Of a DNA stretch of 64,000 nucleotides, positions 1-64,000 are shown one piece after another. The notes below the pieces were generated by a model. It was not told the DNA's origin. It saw nothing but the letters and a program-made list of their open reading frames with translations, and searched no databases. Position numbers and translations under genes: made by a program. The stretch covers positions 62,001-126,000 of the forward strand of contig SHZR01000003.1 of the NCBI GenBank assembly GCA_009692205.1, read 5' to 3'. The stretch is from Gemmatimonadota bacterium. GTDB lineage: Bacteria; Gemmatimonadota; Gemmatimonadetes; Longimicrobiales; Gaopeijiaceae. How positions within the stretch are numbered: position 1 is the stretch's first letter; each line of letters opens with the position of its first letter.

Positions 1-116
1 GGAGACTCCACGACATGGACGTCGAAGCGGGTGATCTGCGCGTCCGCGTCCAAGGCGAGGAGCCCGCAAGCGAAGACGATCCCTACGCCTGCGATCACCC
101 GTCTGGTTTTGGACAT
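1..116 (-). CDS. Exported protein, N-terminal part only
   Basis: Partial gene reading leftward off the window edge, with its ATG at 114-116. The 38 visible residues begin MSKTRRVIAGVGIVFACG, a basic n-region and hydrophobic core, followed by a likely signal peptidase site near DADAQ-IT. The mature part seen (ITRFDVHVVES) is too short to identify. It is divergent from the toxin-antitoxin pair that starts at 273. Function unknown; export is well supported. Confidence 0.6.
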   Translation of the reverse strand, partial: MSKTRRVIAGVGIVFACGLLALDADAQITRFDVHVVES

Positions 117-238
117 GCCGCCCCCCTGGTCTTACGTCGGAGTCTCGACTCGCTCGGCACGGTACCTACGCCGTGGGCGTCAGGCAACCGCGCGGGGCGC
201 GACTGCGCAGGAGACGAACGAGTATCGTCGTCGATGAG

Positions 239-263
239 TTGACTAAGTCTATTAGTCTAGTCA
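239..263. promoter_or_regulatory. Palindromic operator and probable promoter of the toxin-antitoxin pair
   Basis: An AT-rich stretch in otherwise G+C-rich DNA ends 9 nt before the antitoxin ATG. It holds a perfect inverted repeat GACTAA-N5-TTAGTC (241-257) and a wider TGACTA...TAGTCA pair (240-245 and 258-263). TTGACT at 239-244 resembles a -35 box; no good -10 box follows at standard spacing. Phd/VapB-family antitoxins usually bind such palindromes to repress their own operon, so autoregulation is inferred. No Shine-Dalgarno sequence lies before 273. Confidence 0.55.
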
Positions 264-272
264 TCCTGTGCC

Positions 273-506
273 ATGCCCAAGACCGTCAACATCCACGAGG
301 CCAAGACCCATCTCTCGCGACTGATCCGCCGGGTTCAGTCGGGGGAAGAGATCGTCATCGCGCGCGGTGGAAAGCCCGTCGCGCGGCTCGTCGGCGTCGA
401 GCCCACGACGACGCGCGCGCTTGGCCGGGATCGGGATCGGTTCACGGTCCCGGATGACTTCAACGAGCCCCTGGAGCCGAGCATCCTGGCGGAGTTCGAG
501 AGGTGA
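273..506 (+). CDS. Phd/YefM-family antitoxin
   Basis: 77 residues. The N-terminal part MPKTVNIHEAKTHLSRLI is the typical Phd/YefM DNA-binding fold (strand, then IHEAKTHLSRL helix), followed by GEEIVIARGGKPVARLV, the second conserved block. The C-terminal tail (VPDDFNEPLEPSILAEFE) is acidic and fits the toxin-binding segment. It overlaps the toxin start by 4 nt (GTGA at 503-506), so translation is probably coupled. It should neutralise the PIN toxin and repress the operon through the palindrome at 239-263. Confidence 0.9.
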   Translation: MPKTVNIHEAKTHLSRLIRRVQSGEEIVIARGGKPVARLVGVEPTTTRALGRDRDRFTVPDDFNEPLEPSILAEFER

Positions 507-895
507 GGGTCCTCCTCGACACGCACGTGTGGCTCTGGATGCAGGCGGAACCGGAGAAGCTTGGACCTCAGGCCCGGGCACTCATCGAGGACGTCGGCAA
601 TGAGCTGCTCCTTTCGGCGGCCTCCGTGTGGGAGATCGCGATCAAGGTCGGAGTCGGCAAGCTCGCGCTGCCCGAGCCGGTATCCACCTACGTTTCCTCG
701 AGAATGCAGTCCAGCGGGGTGTCGGCGCTCGTCGTGAGTCACGCCCACGTCGCGGGTGTGGCCGACCTCCCGCGGCACCACCGAGACCCGTTCGACCGTC
801 TGTTGGTAGCGCAGGCGATGAGCGAAGGCGTGCCGATCCTCAGCTCGGACGCGCAGTTCGACGCGTACGACTCCGAGCGGATCTCCGCTTCCTAG
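503..895 (+). CDS. PIN-domain ribonuclease toxin (VapC-like)
   Basis: 130 residues, starting with GTG inside the antitoxin stop. All PIN acidic residues are visible: Asp6 in LLDTHVWLW, Glu44 in SVWEIAIK, Asp95/Asp98 in HHRDPFDRLLVAQA and Asp116 in LSSDAQF. The length is normal for the family. PIN toxins of this subtype are Mg-dependent RNases, usually cutting tRNA or rRNA; the actual target cannot be read from sequence. The module looks intact, unlike the related broken pair at 44163-44631. Confidence 0.9.
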   Translation: MRVLLDTHVWLWMQAEPEKLGPQARALIEDVGNELLLSAASVWEIAIKVGVGKLALPEPVSTYVSSRMQSSGVSALVVSHAHVAGVADLPRHHRDPFDRLLVAQAMSEGVPILSSDAQFDAYDSERISAS

Positions 896-902
896 CGTCG
901 CG

Positions 903-1373
903 CTAGGTTCGGTACTGCGCGTCGATCGCCGTCCGGATGTCGTCGAGCGATCTGCCTTGCTCGGTCATCTCGTAGGCGAGAATCGCCTCGTCCATGCAGA
1001 CGTCGCAGCCCGCCGCGTGGTCGTCCTTGAAGCAATCGAGCAGCGAGTAGTGCGTGAACGTCTCGCGGCAGAGGCAATAGCAGTAGAGGCCGTCGAGAAC
1101 GGACACGATCTCGGCCGCCATGGTGTAGGTCTCGGCGACCTGCGGCGTCGAGGCGTAACGTGTGGCCGGCATCACGTGCGAGGCGTGCGCGTCGATGCGG
1201 GGCGTCGGGTGATGGCTCGCCTCCTGCCCGCCCCTCTGTGTGACAATGGCCAGAACGAGGAGTGCCGCGACCAGGCTCCCGCCCATGATATAGAACGGTG
1301 CCCGGTTCCTGCCCCCGGCCTGCCGCACCGGCCCGCTGGTTCGCTCGTCCCGCCTGCGTGCCGCACGGCTCAT
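903..1373 (-). CDS. CYCxC-motif membrane-anchored protein
   Basis: 156 residues; ATG at 1373 with AAGGAG about 8 nt upstream. A basic N-terminus is followed by one membrane segment (about residues 27-45, IMGGSLVAALLVLAIV), so the rest is probably extracytoplasmic. The C-terminal half has YCYCLCRET, then LLDCF and GCDVCMDE, which matches the CYCxC (PCYCGC-like) family. I recall that this family includes selenoprotein members; here all positions are Cys codons. Role unknown; the Cys clusters suggest metal binding or thiol chemistry. It reads in the same direction as the two genes upstream of it. Confidence 0.65.
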   Translation of the reverse strand: MSRAARRRDERTSGPVRQAGGRNRAPFYIMGGSLVAALLVLAIVTQRGGQEASHHPTPRIDAHASHVMPATRYASTPQVAETYTMAAEIVSVLDGLYCYCLCRETFTHYSLLDCFKDDHAAGCDVCMDEAILAYEMTEQGRSLDDIRTAIDAQYRT

Positions 1374-1430
1374 CGCTCAGTCTCCTTCGGGTCGTATCGT
1401 CGGTGTCATTAGCATAAGCGGGGCGAAGCC

Positions 1431-2738
1431 TCAGTGCACGTGTACGGCGCCCGAGGCGGCGGGCCGACTCATCTCGGTCATCGAGTCTAGGACGCCATAG
1501 CTCCCCATGCGCATGGGGTTGCCGCCGAAGAACAGCCGCGCGCCGAGCGAGACTGCCCAGAAGGACGTGCCGCCGAACAGGTCCGTCGCGACGATGCTGC
1601 CCTGCGCCCCGCGCACTTGGTGGTGCTGCACCTCCACAAACGGACGGACGCTCCACGGGTTGGGCGTCAGCTCGAAGGCGTACGCCGCCGTGGCGATCAG
1701 CCACCGGGTCGAGCCGACCGCGTCGGTGTCGTGATCGTAGCGGAAGAAGTCGTCCGTGCTCGCGGGGCCGTTCCTCGCATACTCCGGTCTCTCGGCGTAC
1801 TCCACGCGCGCGTAGGGCTGGTGGCCGCCGCGGTTGTAGCGCGCCTCGGCGAGGAGGCTGAAGAAGTCGGAGTGATCCGTGAGGAAGCTGCGTGAGGCTT
1901 CCGCGAGCGTGTAGAGCTGCCCGCCGCCGAGGGGCGCGGAGCGCGCGACAGCCGCGTTGACGAGGCGCGTCGTCTCCTCGACGGTGGTGTGGGCGAACTC
2001 GCTGATGCTGCCGAAGGACGCGGACGCCTCCCACTGCGCGGCAGGCCCCGCCGGAAGCCCCCAGCGGCGCGCCACACGCGCGGACCAGGAGTCTGGGAAG
2101 CTCTCGATGTTCGAGAAGTCGTAGGCACCCTCCGGCTCCTGGCCACCGAAGATCCCCGCCTCGACGCTCCAGCCGCCGCGCAGCCACGACGCGTTCGCGG
2201 TCCAGCGCTCCAGGATCTGGGAGAGATGATGATTGGTCGGGTACTTGAGCCCCGGCCGCGCCATCGGATCCGGCGTTCCGTACGGCGCGAACCCCTTCCC
2301 GGCCGAGAGCGACACCGCGCCTCCCGCGACGTCCCAGAGGTTTACGCTCAGCATGAGCTCGTGCAGGAGCGTGTGCGGGTGCCGCTTGTCGATGAAGTCT
2401 TCTCCCCACCCGCCGAACGTCAGTTCACCATTCTCTTGCGTGAGGCCCTCGAAGTTCAGCGTCGTGTGCAGCACGACGCGTTGGCCCGCGTTCGCGAGGT
2501 GTCCCATGAACGCGGGCTGCGTGACGTACCAGCCGGTGCGGCGTAGCGGGTCGTCCTGGGCGGCGCCGGGCGCGCCCACGGTGACCACGGGGATCGCCTG
2601 GGCCATGCCCGTGAGCTGCCAGCCGCCGCCGAGGGAGACGGTCGGCATCTCCATCGGCGTCTGCGCCGACGTCGGCCAAGGATGAATGACCAGGGTCGCG
2701 GCCCCGCAAAGGGCCGCGAGAATGCGGAACTGACTCAT
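1431..2738 (-). CDS. Outer-membrane-type exported protein, unknown function
   Basis: 435 residues. The ATG at 2738 gives a signal peptide (MSQFRILAALCGAATLVIHP, cleavage near TSAQ). The frame is open further upstream, but that extension is Arg/Pro/Ser-rich and lacks a signal, so I rejected it. The mature part is rich in alternating aromatic and polar residues (FGGWGEDFIDKRHPH, YNRGGHQPYARVEYAERP), as in beta-barrels, and ends in GAVHVH. It lies downstream of the small His-rich gene and upstream of the CYCxC gene. No specific family recognised. Confidence 0.6.
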   Translation of the reverse strand: MSQFRILAALCGAATLVIHPWPTSAQTPMEMPTVSLGGGWQLTGMAQAIPVVTVGAPGAAQDDPLRRTGWYVTQPAFMGHLANAGQRVVLHTTLNFEGLTQENGELTFGGWGEDFIDKRHPHTLLHELMLSVNLWDVAGGAVSLSAGKGFAPYGTPDPMARPGLKYPTNHHLSQILERWTANASWLRGGWSVEAGIFGGQEPEGAYDFSNIESFPDSWSARVARRWGLPAGPAAQWEASASFGSISEFAHTTVEETTRLVNAAVARSAPLGGGQLYTLAEASRSFLTDHSDFFSLLAEARYNRGGHQPYARVEYAERPEYARNGPASTDDFFRYDHDTDAVGSTRWLIATAAYAFELTPNPWSVRPFVEVQHHQVRGAQGSIVATDLFGGTSFWAVSLGARLFFGGNPMRMGSYGVLDSMTEMSRPAASGAVHVH

Positions 2739-2808
2739 GTTGGGATTCGCCGTCGTGGAGGGTCGCCGTGAGCCGCGTCCGAAGGACGCGGGGAGCCTAC
2801 GCCTGACT

Positions 2809-3186
2809 TCAGGCGAGGCGGCGAGGAGGGGGCGGTTCCTGGGAGAGGTCGACCGGCGTGGGCGCGGCGGCAGGCGCGTGCAAGATCTCGCCGAGCGGAC
2901 CGGGGAGCTCATGGTCGAGCGTGGCTCCCGTCCCGCTGAGCGCCGTCCCGCAGGCCATCACGAGGCCGCACTCCTGGGTGTGCGGCGATCCCGGCCCGCC
3001 GTTCGCGCCAGCGGAGCCTGTGTCGTCGCTCGTGTCCGGCGTCGGAGCGCCGTGACCGGCGTGCGCGTGATGCCCCGCGGTCTCCTGTGACTCCTCGGAC
3101 ACCGCCGCCATCGCTGAGCAACGCAGCACGGCCGCGTTCGACCATGTCGTCACGAGGAGCGCGAGGAGCGCGAGGAGCCGCCGCAT
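2809..3186 (-). CDS. Small His/Cys-containing exported protein
   Basis: 125 residues. Signal peptide MRRLLALLALLVTTWSNAA, then a His-rich stretch ETAGHHAHAGHGAP, an acidic/glycine linker and two Cys (QECGLVMACG). The His-rich tract could bind metal; that is inference. It is first in a same-strand set with the outer-membrane-type and CYCxC proteins. No family recognised. Confidence 0.5.
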   Translation of the reverse strand: MRRLLALLALLVTTWSNAAVLRCSAMAAVSEESQETAGHHAHAGHGAPTPDTSDDTGSAGANGGPGSPHTQECGLVMACGTALSGTGATLDHELPGPLGEILHAPAAAPTPVDLSQEPPPPRRLA

Positions 3187-3272
3187 AGCAGCGGAAGCTC
3201 ACGCCTCGCGACGGTGGCGCCAAGGCTCCGCGCGCGCATATTGCAGCTTCGGCCGGATCAAGAGGAGACACC

Positions 3273-3788
3273 GTGAGACCCACCTTCGCGATCGCCTGCG
3301 CTCTGTTCATCCCCTCGAGCGCTGCCGCGCAGACGCCGACGCCTCGGGCCGTCGACGTGCCATCCGCCACCATCGAGGCGTTCCTCGACGCGCTACCGGC
3401 GGATCGCATCAGCGATCTGCCCATCCGCGTCGCCGAGGTGGGCGGCTACAAGGTCGGCGTGTACGGCGTGTTCCGACCGAGGTCGCTTGCCGGGAACGCC
3501 ATCCGCCACCAGACCAGCGTGACCGAGATCTACTATATGCTCGAGGGCTCGGGGACGTTGGTCACCGACGGCGTGATCGTCGACGAGCGCGGCACGGGCA
3601 ATAGCCCGAACACAGGGCGCCCGAACTTCGCGGGGAGCAGCATCGAAGGCGGCACGAGCCGGCGCGTGGTCCCGGGTGACGTCATCATCATCCCAGGCAA
3701 TGTGCCCCATTGGTGGAGCAGCCTCGACTCCGACATTCGGTATCTGATCTACCGGCCCGACCCGGAGGGCCTCCAGGCGGTTCGGTAA
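3273..3788 (+). CDS. Exported cupin-domain protein
   Basis: 171 residues with a GTG start preceded by GAGGAG at 7 nt. An N-terminal signal peptide ends near AAAQ. A cupin-2 fold is suggested by TEIYYMLEGSGTLVTDG (motif 1) and VVPGDVIIIPGNVPHWW (motif 2). Motif 1 lacks the usual paired His, so metal binding may be incomplete. Monocistronic by layout. The substrate cannot be predicted; secreted cupins often bind small metabolites or act as isomerases or dioxygenases. Confidence 0.75.
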   Translation: MRPTFAIACALFIPSSAAAQTPTPRAVDVPSATIEAFLDALPADRISDLPIRVAEVGGYKVGVYGVFRPRSLAGNAIRHQTSVTEIYYMLEGSGTLVTDGVIVDERGTGNSPNTGRPNFAGSSIEGGTSRRVVPGDVIIIPGNVPHWWSSLDSDIRYLIYRPDPEGLQAVR

Positions 3789-3915
3789 CCGCGGCGGTGC
3801 CTCGCAGCTGGCCCCTCTCTTGCCGATGTCAGCACGTCTCAATTGAAACAGACGCTTCGGCGCGGCAAGATTAGGTCAGGCGGCCACGAGGCCGGGGTGG
3901 GTCCAAAGGGGGAGC

Positions 3916-5256
3916 ATGCGTAGGAATATTCTGCACGCGGGTGCCGCCAACCTGAAGTACGAGATTCGCGAGATCGTCGGCGCGGGGAACGAGATCCGTG
4001 GGCTCGGGCAGGAGATGACGTGGGAGAACATCGGCGATCCCGTCGCGAAGGGAGAGGCGCCGCCCGAGTGGATCCGCGACATCGTCGCCGGACTGCTCGA
4101 CATACCCTCATCGTGGGCGTACTGCGAAACGCAGGGCGTTCCCCACGTGCGGGAGTTCCTCGCCCGGGAGGTCAACCGACGTAACGGTGTGCGCGTGACG
4201 CCCGACGATATCGTCTTCTTCAACGGGCTCGGCGACGCGATCGCCACGGTCTACGGGTTCTTGGGCCGCGAAGCGCGCGTGCTCGGACCCTCGCCGGCCT
4301 ACAGCACGCACTCGTCGGCGGAGGCGGCGCACTCGGGCTACAACCACGTGACCTACGATCTCGACCCGTACAACGGCTGGCTCCCGGACCTCGATGACAT
4401 TCGCAACAAGGTGAAGTACAACGACTCCATCGCTGGTATCCTGCTCCTGTCGCCGGACAATCCGACGGGCGCGGTGTACCCGCGCGAGGTACTCGAGGAG
4501 ATCGCGGCGATCGCGAGAGAGCACGACATATTCATCCTCGCCGACGAGATCTACGCCAACATCGTGTACGACGGTCGCGGCCGCCTGCACATGAGCGAGT
4601 GGATCGGGGACGTGCCGGGCATCGCCATGCGCGGCATCAGCAAGGAGTACCCTTGGCCCGGCGCTCGCTGCGGCTGGCTCGAGGTGCTCAACAAGGGCCG
4701 CGACCGCACGTTCGGTCGCTACGTCGACAGCCTGATCGCGGCGAAGCGGCTCGAGGTCTCGTCGACCACGCTCCCGCAAATGTCGATCCCACTCGTGATG
4801 GGCGACCCGCGCTACCCCGGGCACCTCGCCAGACGCGAGAACATGTTCGCGGAGAGGGCTGAGGAGATCGCCGAGGCGTTCGCGGGGTGCGAGCACGTCA
4901 TCGTGAACAAGCCGTGCGGCGCGTTCTACTACACAGTGATGTTCAAGCCGGGCCTGCTTCGCGACGACCAGGTGCTGCACATCGAGAACCCCCAGATCGC
5001 TGCCACGGTCGAGCGGATGGTCGCCGGCGTCGCGCCGGACAAGCGATTCGTGTACTACCTCATGGGCGCGACGGGCATCGTCGTGGTGCCGCTCACTGGC
5101 TTCCAGTGCGCGCACCACGGGTTCCGCGGCACGCTGCTCGAGGCCAACGACGCGAAGCGCGCGTGGATTCTCGAGACGCTCCGCGACTCGATCGAGACGT
5201 ACGTCTCGAGCGGTTCGAACGTGCCGACCGCGGTGGGCTCGTCCGTGGGCAGGTAG
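3916..5256 (+). CDS. Pyridoxal-phosphate aminotransferase, class I/II
   Basis: 446 residues; ATG preceded by GGGGGAG. Fold-type I signatures: SPDNPTGAVYP (substrate/PLP loop), ILADEIYANIVYDG (PLP Asp and Tyr) and the Schiff-base lysine in GISKEYPWPGARCGW (Lys243). It resembles AlaA/AspC-type cytosolic aminotransferases that use 2-oxoglutarate or pyruvate; the exact amino acid is not determinable. No signal peptide. The next gene starts 22 nt downstream on the same strand and could be co-transcribed. Confidence 0.88.
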   Translation: MRRNILHAGAANLKYEIREIVGAGNEIRGLGQEMTWENIGDPVAKGEAPPEWIRDIVAGLLDIPSSWAYCETQGVPHVREFLAREVNRRNGVRVTPDDIVFFNGLGDAIATVYGFLGREARVLGPSPAYSTHSSAEAAHSGYNHVTYDLDPYNGWLPDLDDIRNKVKYNDSIAGILLLSPDNPTGAVYPREVLEEIAAIAREHDIFILADEIYANIVYDGRGRLHMSEWIGDVPGIAMRGISKEYPWPGARCGWLEVLNKGRDRTFGRYVDSLIAAKRLEVSSTTLPQMSIPLVMGDPRYPGHLARRENMFAERAEEIAEAFAGCEHVIVNKPCGAFYYTVMFKPGLLRDDQVLHIENPQIAATVERMVAGVAPDKRFVYYLMGATGIVVVPLTGFQCAHHGFRGTLLEANDAKRAWILETLRDSIETYVSSGSNVPTAVGSSVGR

Positions 5257-5278
5257 CCCGAAGGTGTCCAAGGTGTCC

Positions 5279-5482
5279 ATGGACGACACGGTCTGCATCG
5301 TGAACATCGGCCCGGGAGAGCGCCGTCGGCGGCGCTCGCTGGGGCTCGTGGCTCTCCTCGCGGGAGCCGCGCTGCTGGTTGGCGTGTGGGCGCTGGGGCT
5401 ACCGCCGGCCGCTCGGCTCTCCGCGTCCGTGTTCTTTTTCGCCGGCTTTGCGGGGATCTTCCAGGCTCGAGCGAAGACGTGA
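5279..5482 (+). CDS. Small membrane protein, first part; ends at UGA that may encode selenocysteine
   Basis: 67 residues to the UGA at 5480-5482. The start MDDTVCIVNIGPGERRRRR at ATG 5279 is preferred over the GTG at 5264. Two hydrophobic segments follow (about residues 21-40 and 45-60) and then FQARAKT-UGA. The frame stays open for 53 more codons (5483-5644) with coherent sequence. From memory, homologues of about 120 residues have Cys at this point (KTC), so UGA replaces Cys. A hairpin placed like a bacterial SECIS follows (5495-5511). Options are selenocysteine, a nonsense lesion, or two coupled ORFs. See findings. Confidence 0.6.
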   Translation: MDDTVCIVNIGPGERRRRRSLGLVALLAGAALLVGVWALGLPPAARLSASVFFFAGFAGIFQARAKT

Positions 5483-5511
5483 ATGCGTCTCGCCTCGCGC
5501 GGTCTGCGCGA
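5480..5511 (+). promoter_or_regulatory. Candidate SECIS element after in-frame UGA
   Basis: UGA at 5480-5482. Downstream, TCGCGC (5495-5500) pairs perfectly with GCGCGA (5506-5511), closing a 5-nt loop GGTCT (5501-5505). The loop starts 18 nt after the UGA. In E. coli fdhF, as I remember it, the GGUC loop that SelB reads also starts 18 nt after the UGA, and the FDH gene in this window has AGTCT at the same distance. The lower stem of the E. coli element is not clearly reproduced. A chance hairpin in GC-rich DNA is possible. Confidence 0.45.
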
Positions 5512-5644
5512 CCTGAACGACGGGCCCGAGCGGATCGAGGACGGGGGTGAACTTGCCGCGGTGCGGGCTCAGGCGCGCGGCGTGCTGCGCAGGAGTCTGC
5601 TCGCCACGGTGCTCATGAGCGCGGCGGCGCTGGTGCTTCCCTGA
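5483..5644 (+). CDS. Continuation of the small membrane protein after UGA (53 residues)
   Basis: The ATG directly follows the upstream UGA and is in the same frame, so this is either the C-terminal half of one 121-residue protein or a separately re-initiated ORF. It encodes RLASRGLRDLNDG, an acidic/Arg helix (ELAAVRAQARGVLRR) and a final hydrophobic segment (SLLATVLMSAAALVLP). No Shine-Dalgarno of its own is evident beyond the preceding codons. It ends at TGA 5642-5644, abutting the convergent metalloprotease stop at 5645. Confidence 0.5.
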   Translation: MRLASRGLRDLNDGPERIEDGGELAAVRAQARGVLRRSLLATVLMSAAALVLP

Positions 5645-8188
5645 TCACCGACTACTCCCCCCGATCGGATCCCCCGGGGGCATTTGGAGCATTGGCCCGG
5701 GCTCCGTGTTGGTGGATCGTCCTTGCCACCGCCGGATGTCTGTCGCCACGAGCTTGGCGTGTGGCGTGGTGGCGGCCGCGCCTTCGATGCGGGTGGCCAG
5801 CTGGTCCAGCCGGTCGGAGAGGACGGCGCGGACTCCAGCGGGATTATCGTTGGAGCCTCCCTCGCGCATCATCCGGTCGACCACGGCGCGCTGGACGATG
5901 TGCTGCACCTCCTGCCGGTACTCGTCCCTGGGTATCGGGGAGTCCCAGGTGGCCTCGAGGACCCGATCCGTCACCTCGGCCAGGTCGGGATAGTCGCCCA
6001 TGCTCCCGAAGACCTCGAGGCGCGCCATCCGCTCGGGATGGAAGATCTCTCCGACGGTGAAGTCTGCCGCGGCCTCCGCGGCACCGAGTGGGTCGAAGAG
6101 GCGCTCGGTATGGCCGGGGAAGGGCTCGCCTCGCGTATAGCGGTCCGCCGTGGGCGGGATCATGGCCACGATGCGCTCCGGCAGGGCCAGGAACTCGGGT
6201 GTCAGGGTCGTCAGGATCACGTCGAGCGTCCGGCGCTGCTCGACGCCGGGCACGACGGTGACGGGCTCCTGGCCGTCTCCCTTCACGGCGGGCCGGTAGT
6301 CGGCGCCCCCGAGGCTCTGCACAGCGGCGCGGAGCTGGAAGCGGTGGTGCATGTAGAGCGGGAGGAGCACGTACTCGAGGTTGGAGAGGGGCTCGGCCGC
6401 GCGGAGCTGGTCGAGGCCGAAGCGCTCCAGCCCGATCTCCCGGACGCGAAGCTCGACCTCGAGGTGGTCCACGAGGTTGGCGCCGTTGTCCCACACGCTC
6501 GCGTACTGGTGGCCGGCGCCGATGAACGTGTTGTTTGTGTGTCCCCCGTATCGGAGGTCGCGGGCGAGTCCGTCTCGCACGATCGCTCCGAGCGCGGCCT
6601 CCTCGTCCGTGCCGACTGGGAACTCACGATAGAGCCAATTCACGGCGAGCTTGTCGTATTCGCCGATGCGCCTCACGTAGGCGTTGGTCAGATCGAGTGT
6701 CCCGTCACCCCTGATCTCCACGAGCGGGGCCGGGTAGTCCATGACGGTCTCTCGTCCCTGGGCGCTGCCGATGTAGTTGTGTGGGAAGCCGAGGGTGTGC
6801 CCGACCTCGTGCGCGGAGAGCTGGCGCACGCGGGCCAGCGCCATCTCGTAGGCGTCCGAGCCCTCGGCCACCTGGGCGAGGTACTCGAAATCAGGCGCCC
6901 CTGCAAAGTCGGCCGTGCCCCACTGCCCAGGATCCTCGAAGACGCCGCCGCCATCGGCTGATAGGGTGCTGCCAGGAAAAGGGGACACCAACCCCTGGCC
7001 GAGCATGAAGTCGTGGCGAAGGCGCAGGCTGCCCAGGTTAACGACGCCGCGGATGATCTCGCCCGTGCGTGGATCGACGATGGAGTTGCCGTACGAGTAG
7101 CCCCTGGTCAGTCGATGGGTCCAGTGGATGATGTTGTAGCGGATGTCCTGCGGATCCGCCCCGTCCGGAAGCACGCGGACTTGGAACGCATTAATGAAGC
7201 CGCCCGCCTCGAACGCCTGGTTCCACCAGCTCGCGCCCTCGATGAGCGCGCTCCGGATGGGTTCGGGCGTGCCCGGATCCACGTAATAGACGATGGGCTC
7301 CACCGCCTCCGAGGGCGCGTCTCCGGGACTCCTCTTCTCCAGTCGGTGGCGGGCGCCGAGCCGCAAGGTCATGTCCGCGTCGATGGGCGAGGCATAGTCG
7401 AGCACGTTGGGTCCGCTGACGCCGATGCGTGCGTCGGCGATGCGCGTCCTGAAGCCGGGACCGGGGAGCCGGATGAACGAGTGGTGCACGCGGAGCGTCA
7501 CCGCCTCACCCGATGCCGCGACTCCCTGCACGAGCCCACCCGGCTCGGTGCTAGTGAATGTGAGGATCGCCTCGACCTCGGTGTTCTCCGGGTAGGACTT
7601 CGTGGACGGCAGGTAGATGGCGCTCCGGGTCCGGTCCAGCGTGTAGCGGCCCTGGCCGGACTGCGCGAGCGTCTCGATGACGCCGCGCGCGTCGCGCAGA
7701 AAGAACGCGGTGGCGTCCACGAGAATGCCGCCGTTCGACTCGGCGGCGATGTCGAAGCCCCAGTGCACCGACGGGGCGAACGCGTCGCTCACCGCGGACA
7801 CTTCCGTGGGGTTGTCGCTGTGCGCCACGAACCGGTAGTTGGGCTCTATCAGAAGGATGCGAGGCCCCACTCGCATCGGCTTAAGCACGTTGGTCCCGCC
7901 GAGCTGGCCGCGGTCGATGCCCACGGGGTTGCTCCCCAGCCCCGATCCCATGGAGATCTGGTAGAGGAACTCCCTGTCGGGCTCGGCGATCTCCCAGAAG
8001 AGGGTCCCGGTGCTCTCCTGCCAGTATAGATCGAACAGCCCGGCCATCCTGGTCATCCCCCTCGTCTTCTCCTCGATGGAGGGAAGCGGCTCTTGGGCCG
8101 CGACCCCCGAGGGGCCGAGCATGGCGGACAAGAGGAGGAACGGGAGCGAGCAAAGGGAGCGGTCGTGCCGACGCGACAAGGCGGTCAT
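5645..8188 (-). CDS. Exported zinc-dependent metalloprotease (DUF5117/DUF4953 type)
   Basis: 847 residues. ATG at 8188 gives MTALSRRHDRSLCSLPFLLL, with signal cleavage near GVAAQ. The catalytic motif HEVGHTLGFPHNY near residue 460 is HExxHxxGxxH, the metzincin zinc site. The N-terminal part (LFDLYWQESTGTLFWEI ... FLYQISMGSGLGSNPVG) is typical of DUF5117/5118 metalloproteases that carry a DUF4953 catalytic domain. It starts 2 nt after the stop of the NHL propeller gene (8191), so the two form an operon. Likely periplasmic or secreted peptidase. Confidence 0.88.
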   Translation of the reverse strand: MTALSRRHDRSLCSLPFLLLSAMLGPSGVAAQEPLPSIEEKTRGMTRMAGLFDLYWQESTGTLFWEIAEPDREFLYQISMGSGLGSNPVGIDRGQLGGTNVLKPMRVGPRILLIEPNYRFVAHSDNPTEVSAVSDAFAPSVHWGFDIAAESNGGILVDATAFFLRDARGVIETLAQSGQGRYTLDRTRSAIYLPSTKSYPENTEVEAILTFTSTEPGGLVQGVAASGEAVTLRVHHSFIRLPGPGFRTRIADARIGVSGPNVLDYASPIDADMTLRLGARHRLEKRSPGDAPSEAVEPIVYYVDPGTPEPIRSALIEGASWWNQAFEAGGFINAFQVRVLPDGADPQDIRYNIIHWTHRLTRGYSYGNSIVDPRTGEIIRGVVNLGSLRLRHDFMLGQGLVSPFPGSTLSADGGGVFEDPGQWGTADFAGAPDFEYLAQVAEGSDAYEMALARVRQLSAHEVGHTLGFPHNYIGSAQGRETVMDYPAPLVEIRGDGTLDLTNAYVRRIGEYDKLAVNWLYREFPVGTDEEAALGAIVRDGLARDLRYGGHTNNTFIGAGHQYASVWDNGANLVDHLEVELRVREIGLERFGLDQLRAAEPLSNLEYVLLPLYMHHRFQLRAAVQSLGGADYRPAVKGDGQEPVTVVPGVEQRRTLDVILTTLTPEFLALPERIVAMIPPTADRYTRGEPFPGHTERLFDPLGAAEAAADFTVGEIFHPERMARLEVFGSMGDYPDLAEVTDRVLEATWDSPIPRDEYRQEVQHIVQRAVVDRMMREGGSNDNPAGVRAVLSDRLDQLATRIEGAAATTPHAKLVATDIRRWQGRSTNTEPGPMLQMPPGDPIGGSSR

Positions 8189-8190
8189 GG

Positions 8191-9330
8191 TCACCTCGGA
8201 GGTGGGACGGAGCGGTGTCTCTGAAACTTCTGCACCCGGCGGCCGCCTCCGACTTCGGCCGTGTAGACGTTGCCCTGCGAGTCGACCGCGACGTTGTGTA
8301 GGAAGACGAATTGGCCGGCGTAGTGTCCGATGCGCCCGAACGAGCCGACCTCCTGGAGCGTTTGCCGGTCGAACATGTGGATCTTGCCGTTGCCGGCGTC
8401 TGCGAGATAGAGGAGTCGCTGCGCGGGATCCGGCGAGAAGGCGATGGAGAACGCGGTTCCGAGCAGGCGCGTCGGGCGCTCGACGAAGACTTCGCGCACG
8501 AACGTCCCGTCGACCTGGAACACCTGCATGCGGTTGTTGCGGCGGTCGGCTACGTACACGAGGCCGTCGTCCGACACGCGGATCCCGTGGACGGTGTTGA
8601 ACTGACGTGTGCCCGGACCCTCGTACGCGGGTCGGTTGGGCACCTGGTCGTCGGGGGCCTCGCCGTAGCCACCCCACATGCGCTTGTAGGCTCCGGTGCT
8701 CGCGTCGAACACGATGACGCGGCGGTTCACATATCCGTCCGCCACGAAGAGCTCGTTCGTGGGCCGGTACACGTACATGTCCGCCGCGTTGTTGAGGTTG
8801 AGCGTGTCGAGGCTCCCCTGGCTCGCCCCACGCCGGCCAATCTGCAGCAGGAAGCGTCCGTCGCGCGTGAACTTGAGGAGGTGGTTCTCGGTCCGGTCAC
8901 CCAGGCGCGGTCCTCCGGCGGACGAGACCCAGACGTTGTCGGCGTAGTCGACGTGAATGCCGTGCTCGTCGGCGGGCCATTCGTATCCATCTCCCTCTCC
9001 ACCCCATCCCTGCACGTACACCCCCTCCGCCGTGAACTCCATCACCGGCGGCCCGGGCCGACAGCACTCCGCCTCGGGGTTGCCGGCCACCTCGTCGGTG
9101 CCGAGCGACCACGGACGTTGGACGATCCACACGTGATCCCTGGAATCCACCGCGACGCCCGCGACCTGCCCGAGGATCAAGCCGTCCGGCACCTGTGGCC
9201 AGAAGGGATCGACCTGGTACGTCGGGGCCATCGACTGCTGGGCGCCGGCCGCACCCTGGAGCGTGCGCTCGAGCACGACGAGGCCGCCCAGAAGGGAAAT
9301 GCCCGCGACAACTTTCCACACACGGCTCAT
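8191..9330 (-). CDS. Exported NHL-type six-bladed beta-propeller with CCRP motif
   Basis: 379 residues; ATG at 9330 (MSRVWKVVAGISLLGGLVV) with signal cleavage near GAAGAQ. Upstream frame extension to 9990 is rejected. Repeated propeller units are visible (GVAVDSRDHVWIVQRPW, ELFVADGYVNRRVIVFD, GLVYVADRRNNRMQVFQ, AVDSQGNVYTAEVGGGRR). An adjacent-cysteine block AECCRPGPPVMEF recurs in the protein at 56056 (AQCCRPAPSIIEF). The fold resembles peptidylglycine alpha-amidating lyase-like propellers; catalysis is not shown. First gene of an operon with the metalloprotease at 5645. Confidence 0.75.
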   Translation of the reverse strand: MSRVWKVVAGISLLGGLVVLERTLQGAAGAQQSMAPTYQVDPFWPQVPDGLILGQVAGVAVDSRDHVWIVQRPWSLGTDEVAGNPEAECCRPGPPVMEFTAEGVYVQGWGGEGDGYEWPADEHGIHVDYADNVWVSSAGGPRLGDRTENHLLKFTRDGRFLLQIGRRGASQGSLDTLNLNNAADMYVYRPTNELFVADGYVNRRVIVFDASTGAYKRMWGGYGEAPDDQVPNRPAYEGPGTRQFNTVHGIRVSDDGLVYVADRRNNRMQVFQVDGTFVREVFVERPTRLLGTAFSIAFSPDPAQRLLYLADAGNGKIHMFDRQTLQEVGSFGRIGHYAGQFVFLHNVAVDSQGNVYTAEVGGGRRVQKFQRHRSVPPPR

Positions 9331-9366
9331 CGAACCTCCAGGGATCGTGGACTCGACCGATAGGAA

Positions 9367-9421
9367 GCCCGAGCGGGCGCTCGGGCAAGGGGGAGGGCGT
9401 TGCCCGACACGCCGCGTCGGG
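9367..9421. promoter_or_regulatory. Two inverted repeats in a divergent intergenic region
   Basis: Between the NHL gene (minus, start 9330) and the gene at 9497 (plus) lie two perfect inverted repeats: GCCCGAGC-GGGC-GCTCGGGC (9367-9386) and CCCGAC-N7-GTCGGG (9403-9421). Either could be an operator or a structured leader for one or both genes. No promoter boxes are clear. Confidence 0.35.
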
Positions 9422-9496
9422 TATTTCCCGACCGCCCCGAGGCGCGTCGCCCACCATACTGGCTCATTCCGGATTTCAGCCCAACCGAGAGCACTC

Positions 9497-10039
9497 ATGA
9501 GCGCCAACCCCGAAATGACAGACATCGCCGGCATCTTCAAGGACGAGGAGACCGCGGCGGCCGCCGTGAAGACGCTGATCCACGAGCATTTCAGCGCCTG
9601 CGACGATCTCAGCGTCATCGTCTCGAAAGGACAGGAGCGTGAGGCCGTGCCGGTCTGGGAGCCCATTCCGGCCGAACGTGCCTCGGCGATCGGAGCCGCG
9701 GTCGGAGCCCTGCTCGCCGGCGTTGCCGTGGCCATCTCCGGACTCACGTTCGGGCCGTTCACGCTCATCGAGTGGGGCCCCCTGTGGGCGATTTTCGAGG
9801 CCGCCTTCACGGGAGACTCCATCGGATTCGCGCTCGGAGCCCTGGTCAGCATCGAGATGCTCGAACCGAGAGCGGACTTCCGCGCGACGCACATCCGCGA
9901 CGGTGTGGTGTGGGTTGGTGTGCACTCGAGCACGGCCCGCGCGGGACGAGCGCGCGACATCCTCGCGGAAGCCGGCGCCAAGTACGTCATGGAGCGTGAG
10001 CCCGCGGTCGGCTCCTTCCACTTCCAGCAGGCGGCGTAA
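9497..10039 (+). CDS. Glycine-rich membrane-inserting protein, unknown function
   Basis: 180 residues. The ATG at 9497 gives MSANPEMTDIAGIFKDEETA; the open frame upstream lacks a good start. An N-terminal alpha/beta part (AAAAVKTLIHEHFSACDDLSVIV) precedes two small-residue hydrophobic segments (ASAIGAAVGALLAGVAVAIS and GDSIGFALGALVSIEML) and a C-terminal part (GVVWVGVHSSTARAGRARDIL). This layout resembles general-stress 17M-type proteins that sense or modify the envelope; that is a loose resemblance. A strong hairpin follows the stop. Confidence 0.6.
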   Translation: MSANPEMTDIAGIFKDEETAAAAVKTLIHEHFSACDDLSVIVSKGQEREAVPVWEPIPAERASAIGAAVGALLAGVAVAISGLTFGPFTLIEWGPLWAIFEAAFTGDSIGFALGALVSIEMLEPRADFRATHIRDGVVWVGVHSSTARAGRARDILAEAGAKYVMEREPAVGSFHFQQAA

Positions 10040-10050
10040 GATCCTAGAAC

Positions 10051-10099
10051 AGCTCAGGCCCGCGAGAGGATGTGGACTCTCCTCTCGCGGGCCTGAGCT
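10051..10099 (+). terminator. Strong hairpin, probable terminator
   Basis: Perfect 20-bp inverted repeat: AGCTCAGGCCCGCGAGAGGA at 10051-10070 pairs with 10080-10099 across a 9-nt loop, starting 11 nt after the stop of the preceding gene. No T-run follows, which is common in GC-rich genomes. It would also insulate the decayed gene that begins at 10172. Confidence 0.7.
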
Positions 10100-10171
10100 A
10101 TTGACTGATCAACGGTCGTGCGGGACGTTCGAGGCCCAGTAAGTCCGGACAGGGGCCTGTTTCCGCACCTC

Positions 10172-11857
10172 ATGAACCGCCCCCAAGCCCCCCACTGGCT
10201 GTCGAGCGTCGCTTCAGCCGCCGGCCTCCAGCTTGCCCTTCCCGCCACCCCCGACCTGGCTACGCTGCGTCGTGCGTGGATCGAGGTCGTCAAGGCGTGC
10301 AAGGTGCCCGAGGAGCGCTTCCTGGAGCGGGTCGCGGGTCACTTCCGCATCGGCGTCGCGGATATGTCGACGTGGGATCCGCAGGCTGTGCGCCTCATCC
10401 CCGAGCCGGTGGCGCGGAAGTACGGCATTCTCGCGATCAGCTTCACGAACACCACCGTCGTCGTAGCCAGCTCGGATCCGTCCAACCGGATGGCCTTGCA
10501 GGAGATCGTGGCGCAGTCCGGTCGGCAGCCGGTCTTCCTCCTGGTGAGTCCAAGCCGCATGGACGGCGCAATGGAGAGAGCTTACGCGCCGGCGCGCGCC
10601 CCGAAGAATGCCCTCCAGACGCTGGTGGCCCAGGTGGCCTCGAGCGACTTCCAGGTGGTGACCTCGAGCGGAACCGGCCTCTTCACGACCTTCGACCTCC
10701 AAGATCCGACGGTCGTGAAGCTGTCCGACATCATCCTCCACCAGGCCGTCCGGTATCGAGCGACCGAGATCCACGTGGAGCCGGGCCGCGACAACGAGCG
10801 CGTCCGCTACCGCATCGACGGCGTGCTCCAGCACGTGGTGGATCTCCCGGCGGCAGCGCACATCCGGCTGGCGGCGCGCCTCAAGAGCGTGGCCTTCGAC
10901 CGGCCGGGCCACGACCCCAAGGACGGCTTCCCGATCCACACGCCGGAGGGCGAGGGGCGCACGGGTCACCTCCTCACGACGCCGACGCCCGAAGGCGAGC
11001 TGATCTCCATCCGCCTGATCGCGCAGGACGAGATCCCGACGCTGGACAGCCTCAACTTCGGTGGTCCGGAGGGGAAGAAGATCCGCGAGCTGCTCCGTCG
11101 CCGCGACGGGCTGATCCTGGTCACCGGCCCTGCTCGAGCGGGGACGACGAGCTTCATCTACGCGTGCCTGCACGCGCTCTAGCGACTGAGCGTCATCTCG
11201 CTCGAGACGCGTATCGAGCTCGTCGTGCCGGGCGTCACGCAGATCCGCTACGCCTCCTCGACCGGAAAGTCGTTCGCTGAGACCCTCCAGCAACTGCTCG
11301 ATCGGGCCCCGGACGTCATCCACGCCGGCGAGATCCGCGACCTGGCGACCGCGCGCATCGCCATCAGAACTGCGCTCACCGGTCGGAAGACCCTCGGCAC
11401 TCTGCACACCTCGGACGCCGTCTCGGGCCTGCGCCGCATGAGGGATATGGGGCTCGACTGGCAGCGGCTCGCCGAGTCATGTCACGCAGTCGTCTCCCTC
11501 CACCTCGTGCGTCGGCTCTGCACGGACTGCAAGCGACGCGTCGATGCATCCGTCAACCCGCCGTCGCGAGAGATCAAGCTCGCCCAACGGTTGGGCGTCC
11601 CACCGGCGTTCGGGGCAGTCGGCTGCAAGGGATGTGCGGGCACCGGATACAAGGGTCAGGTCCCGCTCGCCGAGGTGCTCGAGCTGACACCGCCCCTGAA
11701 GTCCTTCCTGGCGAGCGAGCCCTCCGACGCCGACCTGCTGAAGATCGCCCGCTGAGAGGGCATGCGGACGTTCGGTGAGGTTGGGCTCTACTTGGTGGCG
11801 CAGGGCGAGACGACCCTCGAGGAGATCGAGCGCGTCGTCGGGGTGCCCGCGCATTAA
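10172..11857 (+). pseudogene. Decayed GspE/PilB-type secretion ATPase, formerly fused to a receiver domain
   Basis: A single frame runs from ATG 10172 through TAG (11180-11182), TGA (11753-11755) and TAA (11855-11857), then on into a response-regulator receiver ending at 12262. Homology continues across each stop: N-terminal GspE domain, EIHVEPGRDNERVRYRIDG, GEIRDLATARIA (Asp/His boxes), CTDC...CKGC zinc fingers, then MRTFGEVGLYLVAQGETTLEEI. The Walker A motif reads GPARAGTTS instead of GPTGSGKTT, so the lysine is lost. Stops fit C-to-T or G-to-A changes. A functional ATPase for type II secretion or type IV pili is excluded unless the sequence is in error. Confidence 0.85.
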
Positions 11858-11887
11858 GAGTCGGCCACCTCCGCCGGACCCGTCCTC

Positions 11888-12262
11888 GTGGTGGACGACG
11901 AGGAATCGGATCGAGTCATGTTCCGCGACGTTCTCTCGAGCATGGGCTTCGAGGTCGTCGAGGCGGACACGGGGATCGCGGCCAAGCAGCTCCTAGAGGA
12001 GCGCGCACACGACTTCTCTCTGATCCTCCTCGACGACTACATGCCCGGCATGAGTGGGCGTGACCTCCTGCGCGAGATCCGGAAGTCGTTGCTCACCCAG
12101 TCGATCCCGGTGATCGTGATGTCGGCCTCGCCCGACCCGCAGGACGAGATCGACCTGCTGGAGGCCGGCGCGGACGACTACCTGCTCAAGCCCGTGTCGC
12201 TCGACCGCGTCGAGGCGCGCGTCCGCGCCGTCCTGAGACGGAGTGGGGTCGAGCTCTCCTAG
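11888..12262 (+). pseudogene. Receiver (REC) domain remnant, in frame with the decayed ATPase
   Basis: The codons after the TAA at 11855 read ESATSAGPVLVVDDEESDR without a start codon; the only candidates (GTG 11888, 11891) would cut off the first beta strand. The rest is a complete receiver: LLDDYMPGMSG (phosphoacceptor Asp), PVIVMSASPD, and LKPVSLDRVEARVRAVLRR (conserved Lys). I recall GspE/PilB proteins with a C-terminal receiver in related bacteria, so this is best read as the tail of the 10172 gene. Independent translation as a stand-alone regulator is possible but unlikely. Confidence 0.65.
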
Positions 12263-12400
12263 GCGCGGTGCGGGCCCGCAGCCCGGCCTATGACGCGCAT
12301 CGTGGCCCGGGCGGCTGGCATCCCGGTGTGCGCCTTTCGCCGCCGGCGACGTCCTAGCAGTGTGTCAGGACGCAGATCCACGCCTTTGCCCGAGAACGCG

Positions 12401-14185
12401 ATGCCGACCTCGATGGGACCACGCCGGGCGCGCAACTCCGCGCCCCGGGCTGCGCTGCTCGCGCTCCTGGTCGCCCCGACGGGCCTTCTCGCTCAAGCCG
12501 CGCCGGCTGACTCGGCGGACGTTCTCGAGGAGATGCACGATCTCCAGGAGGAGTTCGAGCGGTATCGGGAGAGTCGCACCCCCGTGCAGCCCGAGCCCAC
12601 GGGCGGCGCGTGCGACGAGCGCATCGGGCGCATCTGCATCTGGTTCGGCGGCGAAGAGGAGGAGCGCTTCCCAGCCGAGTTGCGCGAGGTGGGACAAGCG
12701 CGCGTCGAGCTGATTCGATCGCTCTTCGATGCGTTCGAGCAGGTCCACGACCGATGGATCCTGGGTCAGCTCGTTCACTACCTCGTGGAGAACCGCACCC
12801 TGGACGAGGCGGAGCGCGTCGCGACCGAGTGCGGCGTCGCCGAGGCGTGGTGGTGCTCCGCGCTCCTCGGCTACACGCTGCACGTGCGCGCCGAGTACAT
12901 CGAGGCCGAGGTGGCGTTCCGCGAGGCGATAGCCGCCATGCCCCAGCCCCTGCGGGACGAGTGGATGAGCCCGCGCTATGTGTTCACCCCGGACGTGCAG
13001 GAGGAGTTCGATCTCTTGCCGCCGGCGGAGCGGGAGGCCCGGTGGAATCTGCTCTGGAGGTTGTCCGATCCGCTCTTCCTCATCGAGGGCAACGACTACT
13101 TCACCGATCACTACGCGCGCTGGGTGCTTGCCGAGAACCGGCGAGAGTCCGCCGAGCCATTGGGGCTGGAATGGGCAGAGGACCTGGACGAGACTCTCGT
13201 GCGCTACGGAAGGAACACCGGATACAGCCGCACGCAGAATCGCATCCAGTTCGGCCTGCAGGATAATCGCCGCATGGTAGGGCACCATCATCCTAAGAGT
13301 CGGGGATATCTCTTTCCCGAGCAGTTCCTGTCGTCGCCCTCCGACATCCTTCCGGAGAGCTGGATCACCGCGCCGCGCGAGGCGCGGACGTGGTACGCTC
13401 CTCCGTACGCTCCGGACATCCGCGGGCTCGAGACGCAGCTGGGCCGCTTCCGCAGGGACGAGCGCATGTTGGTGGTGGGCGCCTATCGGCCGACGCGCGA
13501 GGCCGACGACGGCCGCGTGGTGTCCGCGTGGGGTCCGAGCGGCGGCATTGAGGGCGCCGCGTTTACGGCGCTCTTCCTCGTGCCGGAGGACGGCGAGGAG
13601 CCCAGGTATGTGCGCGGGAGCGAGCCCGAGGGCGTGCTGTCCATCGAAGCTCCGCCCGGCCGGTACGTGGGCGCCCTCGAGGTTGTGGATCTGCAAGGCC
13701 GACAGGCATGGCGCGCGCGGCAGGGTGTGGTGCAGCGCCCGCTCGAGCCGGGCATGGTCGACGTCTCGGACCTCATGATCCTCGAGGAAGGCGCCCCCCT
13801 GCCCGAGTCGCTCGAGGAGGCGATGCCGCACCTGCGTCCCGGCGTCCGCCTGAGACCGGGGGAGCGCTTCCCGGTGCTCTGGGAGGCCTACGGGCTCCGC
13901 GTCTCCGAGCCGGTCCGCGTCACCATCGGATTCAGCCAGGGTCGCCCAGGATTCCTCGCGCGTGTGGGGGACTTCCTGGGCGTCTTAGAGCCCGCGCAGC
14001 CCGTCGACATCACCTTCGACGACAGCGGCCCCGACGGCGTGCAGTATGCGTTCCGGGCCGTGGAGCTCGAGCTTCCCGACCTGGATCCCGGCGAGTACAC
14101 GCTCCACCTGAGACTCGAGCTGCCCGGTCGCACGCCTGTCGTCACGAGTCGGCCGATTCTCGTCGAGGACGTGAGCCGCCCATGA
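12401..14185 (+). CDS. GWxTD-domain exported protein
   Basis: 594 residues from ATG 12401 (MPTSMGPRRARN), with signal cleavage near GLLAQAAPA; MGPRR at 12413 is an alternative start. A helical repeat-like N-terminal part (ALLGYTLHVRAEYIEAEVAFREAI) precedes a block WNLLWRLSDPLFLIEGNDYF then ETLVRYGRNTGYSR, which corresponds to the GWxTD domain (RYGPPD-like). The C-terminal region is beta-rich. The stop overlaps the next ATG (ATGA at 14182-14185). Function of the family is unknown. Confidence 0.65.
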   Translation: MPTSMGPRRARNSAPRAALLALLVAPTGLLAQAAPADSADVLEEMHDLQEEFERYRESRTPVQPEPTGGACDERIGRICIWFGGEEEERFPAELREVGQARVELIRSLFDAFEQVHDRWILGQLVHYLVENRTLDEAERVATECGVAEAWWCSALLGYTLHVRAEYIEAEVAFREAIAAMPQPLRDEWMSPRYVFTPDVQEEFDLLPPAEREARWNLLWRLSDPLFLIEGNDYFTDHYARWVLAENRRESAEPLGLEWAEDLDETLVRYGRNTGYSRTQNRIQFGLQDNRRMVGHHHPKSRGYLFPEQFLSSPSDILPESWITAPREARTWYAPPYAPDIRGLETQLGRFRRDERMLVVGAYRPTREADDGRVVSAWGPSGGIEGAAFTALFLVPEDGEEPRYVRGSEPEGVLSIEAPPGRYVGALEVVDLQGRQAWRARQGVVQRPLEPGMVDVSDLMILEEGAPLPESLEEAMPHLRPGVRLRPGERFPVLWEAYGLRVSEPVRVTIGFSQGRPGFLARVGDFLGVLEPAQPVDITFDDSGPDGVQYAFRAVELELPDLDPGEYTLHLRLELPGRTPVVTSRPILVEDVSRP

Positions 14186-15111
14186 CGATGGTCCGAGGGG
14201 TGGTCTCGCTGATCGGCGTCCTGGTCGTGACATCCCTCGCGAGCTGGCTCGGCGTGAGTGACCGTCACGCCGAATCGCGAATCCTCGCCGCCGCGGCGCC
14301 GCTGCCGTTCTTCTACGATCTGTACACGTTCCGCAGCGAGGACCACACGACGTCGGTCGTTGCGGCGGTGGCTGTTCCCGTCGGAGGGCTCCAGCGCGAG
14401 CGGGTGGATGGTCGGGTGCGCTACCGCTTCGACGTGAGGTTCGTGTTGGCGGACACCGTCGAGCGCGTCGTCTCTCGCTCGCTCGACTCCGTGTTCGTCA
14501 GCATGCCCGCGTCGCTTCCGAGCCAGCACCTTCTGCACACGTACGTCGAGATCCAGGCGCCTCCTTCGGCGGCCACAGTGCAGCAAATCGTGGTCACGGA
14601 CGCGACCCGTCCCGGTGTGGGCCAGCTCCAGCAGTCGCCGTTCCCGATTGCCGACTACAGCGGCACCGAGCTGATGCTGAGTGACATCGCGTTCGGGCTG
14701 CCCGGCGCGACGACAGGCTGGACGCGACGCGGGTTCACGGTGGCACTCCTGCCCACGAGCCAGTTCCCCGAGAGCGACTTCGACGTCTACTACGAGGTCT
14801 ACAATCTGCCCTCCGGCAATCCTTACGAGACCGAGATCTCCATCGCGTCCCTCGACGAGGACGCAGAGGGCGCCGTGGTGCGTGCGCGCTTCCAGGGGCG
14901 GTCGTCGGCCGGGCCCGACGGCTCGATGGGGGACCTGCTTCGAGTCGAATCGCCCCTCAGCACAGGACGCTACGCCGTGACCCTGACGGTCAGGGATCAG
15001 GCGACCGGCCGTGTCGCGTCGAGCTCCCGGCCCATCGAGGTCCGCGGATGGGGACGCGGCATGACGCTCATGCCCGCCATGTCGCGGGTGAACGAGCCCG
15101 GGATCCGCTGA
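14182..15111 (+). CDS. Exported companion of the GWxTD protein
   Basis: 309 residues. The ATG overlaps the previous stop by 4 nt, so translation is coupled. Signal peptide MTMVRGVVSLIGVLVVTSLA. The body is predicted beta-rich (VRYRFDVRFVLADTVERVV, DFDVYYEVYNLPSGNPYETEI) with the VYYEVYNL pattern common in partners or C-terminal halves of GWxTD proteins. Its role is unknown. A hairpin (15146-15164) follows. Confidence 0.65.
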   Translation: MTMVRGVVSLIGVLVVTSLASWLGVSDRHAESRILAAAAPLPFFYDLYTFRSEDHTTSVVAAVAVPVGGLQRERVDGRVRYRFDVRFVLADTVERVVSRSLDSVFVSMPASLPSQHLLHTYVEIQAPPSAATVQQIVVTDATRPGVGQLQQSPFPIADYSGTELMLSDIAFGLPGATTGWTRRGFTVALLPTSQFPESDFDVYYEVYNLPSGNPYETEISIASLDEDAEGAVVRARFQGRSSAGPDGSMGDLLRVESPLSTGRYAVTLTVRDQATGRVASSSRPIEVRGWGRGMTLMPAMSRVNEPGIR

Positions 15112-15145
15112 CAGCTCGGCTTGCAGCCCGGTACGTCGGCCCGTA

Positions 15146-15164
15146 GCGTGGGCCGTCCCCACGC
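15146..15164 (+). terminator. Hairpin after the GWxTD operon
   Basis: GCGTGGG-CCGTC-CCCACGC, a perfect 7-bp stem with 5-nt loop, 35 nt after the stop at 15111 and 20 nt before the next start. No T-run, so it may be a weak terminator or part of the leader of the next gene. Confidence 0.4.
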
Positions 15165-15183
15165 GCACAACCACAGGCTTTCC

Positions 15184-17310
15184 ATGAACGCTCGCATTGT
15201 TCGAGGGCAGGTCCTCACGCTCGCCTTCTTTCTCGGCGGCACGCTGGGGTCTCCGGTCCTCTCGCGGTCCGCGCAGGTGTCCGCTCAGGCCGAGGCCTTC
15301 CGGGCCCGCCTCTCGCCCATGCCCGTCAACGGTCAGACCGTCCGGACGATCACGGGCCTCGGCCAGGTCCGCGCGACCCTCGCCGGCAACCGGCTCTCGC
15401 TCACGGGCGACTTCCGTGGGCTGAGTTCGCCCGCGACGTCCGCGCACCTGCACGTCGGTCCTCCCGGGCGGCCGGGGCCCGTGGCCGGGCCGCTCACCGT
15501 GACGGCTTCGGCCGAGGGACAGATTACGGGGTCGATCGATCTCAACGCCGAGCAGGTCGCGGCACTGCGGGGCTCGTCCCTGTATGTGCAGATCCATAGC
15601 GAAGGGAACCCCGCAGGCGAGCTCAGGGGCTGGATCTTCGACACCGACGTCGCAGGCGAGGTGGCGGCGAACATGGAGCCCACGTCGCTCACGGTCGCTG
15701 ATTTGATGCGGGACTTCGTGCCGGTCACGGACGCCATGCTCCGCAACCCGGACCCCGCCGACTGGCCGATGATGCGCGGCGACTACCAGGCTCACAGCTA
15801 CAGCGCGCTCGACGAGATCAACGCGGGCAACGTGGGCGGCTTGCAGCTCGAGTGGGTGTGGAACATGAACGACGGCAGCTCGGAGCCGGCGCCGCTGGTC
15901 TACGGCGGGGTCATCTACCTGATCAACCCGGGCAACGTCATCCAAGCGCTCGACGGCCGGACCGGCGATCTCATCTGGGAGCACGCCACCGGACCCGACA
16001 ACGATCAGGACATGCGCGGGATCGCGATCTACGGAGACAAGATCATCCAATCGACGACCGATGCACGCATCGTGGCGCTCGACGCGCGCACGGGTGAGCA
16101 GGTCTGGGAGACGATGATCCAGGAGGGCAACTCGAACTCGAGCGGTCCCATCGTCGCGGACGGGAAGGTGATCTCGGGTCTCGCGGGGTGCGCCACGTAC
16201 GGCACGTCGCGTTGCTTCATCAGCGCGTACGATGCGAACACTGGCGCGCCCGTCTGGCGTTTTAACACGATCGCCGAAGCGGGCGATTCGGGCGGCGATA
16301 CCTGGGGAGACCTCGACAACATCTACCGGAAGGGCGGCGAGACCTGGATCACCGGGAGCTACGATCCCGAGCTGAACCTCACGTACTGGGGAACGGCACA
16401 AGCGAAGCCCTGGGCTCCGCCGAGTCGGCACATGTCGATCTTCGACGAGGGACTCTACACCAACGCGACGGTCGCCGTCGACGTCGAGACCGGCGCGCTC
16501 CGCTGGGCGTACCAGCACGTCCCGGGCGAGGCGCTCGACCTCGACGAGGTCTTCGAGCGCGTGCTCGTCGACCGCGACGGACAGCGGCTGGTCCTGTCCA
16601 TCGGCAAGAACGGGATCCTGTGGAAGAACGACCGGGTGACTGGAGAATTCCTGGGATACGGCGAGGTCGTCTTCCAGAACGTCTTCACCAACATCGACGC
16701 ACGGACCGGGGCGATCACATACCGGGACGACATCATCAACGCGCAGGTGGGCGAGTGGATCCCCGGGTGTCCGAGCAGTACGGGGGGTAAGGACTGGCAC
16801 TCGATGAGCTACCACCAGCCGACGGGCGTCTTGATCGCGCCACTCAGCCAGACGTGCCTCGAGAACCAGGCGCGCGCCGTCGAGCTACGGGAGGGAAGTG
16901 GCGGAACGGCCTCCGCGCGTCTGTTCTACGAGATGCCCGGCTCGGACGGTAACCTAGGCAAGCTCGCGGCGTTCGACGTGAGCACGCTCGAGGAAGTGTG
17001 GGCCTACGAGCAGCGCGCGAGCTTCCTGACTGGCGTGCTGTCCACGGCCGGTGACGTCGCCTTCGCGGGTGACGAGGACCGGCGCTTCCGCGCGTTCGAC
17101 GTCCGGACGGGCGAGATCCTGTGGGAGACGCGGCTCGGAACCTCGGTGCAGGGGCACCCGTTCACGTTCTCGGTCGACGGCAAGCAGTACATCGGCGTGA
17201 CGGCGGCGCTGGGCGGGACCAGCCCGCGCCAGGTTCCGCGAGTCGTGTCGCCGGAGCTCACGTACCCGAGCAACGGAAACGCGCTCTACATATTCAGTCT
17301 GCCCAACTGA
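15184..17310 (+). CDS. CHRD domain fused to a PQQ-binding quinoprotein dehydrogenase
   Basis: 708 residues; ATG 15184 gives signal [19 protein letters not shown]. Residues about 38-160 form a CHRD domain ([36 protein letters not shown]). From about 195 a PQQ eight-bladed propeller follows ([68 protein letters not shown]). No CxxCH heme motif, so electrons must go to a separate acceptor. The reaction is probably alcohol or aldehyde oxidation in the periplasm, substrate unknown. The N-terminal CHRD fusion is unusual. Convergent with the metallo-beta-lactamase gene. Confidence 0.82.
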
Positions 17311-17359
17311 GCCGGGGTAGGGAACCACGGGGCGTGGGAGCCCATAGGCGTGACCGCCG

Positions 17360-18973
17360 TTACTGCACCAGCCGCACGAACTCTGCCCAGGCAACGGGCC
17401 GTCCGTGGATCGGGACGATCGTCTCGACATCGAGGCCGAGCCGCTGAACATGCGTGTACAGTGCGCGGTTGGCCGCGGTGGCCGACGTCGGCGAAGCGTC
17501 CCCAGGGATCGCGTCGAACAGGTCCGCCTCGATGAGCATGCGCTCATTCGGTAGATAGGCGACCAGCATGCCCTCGACGTGGGCGAGCGGGTGCACGTAC
17601 GAGATATGCATCGAGCGCGCTCCGTCGTTCAGCCAGTAGTTCTCCCGTACGACTTCGTACTGGTAGCCCTCCGCGAGCTCGGTGGGCGGCCAGAGGGCGA
17701 CTATGTCGGGGTCGAGCGTGCGCGGCGCGTAGTTGAGCACGTCGCGCGTATAGAAGTCGTAGTTCCTCCAGTGGGTGACGATGGTCGCGCCGACATGCAT
17801 GTAGGTGCGCAGCCCACCGATGTGATCGTGATGCTGGTGGGTGTTCACGAGGAATCGGATCGGCTTGTTCGGCACGAGCCGGACGACCTCGTCGATCACC
17901 GCGAGGCTCCTTTTCTCGTGGAGCGGCGCCTCGACGACGGCTACGTAGTCCTCGAACTCGATCGCGACGCTGTTGTGTGACGAGCCACCCAGGAGCCAGA
18001 CGCCTTCGGCGAGCCGATCCGTCGTGACGCGCACCGAGTGATCCGCGGTCCGCACGGACTCCGGGACGGCGACGGCGTCGCCGCAGGCGTTCGCGCGGAT
18101 GTTGGCCAGGGTCCCGCCGAACGCGTTGTGGCCCGCGGTGACGCTCTGCGCCTGGTAGTTGTCGTCCCACCCTTGGTGACTGTGCCAACCGGTCGGAAAG
18201 CGGATCCCGCTCCCGAGATCGACGTAGCTGTTGTTCGTGAACTCGTGCTCGTAGTTCATGTCGCCGAGCACGGGGTCGGCCACCCGTGTGTGGATGCGCT
18301 GCAGCAGGTTCTGTTGGTTGATCGTCGCGTCGACGCGGTACTTCCCGAGGACGGTGATCGCGACCACGGTGACCCTCGCGGGCGTGGTCGTCGGACCATC
18401 TCGCCCCATTTCGCCCAGCTCCCACCGCCAGGTGGCGACGGGGTTCGCGCCCGGCAGCATGGCCGCCTTCAAGAAGCCGTGCGGATTCAGCCACATGTCG
18501 AGCTGCCAAATCTCCGCGTCTTCGGGCGTTGCGGCGACGGGCGAACCGTTCGAGCCGTCCACATGCCACGCGTGGGCGCCGCTCACGACGAAACGCTGGC
18601 CCGTCGCCGCCTGCACTGGCGTGCCGCCGCGCCACCCCACGCCGTACTTCCACCCCGCGGGGTTGTGGCCCGGCTGCCGGTCGAACTCCTCGACCATCGT
18701 CCCGGCGTCCCAGTTCATGGTGCGGGTGTAGTTGGTCAGGGGTTCGCCGGCCGGCCAATCCACCTCGTATCCGTGGAGCCGCTGTTGGCCGGCGATTCCC
18801 GACTGCGCGGTTCCCGAAATCGTGACGCACCGTAGGCTCGCCGCCCCGATCGCTTCCGCGGCGGCCCGGAGAACCGGCGTCGGATCGACGTATCCCGGCG
18901 ATCTTCCCTGGGCCGCAGCCTGCGCGCAGACGAGTGCGGTGGCCAGAGTGAGAGTCGATGTCGCCCTGAGCAT
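17360..18973 (-). CDS. Exported metallo-beta-lactamase-fold hydrolase
   Basis: 537 residues; ATG at 18973 (MLRATSTLTLATALVCAQAAAQ). The N-terminal about 280 residues are a substrate-specific region without clear family. The C-terminal half has the zinc motif NTHQHHDHIGG (HxHxDH), MHVGATIVTHW, SYVHPLAHVEGMLVAYLPN and IVPIHGRP. This layout is common in secreted MBL-fold enzymes of Gemmatimonadota and Proteobacteria; the substrate is unknown and beta-lactam hydrolysis should not be assumed. It starts 20 nt after the tannase-like gene stop, so the two are likely one operon. Confidence 0.82.
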   Translation of the reverse strand: MLRATSTLTLATALVCAQAAAQGRSPGYVDPTPVLRAAAEAIGAASLRCVTISGTAQSGIAGQQRLHGYEVDWPAGEPLTNYTRTMNWDAGTMVEEFDRQPGHNPAGWKYGVGWRGGTPVQAATGQRFVVSGAHAWHVDGSNGSPVAATPEDAEIWQLDMWLNPHGFLKAAMLPGANPVATWRWELGEMGRDGPTTTPARVTVVAITVLGKYRVDATINQQNLLQRIHTRVADPVLGDMNYEHEFTNNSYVDLGSGIRFPTGWHSHQGWDDNYQAQSVTAGHNAFGGTLANIRANACGDAVAVPESVRTADHSVRVTTDRLAEGVWLLGGSSHNSVAIEFEDYVAVVEAPLHEKRSLAVIDEVVRLVPNKPIRFLVNTHQHHDHIGGLRTYMHVGATIVTHWRNYDFYTRDVLNYAPRTLDPDIVALWPPTELAEGYQYEVVRENYWLNDGARSMHISYVHPLAHVEGMLVAYLPNERMLIEADLFDAIPGDASPTSATAANRALYTHVQRLGLDVETIVPIHGRPVAWAEFVRLVQ

Positions 18974-18993
18974 GAGTCCTCCTGGGGAATCGG

Positions 18994-20640
18994 TCACCGG
19001 CGCCTGAAATTCTGGGGCACCCAGTTCCGGGGGTCGTCTTGTCCCCCCGCGGGCCCCGAATAGACGGCCTGGTCTGGGTAGGCGTAGATCGGCCGCGCGT
19101 TGTCGACGACCCCGCCCGTGAGGTGCTGCGCGACGACTGCGTCGGGCGCCACGCCGCGCTCCACCCACTCGACCAACGCCGGGAGCTTGTCCCAGGTGTT
19201 GGGGCCCGGGCCGCCGGAGCAGTGGCCCATCCCCGGGATCATGAAGAGCCTCGCGCGCTCGCGCGCGGCCTGGAGGTCTCCGCCGAACGTCGCGTCGACC
19301 ATCCGCTCGTAGTACTCGACCGTTCCGCCCGAAGGGATCAGCCCGTCCGACCACCCGTGGTAGAGGATGAGCTTGCCGTCGTTCACCTCGAGGAAGCGGG
19401 TCAGGTCCGGATCGTTCGCGTCCGTGATCCCCTTCATGAGGTCGCCCTTCCCGCGGGTGACGTCGTCGATGTCGAACTGCCACCAGGCCCACTCGGGTGG
19501 GTTGCGCGTGGCGTCGGGAACCATGGACAGATCGGTCAGATTCGGAAGCTCGACGCCGGGGTCGGTCTCGTAGAACAGGTAGTTCAGGTGATCCGCGGTG
19601 ACGCCGAGCGCGCCGGCCGCGTAGCGGTTGCCGCGGTGCGGCACGTAGAGCTGCAGCCACTGTGCCTCGGAACCGGGGGCGTGGCCTGGGTAGACGCGGT
19701 TCCCGAAGCTGTCGTGAGCGCCCCCGTATAAGCCTTTCACGTGTTGGAGCTGCAGGCGCGTGAAGCACGCATCGCCGTTCACGTCGTTCCTGCACATCAT
19801 GCCCGCGAGGTCGACGTCCGGATCGAAGTTACAGGCCGGCGGATTGTCGATGACGCCGTCCTCGATCCCGTCGATCGCGTCGCACTTCTCGAGCACCGCC
19901 CGGGTGAGCAGCTCGACCTTGCGGGGGCTGTCGGGCAGGCCGTCTCCGTCGGTATCGAACGAGAGCGATCCGGCGAAGTCATCCCGGTACATGTTCTGGA
20001 GTAGCCACGTGCGCGCGGCGTTCAGATCCTGATAGAGATGAGCCTGCGCGCCGGCCACGATGCCGTCGAAGTCGTAGGGGTAGCGCTGGGCCTCCATCAC
20101 GCCCTCACGGCCGCCTGTCGAGCACCCCTCGAAGTAGGAGTACTCCGGGGTGCGGCCGTAGTAGGTGTCCACGACCGCCTTGGCTGCCACCACCGTGAGG
20201 TGGACCGCCCGGTGGCCGAAATCGATTTCTGCCTGGCGGTTGTTGAATCCGAACGAAGACCCCGGCTCGGCGCCGGCGTCGTGGCCCATGTTGGTGTTCG
20301 CGACCGCGTAGCCTTCGCCGACCCGATGGTCCGCGAAGTCCAGATCCCCGTCCTTGCCGCCGTCTCCCCACATGAGGAACCGCCCGTTCCAGTCGTCTGG
20401 AAGCGGGGCCTGCACGTGGAAGCCGATGGCCGGAGGCACGACGCCGCGGACGTAGCAATACGCGCTGCTCGTCTCACCCTCCCGCACCTCGGCCGACAGG
20501 ATGGTCAGGTTCGTCATGCCGGTCAGCGCGGCGCACCGGGCTCGTTGCTCGGCGCTCACGGTCTGGGCGGCGATCGGGCCCGCCGACAGCCAGAGCATCG
20601 CGGTGGCGAACATGAGGCTGCAGCGTGCGTTGCGGATCAT
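18994..20640 (-). CDS. Tannase/feruloyl esterase-family protein
   Basis: 548 residues; ATG at 20640 (MIRNARCSLMFATAMLWLSA, cleavage near IAAQ). The nucleophile elbow is EGCSTGGRE, the acid lies in YHGWSDGLIPSGG and the His in GMGHCSGGPG, with the two Cys flanking the active site as in tannases. A calcium-binding loop DTDGDGLPDS and paired Cys in the lid are also present. It should hydrolyse esters of plant phenolics (gallate, ferulate) or related aryl esters in the periplasm or outside. Divergent from the broken Rieske gene. Confidence 0.88.
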   Translation of the reverse strand: MIRNARCSLMFATAMLWLSAGPIAAQTVSAEQRARCAALTGMTNLTILSAEVREGETSSAYCYVRGVVPPAIGFHVQAPLPDDWNGRFLMWGDGGKDGDLDFADHRVGEGYAVANTNMGHDAGAEPGSSFGFNNRQAEIDFGHRAVHLTVVAAKAVVDTYYGRTPEYSYFEGCSTGGREGVMEAQRYPYDFDGIVAGAQAHLYQDLNAARTWLLQNMYRDDFAGSLSFDTDGDGLPDSPRKVELLTRAVLEKCDAIDGIEDGVIDNPPACNFDPDVDLAGMMCRNDVNGDACFTRLQLQHVKGLYGGAHDSFGNRVYPGHAPGSEAQWLQLYVPHRGNRYAAGALGVTADHLNYLFYETDPGVELPNLTDLSMVPDATRNPPEWAWWQFDIDDVTRGKGDLMKGITDANDPDLTRFLEVNDGKLILYHGWSDGLIPSGGTVEYYERMVDATFGGDLQAARERARLFMIPGMGHCSGGPGPNTWDKLPALVEWVERGVAPDAVVAQHLTGGVVDNARPIYAYPDQAVYSGPAGGQDDPRNWVPQNFRRR

Positions 20641-20809
20641 GGCGACCTGGCTCCTCTCGACGTGGGTTGTCGCGCGCTCGCGGGACGCCGGCAACATCCC
20701 GCCCGAGAAGCACATCGGCAAGCGGACCGACCAGTTTGGGGTCCCGATCCATGGCGGAGAGGGAGGGAGTAGGCGATACGTTCTCTCGATCATCACCCGG
20801 AGTCGCCTC

Positions 20810-21934
20810 ATGTGGATCGATCTCGGACCCGTCGAGCAGTTCACCCGTCAACCGCTGTCGCACGCACGCATCGAGACCGCCAAGCTGATCGTGACCTACG
20901 TGAACGGCGAGTTCGGCGTACTCTCCGGGACGTGCAATCACGCGGGCGGCCCGCTCGCGGATGGAAGGCTCGACGGAGAGTATGTCGTCTGTCCGTGGCA
21001 CAATTGAAAGTATCACTGCCGAACCGGACTCGGGGAGCCTGGCTTCGAGGCGGATGCCGTGCCACGCTACGAGTGCAAGGTGGAGGACGGCCGGCTGCTC
21101 GCTTCGAAGAAGCCCGTCACGAAGCGCACGCACGGTGTTCATCCGCGGCATGCGCTCGCGCGCAAGGTGGAGCGCGCACCGGGTCCTGTGCGCGTCGCCG
21201 GCATCTCCACCACGGCCATGGACACGGCCAACCCTAGGCACTCCACCTCGGACGCGCTGCTCGCGGTCGCCATGGAGCACGCGGCGTCGCTCGGCGCCGA
21301 GACGCAGACCATCCATCTGTCGCAGCTCACCTTCCGCGCGTGCGAGGGCTACTACTCCAAGAGCGCGCACGCCTGCACGTGGCCATGTTCGATCACCCAA
21401 ATGGATCCGAGCGATCAAATGGACAGGGTGTACGAAGCGGTCGTCCACTAGGCGGACGCGATCGTCCTTGCCACGCCGATCCGCTGGGGAGCCGCCAGTT
21501 CCCTGTACTACAAAATGGTCGCGCGCCTCAACTGCGTGCAGAACCAGGTTACGATTGCGAACACGGTCCTCCTGCGAAACAAGGTTGCCGCGTTCATCAT
21601 CACGGGCGGACAGGACAACGTGCAGGGAGTGGCGGGCCAGCTCTTGGGCTTCTTCGCGGAGATCGGCTGTCAGTTCCCCCAGTTCCCCCAGTTCCCTTAC
21701 ATCGCCCACTCTCTCGGGTGGACGGCCGAGGACATGGAGCGGAACGTTGACGTCGTCAAGCACAGCGAGGAGCTGCGCGAAGGAGCCCGAGCGCTGGCCA
21801 CACGGGCGGTCGACATGGCCCAAGTACTGCTCGACCCCGAGCGGGTGTCCCACACGTTCGAGCGTGGCGGACGAAAGGCGCACCGACTGGCGATGGAAAA
21901 GATCGCAGGCGGTCCCGCCGGATCGCTGCCGTGA
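20810..21934 (+). pseudogene. Decayed Rieske 2Fe-2S / flavodoxin-like reductase fusion
   Basis: One frame from ATG 20810 contains TGA (21005-21007) and TAG (21449-21451). The first part is a Rieske domain (CNHAGGPLADG and CPWHN ligands), then KYHCRTGLGEPGFEADAVPRY, then a flavodoxin/NADPH-FMN-reductase-like domain (VAGISTTAMDTANPRHSTSD, CTWPCSITQMDP, ATPIRWGAASSLYYKMV, FIITGGQDNVQ). Both stops sit where aromatic residues are expected, fitting TGG changed by G-to-A. A 9-nt unit is repeated three times at 21671-21697, giving QFPQFPQFP. Probably non-functional unless the stops are sequence errors. Confidence 0.8.
21671..21697 (+). repeat. Triplicated 9-nt unit inside the Rieske-flavodoxin pseudogene
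   Basis: CAGTTCCCC occurs at 21671-21679 and 21680-21688, followed by CAGTTCCCT at 21689-21697. It encodes QFP three times. It keeps the frame and looks like a replication-slippage expansion of a conserved FPQFPYIAHS segment. Confidence 0.7.
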
Positions 21935-21996
21935 TGCCCGCGATCCCGACCCGAATTACGTTGACGGGGTATCGCTCGCAGACAGGAAGGCTCTCC

Positions 21997-23316
21997 ATGA
22001 TCATGACAAGCCCGATCCCTCGCTCGCCCGCAGGCCGTGCAGCCCTCTCGCTCCTCGGCCTCGCGTGTGCGTTCGGTCCCCTGGGCGCGCAGGCACCGGC
22101 CCAATACGATGCGGAGGTCCGGGCCCTCATGGCGCGCCCCGCGGTGCGCTCCGCGCTCGCGCACATCGAAGCGACCGACGCCGAGACCATGGCCGACCTC
22201 CGGGAGCTCACCCAGATCCCGGCGCCTCCATTTCTGGAGGGCGAGCGGGGCCAGGCCTTCCTCGCGAAGCTACGAGAGGTCGGCGTCGACAGTGCCTGGG
22301 TGGACGAGGTCGGGAACGTGATCGGACTCCGCCGCGGCACGGGTACCGGCCGGGTGCTCGCGTTGGCCGGACACCTCGACACGGTGTTTCCGCCGGAGAC
22401 CGACGTCACCATCCGTGAGCGCGGCGACACGCTGTTCGCGCCCGGCGTCGCGGACGACACGCGGGGCCTCGCGGCCGTGCTCGCCGTGCTGCGCGCCATG
22501 AATGAAGAGAGCATCCGCACCGAGGCCGACGTGCTCTTCATCGGCAACGTGGGTGAGGAGGGATTGGGCGACCTGCGCGGCGTGAAGCACCTGTTCCGCG
22601 AGGGCGGCCCGGGTATCGACGCCTTCGTCTCCGTGGACAACGCGGGCTCGGGGGGCATCACGCACATGGGCCTCGGATCGCACCGGTATCGTGTGACGTT
22701 CGAGGGGCCCGGCGGCCATTCCTGGGGAGACTTCGGGCAGGCCAATCCGGTGCACGCCATGGGCCGCGCCATCGCCTACTTCGAGGACGAGGCCGATCCC
22801 TACACGCGGCAGGCTCCGTATGAGACGAGCTACAACGTAGGCCGGATCGGCGGCGGGACTTCGGTGAACGCCATCCCCTTCGAGTCCTGGATGGAGGTGG
22901 ACATGCGCTCGGAGGGAGTGGAGACGCTGGCCGCGGTCGACGAGATCTTCCAGCGCGCGATGCAGAGGGCGCTCGTCGACGAGAACGCTCTGCGGCGGCA
23001 GGGGCCTCGCCTCACTGTGAAAGTGGAGCTGGTCGGCGACAGGCCCTCGGGCGAGATCCCCGAGGACCATCCTTTCGTCCAGCAGGCCGCGGCCGTGACG
23101 CGCTCTCTCGGCCGCCGGCCGACCTTCGGGCGGTCCTCGACGGACGCCAACGTCCCCATCTCGATGGGCATCCCTGCGATCACCATCGGGGGCGGCGGTG
23201 AGAGCTCCGGCAGCCATTCGCCCGACGAGTGGTTCCGGAACGAGGATGGCCCACTGGGCGTGCAGATCATTCTGCTCATCGTACTCGCCGAGGCGGGCGT
23301 CGCGGAAGCGAGCTGA
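21997..23316 (+). CDS. Exported M20-family metallopeptidase
   Basis: 439 residues; ATG 21997 (MIMTSPIPRSPAGRAALSLLG), cleavage near LGAQAPAQ. The two-zinc site is visible: AGHLDTVFPPETDV (His, Asp), GVADDTRGLAAVLAVL (bridging Asp), NVGEEGLGDLRG (Glu-Glu) and SGSHSPDEWF (C-terminal His). The GPGGHSWGDFG segment marks the dimerisation domain. It acts as a zinc amino- or carboxypeptidase, or dipeptidase (peptidase T/ArgE/CPG2 superfamily). Next gene starts 11 nt downstream. Confidence 0.9.
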   Translation: MIMTSPIPRSPAGRAALSLLGLACAFGPLGAQAPAQYDAEVRALMARPAVRSALAHIEATDAETMADLRELTQIPAPPFLEGERGQAFLAKLREVGVDSAWVDEVGNVIGLRRGTGTGRVLALAGHLDTVFPPETDVTIRERGDTLFAPGVADDTRGLAAVLAVLRAMNEESIRTEADVLFIGNVGEEGLGDLRGVKHLFREGGPGIDAFVSVDNAGSGGITHMGLGSHRYRVTFEGPGGHSWGDFGQANPVHAMGRAIAYFEDEADPYTRQAPYETSYNVGRIGGGTSVNAIPFESWMEVDMRSEGVETLAAVDEIFQRAMQRALVDENALRRQGPRLTVKVELVGDRPSGEIPEDHPFVQQAAAVTRSLGRRPTFGRSSTDANVPISMGIPAITIGGGGESSGSHSPDEWFRNEDGPLGVQIILLIVLAEAGVAEAS

Positions 23317-23327
23317 GGCGTCGCGCC

Positions 23328-23831
23328 ATGGATCCAGATCTCTTTCGTCGGATGCAGGAGGCGGCGCTCCGCTTCAAGTCGGGCGAGTCCGATGTCGAGG
23401 AGATCATGACCCCCAACGGGCTCGCGCGTCTCGTCCGCGACCCAAGCAGCCCGCCGGGCTTCAGGATCGACTTCGTGGGCGGAGGGGCGCGGCACTCGGT
23501 CTCCGTGCAGGAATATCCGGCGTCCCCCACCCGGTCCCCCGGCTACCCAGCACCGCTTCCGTTTCTCGCGAACTGCGTCGCGATCGTCGACACCGCCAAG
23601 CAGTCGGTGACGTGGTACGATCCGGCCGAGCCTGACCGGGCAGTGGAGCGCGTCACGCGCGAGTGCACCGCCGACGGCTGGACACGGGTGGAGTCTGGGC
23701 TGGCGGCGGGGGACACGGATGGATCGGCGTGGGTCTTCCACAAGGGCGGCGTGGAGCGCACCCTGCGCCTGGTTCGAGACGCAGGGGACTCGCGGATCCT
23801 GCTGCGCGAGAAGCGTCTGGTCCAAGGTTGA
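23328..23831 (+). CDS. Conserved-looking hypothetical protein
   Basis: 167 residues from ATG 23328 (MDPDLFRRMQEAALRFKSGE), 11 nt after the M20 peptidase stop, so probably co-transcribed. No signal peptide or membrane segment. Beta-strand-rich (GFRIDFVGGGARHSVSVQEYP, SAWVFHKGGVERTLRLV). Codon use matches its neighbours. Not recognised; a cytoplasmic role is likely. Confidence 0.55.
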   Translation: MDPDLFRRMQEAALRFKSGESDVEEIMTPNGLARLVRDPSSPPGFRIDFVGGGARHSVSVQEYPASPTRSPGYPAPLPFLANCVAIVDTAKQSVTWYDPAEPDRAVERVTRECTADGWTRVESGLAAGDTDGSAWVFHKGGVERTLRLVRDAGDSRILLREKRLVQG

Positions 23832-23870
23832 GTTACGCCGCCGCCTGCGCGTCGCTCCGCCGCGGCTGCC

Positions 23871-24902
23871 TCACACCCAGCGGAAGATCTTGAGCCCGAC
23901 GACGAACGGGACGACGGTCCAGGCGATCAACATCCCGAGCTCCGGTAGTAGCTGTGCTAGCCCAGCGCCGTCGATCATGGCTGCTCGCAACGCGTCGTTG
24001 AACGCGGTCAGCGGGAGTAGGCGCAGGAGAGGGTGGATCGCCTCCGGGAATCGTTCATAGCTGAAGAAGACGCCCGATCCGAGCCACATGGGCACGATCA
24101 CGAGGTTCATCAGGCCCGAGATGCCCTCGATCGTCTTCGCCCTCGAGGCCACGAGCAGCCCGATCGCCGAGAAAGCTACGGCGCCTAAGACACAGATTGC
24201 GGTGAACTCGAGCAGCGAGCTCCGCAGCGGAACGCCCAGCACCCAGACGCCGAAGCCGGTGATCAGGAACAGCTCGGCCGCGAGGTACACCATCCGCGCG
24301 GAGAGGAACGACGCGAGGAACGACGAGCGCCGCATGGGCGTCACGAGGAACCGCTTGAGCACTTTGCGCTGACGCATGTCGGCGACGGAGAAGCCGATGG
24401 ACCAGAGCCCGGTCCCCATCAGGCTCATGCCGAGCAGGCCGGGGAACAGGAAGTCCACATAGCGCGCGCCGCGCTCGGTGACGGGCTCGATCGCCAGGCG
24501 ATCCTGGTCGATTTCGCCCACGGCCACCAACACACGCAGACGCGCGACTTCGGCCTCCGCCCGCGCGGGATCGAGGCGTAGCTCCGGCGGGTCGGCGGCG
24601 AGCACGAGCGCATCGATGTGGCCGCCCGCCAAGCGCCGGTCGGCATCTTCACGAGTGGAGAACCGCACCAACTCGATGCGGGGGTCGGCTTCCAAGCGCG
24701 CGATCCACCCGCCTGCATCCCCGAGGATGCCCACTCGGCTCGGTGCCGGCTCTCCGCCCTGGAACGCGAAGCCGAGTACCGCCGCCAACACGATGGGGAA
24801 GGCGAAGACCCAGAAGACACCCTCCGGCTGCCGCAGGAAGGCGAGCGTGCGGTGGCGCGTCAGCTCCAGCAGCTCGGACCAGCGGGGGAGCAGGTTATCC
24901 AT
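23871..24902 (-). CDS. ABC-2 type transporter permease
   Basis: 343 residues. One N-terminal membrane segment (EGVFWVFAFPIVLAAVLGF) is followed by a periplasmic domain of about 120 residues, then five hydrophobic segments (LFPGLLGMSLMGTGLWSIGF to LIAWTVVPFVVGLKIFRWV). MRQRKVLKRFLVTPMRRSSF is the typical ABC-2 coupling region. Its start overlaps the ATPase stop by 8 nt. Together they form an exporter, likely for drug, lipid or polysaccharide; the substrate is unknown. Confidence 0.88.
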   Translation of the reverse strand: MDNLLPRWSELLELTRHRTLAFLRQPEGVFWVFAFPIVLAAVLGFAFQGGEPAPSRVGILGDAGGWIARLEADPRIELVRFSTREDADRRLAGGHIDALVLAADPPELRLDPARAEAEVARLRVLVAVGEIDQDRLAIEPVTERGARYVDFLFPGLLGMSLMGTGLWSIGFSVADMRQRKVLKRFLVTPMRRSSFLASFLSARMVYLAAELFLITGFGVWVLGVPLRSSLLEFTAICVLGAVAFSAIGLLVASRAKTIEGISGLMNLVIVPMWLGSGVFFSYERFPEAIHPLLRLLPLTAFNDALRAAMIDGAGLAQLLPELGMLIAWTVVPFVVGLKIFRWV

Positions 24903-25833
24903 CGCGCAGATGCTTACCGGTGAGGGCCACGAAGACGTCCTCGAGTGTGGGCGAGTGCGTCCGCAGGGACTCGAGCTCCACGCCCACGGTGGTGAGGTGA
25001 CCGAGGAGGGCGCCCACGCTCGCCTGCGTATCCGTGACGACCAACGTGAGCGAGGAGCCTTCCCGCCGCACCTCGCCCACGCCAGGCAGCGCGAGCAACG
25101 CCGCGTCGAGGAGACGGTCGCCTGAGCCGTCCTTCGGATGGATCTCGACGATGCTCTCGGCCTGCAGGCTGCCGATGACCGCGGCGGGCGATCCGTGTGC
25201 GATGATCTTGCCGGCGTCGACGATCACGACGTCGTCGGCGAGTCGCTCGGCCTCCTCCATGTAGTGCGTGGTGAGCAGCACGGTGCCGCCCGCGTTCTTG
25301 AATCCCTCGACGATCTCCCACACACGCCGCCTCGCCTGCGGATCGAGCCCGGTTGTGGGCTCGTCGAGGAAGAGGAGCTCGGGCCGCGAGACCAGCGCGC
25401 ACGCGAGGCTCAAGCGCTGGTGCTGCCCGCCCGAGAGCGTCTCGACGCGTGCGTTCCGCTTGTCGGTGAGCCCGACGACCTCGAGCACCTCCGCGAGGTC
25501 GCGCCCTTCGCGATAGAAGCTGCGGAAGAGGCGAAGCGTCTCGTGGACCGTGACCTTCTCCGTGAGCCGCGTCTCTTGGAGCTGGACCCCGATGCGCTCC
25601 CGGATCCCGTCGGGGTCGGAAGCCCACGCACGTCCGAGGATCTCGATCTCCCCGGCGTCGGGACGCTGGAGCCCTTCCAGCATCTCGATCGTCGTGGTCT
25701 TGCCCGCGCCGTTGGGCCCGAGTAGCGCGAGGCACGTGCCGCGCTCGAGCACCAAGTCGAGGCCGTCCACGGCCGTGAGGGCGCCGAAGCGCTTCACGAG
25801 CCCCGTGGCGCGGACGGCGGGAGGGACGGACAT
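24895..25833 (-). CDS. ABC transporter ATP-binding protein
   Basis: 312 residues. Walker A GPNGAGKTT, Q-loop (VQLQET), signature LSGGQHQRLSLA, Walker B ELLFLDEPTTGLD and H-loop LLTTHYMEEA are all intact. The about 80-residue C-terminal extension (VEIHPKDGSGDRLLDAALL, then THSPTLEDVFVALTGK) is typical of CcmA/DrrA-type ATPases of ABC-2 exporters. Two-gene operon with the permease at 23871. Confidence 0.92.
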   Translation of the reverse strand: MSVPPAVRATGLVKRFGALTAVDGLDLVLERGTCLALLGPNGAGKTTTIEMLEGLQRPDAGEIEILGRAWASDPDGIRERIGVQLQETRLTEKVTVHETLRLFRSFYREGRDLAEVLEVVGLTDKRNARVETLSGGQHQRLSLACALVSRPELLFLDEPTTGLDPQARRRVWEIVEGFKNAGGTVLLTTHYMEEAERLADDVVIVDAGKIIAHGSPAAVIGSLQAESIVEIHPKDGSGDRLLDAALLALPGVGEVRREGSSLTLVVTDTQASVGALLGHLTTVGVELESLRTHSPTLEDVFVALTGKHLRDG

Positions 25834-25863
25834 CGGGGCGGGCTCCGTAGCACGAGGCGCGAG

Positions 25864-26001
25864 GGTCCCGCACGGCGGGACCGAATCAGGCGAGCAGGAT
25901 GTTAATCGCGGGGCCGGCCGCGGTGCAGGGTGGGCCGCCTCGACTGCCGCCGAGACCCAATTTCCGTTAAGCTCTCAAGGTCAACGAGGGCGTGACCCTC
26001 G
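25864..26001. promoter_or_regulatory. Divergent intergenic region with two hairpins, between the ABC exporter and infA
   Basis: The 248-nt gap 25834-26081 carries GGTCCCGC-ACG-GCGGGACC (25864-25882, perfect 8-bp stem) near the ABC operon start and CGAGGG-N5-CCCTCG (25985-26001) in the infA leader. It must hold promoters for both directions, but I cannot identify boxes. The region just before infA is unusually T-rich (about 26045-26053). Confidence 0.35.
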
Positions 26002-26081
26002 GTACTACGCTGGTGGCGAGCACTCCCACGTGCGGCTGCCGGCGCTTTTTCTTTCTGGGTCTTGGACCCGCGGAGGGACCG

Positions 26082-26345
26082 ATGGCGAAGCAGGCAGCGA
26101 TCGAAATGGAGGGGCTCGTCACCGAGGTCCTCCCCGGCCAGAAATTCCGCGTGAAGGTCCAGAACGACCACATGGTGCTGGCCTACGCGGCGGGCAAAAT
26201 GTCGAAGTTTCGCATCCGTGTTCTGGTGGGCGACACCGTGACGCTGGAGCTCTCTCCTTACGACCTGACGCGCGGCCGCATCACATTCCGCCACAAGGTC
26301 GCCGGCGGGCCGCCCCCGCCCAGCAAGCAGCGCCGGCGGTTCTAG
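26082..26345 (+). CDS. infA: Translation initiation factor IF-1
   Basis: 87 residues from ATG 26082 ([20 protein letters not shown]). The S1/OB-fold signature is clear: [38 protein letters not shown] and [10 protein letters not shown]-1 binds the 30S A site with IF-2 and IF-3. The C-terminal tail ([13 protein letters not shown]) is longer than the typical 72-residue form. It stands outside a ribosomal protein operon and could be one of two infA copies, as in several Proteobacteria; that is a guess. Confidence 0.93.
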
Positions 26346-26366
26346 GTAGCAGTCAGCTCCGGCGGC

Positions 26367-27575
26367 TCACACGCTCGAGCCGGCGGCGCGACCCGTCGCC
26401 CAAGCCCACAGGAAGTTGTGGCCGCCGATCGGGCCGAACGCGTCGAGGATCTCACCGCAGAGGTAGAGTCCGGGCGTGCGCCGCGATTCCATGGTGCGCG
26501 GGTCGATCTCGGCGAGCGCGACTCCTCCGCCCGTGACCTCGGCCTTCTGGTAGCCCTCGTGGCCGGTCCACGGAAGCGGATAGACTGTCAGCGCGTCGGC
26601 GATCTTCTGTCGATCCGAGCGGCGTAGCTGAGCGAGCGGGGTCTCGGGGGCCACGCCGGCCTCGAGGACCAGCGCGTCGGCGAGCCGCCGCGGCAGTCGG
26701 ACAGCCACCACGGCTCGCACGGTTCCGGCGCTCTCGCGAAGAGCGCCATCCCAGTCGATGGTCTCGCTGCCCGCCCAATTCACCAGGATCTCCTGGCGCA
26801 CTCCGTCGGGTCTTCCGCGTGTCGCGAGATGCGACGCATCGAGCACCGCCGGTCCGCTCCAGCCACGGTGCGTGACCAGGAGGGCGCCCGTCGTGCTGAA
26901 CGGAGGCTTCGAGTCGGGTGCGCTGAGCGTCACGTCGGTCGCGACGCCGGCGAGTTCCGCGTGGGGGTGGGGCGCAGCCGTGAGCGGAGTCAGCGCCGGG
27001 TACGTGTCGTTGACGACGTGTCCGAGTGCCCGCACGATCGAGAGCCCCGCACCATCGCTCCCCGTGTTCGGCACCGAGAGCCCGCCTGTGGCGACGATGA
27101 CCCCGCGCGCCTCGATGGGCGGCGCGCCCTGCAACTCGACCGTCCAGCCGCCCGCCGCGCTGCTCAGCCCCGTGACACGCGTGCCGAACCAAGTCCGAAC
27201 GCCGGCCTCGCGCACGCGTGCGAGCAGTCCATCGCGCACGTCGCGAGCGCGCTGGCTCGACGGGAAGAGCTTGCCGGTCTCCTCCTCCAGGACGAGCGGC
27301 ATCCTGAGCTCGGCTTCGAGGAATGCGCGCTGCTCGGGGAGTGGCCACGAGCGGAGGATCTTACGGAGCGTGTTGGGTGAGGAGGCCGTGACGTAGCGTT
27401 CGGGCTGGGCGACGGAGGGGAGGATGTTGCAGCGCCCGCCGCCGCTGATGAGGATCTTGCGCCCGCCGTCCTCCGTGCTCTCGACGAGCACGACGTCGAC
27501 GCCGCGCCGCGCCGCGGTGAGTGCTGCCAGCAAGCCGGCGGCGCCCGCGCCGATGACGACGACCGGGTGGGCCAC
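26367..27575 (-). CDS. FAD-dependent oxidoreductase, BaiN/HI0933 family
   Basis: 402 residues with a GTG start at 27575 (VAHPVVVIGAGAAGLLAAL), 1 nt after the RecQ stop. The FAD dinucleotide motif GAGAAG is at residues 9-14; GRKILISGGGRCN, FGTRVTGL, IVATGGLSVPNTGSDG and the C-terminal GLYLCGEILDAFGPIGGHN are signatures of the HI0933/YhiN flavoprotein family. The frame continues upstream inside recQ and was rejected. Members are cytosolic flavoproteins of poorly known role. Operon with recQ. Confidence 0.88.
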   Translation of the reverse strand: MAHPVVVIGAGAAGLLAALTAARRGVDVVLVESTEDGGRKILISGGGRCNILPSVAQPERYVTASSPNTLRKILRSWPLPEQRAFLEAELRMPLVLEEETGKLFPSSQRARDVRDGLLARVREAGVRTWFGTRVTGLSSAAGGWTVELQGAPPIEARGVIVATGGLSVPNTGSDGAGLSIVRALGHVVNDTYPALTPLTAAPHPHAELAGVATDVTLSAPDSKPPFSTTGALLVTHRGWSGPAVLDASHLATRGRPDGVRQEILVNWAGSETIDWDGALRESAGTVRAVVAVRLPRRLADALVLEAGVAPETPLAQLRRSDRQKIADALTVYPLPWTGHEGYQKAEVTGGGVALAEIDPRTMESRRTPGLYLCGEILDAFGPIGGHNFLWAWATGRAAGSSV

Positions 27576-27576
27576 G

Positions 27577-29136
27577 CTAGCCCTGTCGCAGCACCGCGAG
27601 GAACTCCGAGCCGTACTTCTGGAGCTTCGCGGGGCCCACGCCGGAGACGTCGAGCAGCTCCATCTCGTTCGAGGGGCGGCGGGTCGCCATCTCGAGCAGC
27701 ACCTTGTCGCTGAACACGATGTAGGCGGGAACGTGCTGCCGGTCGGCGAGCGCCTTGCGCAGTTCACGCAGACGTTGGAACAGCTCCTCGTCGCCGGGAG
27801 CGAGATCCGCACCGAGCGAGGCTCGCTGTTTGGAGCGCTCGCGGCCGTCCACGACCGCGCCACCCACGGCCATCGCGTCGGCCGCAAGCTCGTGCAGCGC
27901 GATGCCCGTGCACACGTCGCACGCGGTGGCGCACGGCCCCATCGCCTCGTCGAAATGCGCGAGGATGGCCTGGTGCCTGCACCGCCCTGATTCGACGAGC
28001 CGGAAGAGGTCGGCCGTCGCCTGCCGCTTCTGGTGAAAGACCTCGGGGTCGTCGATGTCGCTCAGGAAGCGCTCGTGCAGCTTCACGTCCGCCCACGAGT
28101 AGAAGAGGAAGCAGTCGCTCGGCAGCCCGTCGCGGCCCGCGCGGCCGATCTCCTGATACCACGACTCGACGTCCTTGGGCAGGTCGCGGTGGATCACGAA
28201 GCGGACGTTCGACTTGTCGATGCCCATGCCGAACGCGATGGTCGCGACGATCACGTCGACCTCGTCACGCTGGAACGCTTCCTGATTGCGGATGCGCTCC
28301 TCGCTGTCGAGGCCCGCGTGGTACGGCCGTGCGCGCACGCTGTTCGCGCTGAGGAACTCCGCGGTCTGATCGACGCTCTTTCGGCTCAGGCAGTAGACGA
28401 TGCCCGACTCGCCCTGACGCTGGCGGATCAGCGCCAGGATTTCCTTGCGCGTGTTGCCGGTGCCTTTCTTGCGACACGCGATCCGGAGATTCTGCCGGAA
28501 GAACGAGCCCTTGAAGCCCGCGGGCTTCGACATGCCCAGCTGCGCCAGGATGTCCCGCGCCACGGCCCGGGTCGCCGTCGCGGTGAGCGCGAGCACGGGG
28601 ACGTCGAGCCCGTCCTTGAGTCCGCGCAGCTTCCGGTACGACGGACGAAAGTCGTGACCCCATTGGCTGATGCAGTGCGCCTCGTCGACTACGAGGAGCG
28701 AGATCGGACATCCCGCGATGAAGTCGCGCAGGCGGCCGTCGAGCGCCTCAGGCGCGAGGTAGACCAGTTCGTAGCGTCCCGAACGCAGCCCCTCGAGCCG
28801 CCTCTGCCGCTCGTCCCAGTCCAGCGTGGAGTTGATCGCCACGGCGTCGAACCCGAGCTCCAGCAGCGCGTCCACCTGGTCCTTCATCAAGCTGATGAGG
28901 GGAGAGAGGACGAGGACCGTGCCGTCGAGGAGTCGTGCCGGCAGCTGGTACGTCAGGGATTTTCCCGCGCCCGTCGGCATGACCGCGATGCAGTCGCGGC
29001 CCGCCATCACCGCGTCGATGACCTCGCGCTGCCCGGGCCGGAATGTCTCGAACCCGAAGACTTCACGGAGCACGCTCTGGGGATCGGGTCGGGGCAAACC
29101 GGGCTCGAAGGGAAGGGTGGCTTTCTTTTCGAGCAC
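27577..29136 (-). CDS. recQ: RecQ-type ATP-dependent DNA helicase
   Basis: 519 residues. Helicase motifs: [14 protein letters not shown] (motif 0), [15 protein letters not shown] (I), [19 protein letters not shown] (DEAH, II), ALTATAT (III), [18 protein letters not shown] (V) and [10 protein letters not shown] (VI). A zinc region ([12 protein letters not shown] ... CATACDVC) and an HRDC domain (about residues 435-515, [19 protein letters not shown]) follow. The winged-helix region between them is short compared with E. coli RecQ (about 610 residues). Unwinds DNA 3'-5' in recombination repair. Confidence 0.93.
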
Positions 29137-29239
29137 GGAATATCACATGGGGGTGCGGGTCGCGGAGATGGACGGGTGGGCCGACGTGGGCGTGAGCCGT
29201 GCGTGCGGCTGCCCGCGGGGCGGTCAGTCCCGTGAAGCC

Positions 29240-30076
29240 CTACAGCCCGAACACGTTCATCTGCACCTTCACGAGCCCGCGCTCCTTCGCCCACAGATCA
29301 AACTCCACCGTGGCGAGTTCATCGACGACCGGTATGGCGTCGCCTCTGCGGCGCAGATCCACCGTCTTGATGTACCGCTGGCAGCTCTGACACTCGTCGA
29401 GCCGCACATGCGGCACGGACTCCACCGAGTGGATGTGCAACATCTCCGCGGCCGTCTCGCCGCAGTGCGCGCAGGTGAGGCGCCGGATGCGTTGCTCGGT
29501 GCCACAGAGCCCACAGATCAGTCCTCGTGAGCCGAGCGCGTCCGGGAGGTCGCGGAGCGTCGCCACGACGGGGGGCGCGCCGCAGGTACTGCAACGGCCT
29601 GAGCTCGGACCTTCCGGCTCGGTGCGCGGAAGGACTCTGGCCGCGAGCGTCGTCGCGACCGCCTCCAGGAACGCTCGCGCGTGGAACGCTGGGCCGTCGT
29701 CTTCCGGCCGTCTGGCACTGAGGGTGCCCCCGAGTAGCGCGCGCCGCCGCGCGACATCGACGCCCCGCAGTCTCACGGCCTCCGCAGTCATCACCGGCGT
29801 GCCCACTCCGGCCATCGCGTCGAGGAAGTCATCCAGCAGGGGAAGCATCTGGTCGATCGGAAGCGCCTCGAGTCGAAGGGCGGGACCTTCGCCCTCGGTG
29901 CGTCGCGCCAGGCCGAGCCACCGCTCTACCGGCACCCGCGCGGCGATGCGCTCCTGCACCTCGGTGAGCGCGGAGTAGCAGCGGAGGATCTCCTCGGCGT
30001 GCGGGGCCTCGCCAGTGAGAGAGAGCGCCCGAGCCCGGCGCGCCGCCCAAACCGACCGTGCGGGTGCCTTTGCCAA
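29240..30076 (-). CDS. fdhE: Formate dehydrogenase accessory protein FdhE
   Basis: 278 residues from a TTG start at 30076, chosen because GGAG lies 7 nt upstream and no ATG or GTG in frame fits. Two zinc-ribbon sets are visible: GRCSTCGAPPVV, LICGLCGTEQRI, LTCAHCG and DECQSCQRYI; the C-terminus reads VKVQMNVFGL. FdhE binds the FDH catalytic subunit before Tat export and is needed for active enzyme. It lies with the FDH structural genes on the same strand, behind the receiver gene at 30231. Confidence 0.88.
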   Translation of the reverse strand: MAKAPARSVWAARRARALSLTGEAPHAEEILRCYSALTEVQERIAARVPVERWLGLARRTEGEGPALRLEALPIDQMLPLLDDFLDAMAGVGTPVMTAEAVRLRGVDVARRRALLGGTLSARRPEDDGPAFHARAFLEAVATTLAARVLPRTEPEGPSSGRCSTCGAPPVVATLRDLPDALGSRGLICGLCGTEQRIRRLTCAHCGETAAEMLHIHSVESVPHVRLDECQSCQRYIKTVDLRRRGDAIPVVDELATVEFDLWAKERGLVKVQMNVFGL

Positions 30077-30230
30077 TCGTGTTCTCCGTAGGCGACTGCG
30101 GCGGTGTCCTAGCCGGTTTCGTGGCTCCCACGACGGTCGTGGACGGTTCGCGCGGAACTTCCTCCTCACCTCGACAGTGCGGCAGGTGGACGATGCCCGT
30201 CGTGCCACGACCTGGCTCGCGATCCGCGCC

Positions 30231-30608
30231 TCAGTCGTCCTTCGTGTCGAGGGCGGTCCGGACGGCTCTACGGATGTCCGCTGGCGAGATCGGTTTGCTC
30301 AAGACGGCGTCCGCGCCCAGCGCGGAGGAGGCTACGAGAACCGTGTCGGCCTCGAGCGACCCTCCCCCCGAAATCATGATGATCTTCGTTTCGGCGAACG
30401 TCTCGCGGACCCGCATGAGGAACTGGATGCCGTCCATGAGGGGCATGTACACGTCGCCTACCACGACATCTACCGGGTCGCCCGCGAAGTGGCGGAGCGC
30501 GACCTGGCCGTCCGCTTCTTCGAGCACCTCGTGGCCCTCTTCCTCGAGCACACGGGCCAAGGAGTAGCGCACGAGTGGATCGTCATCGATGATCATCACT
30601 CTGGCCAT
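30231..30608 (-). CDS. Single-domain response regulator (receiver only)
   Basis: 125 residues from ATG 30608 (MARVMIIDDDPLVRYSLARV). Receiver features: Asp triad IIDDD, phosphoacceptor in VVGDVYMPLMDG, IIMISGG (Ser/Thr switch) and VLSKPISPADI (Lys). There is no output domain, so it would act by protein-protein contact like CheY/Spo0F. It sits between the FDH gamma subunit and fdhE, 244 nt and 154 nt from them; no other gene is visible in those gaps. No sensor kinase is in the window. Confidence 0.85.
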   Translation of the reverse strand: MARVMIIDDDPLVRYSLARVLEEEGHEVLEEADGQVALRHFAGDPVDVVVGDVYMPLMDGIQFLMRVRETFAETKIIMISGGGSLEADTVLVASSALGADAVLSKPISPADIRRAVRTALDTKDD

Positions 30609-30852
30609 GTCATGCCTCTCCGGCGCCGATACCGCTCCGCAACGCGACCAAGAATGCCGCGCGGGCGAAGCTCCGCGCAAGCCAGACCTCGGGCGCTCCG
30701 CGACGCCGTGAACCGTGACCGACGCATCCCCGAAGAGCGCCGCCGAGGTGGTGGACCGACGCGACCCACCTGGCCGCGCCGCAGAAGGAGGATCTCGCGT
30801 ATGCGTTGGCAGCCGCCCGGCGCCTGGCCGATCTGGTGGCGATGCCCCGCGA

Positions 30853-31485
30853 TCAGCGCCCCGACTCTTTCCCATGCCAGCGCGGATGGTGCAGCTTCGC
30901 CCAGCCGCGCGTCACCGACCCGTGCAGCATCGCGCCTAGGGTCCCCGGGTAGGCCACCGTGCCCAGGTAGACGTGCACGATCAGGAGGAGCCCGCCGCCG
31001 ACGGTGGCCATGTAATGCACGAGGCGCATCGCGTTGACGATGCCGCCGTAGAAGGGTCCGACGCCCAAGACGCCGCCAGGCATCCACATCGGCACCCCGC
31101 TCACGAGGTAGGCCGCACCGAGCGCGGTCATCGTCCAGAAGAACATCTTCTGGCCCGCGTTGTACTTGCCCGCCGCCGGCACGCGCGCCTTGTCGTGCAC
31201 GGCGTAGTAACGGATCGCCTTCAGCCACTCACGGTCCGCCGCGTCGATTCGCATGTCGCGGATCCACAGAAAGAACATCGCGACTCCGCCGACCGTGAAC
31301 GCCACGCCCATCCATGGATGCAGGATACGCGCCGTAGCGCCCCCTCCTGCCAGCGTCGTGAGCCAGAACAACCGCGGATGCGAGAATGCGAGGCCGGTGA
31401 GTAGCAGGAACAGGAACGACAGCCCCACGACCCAGTGGACGATGCGCTCCAGGAAGGTGAACCGCTGGATCTCGCCGTGCCTCAC
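30853..31485 (-). CDS. fdhI: Formate dehydrogenase gamma subunit, cytochrome b
   Basis: 210 residues with a GTG start at 31485 that overlaps the beta-subunit stop (GTGA). Four membrane segments are visible, with heme-ligand candidates in RIVHWVVG, RILHPWMG, MRLVHYMATV and LLIVHVYLG. This matches FdnI/FdoI, which anchors the complex in the membrane and passes electrons from the beta-subunit iron-sulfur chain to quinone. Last of three translationally coupled genes (alpha, beta, gamma). Confidence 0.92.
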   Translation of the reverse strand: MRHGEIQRFTFLERIVHWVVGLSFLFLLLTGLAFSHPRLFWLTTLAGGGATARILHPWMGVAFTVGGVAMFFLWIRDMRIDAADREWLKAIRYYAVHDKARVPAAGKYNAGQKMFFWTMTALGAAYLVSGVPMWMPGGVLGVGPFYGGIVNAMRLVHYMATVGGGLLLIVHVYLGTVAYPGTLGAMLHGSVTRGWAKLHHPRWHGKESGR

Positions 31486-32351
31486 TTGGCGTCCTCCTCC
31501 GGCACCTGGGGCCCGAAGCCCAGATAGTGCAGCCCCGCCGCGAGCAGCCCGAGCCCGAGCGCCGAGGCCCCGAGCTTCCTGACCGTGCCGAGCATGGCCA
31601 GCGCGCCGGCGCCCGCGGTCGGATCGGCGGGCAGATCGTACTGATCGAGCTGATCGCCGTGGGGCACCACGTACATCATGTGCGTGCCGCCCACACCGGG
31701 CGGATCGTACAGCACCGCGTTGGCGAGCCCACGCGCGCGCAGTCCTTCGACCTTCCGCTCGCCGAGCGCGACCATGTCTTCCTTGGTGCCCCACGAGATC
31801 GCGTTGGTCGGGCACGTCTTGGCGCACGCGGGCTCGAGCCCGGCCTCGACCCGGTCGATGCACATGTTGCACTTGTAGACCTTGCGGGTCGCCGGATTGA
31901 AGCGCGGGATGTCGAACGGGCAGCCGGACACGCACAGCTGGCAGCCTATGCAGTTCGCCTGGTTGAAGTCGACGATCCCGTTCTCGTACTGCACGATCGC
32001 GCCCGGGGCGGGGCAGGCGAACAAGCAGCCGGGCTCCGCGCAGTGGAGGCACGCGTCTTTCTTGATGAACCAGGCGACGTCGCCGCCCACCTCGACCTCG
32101 GTAAAGCGCATGAGGAGCCACGTGTCGGCCGAGAGGTCGCGGTGGCTCTGGAAGCTGCCGAAGTTCTCCGTCGGCTCGATGCCGAGCTCGTTCCACTCCT
32201 TGCACGCGATCTCGCATCCCTTGCAGCCGATGCAGCGCGAGATGTCGACGAGCTTCGCGTACTCGGGGCCCTCGGAGCGGATGCCCGGCGCGGGAGTGGA
32301 CGACGCCGACATGCGTCGGATCGCGAGGCCGGACGCCGGGAGCTGCGCCAT
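31482..32351 (-). CDS. fdhB: Formate dehydrogenase beta subunit, 4x[4Fe-4S]
   Basis: 289 residues. The ATG at 32351 overlaps the alpha-subunit stop by one base (TGATG). Four cysteine clusters: CIGCKGCEIACKEW, CLHCAEPGCLFACP, CIGCQLCVSGCPFDIPR and CNMCIDRVEAGLEPACAKTCP. The C-terminal hydrophobic segment (LGASALGLGLLAAGLHYLGF) is the single membrane anchor seen in FdnH/FdoH. It carries electrons from the molybdenum or tungsten site to cytochrome b. Confidence 0.94.
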   Translation of the reverse strand: MAQLPASGLAIRRMSASSTPAPGIRSEGPEYAKLVDISRCIGCKGCEIACKEWNELGIEPTENFGSFQSHRDLSADTWLLMRFTEVEVGGDVAWFIKKDACLHCAEPGCLFACPAPGAIVQYENGIVDFNQANCIGCQLCVSGCPFDIPRFNPATRKVYKCNMCIDRVEAGLEPACAKTCPTNAISWGTKEDMVALGERKVEGLRARGLANAVLYDPPGVGGTHMMYVVPHGDQLDQYDLPADPTAGAGALAMLGTVRKLGASALGLGLLAAGLHYLGFGPQVPEEDAK

Positions 32352-35341
32352 CAGACGGGCTCCATGTTCACGAGGAACGCCTTGAACTCCGGGCAGCGCG
32401 TGTTCGCGTCGCCGATGAACGGTGTGAGCGAGTTCGCCATCGAGCCCGTGGTGATGCCCTTGAAGCCCCAGTGCACGGGGATGCCGATGGTCCAGAGCGT
32501 GCGGCCGTTCACGGTGAGGGGACGGATGCGCTTGGTCACGATCGCGACGCCCTCGACCTCTCCGCGCGGCGACCACACGCGCACGCGCGAGCCGTTCGGA
32601 ACGCCCTTCTCGATGGCGAGCCCCTCGGGAATCTCCAGGAAGAAGTCTGGCATGGCCTCGACGAGCAGGGGCACGTGCGACGTCACGAAGTGCTCGCGCT
32701 CGACGACGCGATACACCGTCGCCGCGTACGGATAGTCCTCGGTGTTCTGTGCGAGCGACTCACGCACGCCGTCGTACCAGCGCACCGTCGGATTCACGGA
32801 TACGCGCTCGTGCAGGATGTTCACCGTCGGGCTCTCGGCCGGCTCGTAGTGTTCGGCGAACGGGCCATCGACCAGCCCGGTCGTGAACAGTCGCGCCACG
32901 CCTTCCTCGGTCATAATGAATGCGCCCGCGCCGTCCGGCGGCGTGGTCGCGCCGAAGTCGGGTACGTCGCCGGTCCAGCGGCTCCCCGTCCAACGGATAC
33001 CCGCCCGCGTCTGGTCCCACGGCTCGCCGTCCGCGTCGGCGGAGGCGCGGTTGTAGAGGACGCGACGGTTGAGCGGCCAGGCGAACGCCCACCCGTGATG
33101 GAAGCCGAGACCCGACGGGTCCTCGGTGCCGCGGCGGGCCATCATGTTGCCCTGCTCGGTCCAGCTGCCGGTGTAGATCCAGTTGCCCGAGCTCGTCGTG
33201 CCGTCATCGCGCAGTTCCGCGAACGAGTTGAGCAGCCGGCCGGTCGTGAGGTCGTATCCGTTGATCTCGCGGGCCAACTCCTCGAGCGTCGGCTCGCGCG
33301 GGTTCGCGTAGTCCCAGCGGAGGTTGTTGATCGGCTCGTGCCAGGCGCCGCCCTCCTCGGCGTAAAGCTCCTTCACGCGCCAGAACAGCTCCGACAGGAT
33401 CCACGTGTCGGAGCGCACATCCTTGGGGACGTCGATCGCGGCCTCCTTCCACTGCGCCCAGCGACCAGAGTTGGTGAACGAGCCGCCGCGCTCGATCCAG
33501 TGCGCCGCGGGCAGGTAGAGCACCTCCGTCTGGACCTGGCTCGCGTCCACGCCGGGCGCGTTCCAGAACTCGGCGGCCTCGTGTAGGAATGGGTCGATCA
33601 CGACCTTCCACTCGAGGTTGCTCATCGCGGTGACGAGCCGCTTGACGTCGGGCCCCGCTAGCAGCGTGTTGAAGCCGAGCGCGACGAAGCCGCGCATCCG
33701 TCCCTGGTGCGCTTCGTCCCACATCGAGAGCCAGGTCGCGTCGCCCCCCGGCTTGCCGATGTAGTGATAGGCATAGTCGTTGGCGGGGGTCGCGGACTCG
33801 CCGAACCACGACTTCATCAGCGAGACCATGAAGCGCGAGTAGTTGGTCCAGTAGTTGACAGTGCGCTCCACGAGGGGCCGCGGCGTGTACGCGGCGACGT
33901 GGGCCGCGAAGGACGCCTGCGCCGGAGTCGGCATGGTCAGATATCCAGGCAGGCTACCCGCCACGATCGCGTGATCGGTCGCGCCCTGCACGTTCGCGTG
34001 GCCGCGGAGCGCGTTGATGCCGCCCCCCGGTCGGCCGATGTTGCCGAGCAGCAGCTGCATGATGGCCGCGGCGCGGATGATCTGGGTCCCGACGGTGTGC
34101 ATCGTCCAGCCGACCGCGTACATGATCGTGCCGACGCGCTCCGCCGTACCGGTGGAGCAGACGATCTCCGACATCCTCTCGAAGTCCGCCGCGGAGCACC
34201 CGGCGATCGACGCGACGACGTCCGGCGTGTACCGGCTGTAGTGCATCCGCAGGAGCTGGAGCACGCAGCGCGGGTTCTCCATCGTCGGGTCGCGGCGCAC
34301 GAACCCGTCGCCTCCCATCTCGTAACGCCACTGCGACCGGTCGTACGTGCTCGTGGCCTCGTCGAAGCCCGCGAAGAGCCCGTCCTCGAACGAGAAGTCG
34401 TCTGCCACGATGAACGACGCATTCGTGTGGAGGCGGACGTAGTCCTCGTGGTAGAGCCGCTCCTCGAGGATCTTCCGGATCCAGCCCCCGAGCACCGCGA
34501 TGTCGGAGCCCGGCCGGATCTGAAGATGGCGGTCCGCGACCGCGGACGTGCGGGTATAGCGCGGATCGACCGTGACGATCTGCGCGCCGCGGTTATCCCT
34601 CGCTTCGAGCGCCCACTTGAAGCCGCACGGATGGTTCTCCGCGGGGTTCGCGCCCATGACGAGCACGACATCCGCGTTCTTGATGTCCTTCCAATGGTTG
34701 GTCATCGCGCCCCGACCGAAGCTCGCGGCCAGACTGGCCACCGTGGGGCTGTGTCATATTCGCGCCTGGTGGTCCATGTACACGATGCCCATCGCGCGCT
34801 GCGTCTTCGTGATGAGGTAGGCGTCCTCGTTCGTGACCGTGGCGCTGCCCACCCAGCCGATCCCCTCGCAGCGGTTCACCGTCCGGCCCTGCGCGTCGCG
34901 CTCCACGAACGTCGCGTCGCGCGCGTCCTTGTACTTCCGCGCGAACCAGGACATCGCCCACTCCCAGTCGACGTCTTCCCACTCGGAGGAGCCCGGCGCG
35001 CGGTACTTGGGCGAGTGCTCCAGGCGAGGGCTCATCGCGAGCTGCATCTGCGCCGCGCCCTTCGGGCAGAGCGTGCCGCCGTTGATCGGGCTGTCCGGAT
35101 CGCCTTCGACGTGGATGACGGAGCGCGTCGTGTTGAGCCCGCCCGAGCCGTGCACGTAGGCGATCGTGCCGCATCCGACCGCGCAGTACGGGCAGACCGT
35201 CTTGTACTCGCGCGCGCCCGAGATCTTGAGCTCGCGCGACTGCGCGTAAGCGGGCTGCAGGTCGAAGCCGAGCGCGCTGACGAACGTGCCGCCCGCGGCG
35301 AGCGCAGTGCCCTTGAGTAGATCGCGTCGGGAGATGGTCAT
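32351..35341 (-). CDS. fdhA: Selenocysteine-containing formate dehydrogenase alpha subunit (Tat-exported)
   Basis: 996 residues when the in-frame UGA at 34754-34756 is read as selenocysteine (residue 196, the same position as in E. coli FdnG). Flanks HQARI-U-HSPTVASLAASFGRGAMTNHW match the FdnG active site. The N-terminus MTISRRDLLKGTALAAGG is a Tat signal; CPYCAVGC...LCPKG binds [4Fe-4S]; the remainder is a molybdopterin oxidoreductase (GANPAENHP, ADVVLVMG-type segments). A standard gene caller would split it in two at 34741/34754. Periplasmic formate oxidation to CO2, feeding FdhB and FdhI. Requires SelA, SelB, tRNA-Sec and SelD, none of which is in this window. Confidence 0.95.
34724..34756 (-). 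promoter_or_regulatory. SECIS element of the formate dehydrogenase gene
   Basis: On the coding (minus) strand, UGA is followed after 18 nt by loop AGTCT (34735-34731), closed by GGCC (34739-34736) with GGCC (34730-34727), and by an outer CG/CG pairing with a small internal loop that includes a U as in E. coli fdnG. Such elements bind SelB to direct Sec insertion. Reading-frame constraints are kept, as the hairpin is coding. Confidence 0.8.
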
Positions 35342-35349
35342 CGCGCGCG

Positions 35350-35355
35350 ATTATA
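35350..35355 (-). promoter_or_regulatory. -10 box of the fdh operon
   Basis: A perfect TATAAT on the minus strand, 8 nt before the fdhA ATG (35341), in strongly GC-rich surroundings. No -35 hexamer is recognisable at 16-18 nt. If used, transcription would begin almost at the start codon and the mRNA would be leaderless or nearly so; no Shine-Dalgarno sequence is seen. Confidence 0.45.
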
Positions 35356-35457
35356 GGGTGGGCGAGGGGAGGGCGCCACGGCGGGCCCCTCCTGCCATGG
35401 CGGCGCAGCGCGAGTCTGTCCACGTTGTGCCCGCCAGCCCACATCGAGCGAGGTTCG

Positions 35458-37509
35458 ATGGGCAGAGACGCCCCGGAGCGCGGATACCTTCCGTACATCG
35501 ATGGGCTCCGTGGGGTCGCCGTCCTGGCCGTCGTCGCCTACCACCTCGGGGTCGTGTGGCTTCCGGGCGGCTTCACCGGCGTAGACATCTTCTTCGTCAT
35601 CTCCGGATTCGTGGTCAGCGCGTCCGCTGACCGGCTGGAGCGCACGACCCCCCTCGCGTCGATGCTTCGTTTCTACGCCCGCCGCGTGCGGCGCATCGTT
35701 CCGGCGCTCGTCGTTTGTCTCCTCGTCACAGGCGTCGCGGGCGGGCTGTTCATCCCCGCCGCCTGGCTCAGCCAAACCATCCTGAACACCGGGCAGGCCG
35801 CGTTCGCCGGCGTTAGCAACTGGGTGATCGCGGCCACGGGTGGCGACTACTTCTCGCCTGCCGCGGAATTCAACCCCTACGTCCACACGTGGTCTCTGGG
35901 AGTCGAGGAGCAGTTCTATCTGATTTTTCCCGTGCTGCTTCTCCCATGGAGCCTGGGCGGTCGTAAGCGCTGGGCCTCCGTCGCGCTCTTCGGTCTCGGT
36001 GGGGCGGCCTCCCTCGTCGTTGCCTCGGGGCTGCTCGAGGACGCGGGGCGCGATGCCGAGGCGTTCTATCGGACGACGAGCCGTTTCTGGCAGCTCGCCG
36101 CGGGTGTTCTGCTCTACCAGGTCATCAGGCTCACGGGCCTTTCCCTCGGCACCCGGTCCCATGCGGGAGTGTGGGCACTAGCTCGCTCGGCCGGTATCGG
36201 CGTGTCGGCCGGGCTCGTCCTGCTCGGGCTCCTGTTTGCGCGCCCGGGCGGGACGCCCTGGCCCCACGGTCTCCTGCCGGTGCTCGGCACCGTCGGTCTG
36301 CTGGGTCTCGTGTACGTCGGCGGGCGAGACGGCTGGGTGGCGAGGACGCTGTCCCTCCCACCGGTGGTGGGCACGGGGCGCATTTCATACTCGCTGTATC
36401 TCTGGCACTGGCCTGTGTTCGTCCTCTTTCGTTGGACGACCGGACTCGACACGACCCTCGCGCGTGTGGCGGCCGTGTCGTTGGCGCTCTTGCTCGCGCT
36501 TCTGTCGTATCACTTGGTCGAGGGGCCGCTCCGGCATGCGCCCTCGCTCGTCCGGATGCCCGATCGCCGCTTCCTTGCTGCGGCGGTGCTGGTCATCCTC
36601 TCGTTGGGCGTCGCTTACCGCGGCACCTCGTGGCTCCGAGGTGGCTATTCGTTGAGCGTCGTCACACGCAATGCGACCGACTGGTACCCGTACCTAGGAG
36701 TCATAGACCCCTCGCTTCCCGGGTGCGCGGTCGACACACGCAGAAGTAACTCGACCACTGTGTTGTCGCGGGTCGCATGCGATCGACCTCCCACGGACGG
36801 GCGACGCCTCTTCGTCGCGGGCGACTCGCACGCCGCAGTTTACTCGGAGATGCTGAGGAGAGTGGTGCTCCAGAGTGGGCGGGAGGTGACACTCCTTTCC
36901 GTGACCGAGTGTCCAGAGCCTGGCCCAGGATCGCCGGAGCGGGACTGCCAGTCGTACGTCGAATACGCTCTCGCGGAAATCGCCGCGGGGGGAGGTGCGG
37001 GTGACGTGTTGTTCTTGCCGAGGTTACGCCTAGCCCGGTTGACGGAACAGTGGGCGCTGTTCGACGACGCCACGGCGGAGAGCGCGGTCTTCGACAGCGC
37101 CGCGCAGAGTGTGCGCGCGAGGGGAGAGACGCTCGCGCTCGCCGCACTGAGCCCGTTGGCCGAGCGCGGCGTGCGGATCATCTTCGAAGCGCCCAAGCCA
37201 CTGTTTCGCGCGCCTGCGTTTCGTTGCTCGGACTGGTTCAATCGCGGGAACCCGATCTGCGAGCGGGGGCTGTCGATCGAGCGGGACTTTCTCCTGCGCT
37301 ATCGCGCGCCGGTCATGGAGTCGCTGGAGCGACTCGCTGCGCAGCTTCCCGGGGCGAGCGTGTGGGATCCATTCCCGGTTCTCTGCCCGGGCGCCCACTG
37401 CGCTGCCGCCAGCGGGGGGCGGCCCTTGTTCTTCGACGGCGATCATCTGAGTGGCTACGGCAACCGGGTCCTCGTGCCCAGCTTCCTGGCGCACGTGGAC
37501 GGTCTCTGA
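35458..37509 (+). CDS. OafA/YrhL-type acyltransferase with C-terminal SGNH domain
   Basis: 683 residues. The ATG at 35458 (MGRDAPERGYLPYIDGLRG) is preferred over 35425. An integral-membrane acyltransferase-3 domain (PYIDGLRGVAVLAVVAYH with the catalytic His, FFVISGFVVS, HTWSLGVEEQFYLIFP, LYLWHWPVFV) of about ten membrane segments spans residues 10-390. An SGNH hydrolase-like domain follows, with FVAGDSHAAVY (Ser) and FFDGDHLSGYG (Asp-His). It likely O-acetylates a surface polysaccharide such as lipopolysaccharide O-antigen. Divergent from fdhA, no operon partner. Confidence 0.88.
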   Translation: MGRDAPERGYLPYIDGLRGVAVLAVVAYHLGVVWLPGGFTGVDIFFVISGFVVSASADRLERTTPLASMLRFYARRVRRIVPALVVCLLVTGVAGGLFIPAAWLSQTILNTGQAAFAGVSNWVIAATGGDYFSPAAEFNPYVHTWSLGVEEQFYLIFPVLLLPWSLGGRKRWASVALFGLGGAASLVVASGLLEDAGRDAEAFYRTTSRFWQLAAGVLLYQVIRLTGLSLGTRSHAGVWALARSAGIGVSAGLVLLGLLFARPGGTPWPHGLLPVLGTVGLLGLVYVGGRDGWVARTLSLPPVVGTGRISYSLYLWHWPVFVLFRWTTGLDTTLARVAAVSLALLLALLSYHLVEGPLRHAPSLVRMPDRRFLAAAVLVILSLGVAYRGTSWLRGGYSLSVVTRNATDWYPYLGVIDPSLPGCAVDTRRSNSTTVLSRVACDRPPTDGRRLFVAGDSHAAVYSEMLRRVVLQSGREVTLLSVTECPEPGPGSPERDCQSYVEYALAEIAAGGGAGDVLFLPRLRLARLTEQWALFDDATAESAVFDSAAQSVRARGETLALAALSPLAERGVRIIFEAPKPLFRAPAFRCSDWFNRGNPICERGLSIERDFLLRYRAPVMESLERLAAQLPGASVWDPFPVLCPGAHCAAASGGRPLFFDGDHLSGYGNRVLVPSFLAHVDGL

Positions 37510-37551
37510 CCGTCACTGTGCTGCATTCTGCGCGAGGTCGCCCCCCGCACA

Positions 37552-38700
37552 TCACGGGCTCGTCACGATCTTGCCCGCAGCACCCACGGCGACGAATCGT
37601 GTGCCGCTCCACGCGACGCCCAAGAGCGCATCGCCGATGCCTGAGACTCGCGAGGTCCACGTGATGCCGTCCGGGCTGGTCAGCAGCGTGCCGACATTGC
37701 CCGCGACGACGAACTGGCTGCCGCTCCACGTGACGCTATAGAGACGCTCGGTGGTGCCCGCGACCCGCGGCGTCCACGTGATGCCGTCCGGGCTGGTCAG
37801 GATCGTCTCGTCTCCCAGAGTCACGAACCGCGTGCCGTTCCACGCGACATCGTTGAGCGATCCGGAGGCGCCCGAGCTCCGGACGGTCCAGGTGATGCCA
37901 TCCGGGCTGGTCACCACGGTGCCTACCTGGCCCACGGCGACGAACTGGGTGCCGCTCCACGTGACGGCCAGGAGTTGGTTGACCGTGTTGGGGACCCGCG
38001 GCGTCCACGTGACACCGTCCGGGCTGGTCAGGATCAGGGCGGGGTTACCGCCAACGGACGGTCCGCCCACGGCGACGAACTGCGTACCGCCCCATGTGAC
38101 GCCATCGAGTCGATTGGTCACGCCCGAAACCCGCGGCGTCCACGTGATGCCGTCCGGGCTGGTCAGGATCCTGCCGACGGTGCCGAACGAGCCACCCACC
38201 GCGACGAACTTCGAGCTACCCCAATCGACGTCTTCGAGCTGATTGGTCGTGCCCGAGGCGCGCTTCGTCCAGACGACGCCGTCCGGGCTGGTCAGGATCG
38301 AGTCCGGAGCACCAACGACGACGAACTGCGCGCCGCTCCAGGCTACCTCATTCAGTACGTTGGCGGTGCCGGAGACGCGGGGCGTCCAGGTCACGCCGAC
38401 GGCCACGGGCGCCGCCACGTTGACCGTGCGTGTGACCTGCGCGGCCGCATTGCCTGCTGCGTCGCTGACGTTGTAGCTGACGGTGTAGGAGCCAACCACG
38501 GCGGTGTTCACCGGGTTCACCGTGGCGATGTTGGCGGTGAGGTTCCCGTCCACGTTGTCCGAGGCCGTGGCGCCCGCATCCGCATAGGCAGCGTTCTGCG
38601 TCACATCGACGGGACTGCTGCCCAGCCGCGTGATCACCGGGGCCGTCGTGTCGACGACGCCGGCGGGATCGCTGGAGGAGCAACCCGATGAGAGCATCAC
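37552..38700 (-). CDS. Repeat lipoprotein: DUF5011/HYR-like domain plus seven propeller-type repeats
   Basis: 382 residues as called. The N-terminus VMLSSGCSSS has a lipobox Cys but almost no signal core. In the same frame an upstream ATG (38727) would give MSVW-TGA-ALSSVMLSSGC, so a TGA at 38713-38715 interrupts the signal peptide. Residues about 18-95 are an Ig-like DUF5011/HYR domain (DTTAPVITRLGSSPV). Seven repeats of 37-45 residues follow, each with ITWTPRVSG ... FVAVG ... LTSPDG, suggesting a seven-bladed beta-propeller. The last repeat stops at TSP. Export status is uncertain because of the TGA. Confidence 0.65.
   Translation of the reverse strand: MMLSSGCSSSDPAGVVDTTAPVITRLGSSPVDVTQNAAYADAGATASDNVDGNLTANIATVNPVNTAVVGSYTVSYNVSDAAGNAAAQVTRTVNVAAPVAVGVTWTPRVSGTANVLNEVAWSGAQFVVVGAPDSILTSPDGVVWTKRASGTTNQLEDVDWGSSKFVAVGGSFGTVGRILTSPDGITWTPRVSGVTNRLDGVTWGGTQFVAVGGPSVGGNPALILTSPDGVTWTPRVPNTVNQLLAVTWSGTQFVAVGQVGTVVTSPDGITWTVRSSGASGSLNDVAWNGTRFVTLGDETILTSPDGITWTPRVAGTTERLYSVTWSGSQFVVAGNVGTLLTSPDGITWTSRVSGIGDALLGVAWSGTRFVAVGAAGKIVTSP
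37559..38395 (-). repeat. Tandem ~115-135-bp DNA repeats inside the propeller lipoprotein
   Basis: The sequence GCCGTCCGGGCTGGTCAG recurs almost unchanged (for example near 37666, 37786, 38026, 38146 and 38276) at the LTSPDG codons of each repeat. Such near-identical units may recombine and change the blade number. Confidence 0.7.
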
Positions 38701-38847
38701 CGACGAGAGAGCTCACCAGACGGACATCTTCGCAGAGCACTTTATGATCGGTATCGCTTTGGCCAGGGAGCTTTGGTGAAAAATCGACTAGGAGGTTGCG
38801 GTGGTACAGTCCAGTTTGTCGGCGGGGTCAAGTTGCGCTCGCTCTCC

Positions 38848-39423
38848 TCACGGGCCGAACTGAAAGCCCGCCCTTAGAATCCAGGACCGTCTGAGGAGCA
38901 CGTCCGCCCAGACCCCGTCGAGGTCCTCGATCGTGTACTCGACCGGCCGGCCGACGACCTCGATCACGAGTCCATTCGGGTCGGTGCCCGACGAAATCGA
39001 GAAGCCACCGCTGAAGTCCATGGCGGCCCCGAAGGCGTCGCCAGTGCTGAAACCACCGTGCGCGGCGAGCGTCACGCGAAAGGCGAGGTTACCGAGTGCG
39101 AACGTCGGCGTGAGCGGGTACATCCGACCGCCGATCAGCATGTCGAAGGCCGTGGCCTTGTCCGGGCCGCTCAGCTCTTTGAGATCCATCTCGCGATACT
39201 CCAGGCCCAGCTCGAGCTGAAGGTTGCTCTCCCTGGCCGATATCAGGCGCAGTCCGAAGCCGAGCTGCGGCGCGTCTGCGATCGTCTGGGCGCCCTGGTC
39301 GGCCCGCTGGGCACCCAGCGCCTCGAAGTAGACTCCGAGAAACGCGTACACGTCGCGATACGGTTCCTCGATGATGCGGACTGTGACGTCCTGGGCCGAG
39401 GCGGAGCTCATGGGCGCGATCAT
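38848..39423 (-). CDS. Exported protein with beta-barrel character; start uncertain
   Basis: 191 residues from ATG 39423 (MIAPMSSASAQD). A hydrophobic signal-like run (FVPTVCAIALAIPLM) continues in frame upstream without any ATG, GTG or TTG; an ATG (39451) is in another frame. So the start codon may have been lost or a 1-nt shift may exist. The mature part is strand-rich (LQLELGLEYREMDL, AFRVTLAAHGGFSTG) and ends in SWILRAGFQFGP, the C-terminal Phe-pattern of outer-membrane proteins. Family not recognised. Confidence 0.5.
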   Translation of the reverse strand: MIAPMSSASAQDVTVRIIEEPYRDVYAFLGVYFEALGAQRADQGAQTIADAPQLGFGLRLISARESNLQLELGLEYREMDLKELSGPDKATAFDMLIGGRMYPLTPTFALGNLAFRVTLAAHGGFSTGDAFGAAMDFSGGFSISSGTDPNGLVIEVVGRPVEYTIEDLDGVWADVLLRRSWILRAGFQFGP

Positions 39424-39560
39424 GAGCGGGATCGCGAGCGCGATGGCGCATACGGTGGGGACAAAACGTTGGGCCGCCGGAGGACCTCCTCGAGGGGTCG
39501 ATGGGACTTGGTGTGCCGCCCCCGATCTACATGAACCCGGTGGGAGACGCCGCGCCCGCG

Positions 39561-41471
39561 TCAGTTGATCGGCAGCGCGAAGGCGATGATCTCGTCGTTG
39601 GTGACTTCCGACCCCGTCAGTCCGCCGCCGGTGCTCACCACCGTAACGTACTGCCGTCCATCGGCTCCCATGTACGTGATGGGCGTCGCCTCGATCGATG
39701 ACAGCATCCTGATCTCCCAGAGCTTCTCGCCGGTCGCGGTCCTGAAGGCGCGGAACCTGAAATCATCCGTGCCGCCGACGAACGTGAGGCCGCTCGCGGT
39801 CAGGGTGACGCCGCCGGTGCTGGGGCGGCCCGTATCCTGCATGCCGGGAGGCAGCTGGTCGGAGACGCCGAGAGTCCTGCGATATGCGATGTCCCCCGTG
39901 TCCATGTTGACGGCGACGAGCTCGCCCCATGGCGTCGGCCCGCAGAGCAGTTTCCGGTCGCGATCGCCGAATCTGCGGAGGCCGGCGAGCGGCCCGGAGT
40001 TGGACCAGCTGCCGTCCTGCTGCTGAATGAGGCGCATCGGCTGGAACATGTTGGTGGTGTTCGAAACGAACAGATGGAGATCGGGATCGTATGCGGGACC
40101 CCAGTAGTTGATGCCGCCCGCCGGTCCCGGCGGGGAGATGCTGTAGCGGTTGACCGCGATCGGCATGTAGGGGCCGCCGAGCTTCATGTCGTTCTCGTCG
40201 ACCATGCGCTCGCAGTAGGCCTGATGCTCCGGCTCGCCCTTGTAGAGGTTGTCGCGCGAGACGGTGTTCTGCGTCAGCGGCTCGGGCTTGACCGGAAACG
40301 GCTGCGTCCGAGAGGTCTCCTCACCGGGTAGATCGCTCTGCGGCACCGCGCGCTCCTCGATATCGAAGATCGGCTCGCCGGTGACGCGATTGAGCGTGAA
40401 CAGCAGTCCAGTCTTGTTGACGATGAGGACCGCGGGAACCGTCTGCCCGTCCCTCTGCAGGTCGACCAGGAGCGGCGCCGACTGAGTGTCGTAGTCCCAG
40501 ACATCGTGATGGACGACCTGGAAATGCCAGATGTACCTGCCGTTGCTCGCTCCGACCGCGACCACGGACGTCCCGAACAGATTGTCGCCGGAGCGATTGA
40601 GGCCGACGCGGTCATCGTTCGGGGCGCCGAGCGGCATGTAGAGGATGCCCCGCTCCTCATCGACGGACATGTATCCCCAGACGTTGACGCCCGACCGGTT
40701 CAACGCGCTGCCCGTGCCCCACGTGTCGTAGCCGAACTCCCCCGGACGCGGCACGGTATGGAACGTCCAGACCAGCTCGCCGGTCCTGGCGTCCCAGGCG
40801 CGCGTATCCCCCGCGGGTCCGGTTCCACCATCGGGGCCACGCATCCCTTCGCCCGTCCCCGCGCCCGTGATGATGAGATTCCGGTAGATGCTCGGAGCGG
40901 TCAGCAGCGAGTACCCGTCATTCATGCCGGTCTGCATGACCTCGGCCGTCCTGAGATTCACGATGCCGTTCTCACCGAAGCTGGTGTTGAGCGCGCCGTC
41001 CGAAGCCCTGATGGAGTACATCCCGCCCGAGAGCACCCCGAAGATGATCGAGGCCGGGTGGTCGGCGTCGCCCGGCCAATAGGCGATACCGCGCTTCGAC
41101 GGCAGATCATTCTCGGGAAGCTGGAATTGCCATTTCTCCGCTCCCGTGGTGGCGTCCAGCGCGATGATGGCGCCGTACGGCGACCCGAGATACATCGTGT
41201 TGGCGATCACGAGCGGAATGGCTTCTTGTTCCCGCGGGAGGCCGGTGTAGTCGTCGGGCTTGAGATGAAAGCTCCAGGCCCGCTCGAGCGTGCCGACGTT
41301 TTCCGCGGTGATCTGGGTCAGCGGGCTGTAGCGGTTGGCGCTCGAGGCGTAGTTGGCGCTCGGCCAGTCCGTCGTGCCGCGCGGACGCTCCTGCGCGCTC
41401 ACGGCAGGGCCTGCCACCGCAAGCGGGAGGAGGGCCATTCCCAAAGTCAGTTTCGAGACTGAGCCCGTCAT
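39561..41471 (-). CDS. Exported PQQ-dependent dehydrogenase (quinoprotein)
   Basis: 636 residues; ATG at 41471 (MTGSVSKLTLGMALLPLA, AGGAGC upstream), cleavage near AVSAQ. PQQ-propeller repeats: WPSANYASSANRYSPLTQI, IIALDATTGAEKWQF, TRAWDARTGELVWTFHTVP, WHFQVVHHDVWDYDTQSAP, LLFTLNRVTGEPIFDIEERA. No CxxCH, so a separate cytochrome or cupredoxin must accept electrons. Resembles the glucose/quinate-type dehydrogenases without membrane domain. The VOC gene 46 nt upstream is on the same strand and probably co-transcribed. Confidence 0.88.
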   Translation of the reverse strand: MTGSVSKLTLGMALLPLAVAGPAVSAQERPRGTTDWPSANYASSANRYSPLTQITAENVGTLERAWSFHLKPDDYTGLPREQEAIPLVIANTMYLGSPYGAIIALDATTGAEKWQFQLPENDLPSKRGIAYWPGDADHPASIIFGVLSGGMYSIRASDGALNTSFGENGIVNLRTAEVMQTGMNDGYSLLTAPSIYRNLIITGAGTGEGMRGPDGGTGPAGDTRAWDARTGELVWTFHTVPRPGEFGYDTWGTGSALNRSGVNVWGYMSVDEERGILYMPLGAPNDDRVGLNRSGDNLFGTSVVAVGASNGRYIWHFQVVHHDVWDYDTQSAPLLVDLQRDGQTVPAVLIVNKTGLLFTLNRVTGEPIFDIEERAVPQSDLPGEETSRTQPFPVKPEPLTQNTVSRDNLYKGEPEHQAYCERMVDENDMKLGGPYMPIAVNRYSISPPGPAGGINYWGPAYDPDLHLFVSNTTNMFQPMRLIQQQDGSWSNSGPLAGLRRFGDRDRKLLCGPTPWGELVAVNMDTGDIAYRRTLGVSDQLPPGMQDTGRPSTGGVTLTASGLTFVGGTDDFRFRAFRTATGEKLWEIRMLSSIEATPITYMGADGRQYVTVVSTGGGLTGSEVTNDEIIAFALPIN

Positions 41472-41517
41472 TGTCTTGCTCCTGGTACGTTGGTCCAAGG
41501 CTACTGCGGCCGAGCGC

Positions 41518-42387
41518 CTACTTCGCGGCCAACCCCTGCGTGAGCTCGATGCGAGTCCCGAGCGGATCCACGATCACCGCCCTCCGCACGCCGAGACCCG
41601 GCACGTCCTGCGGCCCCACCTCGATCGTGACCCCCTCGCCTCGGAGCCGTCCAACGAACTGATCGAGATCGTGCACCTCCAAGCCGATCCGGTTGAGCGA
41701 ACGGCCGGTGTTCGTCGGCCGCGCGCTCTGTGCGTTCGCAAAGTCGATTCGCGGGCACCGGTAGTCTCCCGCCTCCTGGCCGCACGCACCCGCTCCGGAG
41801 AACAGGCCCTCTCCTGGGAAGATGGCCGAGATGAAATTGCCCCGTGCAGAAGGCACGGCGCCGAAGGTGCGGGCGTACCAGCCTCGGACGTTTTCGCGAT
41901 CTGGGACGAACATGTGGATGTGGTGGTGCGCGATCGGCACCGACAGGTCCGTCGCCTCGCTGAACTCGATCTTGACGCCGTCCGGGAAGGTGAACGTCAC
42001 CTGCTTGTTCTCGGCGCTCTCCGAGAAGACCGGGACGCCCCGAGCCGTCAGCAGGTCCTTCGCGGCCAGGTAACTCGGCACGAGGAACCCCTGGTGATCC
42101 ACGCTCGCGCCGTTGGAGCCCTCGCTCGGCTCTCCCCGCTCGAGAACGAGGAACACGCCAGGAAACCTCACGAGCTGCGCCGATCCGAACGGCACCACGC
42201 TCACGTGGAACAGATCTCGCCACAGGCTCGCGTGGACTTCAGGATCACGGACCGTGAGGTACACTGCAGAGATCGACACGCCGCCACCGTTCGCCGGTGC
42301 GAGCTGAGCAGAAAGCGCTGAGCCCCAGACTCCCAAAGCGGCCAGCGCGACCGATGCCGACGCGATCCTCCGAGCCCGTGATCCCAT
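41518..42387 (-). CDS. Exported two-domain VOC (glyoxalase/dioxygenase-fold) protein
   Basis: 289 residues; ATG at 42387 (MGSRARRIASASVALAALG), cleavage near ALSAQ. First VOC module ISAVYLTVRDPEVHASLWRD ... VDHQGFLVP ... GVKIEF; second HHHIHMFVPDRENVRGWYAR ... IGLEVHDLDQFVGRLR ... DPLGTRIELTQ. Metal-ligand His and Glu positions are present. VOC enzymes are usually cytosolic, so the signal peptide is notable; the protein at 62295 is similar. Operon with the PQQ dehydrogenase at 39561. Confidence 0.8.
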   Translation of the reverse strand: MGSRARRIASASVALAALGVWGSALSAQLAPANGGGVSISAVYLTVRDPEVHASLWRDLFHVSVVPFGSAQLVRFPGVFLVLERGEPSEGSNGASVDHQGFLVPSYLAAKDLLTARGVPVFSESAENKQVTFTFPDGVKIEFSEATDLSVPIAHHHIHMFVPDRENVRGWYARTFGAVPSARGNFISAIFPGEGLFSGAGACGQEAGDYRCPRIDFANAQSARPTNTGRSLNRIGLEVHDLDQFVGRLRGEGVTIEVGPQDVPGLGVRRAVIVDPLGTRIELTQGLAAK

Positions 42388-42470
42388 CCTCGCTCCTTCG
42401 ACCTCGCGGTCGATCAAGGGCCTCCCGCACTCCGGCCGTCCACCTGACATGGCACCCACCGCGGGTGGTG

Positions 42471-44141
42471 TCAAGGAATGCGCCGCACGGCCCGCGTCAA
42501 CACATAGTAGTCGCGGTCCACACCGAGGTCGGCCGCGTTCCCGAGCGACGTCGGGACACTCTGCCATGCCTCCGTCGGGCGGATCTTCGAGGCGGCGCCC
42601 GGCCCCAGCGTGACCTCCACCGGCATGTCGAACCCGGGCACCACGTCGGCCCACCGATACCAGAGCGTGCGACCCTCGAGCGCGACCTCGAGCACCGGGA
42701 TGCGCGTGGTCCGTAGGTACTGGTCGAACACCTCGTCGAGCGCCAAGCCCGAAGCGCGCGCGATGTACTCCTCGATCTGAACGTTGGTCACGGTCTGCCG
42801 CGCGAAATCGCGCTGCAACCCCCGAAGAATCTCCCGCCACTCGGCATCATCGCCCACGAGCTGACGGATGGTGTGCAGCATGTTGCCGCCCTTGTAGTAC
42901 ATGTCGCCCGAGCCCTCGTCGTTGACGCCATACGCTCCCACGATGGGCCTGTCGTTCTCGACGAGCGCGCGTGTGCCGATCACGTAATCGGCGCCCGCCT
43001 CCCTGGAGCCAAGCTGGCATTCCGTGTAGAGGCTCTCCGCGTAGTTGGCGAAGCTCTCGTGAATCCAGAGATCGGCGTTGTCCTTGGCGGTCACGTGGTT
43101 GCCCCACCACTCGTGCGCGCTCTCATGGATGATGATGAAGTCCCACTCGAGCCCGCGCCCCGTGCCCGAGAGGTCGCGCCCGCGGTACCCGTTCTCGTAT
43201 CCGTTGCCGTAGGCGATCGCGGTCTGATGCTCCATACCGAGGTGCGGCGTCTCCACGAGTTTGTATCCGTCCTCGTACCACGGGAACGGACCGAACCAGT
43301 CCTCGAAACAGCGCAGCATCGGCCGCACCTGAGTCCACTGCCGACGCGCCGCGGCTTCGTTCACCGCGAGCGGCCAGAAGTCCAGTGTCAGCGGGCCTGA
43401 CGCGCCGGGGTACGTCTCCTGCCAATGGGCGTATCGTCCCGCGTTCACGGTGACGCTGTAGTTGTTGATCGGCGACGCGACGAACCACTCATAGGTCGTC
43501 GTGCCGTCCTCGTTCAGGGTGGTGCTCCGCAGTCGCCCGTTCGAGACGTCCGTCATCTGCGTCGGAATGCGAATGGCCACGCGCTGGCTGTCGGGCTCGT
43601 CGCCGAGGTAGTCCTTGCTCGGCCACCACACGCTCGCGCCCAGACCCTGGTTGGCGGTGGCGACCCAGGGGTTGCCGAGCGAGTCTTCCTGCCAGATGAA
43701 GCCCCCGTCCCAGGGCGGATTCACTGCGACGCGCGGCCGGCCGTGATAGTGCACCGTGACCGTCGGCGTCTCGCCCGGTCGCTGCGCCACGGGGAGTCGA
43801 GCGAAGAATGCGTTGCCGTCCCGTCGGTCGCTGAGCCGCTGACCGGCGAACACCATGCTGTCCACGACGAGGGGAACCTGGAGGTCGATCTGCATCTCCG
43901 AGCCGGGCTGGAGCACTCGGTACGTGATGGAGTTCTGTCCCGAGATGCTCGAGTCCTGCACGCTGATGGCCACGCGGAGGTCGTAGAACAGGACGTCCCA
44001 CCAAGCCCGCGCCGGGCCATTCGAGCCACGCAGGGTGTCGGCGTGCGTGAAGGCGCGTGCTTCCTGTGCGTGCACCGGTGGTGAAGCGATGGCGAGAACG
44101 AGAACCGCGAGGACGGATGTGCTCGCTCGGCGAGTAGCCAT
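42471..44141 (-). CDS. Exported M1-family aminopeptidase
   Basis: 556 residues; ATG at 44141 (MATRRASTSVLAVLVLAIA), cleavage near VHAQ; MICM at 44150 is an alternative. The gluzincin site HESAHEWWGNHVT ... WIHESFANYAE is HExxH-x18-E. The usual GxMEN exopeptidase motif appears as HLGMEHQTAIAYG, with His in place of Asn. The N-terminal saddle domain (LRVAISVQDSSISGQNSITY) is normal; the C-terminal helical domain is absent, as in short M1 members. Zinc aminopeptidase in the periplasm. Confidence 0.9.
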   Translation of the reverse strand: MATRRASTSVLAVLVLAIASPPVHAQEARAFTHADTLRGSNGPARAWWDVLFYDLRVAISVQDSSISGQNSITYRVLQPGSEMQIDLQVPLVVDSMVFAGQRLSDRRDGNAFFARLPVAQRPGETPTVTVHYHGRPRVAVNPPWDGGFIWQEDSLGNPWVATANQGLGASVWWPSKDYLGDEPDSQRVAIRIPTQMTDVSNGRLRSTTLNEDGTTTYEWFVASPINNYSVTVNAGRYAHWQETYPGASGPLTLDFWPLAVNEAAARRQWTQVRPMLRCFEDWFGPFPWYEDGYKLVETPHLGMEHQTAIAYGNGYENGYRGRDLSGTGRGLEWDFIIIHESAHEWWGNHVTAKDNADLWIHESFANYAESLYTECQLGSREAGADYVIGTRALVENDRPIVGAYGVNDEGSGDMYYKGGNMLHTIRQLVGDDAEWREILRGLQRDFARQTVTNVQIEEYIARASGLALDEVFDQYLRTTRIPVLEVALEGRTLWYRWADVVPGFDMPVEVTLGPGAASKIRPTEAWQSVPTSLGNAADLGVDRDYYVLTRAVRRIP

Positions 44142-44162
44142 ACAGATCACCGCGTCACCCCC

Positions 44163-44426
44163 TCAGGGCAGCGTCACGAACCCCATACGTGCCCCGTTCT
44201 CGCGAACCCGCTGATCGAGCGCCAGGAACCCGAGGCCAGAGAGGGCGGACCGCGCCACCAGGGCACTCACTAGGTGGACAGCGTCCCAGGTGCGGTGCGC
44301 GGCGGCCCGACTCAACACGGCCCCATGATCGACGCGCTCAGCTTCTGAGATCAGCCCGGCGCTCCACGCCCGGACCGCACTGGATGCCGCGTATAGGAAG
44401 CGCGCCACGTCACGCTCGCTCGCCAT
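44163..44426 (-). pseudogene. N-terminally truncated PIN-domain toxin remnant
   Basis: 87 residues as called. The C-terminal PIN part is recognisable (HRTWDAVHLVSALVA with its Asp and FLALDQRVRENGARMGF), but the first strand with the catalytic Asp (VDTS/VDSS type) is absent. The ATG at 44426 lies inside the antitoxin frame. Probably a dead toxin. Confidence 0.65.
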
Positions 44427-44631
44427 CGAGAAGTTCCGTCCGTCGTCCCTCAGGAAGAATCCGGGGGCCCGGCCTGCAGAGCCGAAGGTCGTGCGGGGCC
44501 CCGGTCACCGCGCTGCCGCGGAGGGCCAGCTCCTCGAGCGCAGCGTCCGCGGCATCGGACTCGCCCGTCCCCACCAAACGCACGTAGTGCGACAGCTTGT
44601 CCTTGAACTCTCGGATGCCGACGGCTCTCAT
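44410..44631 (-). pseudogene. Phd-like antitoxin remnant with internal deletion
   Basis: 73 residues. MRAVGIREFKDKLSHYVRLV is a good antitoxin N-terminus and the tail (ALEELALRGSAVTGAPHD, PRILPEGRRTELLDGER) fits the toxin-binding end. The conserved middle (VTDRGRVVAELRPP-like) is missing between GTGES and DAADAA, an in-frame loss of about 20 residues. With the truncated toxin it forms a decayed pair, distinct in sequence from the intact pair at 273-895. Confidence 0.65.
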
Positions 44632-44757
44632 GCGTCCAGTGTATCCTCATGAGGCTACAGCGAACAATCCTTCAGAGCCGACGCCGGGCCGCTCGCCGCG
44701 CAGACGCCTCGATCGCTAGTTTGAGAGTGTGGCCTCCCTTTGACGAGAGATGATGAC

Positions 44758-47022
44758 ATGACCTGGATTTCGGACGGGGCCATGGGCTGCGACGGTCGGG
44801 CGCGGCACACCTGGCTCGCGCTCGCCTGTCGCGCACTCACCATTGGCGCCGTTTCCGCCTTGGTAGGGCCCCGCGATGCCCAGGCCCAGGAGGCTCGCGA
44901 GAGCTACCAGATGCCGGCGGTCAGGGTCGCCGACCGCCCCGAGGTTGACGGGGACCTCAGCGACGCCGTCTGGGAGAGCGCGGCGCTCATCGACGCGTTC
45001 GTGCAGCAGGAACCCACCGAGGGTGCGCCTGCGACCGAGCGCACGGAGGTCCGCGTCCTCTACACGGGAAGCAGCCTCTTCGTAGCAGTCCACGCCTTCG
45101 ACTCCGAGCCCGACCTGGTCATCGCGACCGAGATGCGCCGTGACGGCAACCGCATCTTCGACGAGGACAACTTCGAGATCATCCTCGACACGTTCATGGA
45201 CTCCAGGTCCGCGTACATGTTCGTGGTGACACCTCTCGGTGCCCAGCTGGACCAGCAGGTCTTCGACGAGGGAGGCCGCGACCGGCGCGGGAGCGCGCTC
45301 GCCGTCAACCGTGACTGGGACGGCGTCTGGTCTGTCTCGGCACACCGGACGGCGGACGGCTGGGTGGCCGAGATCGAGATCCCGATGGTCACGCTGCGCT
45401 TCCCCGACTCCGATCCCCAGTCGTGGGGGATCAACTTCATGCGCGACATCCGGCGCAAGAACGAGCAGGTGTTTTGGGCGCCGATCCCGCGCGAGTTCAG
45501 CCTTACGAGGGTCAGCCTGGCGGGGAGTCTTACGGACCTCGCGTCGCTCGACCGCGGGCTCGACCTGCGCATCAAGCCGTACGTGACCGGGGGAGGGCGC
45601 TACAAGTTCCAATCGGGCATCGACGACGTCAGGTCGCCGGACGGCGACGTGGGGCTCGACGTGAAGTACGGGGTGACGCCCAGCCTCAACCTGGACCTCA
45701 CGGTCAACACGGACTTCTCCCAGGCCGAGGTCGACAACGAGCAGGTCAACCTGACGCGCTTCGCGCTGTTCTTCCCCGAGAAGCGCGAGTTCTTCCTCGA
45801 GAACGCGAACCAGTTCAACGTGGGGACGCCGAACAGCCTCGGCAGGATCGCAGACCTGTTCTTCAGCCGCCGCATCGGTCTCACCCCCGCGGGGACCCGG
45901 GTGCCGATCCTGGGTGGAGCGCGCCTCACGGGGAAGGTGGGGAGCAACAACATCGCCCTGATGGACATCCAGACCCGCGAGGCGTTCGGACAGTCCGGCG
46001 ACAATTTCCTGGTGGCGCGCTACAGCCGTGACATCTTCGGCGTCTCGGAGATCGGCGCTCTCGTCATCAATAAGCAGGCCGACAACGGCGGGCACTACAA
46101 CCGCACGCTCGCGGCGAACATGAACCTCGTGCCGACCGCCGCCCTCACGATCGATGGCTTCATCGCGGGCACCGACACCAAGGGCGTAGGAGGCGGTGAG
46201 CTCGCCGGCCACCTGCGCGCGGGGTGGCTCGACCAGTCGTGGAGGATCTACGCCGAGTACGAGGACTTCGGCGACAGCTTCAACCCCGAGGTCGGCTTCG
46301 TGCCGCGAGTGGGCATGCGCCGCTCCAAGATCCACTTCGAGCGCAATCCGCGGCCGGACTTCTTGGGCATCCGCATGATGGAGCCGATGACGTACCTCGA
46401 GTACATCACGGACCGCACCGGGCGGATGGTGACGCGCAATTGGCACTTCATGCTGGGCACCATCTTCGACAACGGCGCGTACCTGGTGGTGCGGCACAAC
46501 AACCATTTCGATCGCATCGACGACCCGTTCCGGGTCGGCGGCGTCACGGTCGATCCGGGTGACTACCGGTTCCACGACACGAGCATCTCATTCAACAGCG
46601 ATCAGTCGCGCCGCTTCTACTATCGACTCAACGTGCAGCCGGCGACGTTCTACGGTGGCGATCGAACCGACTACTCCGCCGATATCGGCTTCCGTTTGAC
46701 GAGCCAGCTCGCCGCCGGTGCCGGGTTCTCGAGGAACGACGTATCGATCCCGAATGGCGATTTCGTCGCGGACATCGGCTCGTTCCAGGTCGACTACGCG
46801 TTCTCTCCCACGACCTCCCTGCGGAGTCTCACGCAGTACAACTCGCTGTCCGAGCAGTTGAGCACGAGCGCGCGGCTCCGCTACATCTTCCGACCCGGCA
46901 GCGACATCTACGTCGTGTACGACGAGGTGCGCAGGGACACGACGATTCCGCTGGACCCATTCGTGAACGAGTTCCGCGATCGCCAGCTCGTCATCAAGAT
47001 GACCTACCTGCTCTCGTTCTGA
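44758..47022 (+). CDS. DUF5916 outer-membrane-type protein with CBM9-like N-terminus
   Basis: 754 residues; ATG 44758 (MTWISDGAMGCDGRARH) with GAGAG upstream; a TTG at 44740 is less likely. Signal cleavage near AQAQEA. The N-terminal domain (VDGDLSDAVWESAALIDAFV, LFVAVHAFDSEPDLVIAT) is the carbohydrate-binding family-9-like fold. The DUF5916 part holds NLTRFALFFPEKREFFLENA and many amphipathic strands, ending in LVIKMTYLLSF with a terminal Phe, as in beta-barrels. Likely an outer-membrane protein of unknown cargo. Paralogue at 59867. Confidence 0.82.
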   Translation: MTWISDGAMGCDGRARHTWLALACRALTIGAVSALVGPRDAQAQEARESYQMPAVRVADRPEVDGDLSDAVWESAALIDAFVQQEPTEGAPATERTEVRVLYTGSSLFVAVHAFDSEPDLVIATEMRRDGNRIFDEDNFEIILDTFMDSRSAYMFVVTPLGAQLDQQVFDEGGRDRRGSALAVNRDWDGVWSVSAHRTADGWVAEIEIPMVTLRFPDSDPQSWGINFMRDIRRKNEQVFWAPIPREFSLTRVSLAGSLTDLASLDRGLDLRIKPYVTGGGRYKFQSGIDDVRSPDGDVGLDVKYGVTPSLNLDLTVNTDFSQAEVDNEQVNLTRFALFFPEKREFFLENANQFNVGTPNSLGRIADLFFSRRIGLTPAGTRVPILGGARLTGKVGSNNIALMDIQTREAFGQSGDNFLVARYSRDIFGVSEIGALVINKQADNGGHYNRTLAANMNLVPTAALTIDGFIAGTDTKGVGGGELAGHLRAGWLDQSWRIYAEYEDFGDSFNPEVGFVPRVGMRRSKIHFERNPRPDFLGIRMMEPMTYLEYITDRTGRMVTRNWHFMLGTIFDNGAYLVVRHNNHFDRIDDPFRVGGVTVDPGDYRFHDTSISFNSDQSRRFYYRLNVQPATFYGGDRTDYSADIGFRLTSQLAAGAGFSRNDVSIPNGDFVADIGSFQVDYAFSPTTSLRSLTQYNSLSEQLSTSARLRYIFRPGSDIYVVYDEVRRDTTIPLDPFVNEFRDRQLVIKMTYLLSF

Positions 47023-47034
47023 TCGGACGCGAGG

Positions 47035-48561
47035 CTAGGGGTAGAGGTCGCCTCTGATCTCGGTCATGTCCATGCGATTCACTTCGTCGATGATCTTGGC
47101 GAAGGCCTGCACCGTGTTCTGTAGCCCCGTTGCGGGCACGAGCTCAGGTGTGTCCATCGACGTGTGATAGAAGGTGTGGTCGATGATGTGTAGGCTCGGG
47201 GCCACGGGCGGGAACGCCCCTAGCTCCCCTCCGGGGTTGTTCTCGGGAGCGGCGTAGGTCGCCACTCCGAAGTCACGCCAGGTCTGCCGCACCATGTCGC
47301 GGAAGCGGTCGGTGCCGCTCGCGTACCACCGCCGCGCGCTGACCGTATTCGAGTAGACGAGTCCGTCGGGGCCGGCGTATCCTCGGCTGCCGCTGCCCGG
47401 GCTCGCAATGTAGGTCTGCGTCTGGGACAGGTGCTCCATGTTGATGACGACCGCGGTCCGGTCGAGCTCGGGACGCATCGCCTCCACCATCCAGAAGCTG
47501 CCGGTGGGGGTGCCGTTCAGTCCGGGGACCTCGTGGTGACAGCATATGCCGGCGAAGATGATGTTCCGTCTGCGCTCGGCCTGCGGCACGGCGGCGAAGT
47601 ACTCGGCCAAGGCCACCATCCCGGCGACGCCCGAGGCGTTGTCGAGGGCGCCTTGGAAGAAGGCGTCGAAGTGCGCGACGATCACGATGTTCTCGTCCGT
47701 GGTGCCGGGCAGCATCCCGTAGACGTCACCAGAGCGGAGCCCCGGCACGTGCTCCACGTTCGCGCGTAGGTGCAGCGTGGGACGCTGGCCCCGTCCGATC
47801 ATCCCCTCCACGAGATCCCCGTCGTGGAGACCCACCATGAAGGCCGGCACTGGGTAGACGTTGCCCATAGGCTGCACCTCAGGATTCCCCTGGATGCCGA
47901 AGACCCATACGATCGCGGCCGCTCCGCGCTCCACCGCGCGGGCTGCGCCGGGGTGCCCCGAATGCCCACGCGCGGTCGGGCGGGGCATCGCGATGACGAA
48001 CGCGGCCTTGCCGCGCACGTCGCGTCCGATGAAGTCGCTCTCGGCTCCGAGTCCTAGCCAGACCGGCTCCAGGTCCAAGCCTTCCGGCGGTGTGCCTATC
48101 CCGTCGTACGGCAGGTTCGCCGACTCGAGCTCGACGGTCCGGCCTTCCGCGGTGACGGACAGCTCCCACGACTGGGGCACCCACTGCGGATCCAGATCGT
48201 ACATCTGGTCGTGAACGTTCTGGACCCCGGCGCGTCGGAGCTGGCTGCCGATCCACTCGCGCACGCGGTCGTGGTACGGTTGCCCGGCGATCAGCCCCCA
48301 GTATTGATGCCCGTCGTCCCGACTACGCCGTGCGATCGCGACGATCTCCTCGACGTGACCCTTGATCCGATACCCGTCGATCCGCTCGTAGCGCTCTTCC
48401 CCGGGCGGCAGCCGCCACCACAGGTACTCCGCTTCCTGCATGGGCCGATTCGGATTCGCTGCGTCCTGCGCGCTGAGAAGGTTCACTCCACACAGCAGGA
48501 GCGCGCTCGCCGCCGTCGCGATCCTCATAATGCCACGATGCCATCCGCTGGCCCGGTTCAT
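47035..48561 (-). CDS. Exported M28-family peptidase with PA domain
   Basis: 508 residues; ATG at 48561 preceded by GGAGGAG. Signal peptide ends near LLSAQ. A PA-like insert (about residues 160-280, DVRGKAAFVIAMPRPTARG) precedes the zinc aminopeptidase core: IVAHFDAFFQGALDNASG (His, bridging Asp) and YHTSMDTPEL (His). The usual Glu-Glu pair appears as ICCHHEVPGLNG, so one ligand is atypical. Convergent with the DUF5916 gene, 12 nt apart. Secreted aminopeptidase or carboxypeptidase-like enzyme. Confidence 0.85.
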   Translation of the reverse strand: MNRASGWHRGIMRIATAASALLLCGVNLLSAQDAANPNRPMQEAEYLWWRLPPGEERYERIDGYRIKGHVEEIVAIARRSRDDGHQYWGLIAGQPYHDRVREWIGSQLRRAGVQNVHDQMYDLDPQWVPQSWELSVTAEGRTVELESANLPYDGIGTPPEGLDLEPVWLGLGAESDFIGRDVRGKAAFVIAMPRPTARGHSGHPGAARAVERGAAAIVWVFGIQGNPEVQPMGNVYPVPAFMVGLHDGDLVEGMIGRGQRPTLHLRANVEHVPGLRSGDVYGMLPGTTDENIVIVAHFDAFFQGALDNASGVAGMVALAEYFAAVPQAERRRNIIFAGICCHHEVPGLNGTPTGSFWMVEAMRPELDRTAVVINMEHLSQTQTYIASPGSGSRGYAGPDGLVYSNTVSARRWYASGTDRFRDMVRQTWRDFGVATYAAPENNPGGELGAFPPVAPSLHIIDHTFYHTSMDTPELVPATGLQNTVQAFAKIIDEVNRMDMTEIRGDLYP

Positions 48562-48622
48562 TGGCTACTCCTCCATGTGCTGTGTGCGATGATATTCGCG
48601 ACGCCGTGGGAGACGCCGAGCA

Positions 48623-50782
48623 CTACGGCAGCGTCAACGCTACGAGCGAGCCTGGAAAGTCCCCGTGGATGCTCCCGATCTGCACCACGATGTACTGCTT
48701 GCCTTCATGCATGTACGTCATCATCCCGTACTGGCCGGGGGCCGGAAGCGGGACGCTCGCGAGGATCTCGCCGGTCCGCTTGTCGCGGGCATGGAGCTCC
48801 AGAGGGGCGTCGGGAGGGACCAGAGCGCCGCCCTGGCTCAGCGCCCTGGTCTGGACCAGGAGGTCGCCCATGACCATCTGGATCGACCAGCCGGCTCCCC
48901 CCGAGTTGGGAATCGTCAGCCCCGCCAGCCGAGGGTTGTTCCGGATCCGTTCGAGAGTCTCGCCGACCGGCAGCGACCAGATCCGCTCGCCCGTGTTCAT
49001 CTGGTAGGCGGAGAGCTGGTTGTCCATGGGCTTCCAGAGCCGCAGGCCGTCGATCGTGGGTAGGCCCCCTCCACCGCCGGGCAGCCACGCGGCCACCGTG
49101 GTACCCGTGGTCGGCGTGGTGTTGGGGAGGGCACCGTCCACAGGCGTGGCGTAGTTCGGGTCGTCCACGTCCACCCCGCCCGTGGGCTCCATGAACCCGG
49201 GGGCGCTGCAGTTCCGGCTGTGCGACGCGTACATCATGCCCGTGGTGGGATCCGCGACCGGCGGATGGGGGATGACGTTCCCTGCCCCCTGGCACCCCAC
49301 GTTGTTGACGTAGTCGTTGCCGTGATTGATGGGAAGCGGAGGCACGTAGAGGCCCCCGACCCGATATCGACTGAGGATCTCCAGGGCCTGCTGCTTGAGC
49401 TCGGGCGTGTAGTCGATGACGAACTCCTCCGTCAGCCCGCTCAACACGATCGGGTCCACCGGTTCCGGCCGGGTCGGGTAAGGCTGAGTGGGTGCCGTGT
49501 AGTTGCCTGGGACCTGCGTCTGCATGACCGGGCGTTCCACGATCGGCCAGATCGGCTCACCGGTCTCTCGGTTGAACGCGAAGATGAGGCCTTGCTTCGT
49601 GTTCTGGATCAGCGCAGGGATCCGTCGTCCGTCCACCGTGAGGTCCATCAGCATGGGTGGGGTAGGGAGGTCGTAGTTCCACTGGTCGCTGTGGTGGATC
49701 TGGAAGTGCCACCGCCGCTCGCCCGTCCGCACGTCCAACGCGATGACGCTGCCGCCGAAGAGGTTGTGGCCCGGGCGGTGCCCGGCGTACGACTGGATGG
49801 TCGACGCGTTGGTCACGAGGTACACGAGCCCGAGCGCTGGATCGGCGGACGCCGGAGCCCACGACGCCATGTTCCCCGAGTAAGTCCAGGCATCATTCTC
49901 CCACGTCTCGTGGCCGAACTCGCCCGGCCTCGGGATGATGTGGAACTTCCACAGGAACGATCCGGTCCTTGCGTCGAAGCCCATGATGTCGCCGGGGACG
50001 TTCTCGATCCGGGTCTGGCCGTAGGCCGGCTCGTGGCCCACGAGCGCCACGACCACGCCGTTCACCACGATCGGCGGCGCCGAGCTCGTGACCATCCCGA
50101 GCTCGCGGGGAATCCCGTAGTCTGGGTCGTAGGTTCCGCCTCCGGCCTGATAGTCTCGCCACCGGCCCCAGTCCCCAACCAGGTCCGGAATCAGATCGAC
50201 GACCCCCGACCGGGAAAAGCCGTCCAGTGCTACCGGCGCGCCCCAATTCTCCAGCGGTAGGCCGGTCTTGGCGTCGAGCGCCCAGAGGAAGAAGGCGGGC
50301 GTCGTGATGAAGATCACTCCCCGCCCGTCCACCTCGGCGTAGGCGACACCTTTCCCGTACGCCTGCCTCGGAGAGCGCTGGTGCCTGACGGTCTCGGGCT
50401 CGCGGAAGGTCCACAGCGTCTCGCCCGTGGCGGGGTCGATCGCCACCACCTGCCGGCGCGGCGTGGCCACCGTGTAGAGTATCCCATCGACGTAGATCGG
50501 GGTGGAGCGCGAGAAGTAGTCGACGTTGGGACCGAAGTTGTCGCCCCTCCAGATCCACGCCTGCTGGAGGTCCGCGAAGTTGTCCGCGTTGATCTGCGTC
50601 AGCGGCGAGGAGCGGGTATGCCCTGCGTCTCCGCCCAAATAGCGCCACTCGCCGTTTTCCGTCCCTGGCAAGCGCTGAGCGAGGGCGGGCGTGGCTGTCC
50701 CCACGAAGACCGCGACGGCGAGGCCGAGGCAGTGCAAGACGGTACCCCTCGGCCTCCCCGCCTCGGTCGACGTCAGTTCCAT
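48623..50782 (-). CDS. Exported PQQ-binding-like beta-propeller dehydrogenase
   Basis: 719 residues; ATG at 50782 overlaps the NHL gene stop by 10 nt. Signal MELTSTEAGRPRGTVLHCLG ... ATPALAQ. Quinoprotein repeats: WRYLGGDAGHTRSSPLTQIN, VAIDPATGETLWTFREPE, WALDAKTGLPLENWG, IALDVRTGERRWHFQIHHSD, IFAFNRETGEPIWPIVERPV. No heme-c motif. It is the last gene of a set reading 55886 to 48623. It probably oxidises an alcohol or sugar in the periplasm; co-translation with the NHL lipoprotein suggests they work together. Confidence 0.86.
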   Translation of the reverse strand: MELTSTEAGRPRGTVLHCLGLAVAVFVGTATPALAQRLPGTENGEWRYLGGDAGHTRSSPLTQINADNFADLQQAWIWRGDNFGPNVDYFSRSTPIYVDGILYTVATPRRQVVAIDPATGETLWTFREPETVRHQRSPRQAYGKGVAYAEVDGRGVIFITTPAFFLWALDAKTGLPLENWGAPVALDGFSRSGVVDLIPDLVGDWGRWRDYQAGGGTYDPDYGIPRELGMVTSSAPPIVVNGVVVALVGHEPAYGQTRIENVPGDIMGFDARTGSFLWKFHIIPRPGEFGHETWENDAWTYSGNMASWAPASADPALGLVYLVTNASTIQSYAGHRPGHNLFGGSVIALDVRTGERRWHFQIHHSDQWNYDLPTPPMLMDLTVDGRRIPALIQNTKQGLIFAFNRETGEPIWPIVERPVMQTQVPGNYTAPTQPYPTRPEPVDPIVLSGLTEEFVIDYTPELKQQALEILSRYRVGGLYVPPLPINHGNDYVNNVGCQGAGNVIPHPPVADPTTGMMYASHSRNCSAPGFMEPTGGVDVDDPNYATPVDGALPNTTPTTGTTVAAWLPGGGGGLPTIDGLRLWKPMDNQLSAYQMNTGERIWSLPVGETLERIRNNPRLAGLTIPNSGGAGWSIQMVMGDLLVQTRALSQGGALVPPDAPLELHARDKRTGEILASVPLPAPGQYGMMTYMHEGKQYIVVQIGSIHGDFPGSLVALTLP

Positions 50783-52017
50783 TGGCGCAACTGCTGTCCC
50801 ACCAACTTGGCTGGATCGGCGCCCGGCCGCGGGACGAATTTCTGAACGCGGCCCGCGAAGACTTCTGCGATGTAGAGGTTGCCGTTCTGGTCGGTCGTGA
50901 GCGAGTGCGGGCCATTGAAGTGACCGTACTCGTTTCCCGGCGTTCCCCAACCGTAGAGGTAGTTTCCGTCCAGATCGAACTTGAGGACTCGACCGGTTCC
51001 GCCGTCCGCGACCCAAACGAATTCCTCCCCCGACGGTTCGGTCATGATCTCGATCGTGTACGGCAGCGATTCCCCGCGGGGCCCCGTCGGGAACATGAAC
51101 TGGAACTGCCCGTTCTCGTCGAACACCTGGATCCGGGCGTGCGCACGATCCGAGACGTAGAGCAACCGGTTGCTGCCGATCGCTATCGCATGGACCGTGT
51201 CGAACTCGTAAGGACCCGGATTGTTAGGATCGGCCGGTGCCTGGCCCCAATCCATGATGAAGTTGTCGTTCGCGTCGTACTTCGCCACCCGGGTTCCAAC
51301 GTAGCCGTCACTGATGAAGTACGTGCCGTCCGGGAGCCACGCGATGTCCGTCGGACGCGAGAAGTTGTTCGGCCCGCGTCCGGGCACGCCCTGCTCTCCG
51401 TGCGTGAGCAAGAGCTCCCCGTCATAGGTGAACTTGTGGATCTGGTGGAGGTTGTCGTCCACGATCCAGATGTGCTTCTCGGGATCGTACGGGCTGATCT
51501 TGATCTTGTGGGGTCCTCGCCCGCCGCGTACGTCGAAGAGCTTGTCATGCTGCGGCCAGTACTCGACCAGGTCGCCGTTGGAGTTCACGGCGATGATGAC
51601 GTGCACGTAGCGCCGCTCGTACCCGCGACTGCCGTCGTCGTCGGTGGGTGGAGCGTTCCCCCGGAACGGATCGATCAGGGCGTACGGCGTCCACGGCGCA
51701 TTGCCGGCAGGCAGAGGCAGCTCACCCCGCGTGGCGATCCAGATCTTGTCAGGGCTCTCGGCGAAGACCGCCCCCTGGGATCCCCACGTCCAGCCCGCGT
51801 GCGAGTGCGCGTCGTCCGGCAGACCGTTCGGCCACGCCTCTGGCCGGAGGTAATGGCCGTAGAGCTCCTGGCCATCGTGGACCAGCGCGCCAGCCATGGC
51901 GCCGCTCATGCCCTCGGTTGCGGATGCGGACTCCTGCGGCTCGCATCCGGCAGCGGCGAGGGCTCCGACGAGCGCGAACGCGGTCAAGAACCTGTGAGAT
52001 GTCGAATTCGTGGGCAT
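50773..52017 (-). CDS. NHL-repeat lipoprotein
   Basis: 414 residues; ATG at 52017 with AAGGAGG 5-6 nt upstream. Lipoprotein signal MPTNSTSHRFLTAFALVGAL with lipobox LAAAGC. NHL units: HIWIVDDNLHQIHKFTYDG, TDIAWLPDGTYFISDGYVG, LLYVSDRAHARIQVFDENG, FVWVADGGTGRVLKFDLDG, NLYIAEVFAGRVQKF. Resembles the family at 8191 and 56056, but lacks the CC motif. Upstream ORF extension is a shadow. Likely anchored at the inner or outer membrane; function unknown. Confidence 0.78.
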   Translation of the reverse strand: MPTNSTSHRFLTAFALVGALAAAGCEPQESASATEGMSGAMAGALVHDGQELYGHYLRPEAWPNGLPDDAHSHAGWTWGSQGAVFAESPDKIWIATRGELPLPAGNAPWTPYALIDPFRGNAPPTDDDGSRGYERRYVHVIIAVNSNGDLVEYWPQHDKLFDVRGGRGPHKIKISPYDPEKHIWIVDDNLHQIHKFTYDGELLLTHGEQGVPGRGPNNFSRPTDIAWLPDGTYFISDGYVGTRVAKYDANDNFIMDWGQAPADPNNPGPYEFDTVHAIAIGSNRLLYVSDRAHARIQVFDENGQFQFMFPTGPRGESLPYTIEIMTEPSGEEFVWVADGGTGRVLKFDLDGNYLYGWGTPGNEYGHFNGPHSLTTDQNGNLYIAEVFAGRVQKFVPRPGADPAKLVGQQLRQWN

Positions 52018-52121
52018 GAGATCCTCCTTGTCGGTCAGCTCAACCAAGCATGAGAATTGACGCTCCTCGCCGCCCGCGCCAGGTGAGGGGGCGGATGCCC
52101 CCGCGCTGCGCCAGGACCGGC

Positions 52122-53642
52122 TCAGTCGGCGACGCCCTCCGGCTCGCTCCTTGGCTCGAGGCTCGCCATCTCCGCGGCCAGCATGGTCTCGCCGGCGTGT
52201 TGCGGCACGCCGAGCGAGAAGTCGATGCGCGGGAGGAAGGCACTGGCGACCAGTGCGGCCGCAGCCATAGCGGTCCCGGCCCAGAACACCGACCGCAGCG
52301 CTTCGGCCAGGCTCTCCCGGCCGGCCGCGTCGAGCGGTCCGCCGGCTTGCCCGACCGACGTGAGCGCGGTCTCCACCGCACCGCTGGTGAGCCCTCGCGC
52401 CAGCAACGCACCCATCACGGCGACGCCGACCGCCGATCCGACGCTTCGAGAAAACTGATTGAGCGAGGTCGCCAGTCCGAGCTGCGAACGCTCGACGCCG
52501 TGCTGCACGGCCAGAAGCAGCGAGAGCAACGACAGACCGAGCCCGCAGCCGAGCACCACCAACGCGACGACGAGCATCGTGCTCGTCGTGTCGACGCTCA
52601 GGCGGGTCAGCATCGCATAACCGACGACGAGCAGGGCCACGCCGGTCGTGGTCGTGAGCCGATAACTGACATGACCCAGCAAACGAGCGCTGAGAACGGA
52701 CGTCGCCACCCATCCAAGGAACAGTGGGGTGAGCGCCTGCCCGGCCGAGGTCGCTGTGCCGCCCAGCACCTCCTGGACGAACAGCGGAACGAATGCGATC
52801 GCACCGAACATGGAGGTGCCGACCAGAAATACCACGAGCAGCGAGCGGCTGACGAGCGGGTTGCGAAGCAGATCCAGCGGGAGGATCGGCTCCTCGGCGC
52901 GCCTCTCGACGATCACGAAAGCCACCGTCATCACTGCGGTCGCGAGTACCCACACGCCCAACATCGAGCTCGTGGCGCTCAACGCCAACAACAGCGCTGT
53001 CACGCCGCTGAACAGGAGAGCGGCGCCGAGCCAGTCGACGCGCACGCTCGGCTGGCGTGCCGCCGCCGGATAACCGAGCGCGAGTACCGCCGAGGCGACC
53101 AGCCCCAGCGGCAGGTTCAGGAAGAACACCCATCGCCAGGAGAATTCGTCGGTGATGTATCCCCCCACGAGCGGACCCCCAATCGACGCCACGCCCCAGA
53201 CGCCGCTGAAGAGCGCCTGTACGCCGGCGCGCTCCCTGAGCGTGTAGAGCTCTCCGACGATCGTCATGCTCAGCGGGATCACCGCTCCCGCACCGAGCCC
53301 CTGGATCGCACGAAACACGATCAACTGCGTCATCGACCCCGCCGCGCCGGAAAGCGCCGAGCCGAGCACGAACACGCCGATGCCCGTGAGATAGAGCTTG
53401 CGATGCCCGTAGAGATCCGAGAGGCGCCCCCAGATCGGAACCGACGCGGTGGAGGTGAGGAGATACGCCGAGAACACCCAGCTGTAGTGAGCCAGGCCGC
53501 CGAGCGTCGCGACGACGGTCGGAATGGCCGTGCTGACGACGGTGGCCTCGAGCGCGCCGAGGCTCATCCCCAGGAGCAGTCCCGCCGTGATGACCCTGCG
53601 GCGTGCAAGGCTGAGGGGGGGATGCGACCCGCCCACGCTCAA
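52122..53642 (-). CDS. MFS transporter, DHA2 (EmrB/QacA) family
   Basis: 506 residues, TTG start at 53642 directly after the amidohydrolase stop; GTG at 53636 is an alternative. Fourteen membrane segments are expected from the hydrophobicity. Motifs: LEATVVSTAIPTVVATLGG (motif D1), GRLSDLYGHRKLYLTG (motif A) and VFRAIQGLGAGAVIPLSMTI. Family members are proton-driven drug or metabolite exporters. Its place in a catabolic-looking set suggests export or uptake of a related compound; that is inference. Confidence 0.9.
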   Translation of the reverse strand: MSVGGSHPPLSLARRRVITAGLLLGMSLGALEATVVSTAIPTVVATLGGLAHYSWVFSAYLLTSTASVPIWGRLSDLYGHRKLYLTGIGVFVLGSALSGAAGSMTQLIVFRAIQGLGAGAVIPLSMTIVGELYTLRERAGVQALFSGVWGVASIGGPLVGGYITDEFSWRWVFFLNLPLGLVASAVLALGYPAAARQPSVRVDWLGAALLFSGVTALLLALSATSSMLGVWVLATAVMTVAFVIVERRAEEPILPLDLLRNPLVSRSLLVVFLVGTSMFGAIAFVPLFVQEVLGGTATSAGQALTPLFLGWVATSVLSARLLGHVSYRLTTTTGVALLVVGYAMLTRLSVDTTSTMLVVALVVLGCGLGLSLLSLLLAVQHGVERSQLGLATSLNQFSRSVGSAVGVAVMGALLARGLTSGAVETALTSVGQAGGPLDAAGRESLAEALRSVFWAGTAMAAAALVASAFLPRIDFSLGVPQHAGETMLAAEMASLEPRSEPEGVAD

Positions 53643-53644
53643 CT

Positions 53645-55114
53645 TCAGGACCGACCCTCCGCGTCACATGCGGCAGCCCAGCGCGCACCCATCGACTCAC
53701 GATCGACCTTCTGACCGCGCAGGTAGACCTGAGAGATCCGCCGCGTGTTGCGGATGTCGTCGAGCGGGTTGGCATCGAGCACGATGAAGTCTGCGCCTTT
53801 GCCGGCGGCGATGGTCCCGAGCCGATCATCCACGCCGATGAATTTGGCGGTGGCGCTCGTCGCCGACTCGATCGCCTCAGCGGGCGTCATCCCGAGCCAG
53901 TTCACGAACGCCTCCATCTCCATGTGGCTGCCCCATCCGATCGGTCGCCGGCCCCCCGCATCGTGGCTTCCCATCAGGATCGTGGCGCCGGCGGCGCGGA
54001 CCCGCACCGTGTTCTGTGCCCACAGGCCTCCATCACGAGGCGCGGGCTCCTGTCGCTCGAACGACCGCCCCCATTCCTCCAGGAAGGGCCGGCACTTGAG
54101 CGTGCCGAGGAGCGGATCGTCGAGCCAAGCCGGCCGCTCGCCCGGGGCCCGCGGCGCGCTCCCGCCGTCCAGCTGAGACGTCAGCGCGGGGACGTTCACG
54201 AAGCCTGGCCGCTCCCTGATCATGGCGAGCAGCTCATCGTCGATGGGCAGGTCTTCGACCGTGTGCGTGACCGCATCGACGCCCTCGCGGATCACGCCTT
54301 TCCAGTCGTGGACCGTCTTCACGTGCGCGATGGTGCGAAGCCCGAGTCGATGCGCCTCCAGAATGGCGGCCCCGTAGACCGCCGACGTCATGTAGGCCGG
54401 CTCCTCGCTCTGCGGGTCGTCGAAGCCCCAGCGGTCCTCGATCCAGAGCTTGATGAGCGTCACGCGCTGGGCCGCCAACTCGCGAACGGCGGCCTCGGCG
54501 ATCCAGGGACTCACCGCGGGATAGAAGCTCGTGCTCCGGGGATTCCCGGTGCCGGGCCAGGCCAACCCCCTGCCGACCGTGAAGTACCGAGAGCCGGTGA
54601 AGCCGTCTCCTTCCGACGCGTCGCGCAGGTCGACGAAGCTCTTCGGATCGTCGGCGTAACGGGCATCGATGAACTTCGGCATGTCGCTGCCGAGGCTGTA
54701 CGTGAGCGCGTGACCGGTGTATGCGAATCGATCCAGGTGATCCAGGATGCGATCCAGCGTGAAGTCGTCCTGGATCTCCGTGTCCGTGACCTCGTCGTAG
54801 TACCCGACGTGGCTGTGGGGGTCGACGATCGCGGGCATGACGGTCTTCCCCGCGAGATCGACGACAGCCGCGCCTGCCGGGACCTCCAAATCACCCGTCC
54901 GACCGACGCTGAGGATCCTGTTTCCTTGGATGACGAAGGCCGAGTTCTCGATGGGCGCGCTGCCGTCGCCCACGATGAGTCGGGCGCCTGCGAAGACGGT
55001 GACGCCCCCCTCGTCCTGCGCGGATCGAGGTGCCTCCGCCCCGCCCCGACACGAGGAGGCCGCGAGGAGCGCGAGGCATAGAGCCGCGGGTGAAATACGC
55101 GATGTCTTCTGCAT
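53645..55114 (-). CDS. Amidohydrolase-family lipoprotein
   Basis: 489 residues; ATG at 55114 (MQKTSRISPAALCLALL) with lipobox LLAASSC. Metal-dependent hydrolase motifs: MPAIVDPHSHVGYYD (HxH), TLIKLWIEDRWG (possible carboxylated Lys), RTIAHVKTVHDW (His), DAVTHTVEDLP (His), ILMGSHDAGGR (Asp) and the terminal IAAGKGADFIVLDANPLDD strand. Resembles imidazolonepropionase/prolidase-like amidohydrolases. Acts on the outside; substrate unknown. Followed at 2 nt by the MFS gene. Confidence 0.86.
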   Translation of the reverse strand: MQKTSRISPAALCLALLAASSCRGGAEAPRSAQDEGGVTVFAGARLIVGDGSAPIENSAFVIQGNRILSVGRTGDLEVPAGAAVVDLAGKTVMPAIVDPHSHVGYYDEVTDTEIQDDFTLDRILDHLDRFAYTGHALTYSLGSDMPKFIDARYADDPKSFVDLRDASEGDGFTGSRYFTVGRGLAWPGTGNPRSTSFYPAVSPWIAEAAVRELAAQRVTLIKLWIEDRWGFDDPQSEEPAYMTSAVYGAAILEAHRLGLRTIAHVKTVHDWKGVIREGVDAVTHTVEDLPIDDELLAMIRERPGFVNVPALTSQLDGGSAPRAPGERPAWLDDPLLGTLKCRPFLEEWGRSFERQEPAPRDGGLWAQNTVRVRAAGATILMGSHDAGGRRPIGWGSHMEMEAFVNWLGMTPAEAIESATSATAKFIGVDDRLGTIAAGKGADFIVLDANPLDDIRNTRRISQVYLRGQKVDRESMGARWAAACDAEGRS

Positions 55115-55136
55115 GGCGGCGTCCGGGGCGTCCTTC

Positions 55137-55886
55137 CTACCTGAGGCCCAAGGCGGTCCGCAGTTGATTCGCAGTCATGTTGGTCACGTACACCGGAGTG
55201 CCCTGATCGAACTCCCGGGCACGAACGAGCGGCCCGACGATGACCGGGTCGAAGCCCGCATCGACGACGAGCTCCGCCGCCGTTCGGAGGGCGTCCTGGT
55301 CGTCACCCGCAACCGGAATCCCGACCTTCTCGCCCGCGCGGTGGGCTTCCTGCTCTACCGACTGGTAGTTGATCGCGTTGAACGCGCGCGCGAGTCGGAC
55401 ACCGGGGAAGTACTCCGCGGAGGCGACGCCGGCCCCCTTGCGTAGTGCCTCCTCGGCCATGGGTCCGTCGCGGCGAGGGTAAGGGTTGCTGCAGTCGATG
55501 ACGACTTTGCCCTGCATCAGGGGCGCGTAGTCCGTGCCCGCTTGGGGGAGCGCCGCATACGGTAGGGCGATGAACACCACTTCGCCGAAACGGGCGGCAT
55601 CCGCCGGAAGGCCCGCGCGCGCCCTCGGGCCGGCGCGCTCCACCAGTTCCGCCAGTTCCTCGGGATGGCGCGAGGAGAAGAGAACCTCGTGGCCGGCCTT
55701 CGCCCACTGCAGGCCCACAGCCCCTCCGATCCGGCCCGAGCCGATGATCCCGATCCTCATGGTGCCGGCCCGAGCCGCAGTGGCCCCGAGCCGCTGCGCC
55801 CACAGCATCGGAGCGAACAGCAGCCCGCTGGCCGGTACCCCCACCCTCACGAGAAAATCTCGACGCGATGCCCCGAGTTCCGTCAT
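55137..55886 (-). CDS. NADPH:F420 reductase-like protein with Tat signal
   Basis: 249 residues; ATG at 55886. The N-terminus MTELGASRRDFLVRVGVPAS is a Tat motif (SRRDFL). The Rossmann motif GIIGSGRIGGAVGLQWAKAG, then LFSSRHPEEL, VVFIALPYAAL, VIDCSNPYPRRDG and RAFNAINYQ match F420-dependent NADP oxidoreductases. An exported NADP(H)-binding protein is odd, as the cofactor is cytosolic; it may be an exported oxidoreductase loaded before Tat transport. First of the minus-strand set ending at 48623. Confidence 0.8.
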   Translation of the reverse strand: MTELGASRRDFLVRVGVPASGLLFAPMLWAQRLGATAARAGTMRIGIIGSGRIGGAVGLQWAKAGHEVLFSSRHPEELAELVERAGPRARAGLPADAARFGEVVFIALPYAALPQAGTDYAPLMQGKVVIDCSNPYPRRDGPMAEEALRKGAGVASAEYFPGVRLARAFNAINYQSVEQEAHRAGEKVGIPVAGDDQDALRTAAELVVDAGFDPVIVGPLVRAREFDQGTPVYVTNMTANQLRTALGLR

Positions 55887-56055
55887 GTCCCCCCTCCTTG
55901 TCCGCGTGCCACCGAGAACGCTCGTGCTGAGAGGTATGATGGCGTGACGGGCGGGGCAACGTCGAGTCTGCGGGGGTGGCCGCGTCCTCGCACGGCGGTC
56001 GGGAGGGAAGTAGCATGCACGAATGGATAGGTCGGTCTCGCCAGGGAGATCCCAG

Positions 56056-57276
56056 ATGAGCGTTGCCCGTAGGTTCGCCGTCGGTGCCCTCGTGGCGATG
56101 CTCGTATCCGCCAACGCCTGCGCTCGAGATCCGGAGGCGCGAGGGCCCGATGCAGCGGCTGCGGCGGCGGCAGGCGATGCGCCGCAGTTCGACTACGACC
56201 CCACATGGCCGAAGCTTCCGCTTCCGAACGAGTGGATCCTCGGCGAGGTCGGGGGCGTCGATGTGGACGCCCAGGGCCACGTCTGGGTCATCCAGCGACC
56301 CTGGACCGTGTTCGGCCGCGAGCTCGCGGCGGTGACGGGGGAGGCACAGTGCTGCAGACCGGCACCTTCGATCATCGAGTTCGACCAGGAGGGCAACGTC
56401 GTGCAGGCATGGCCGCAGCTCGAGGGCTTCCATGCGGAGCCAGGAACTCCCGCCGGCCAAGGGTTCGCGATCGGCGGCCGCGGGGAGGACCTGTGGCAGA
56501 GCGCGGCCGGCGCAGGCGATGTGTGGGGTTCCGACCGAAGAGAGCACACCGTCTACGTGGATCACAACGACTTCGTTTGGGTCACCTTCGACGAAGCTCA
56601 CGTCATCTACAAGTTCACCCGAGACGGCCGCCATGTGCTCACGATCGGCCGAAAAGGCGTGAACAACGGGAGCAACGATACCACCACACTCGGCCGGCCG
56701 GCGGGACTGACCGTGGATCCCGAAACCAACGAGCTCTACGTCTCCGACGGCTACGACAACAAGCGCGTGATCGTGTTCGACGCCGAGACAGGGGAGTACC
56801 GGCGCCACTGGGGCGCGTACGGAAACGTGCCGGACGACGACCTGGACCTCGGGCCCTACGACCCGGCCGCGCCCGCGCAGCAGTTCCGCGGTCCGGTGCA
56901 CGGCATCGACCTCTCGCGTGACGGACTGATCTACGTGGCTGACCGGAGCGGCGACCGCATCCAGGTATTTCGCAAGAACGGTGCGTTCGTGCAGGAGGGC
57001 TTGGTCGCGCCGCAGACGCGAGACCTGGGGACTGCGTACGGCGTCGTGGTGTCTCCCGACCAGGGCTGGCTCTACGTCAACGACGGCTCCAACAACAAGA
57101 TCTGGATCCTTCGCCGCGAGAACCTGGAGACCGTGGGAAACCTGAGCTCCTATGGTCGCAACGGCGGCCAGATCATGTCGGGGCACAGCATGGCGGTGGA
57201 CCCGCAGGGCAACATCTACGTCGGCGAGACCAGGGGGAGACGCGTGCAACGGTGGATCCTTCGAGGCGGCGCGTAA
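56056..57276 (+). CDS. NHL-type propeller lipoprotein with CCRP motif
   Basis: 406 residues; ATG 56056 with GGGAGAT upstream. Signal MSVARRFAVGALVAMLVSA ending at NAC (possible lipobox). Propeller units: GVDVDAQGHVWVIQRPW, ELYVSDGYDNKRVIVFD, LIYVADRSGDRIQVFRKNG, WLYVNDGSNNKIWILRREN, NIYVGETRGRRVQRW. EAQCCRPAPSIIEFDQEG parallels the block in the protein at 8191. Overlaps the next gene by one base (TAATG), so the two are translationally coupled. Confidence 0.78.
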   Translation: MSVARRFAVGALVAMLVSANACARDPEARGPDAAAAAAAGDAPQFDYDPTWPKLPLPNEWILGEVGGVDVDAQGHVWVIQRPWTVFGRELAAVTGEAQCCRPAPSIIEFDQEGNVVQAWPQLEGFHAEPGTPAGQGFAIGGRGEDLWQSAAGAGDVWGSDRREHTVYVDHNDFVWVTFDEAHVIYKFTRDGRHVLTIGRKGVNNGSNDTTTLGRPAGLTVDPETNELYVSDGYDNKRVIVFDAETGEYRRHWGAYGNVPDDDLDLGPYDPAAPAQQFRGPVHGIDLSRDGLIYVADRSGDRIQVFRKNGAFVQEGLVAPQTRDLGTAYGVVVSPDQGWLYVNDGSNNKIWILRRENLETVGNLSSYGRNGGQIMSGHSMAVDPQGNIYVGETRGRRVQRWILRGGA

Positions 57277-58364
57277 TGGCGCGTCCACGCGTAGCCCGCC
57301 CGGCCTGGGCTCGAGCAACCTCCGCGCTGCTCGTGTGCGCGGCGTCGCTGGCGATCGCTTCTCCGGCCGCGACCCAGTCCAGTCGCTACCGCCAAGTCGA
57401 CGCGCCGCAGCCCCCGCCCGAGCTGAACGGGGGACGTTGGGGCGAGATGATCCAAGTGCGGGTCGGTCCCCAGGACCATGTGTATGTCCTCCACCGCTGT
57501 TTCAAGGTCGTGCTGGGAGATCCCGGCGTGGCCCCGGGACACTCGGACGGCCTGACCGCCGATTGTCTCGGAAGGTGGGCCGTCCATCCGCCGATCCTTG
57601 AGTTCGACGCCTCGGGGGCGTTCGTTGGCAGCTACGGGACGGGGCTCGTCGGACGACCGCACGGGTTCGCGGTGGACCACGAGGGAAACATGTGGGTGAC
57701 GGATGCCGCCCTGGTTCCCGGGGAGATGGGCTCCGTGGTGATCAAGCTCAGTCCCGCGGGTGAGCTGCTCATGACTCTCGGCACTCAGGGAGTCACCGGG
57801 CGAGGGACCGACACGTTCGACCGCCCGAGCGGCGTGGCCGTCGCCCCCACGGGCGAGATCTTCGTCACCGACGGCGAGGCATCCAACGACCGCATCGTCA
57901 AGTTCTCGAGCGAGGGCCGCTACCTCACCGAGTGGGGTACCTCGGGATCGGGGCCGGGCCAGTTCGACAACCCCCACGACATCGTGATCGACGCGCGTGG
58001 ACGCGTGTTCGTCGCAGATCGTGGAAACGGCCGCATCCAGATCTTCGACGCGAACGGGAGGTTCCTCGACCAGTGGACGGGCTTCGGTCGTCCCAGTGGC
58101 ATCTTCCTCAACCGGCAGACGGACGTGCTCTACTCGACCGACTCCCAGTCGAACTCCGGAAACAACCCCGGCGTGCGGAGGGGGATCTACGTCGGGAGCG
58201 CGCTCACGGGTGAAGTCACCGACTTCATTCCCGATCCCGATATCGACCTGGCGGACCGGACTCGAATCTCGGGCGCGTCCGGCATCGCGGCCAACTCGAC
58301 CGACACGGTCATCTATGCCGCGGACGTCGCGCCCTATCAGCTGCGGGTGTACATGCGGCGGTAG
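57276..58364 (+). CDS. NHL-type exported propeller, second of a coupled pair
   Basis: 362 residues; ATG 57276 in TAATG overlap with the previous stop. Signal MARPRVARPAWARATSALLV, cleavage near AATQSS. Units GFAVDHEGNMWVTDA, GVAVAPTGEIFVTDG, IVIDARGRVFVADRGNGRIQ, GIAANSTDTVIYAAD. It has separated Cys (LHRCFKVVL ... DCLGRWAVHPPILEFD) at the position of the CC block in its partner, so it is a divergent member of the same family. Function unknown. Confidence 0.75.
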   Translation: MARPRVARPAWARATSALLVCAASLAIASPAATQSSRYRQVDAPQPPPELNGGRWGEMIQVRVGPQDHVYVLHRCFKVVLGDPGVAPGHSDGLTADCLGRWAVHPPILEFDASGAFVGSYGTGLVGRPHGFAVDHEGNMWVTDAALVPGEMGSVVIKLSPAGELLMTLGTQGVTGRGTDTFDRPSGVAVAPTGEIFVTDGEASNDRIVKFSSEGRYLTEWGTSGSGPGQFDNPHDIVIDARGRVFVADRGNGRIQIFDANGRFLDQWTGFGRPSGIFLNRQTDVLYSTDSQSNSGNNPGVRRGIYVGSALTGEVTDFIPDPDIDLADRTRISGASGIAANSTDTVIYAADVAPYQLRVYMRR

Positions 58365-58503
58365 GCCACGCGCGTGTTCGCTCCCCGCCCTCGTCTTATT
58401 CGTTAGTCGCGCCCCCTAGCCCCGAGTTGACAGGCGTCATCCCCAGGCGTACTACCATGCGTGTCAGTAGTTGATATGTCATTTCTTTAATCCGGGAGGA
58501 TGC

Positions 58504-59089
58504 ATGAGAAGGTCCTTTGTACGAACGGTAGGCACGCTCGTGGTAGTTGGGCGCGATCGTCGCCTGTGAGGGCGATGTCGGGCCCACGGGACCGGCGGGC
58601 GCGACGGGTTCGACGGGTTCGACGGGTTCGACGGGGCCCACCGGACCGACGGGTTCGTCGACCTTCACGGCGACCCTGAACGCAGCGAACGAGTTTCCCA
58701 CGAACGCGAGCACCGCAACGGGGAGCATCACCCTGGTGGTGGTCGGGCAGCTCGTGCTCTACAAGCTCGACGTGACGGGCATCAGCAACCCGTCGGCCGC
58801 GCACATCCATGGCCCGGCGTTGGCGGGTGCCAATGCTGGCGTGCGCCTGAATCTGTGCGGCGCCGGCACCTCGCCGGCGTGCGCCACCGGCGCGCCCTTC
58901 ACGGGGGTTCTCGCGTCGAGCTTCGCCAACGGGGTGTCGGGGATCACCTTCGACTCGTTGGTGGTTCTGCTGCGTAACGGGAACGCGTACGTCAATGTAC
59001 ACACGCAAGACGTGACGAATTCCGCCAACAACACTCCCGGCGACTTGCCTGGCGGTGAGATCCGCGGGCAGATCGCAGTCGTGCCGTAG
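58504..59089 (+). CDS. CHRD-domain lipoprotein with collagen-like segment; frameshift in signal peptide
   Basis: ATG 58504 with GGGAGG 6 nt upstream gives MRRSFVRTVGTLVVVG, then hits a stop in that frame. The rest, LGAIVACEGDVGPTG from 58547, is in another frame and supplies the lipobox (AIVAC). A 1-nt shift in 58541-58550 joins them. A collagen-like GxT segment (residues about 26-50) precedes a CHRD domain (AAHIHGPALAGANAGV, AYVNVHTQDVTNSANN, GGEIRGQIAV). As read it is a broken gene; a sequence error is equally likely. The same start family occurs at 15184 as a PQQ fusion. Confidence 0.65.
58603..58635 (+). repeat. 9-nt tandem repeat encoding the collagen-like segment
   Basis: GACGGGTTC occurs three times in a row (58603-58629), followed by a partial unit GACGGGGCC. 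It encodes TGS triplets. Slippage could change its length. Confidence 0.75.
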
Positions 59090-59108
59090 CAAGCCTTCGG
59101 GTTTGGAC

Positions 59109-59768
59109 GTGTTCAAGCGATGCCCTCGTGCTATCGCCGCCGCACTGCTCGTGGTCGGGTGCGGCGGCGATGGGGTCATTGAGCCTCCTCCAGCGGTCGG
59201 GGAGGCCACGCAGCTCGTGAAAGGCAGTGGGGACCTGCAGGTCTGGTTCTTCAACAATCCATTGCTCGCTCCGTACCGCGTCATCGCTCGCGACGCCAAC
59301 GGGCAGGCCGTGGCGGGCGTGTCGGTGACGTGGGCCGTGACGTCCGGCGCGGGCTCGCTCGACGTGCCGGTGACCGTGACCGGCTCCGATGGCGCTGCCG
59401 CGGTGACGCACTCCCTCGGCCCGGCAGCCGCGTCCCAATCGGTAAGCGCGAGCGCCACCGGCCTGACGTCGGTCGAGTTCGTGGCGACGGCCGCGAGTGC
59501 TCCCACCGCGGTGGCCGTGAGGGTGGGAAGCGACACCTTCGTTCCGCGAGACGTAGTCGTCCAGGTGAACGGCACGGTCACGTGGACTTGGAATCCAAGC
59601 GGAATCACTCACAACATCATCTACACGAGCGGCCCGACGCCCCGTCCAGCTGACTCGCCCACAAAGAACTCCGGCACGCACGCCAACACGTATCCGGTGG
59701 CCGCTCGATATCACTACACGTGCACCATCCACGCGGGCATGGAGGGCAGCGTCACGGTGGTCAACTGA
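59109..59768 (+). CDS. Lipoprotein with Ig-like (Big_1) and cupredoxin domains
   Basis: 219 residues with GTG start 59109 (VFKRCPRAIAAALLVVGC, lipobox LVVGC); TTG 59103 is an alternative. Residues about 50-115 are an invasin-type Ig domain (RVIARDANGQAVAGVSVTWAV). The C-terminal domain (about 120-219) is a type-1 copper cupredoxin: GITHNIIYTSG (His) and YHYTCTIHAGMEGSVTV (Cys, His, Met). It can carry electrons and might accept them from the heme-free quinoproteins in this window; that is inference. Starts 19 nt after the CHRD gene. Confidence 0.8.
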   Translation: MFKRCPRAIAAALLVVGCGGDGVIEPPPAVGEATQLVKGSGDLQVWFFNNPLLAPYRVIARDANGQAVAGVSVTWAVTSGAGSLDVPVTVTGSDGAAAVTHSLGPAAASQSVSASATGLTSVEFVATAASAPTAVAVRVGSDTFVPRDVVVQVNGTVTWTWNPSGITHNIIYTSGPTPRPADSPTKNSGTHANTYPVAARYHYTCTIHAGMEGSVTVVN

Positions 59769-59776
59769 GGCTCCGA

Positions 59777-59802
59777 GCTCTCCTGCCGGCATCTGGGAGA
59801 GC
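59777..59802 (+). terminator. Hairpin after the cupredoxin gene
   Basis: GCTCTCC (59777-59783) pairs with GGAGAGC (59796-59802) around a 12-nt loop, 8 nt after the stop. No T-run. Possible terminator. Confidence 0.4.
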
Positions 59803-59866
59803 CTTCAGGAAATCGTGACCCAGGCGTAGCTTCCGATCGATCACTCCGTCGGGAGCCTCCATTCAC

Positions 59867-62161
59867 TTGCGCCACACTTTCGCCCGTTCGACCGCCGGAG
59901 CGGCCATCGTCCTAGCGGCAGCACTCTTGGTGTTGCCCCGGCATGCGCAGGCGCAGGTGAGGCCCGTTCCCGTCCGGGCGGTCAGAGTCACCGAGCCCCA
60001 CCGCGTCGACGGGGTGCTCGACGAGGCGATCTACCAGACGACGCTCCCGATCACGGGCTTCATCCAGACCCTGCCGAACGAGGGAGGCGAGCCCAGCGAA
60101 AAGACCGAGGCCTGGGTCGCGTTCGACGACGACAACGTGTACGTGTCCGCGCGCGTCTGGGACTCGGGGGGCGAGAGTGCGTGGATCGCGAACGAGATGA
60201 GGCGCGACGCCCAGCAGCTCCGGGTCAACGACAACTTCGGTGTCTACCTCGACACCAACTACGATCGGCGCAACTCGGTGGGCTTCTACGTGAATGCCCT
60301 GGGCGGTTTCACCGACCAGCAGATCATGAACGAGGGGAACCCCAACCGCGACTGGAACCCCGTCACCGACATCCGCACGGGCCGCTTCGAGGGTGGATGG
60401 ACGGTGGAGATGGCGATCCCCTTCCGCACGCTTCGGTATCGCTCGGGTACGGAGCAGGTCTGGGGCATCCAACTCCGTCGCTCGGTCGCGCGACGGAACG
60501 AGTGGAACTACCTCACCGCCGTTCCGATCTCGGCGGCCGGGACCAACGGATCCCAGGGCACCTTCCGCGTCTCCATGTACGCGACACTCGTCGGCATCGA
60601 GGCGCCGCCCCCGGGGATGAACCTCGAGATCAAACCGTATGCGATCTCCGGGGTGCGCACGGACCTCGCCGCAGTCCCCGAGATCTCGAATGACGGCCAC
60701 GCCGACGCGGGGCTGGACGTGAAGTACGGCGTCACGCAGAACCTGACGGCGGACTTCACCTTCAATCCGGACTTCGCGCAGGTCGAGGCGGACGAGCAGC
60801 AGGTCAACCTTACCCGGTTCAGCCTCTTCTTCCCGGAGAAGCGGGAGTTCTTTCTCGAGGGCGCGGGGATTTTCAACTTCGGCGTCGGCGGCCGGACCGG
60901 GGGAGGCGGTGGTGGGGGGGGCGAAGGAGGGGGAGGAGGAGGCACCGCGCCGACCCTCTTCTACAGCAGGGGGATCGGCCTCCAGGGCGGGCAGCCAGTT
61001 CCCATCATCGGTGGGGCACGGGTGACCGGGAAGGTCGGCTCCTTCGACGTCGGCGCGGTGAACATCCAGGCCAACGACTTGATCACGGACGATGCCCTGG
61101 ACGCGCTTCCTCCCGACACCGTGGCTGAGTCGACGAACTTCACGGTGCTGCGGCTACGTCGCGACATCTTCTCACGGAGCAGCGTCGGCGTCCTCTTCGA
61201 GAACCGGTCCAAGTCGGCGGTGGCCGGCTCCGGATCGAACCTGGCGTGGGGGGCCGACGGTTGGTTTGCGCTCTCGAGCGAGGTGGGCGTACTGGGTTAC
61301 TACGCGAAGACCCAGACGGAGGGGTTGAATGGGCTGGACGCGAGCTATCGAGGCCAGCTCACGTGGGACGCCGACCAGTGGGGTGCCCGGCTCGATCACC
61401 TGCTGGTGGGAGAGGACTTCAATCCCGAGATCGGCTTTGCCCGGCGCAGAGGTTTCCGACAGAGCGTCGTCTCGGGGAGAGTCAGCCCGCGCCCCCGGTC
61501 CATCCCCTGGATCCGCCAGATCACGTTGCAGGCGGACATCGATTACGTGGAGAACGAGCGCAGCGGGTTCGTGGAGAGCCGGGACAGGGGCGGTCAGGTC
61601 CGGGTCGAGTTCGAGAACAGCGACCAGTTCGGCGTGACCTTCGGCGACACCTACGAGAACCTCGTCGTGGACGAGCGGATCTCCGGTGCGCTCGTGCCGG
61701 CCGGCCGGTACTCGTTCCGCGAGGCTCGGGGGTCGTTCACCTTCGGCCCCCAGCGCCCTTGGTCGGGAAGCCTCTCGGTGCGCAGGGGCAGCTACTACGG
61801 AGGCACGGTGACCTCGGCGGGACTGAGCCAAGGCCGACTCGAACTGACGCCGCGGCTCTCGGTCGAGCCCAACATCTCCTTCAACTGGATCCGGCTACCC
61901 CAGGGTCGGTTCGATCAGCACGTGGCCGTGACGCGGCTGACCTATACGCTGACCCCTCGCATGTTCGTGAGCGGACTCGTGCAGTACAACTCCGGCAGCG
62001 ACAGCTTCAGCTCCGACCTCCGCCTCCGCTGGGAGTGGGCACCCGGGAGTGAACTCTTCCTGGTCTACTCGGAGGCGAGGGATACGGACGTATTGGATCG
62101 CTGGTCGGACCTCGTGAACCGCGGCTTCGTCATCAAGGTGAATCGGCTCCTGCGGCTCTGA
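59867..62161 (+). CDS. DUF5916 outer-membrane-type protein with polyglycine loop
   Basis: 764 residues from TTG 59867 (LRHTFARSTAGAAIVLAAAL) with GGGAG upstream; no ATG fits. Cleavage near AQAQ. N-terminal CBM9-like domain (VDGVLDEAIYQTTLPITGFI, NVYVSARVWDSGGESAWIA), then DUF5916 with QVNLTRFSLFFPEKREFFLE. Directly afterwards a Gly-rich insert (about residues 344-361) is encoded by a G-rich tract. Beta-barrel-like C-terminal strands end in FVIKVNRLLRL. Paralogue of 44758. Confidence 0.82.
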   Translation: MRHTFARSTAGAAIVLAAALLVLPRHAQAQVRPVPVRAVRVTEPHRVDGVLDEAIYQTTLPITGFIQTLPNEGGEPSEKTEAWVAFDDDNVYVSARVWDSGGESAWIANEMRRDAQQLRVNDNFGVYLDTNYDRRNSVGFYVNALGGFTDQQIMNEGNPNRDWNPVTDIRTGRFEGGWTVEMAIPFRTLRYRSGTEQVWGIQLRRSVARRNEWNYLTAVPISAAGTNGSQGTFRVSMYATLVGIEAPPPGMNLEIKPYAISGVRTDLAAVPEISNDGHADAGLDVKYGVTQNLTADFTFNPDFAQVEADEQQVNLTRFSLFFPEKREFFLEGAGIFNFGVGGRTGGGGGGGGEGGGGGGTAPTLFYSRGIGLQGGQPVPIIGGARVTGKVGSFDVGAVNIQANDLITDDALDALPPDTVAESTNFTVLRLRRDIFSRSSVGVLFENRSKSAVAGSGSNLAWGADGWFALSSEVGVLGYYAKTQTEGLNGLDASYRGQLTWDADQWGARLDHLLVGEDFNPEIGFARRRGFRQSVVSGRVSPRPRSIPWIRQITLQADIDYVENERSGFVESRDRGGQVRVEFENSDQFGVTFGDTYENLVVDERISGALVPAGRYSFREARGSFTFGPQRPWSGSLSVRRGSYYGGTVTSAGLSQGRLELTPRLSVEPNISFNWIRLPQGRFDQHVAVTRLTYTLTPRMFVSGLVQYNSGSDSFSSDLRLRWEWAPGSELFLVYSEARDTDVLDRWSDLVNRGFVIKVNRLLRL
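60898..60946 (+). repeat. G-rich simple-sequence tract encoding a polyglycine loop
   Basis: About 49 bp of nearly pure GGx codons, including an uninterrupted run of eight G (60914-60921). It encodes a run of Gly with one Glu. Homopolymer runs of this length can slip, which would shift the frame of the DUF5916 gene. Confidence 0.7.
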
Positions 62162-62164
62162 CGC

Positions 62165-62188
62165 GCAACGGGGCGGGGGGGCCGTTGC
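62165..62188 (+). terminator. Hairpin after the DUF5916 gene
   Basis: GCAACGG (62165-62171) pairs with CCGTTGC (62182-62188) over a 10-nt G-rich loop, starting 4 nt after the stop, followed by TTGCTG. Plausible intrinsic terminator. Confidence 0.5.
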
Positions 62189-62294
62189 TTGCTGCCTCCA
62201 ACGGACAGTTCCATCTTGACCGCCGAAGTCCGTCCATCGGTCCTCACGCACAGCGTGTCACGCCTTCGCGTCATCCCAGCTCCGGGAGCCCATC

Positions 62295-63092
62295 ATGCAG
62301 CGCCTCGCCTCGACGGTCCTCACTGCCTTCGCGCTCCTCGGCGCGTCAGCCGGCGCCCTGCGCGCCCAGTCCGAGACCATGATGTACGACCACGTGCACC
62401 TGGCGGTGGCCAATCCTCCGGCGGCTGCCGCATGGTATAGCCAGCACTTCGGCGGCGAGCCGGTCGACGGCCGGGACGAACGGACGCTCATCGGCGTCAC
62501 GCGCTTCATCTTCCGGGAAGAGGCCAACGCGCGGCCGAGCGAGGGAGGTGCGGTGGACCACCTGGGCTTCTCCGTCCCGGATCTCGACGCGAAGCTCCGC
62601 GAACTGCAAGCGACGGGCGCGACGATCTCGGCACCGAGGCGGGACGCGGAGGGTCTCTTTCCGCTCGCGTTCGTCGTGGATCCGTGGGGCGTGAAGCTCG
62701 AGATCATCCAGGATCCTCATCACCTCGGCTTCCACCACATCCATCTCCGGAGCACGGACCCGGAGGCCACGCTGCAGTCGTACCTGAAGCTGTTCGGCGG
62801 CGTCCGCACCCCGCTCCGCGGTCGCCTGGACGGCATCCTCTATCCGGGCAACGTGTGGGTGTTGGTCACACGCGGCGAAGGCTTCCCGACGGCTGGGAGT
62901 GCCATCGATCACCTCGGGTGGCGGGCCCTGCAGATCCTGCCGAAGCTCGAGCAGTTCCGAGGGGAAGGGGTCAACGTCCAGCGAGGGCCGAACGACCTGA
63001 CCTTCGTGAACGGGACGATCACGGTCTTCTTCATCGATGGGCCGAACGGCGCGACCATCGAGATCGTGCAGCGGGCTCCCACGATGCGCTAA
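62295..63092 (+). CDS. Exported two-domain VOC protein
   Basis: 265 residues; ATG 62295 (MQRLASTVLTAFALLGASAG), cleavage near LRAQ. Module 1: YDHVHLAVANPPAAAAWYSQ ... VDHLGFSVPDLDAKL ... DPWGVKLEIIQD; module 2: HHIHLRSTDPEATLQSYLKL ... IDHLGW ... DGPNGATIEIVQ. Metal-ligand His and Glu positions are kept in both. Like 41518 it has a signal peptide. Reaction unknown (extradiol-type cleavage, isomerisation or glyoxalase-like). The stop overlaps the convergent gene by 4 nt. Confidence 0.8.
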   Translation: MQRLASTVLTAFALLGASAGALRAQSETMMYDHVHLAVANPPAAAAWYSQHFGGEPVDGRDERTLIGVTRFIFREEANARPSEGGAVDHLGFSVPDLDAKLRELQATGATISAPRRDAEGLFPLAFVVDPWGVKLEIIQDPHHLGFHHIHLRSTDPEATLQSYLKLFGGVRTPLRGRLDGILYPGNVWVLVTRGEGFPTAGSAIDHLGWRALQILPKLEQFRGEGVNVQRGPNDLTFVNGTITVFFIDGPNGATIEIVQRAPTMR

Positions 63093-64000
63093 CCCTCCCA
63101 CTCGAAGTTGCGGGTGATGTCGAAGTTCCTCCGGTAGGCGCTCGCGTCGAAGGAGCGCCCGTAGCACACGATGGGAACCGCGGCCTCGTGTCGGGAGCCG
63201 TGCGAGCGTATCGACACCTCCTCGCGGGGATGCTCGATGTCGCCGAACACGATGTCCTTCTGAGCCAGAAGGAAGATGTCGCCGATGCGGTCGGGCTGAA
63301 GCTGGAACTCCTGCGCAGCCTCCTGCCTCAAATGGAGCTCCTCCACGCCGGGGACCGCTCGGAGGAGGTCCAGGGTCCGCTCCAGGTCGCCGGGGTTCTG
63401 GAGGTACACGTAGCAGGCACCGCCCAGGTTGGCGTGGTGCACCACGTAGCGATCCCGGATGATTGGCACCGCCTCTCCTTCGATCGCGTTCTCCTTCATG
63501 AGGCGGTTGATGTCGATGGCCTCGGTCTTGGCCGACATCCCGTGGTCGGCGGTCAGGTAGACCTCGAGGCCCTCGTGGTCGTCGAGGATCTGGCCGAGTA
63601 GCTCGTCGACCGTGCGCAGATGGACCTGCGAGCGCTCATCCTCCGGCGGATAGGTGTGCATCATGTAGTCGGTCGTCGCGACATACACCAACTGGCAGTC
63701 CGCCTCCTTCAGGTAGTGGCGTGCGGCGCGGAGTGACCAGTAGTTGATGTCGGCGGAATACACATCTTGGGCCGGACCGAGGATCGTCGCCGACTCGGCG
63801 TCGGGGTTCTCGGCCGCGACCGCGAAGTCGGCTCCGCGCGAGAGGAACATCAGCTTCTCCTTCGACGTCACGAACGCCGATCGGATCCCACGGCTACCTG
63901 CCTGCTCGAACATCGTCGGCTTGAGGAGGAACTCGGGTGATTCCATGAACGTCCCCGTCTTCGTGCCCGGATCGTAGTAGTAGTTCCCTGTGATGCCGTG
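63089..64000 (-). CDS. Alkaline-phosphatase-superfamily phosphodiesterase/phosphonoacetate hydrolase-like, N-terminus missing
   Basis: At least 303 residues, running off the right edge. The edge sequence HGITGNYYYDPGTKTGTF matches nucleotide pyrophosphatase/phosphonoacetate hydrolase-type enzymes just after the nucleophile region. Metal-site segments: VYVATTDYMMHTYPPED (Asp, His), VYLTADHGMSAK (Asp-His) and IRSHGSRHEAAVPIV (His). The nucleophile Thr lies outside the window. A two-zinc hydrolase of phosphate diesters or C-P bonds is likely; the exact substrate is open. Confidence 0.82.
   Translation of the reverse strand, partial: HGITGNYYYDPGTKTGTFMESPEFLLKPTMFEQAGSRGIRSAFVTSKEKLMFLSRGADFAVAAENPDAESATILGPAQDVYSADINYWSLRAARHYLKEADCQLVYVATTDYMMHTYPPEDERSQVHLRTVDELLGQILDDHEGLEVYLTADHGMSAKTEAIDINRLMKENAIEGEAVPIIRDRYVVHHANLGGACYVYLQNPGDLERTLDLLRAVPGVEELHLRQEAAQEFQLQPDRIGDIFLLAQKDIVFGDIEHPREEVSIRSHGSRHEAAVPIVCYGRSFDASAYRRNFDITRNFEWEG

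Follow-up and report, generated by a model that had tools for sequence, protein, structure and literature searches.

Bacterial selenoproteins are routinely truncated by annotation at their in-frame UGA codon. Small membrane selenoproteins with selenocysteine (Sec) outside a thioredoxin domain are known from eukaryotes, namely SELENOK, SELENOS and SELENOI; these differ from the protein described here in their sequences, in the 3' UTR location of the SECIS decoding signal and in the position of Sec, so that the comparison is one of analogy only. The majority of characterised bacterial selenoproteins have a thioredoxin-like fold (PMC13188914). A 2026 inventory contains 119 families of prokaryotic selenoproteins (PMC13188914, Table 1), and nine new families were described with deep-Sep (PMC12013277).

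The gene at positions 5279-5644 (forward strand) of the window, by which we mean the whole 64,000-nucleotide stretch of DNA that was analysed, resembles SelB-decoded bacterial selenoproteins such as FdhA in having an in-frame UGA followed, at a distance of 19 nt, by a hairpin loop that contains G/U, in the interchange of Sec and Cys among its homologues, and in the presence of SelA, SelB and tRNA-Sec in its genome. It differs from them in that its product is a small membrane protein without a known catalytic domain or a conserved CxxU/UxxC motif. The protein also does not belong with the thioredoxin-like selenoproteins, as its model is mainly helical and membrane-bound, with neither the thioredoxin fold nor a UxxC/CxxU motif. 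Judged from sequence comparison, the gene almost certainly encodes a selenoprotein. We consider the best explanation of the locus as a whole to be Sec recoding in a three-helix inner-membrane protein, belonging to a family present in two phyla and carrying a selenol with a presumed redox function (probability about 0.93).

The frame encodes 121 residues and aligns over its full length with 39 further homologues. It starts with the ATG at 5279 and ends with the stop codon TGA at 5642-5644; a GTG at 5264 is an in-frame alternative start, and AAGG at 5270-5273, 5 nt before the ATG, may be a ribosome-binding site. Codon 68 is the UGA at 5480-5482, where ordinary annotation would split the gene. 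GC content by position within the codon has the profile of a gene both before the UGA (0.73/0.55/0.84) and after it (0.83/0.53/0.85). The original prediction, made from the DNA letters, had placed the frame, the UGA and the stem and loop of a downstream hairpin, and on re-reading the sequence we found all of these coordinates to be correct to the base.

The one relative obtained from a search of public genomes was a protein from Candidatus Zixiibacteriota with 34% identity and TGA at the equivalent codon. Searches of whole genomes then gave matches in 9 of 59 near-relative genomes (at a loose limit, with the genome of the window itself counted), in 25 of 298 and subsequently 35 of 395 from the phylum to which the window belongs, probably Gemmatimonadota to judge from gene content, and in 10 of 132 genomes of the phylum Zixibacteria. 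The site alignment comprises 40 homologues from these two phyla, which are those covered by the search. Since these homologues are related to one another, counts drawn from them are not independent: position 68 is TGA in 35 and Cys in five (L024, L025, L043, L056 and L155; four TGC and one TGT), and none of the 40 has TAA, TAG, Trp or any other residue there. The assortment of residues or stops that the original prediction had named as grounds for its refutation is absent, and its statement that homologues carry KTC agrees with the Cys members, which have RTC, KTC or QTC. The constancy of TGA is weak evidence on its own, because TGA is probably the common stop codon in such GC-rich genomes.

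Conservation does not change across the UGA. Mean pairwise identity is 0.36 before it and 0.37 after it, and dN is lower than dS on both sides in 20 of 20 close pairs, indicating that coding is conserved through the in-frame codon. The tree of homologues requires five Sec/Cys changes, with the Cys forms scattered; one of these (L025) is surrounded by four genes from the same genus that have Sec. Scattered Cys forms together with equal selection make up a pattern that is characteristic of Sec/Cys exchange and not of decay or termination. As inferred from these genomes, the family includes dozens of bacterial species from at least two phyla with the same putatively recoded stop codon. One Zixibacteria copy (L060, G427:C49:1962-2192) has three in-frame TGA codons, of which one is the Sec site, another replaces a Trp of the relatives and the third falls at an Arg/Gln position; it looks like a gene in decay or an error in the sequence. 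In two divergent Zixibacteria members (L061 and L062, from G325 and G326) C-T-U replaces K-T-U, placing a Cys two residues before Sec (C-x-U); these possibly represent a subfamily that supplies the resolving Cys itself.

The putative SECIS hairpin occupies positions 5495-5511 on the forward strand. Its 6-bp stem (5495-5500 with 5506-5511) closes a GGUCU loop (5501-5505), the first base of which is 19 nt past the UGA, so that a G-bearing loop is found at the distance at which SelB acts. The Sec formate dehydrogenase (FDH) encoded elsewhere in the window, with which the hairpin had originally been compared, has an AGUCU loop at exactly the same distance. The FDH frame (32351-35350, reverse strand; UGA at 34756-34754, in the motif U-H-S-P-T-V) contains Molybdop_Fe4S4, Molybdopterin and Molydop_binding domains when its UGA is read through, and it lies outside the operon of the gene at 5279-5644. 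The hairpin, conservation of which had been a condition of the original prediction, is found in all 35 UGA genes: each can form 5 bp or more of stem at the corresponding place, closing a G-rich or GU loop (versions include GGUCU, GGUCA, CGGGA, GGG and CGGGC).

As the hairpin overlaps the codons of A-S-R-G-L-R-D, we used as a null model the reshuffling of synonymous codons with the protein sequence kept fixed (24 genes). The five inner pairs can form in 19 of these genes, compared with 2.4 expected, and all six pairs in 14, compared with 1.6 expected. For the Gly in the loop, 18 of the 24 genes use GGT and six use GGG, whereas elsewhere in the same genes Gly is encoded by GGC in 49% and by GGT in 15% of cases. 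In one homologue (L036) the Ser codon is TCT, commonly TCG, and the Arg codon is CGA, commonly CGC, synonymous changes that preserve one pair. Covariation in a fixed register is not significant (one two-sided change, with equally high values in 32 of 500 and 76 of 500 shuffles), which is partly attributed to the variation of register and loop type among lineages. Folding of single sequences gave z = -0.53 for this hairpin and -0.03 for the FDH control hairpin, and has no power for either. Among the Cys forms, L043 and L056 are without a full stem and L025 is without the loop U. Loss of the hairpin in Cys forms is only suggestive, because L024 still retains much of the stem-loop.

The machinery for Sec incorporation is encoded in the same genome: tRNA-Sec at C36:489-581 (66.5 bits, above cut-off), SelB (323 bits) and SelA (554 bits). 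Of 31 tested genomes that carry the family, tRNA-Sec was detected in 30, compared with 27 of 50 sampled genomes without the family (Fisher p 3e-5). This association is supportive and not exact, because the genomes are not independent of one another by descent and stricter filters were applied in scoring the second set. The single family genome in which tRNA-Sec was not detected (G278) has SelB. SelB scores are weak in G060, G227 and G181, which does not indicate absence, since scoring was limited to four candidates in each genome and tRNA-Sec is present in all three. The claim that this is a Sec protein is thus strongly supported by the column restricted to UGA and Cys, by equal conservation on both sides, by the hairpin and by the Sec machinery.

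An AlphaFold model based on a 28-member alignment (mean pLDDT 95.7) consists of three helices and a compact part, residues 66-88, which bears Sec. Considered with hydropathy and charge, the model suggests that helix 1 (residues 12-39, 5312-5395) has an arginine-rich amphipathic start followed by a transmembrane part, that helix 2 (residues 43-65, 5405-5473) is transmembrane and ends right before T67-U68, and that helix 3 (residues 89-119, 5543-5635) has a hydrophobic C-terminal half. There are three hydrophobic stretches and the N-terminus is strongly positive; by the positive-inside rule, these features most likely place both the N-terminus and the loop with Sec on the cytoplasmic side. Columns conserved at about 90% or more are N9, I10, G11, R18, G22, G59, Q62, T67, Sec/Cys68, L71, A72, G75 and R77. 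The family alignment contains no second conserved Cys; a Cys at position 6 occurs in many of the proteins from the taxonomic family to which the window belongs and is absent from most others. In 36 loci, for which a simple script provided the gene calls, no gene neighbour is shared across the family and local synteny is seen only among close relatives. Since no gene neighbour is conserved, the loci give no pointer to a substrate or pathway.

Several other readings of the UGA deserve consideration. It could be a true stop codon, in which case the locus would encode two separate proteins, one of 67 residues and, through re-initiation at the neighbouring ATG or GTG, one of 53 residues. An ATG does adjoin the UGA here and a start-like codon occupies that place in 21 of 35 homologues, but the other 14 have ATC, GTC or GTA, and for this reason re-initiation, which the original prediction had left open, appears very improbable. 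Furthermore, five homologues are one continuous Cys protein, it is UGA specifically and not any stop codon that is conserved, together with the hairpin, and the confident three-helix model spans both halves. Reading of the UGA as tryptophan, or general read-through without SelB, would be consistent with a frame that is open on either side, yet the replacement residue is always Cys and never Trp, the hairpin lies at a distance identical to that in FDH, and tRNA-Sec was detected in all tested family genomes but one (G278), which has SelB; we regard this reading as slightly more remote still. A nonsense mutation, a sequencing error or a pseudogene could account for an in-frame stop codon in any one assembly, and one copy (L060) does look degraded. 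However, the codon is TGA in 35 genes from two phyla, and dN stays lower than dS in the part that follows. Sequencing error is excluded by the recurrence of this UGA in 35 genes from different species, and purifying selection that is equal past the UGA excludes a nonsense mutation, the second possibility that had been left open, so that explanations of this kind can be practically dismissed. A further scenario is that the UGA acts as a selenium-dependent switch, Sec giving the long form and starvation a functional 67-residue form with two helices. According to the AlphaFold model the truncated form could enter the membrane, since both N-terminal helices precede the UGA. Against this, the Sec/Cys residue is invariant and about five Sec/Cys changes have given rise to lineages with a constitutive long form, and we consider a switch to be quite improbable.

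There is also the question of whether the protein is an unusual member of a known family, namely a divergent YgaP-like TM (DUF2892, PF11127) protein in which the Cys of a C-terminal T-C has become Sec. Both are small membrane proteins with an N-terminal N-x-G-x3-R-x2-R-x3-G and T-C near the end of helix 2. Classical DUF2892 members, for example L063 and L069, share the spacing of the N-terminal motif, and L063 also has T-C after helix 2; five of 28 members of our family give weak Pfam matches. On the other hand, scores of 10.6 and 13.8 bits fall short of the PF11127 gathering cut-off of 25.3 bits, with a best E of 0.022 among the 28 members; comparison with hhalign gave a probability of 12-13% over the first 30-40 columns only, and did not extend to similarity in both helices; and the family of the gene at 5279-5644 lacks the CP motif and has an extra third helix. 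A relation to DUF2892 is therefore suggested by the spacing and is not established, and membership of that family seems unlikely to us.

Beyond this, the 28 members have no credible family match in Pfam or NCBIfam (June 2026). The NCBIfam scan is relevant to Haft and Tolstoy 2025 as well, most of whose families reportedly have NCBIfam models; Deng et al. 2026 (Cell Rep) are said to list unvalidated new selenoprotein candidates from groundwater genomes. A PDB sequence search returned no match, a PDB fold search returned nothing below E 0.001, the viral fold library gave no fold match, and no relatives were found on plasmids and viral contigs. The 119 inventoried families share the decoding principle, and several of them are likewise of unknown function (OS_HP, GOS_B, Tso, DG, DW and DF), but none fits when their NCBIfam models are scanned with the 28 members and Sec motifs are compared by eye, the motif of our family being listed for none of them (PMC13188914). 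Judged by their descriptions, none of the nine deep-Sep families fits either (PMC12013277). The suggestion that this is an undescribed membrane family is thus upheld within Pfam, NCBIfam, PDB and the inventory, and a new family is likely as far as searchable libraries and papers go.

We propose that SelB with Sec-tRNA would read the UGA at 5480-5482 as selenocysteine, guided by the hairpin at 5495-5511, giving a predicted inner-membrane protein of 121 residues and three helices that most members of the family would make with Sec and not Cys. Its selenol would lie where helix 2 ends, at the cytoplasmic face of the membrane and near the conserved N9, R18, Q62, T67 and R77. There it might act as a single-residue redox group that reduces a membrane-borne or small oxidant, for example a peroxide or disulfide; because no second Cys is conserved, the oxidised selenol would be regenerated by an outside thiol. 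A membrane redox role is a tentative assignment, somewhat short of an even chance, and peroxide reduction in particular is doubtful. The combination of Sec with conserved Asn, Gln, Thr and Arg is reminiscent of peroxidase sites, which we treat as a lead only. The chances seem about even that the protein, as the first member to be described, represents an unrecognised family of small membrane selenoproteins that has a fold of its own and uses one selenol at the inner face for a redox reaction so far unassigned to any bacterial selenoprotein. A small membrane family that mostly has Sec and has no second conserved Cys raises the question of what a lone membrane selenol does; Sec is the costly form, yet the family has mostly kept it. 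Annotation models can be extended by the family at full length, and such genes would then no longer be missed.

Two other loci in the window were noted by eye. A frame at 903-1373 on the reverse strand contains a CYCYC motif (YCYCLCRETFTHYSLLDCF...C.VC) and resembles the CYCXC family, here in a Cys form; that family has Sec members elsewhere (inventory entry OS_HP4, PMC13188914). On the forward strand, two overlapping frames at 273-506 and 503-895 resemble, by their translations, a Phd/YefM-type antitoxin and, after it, a PIN-domain toxin of the VapC type.
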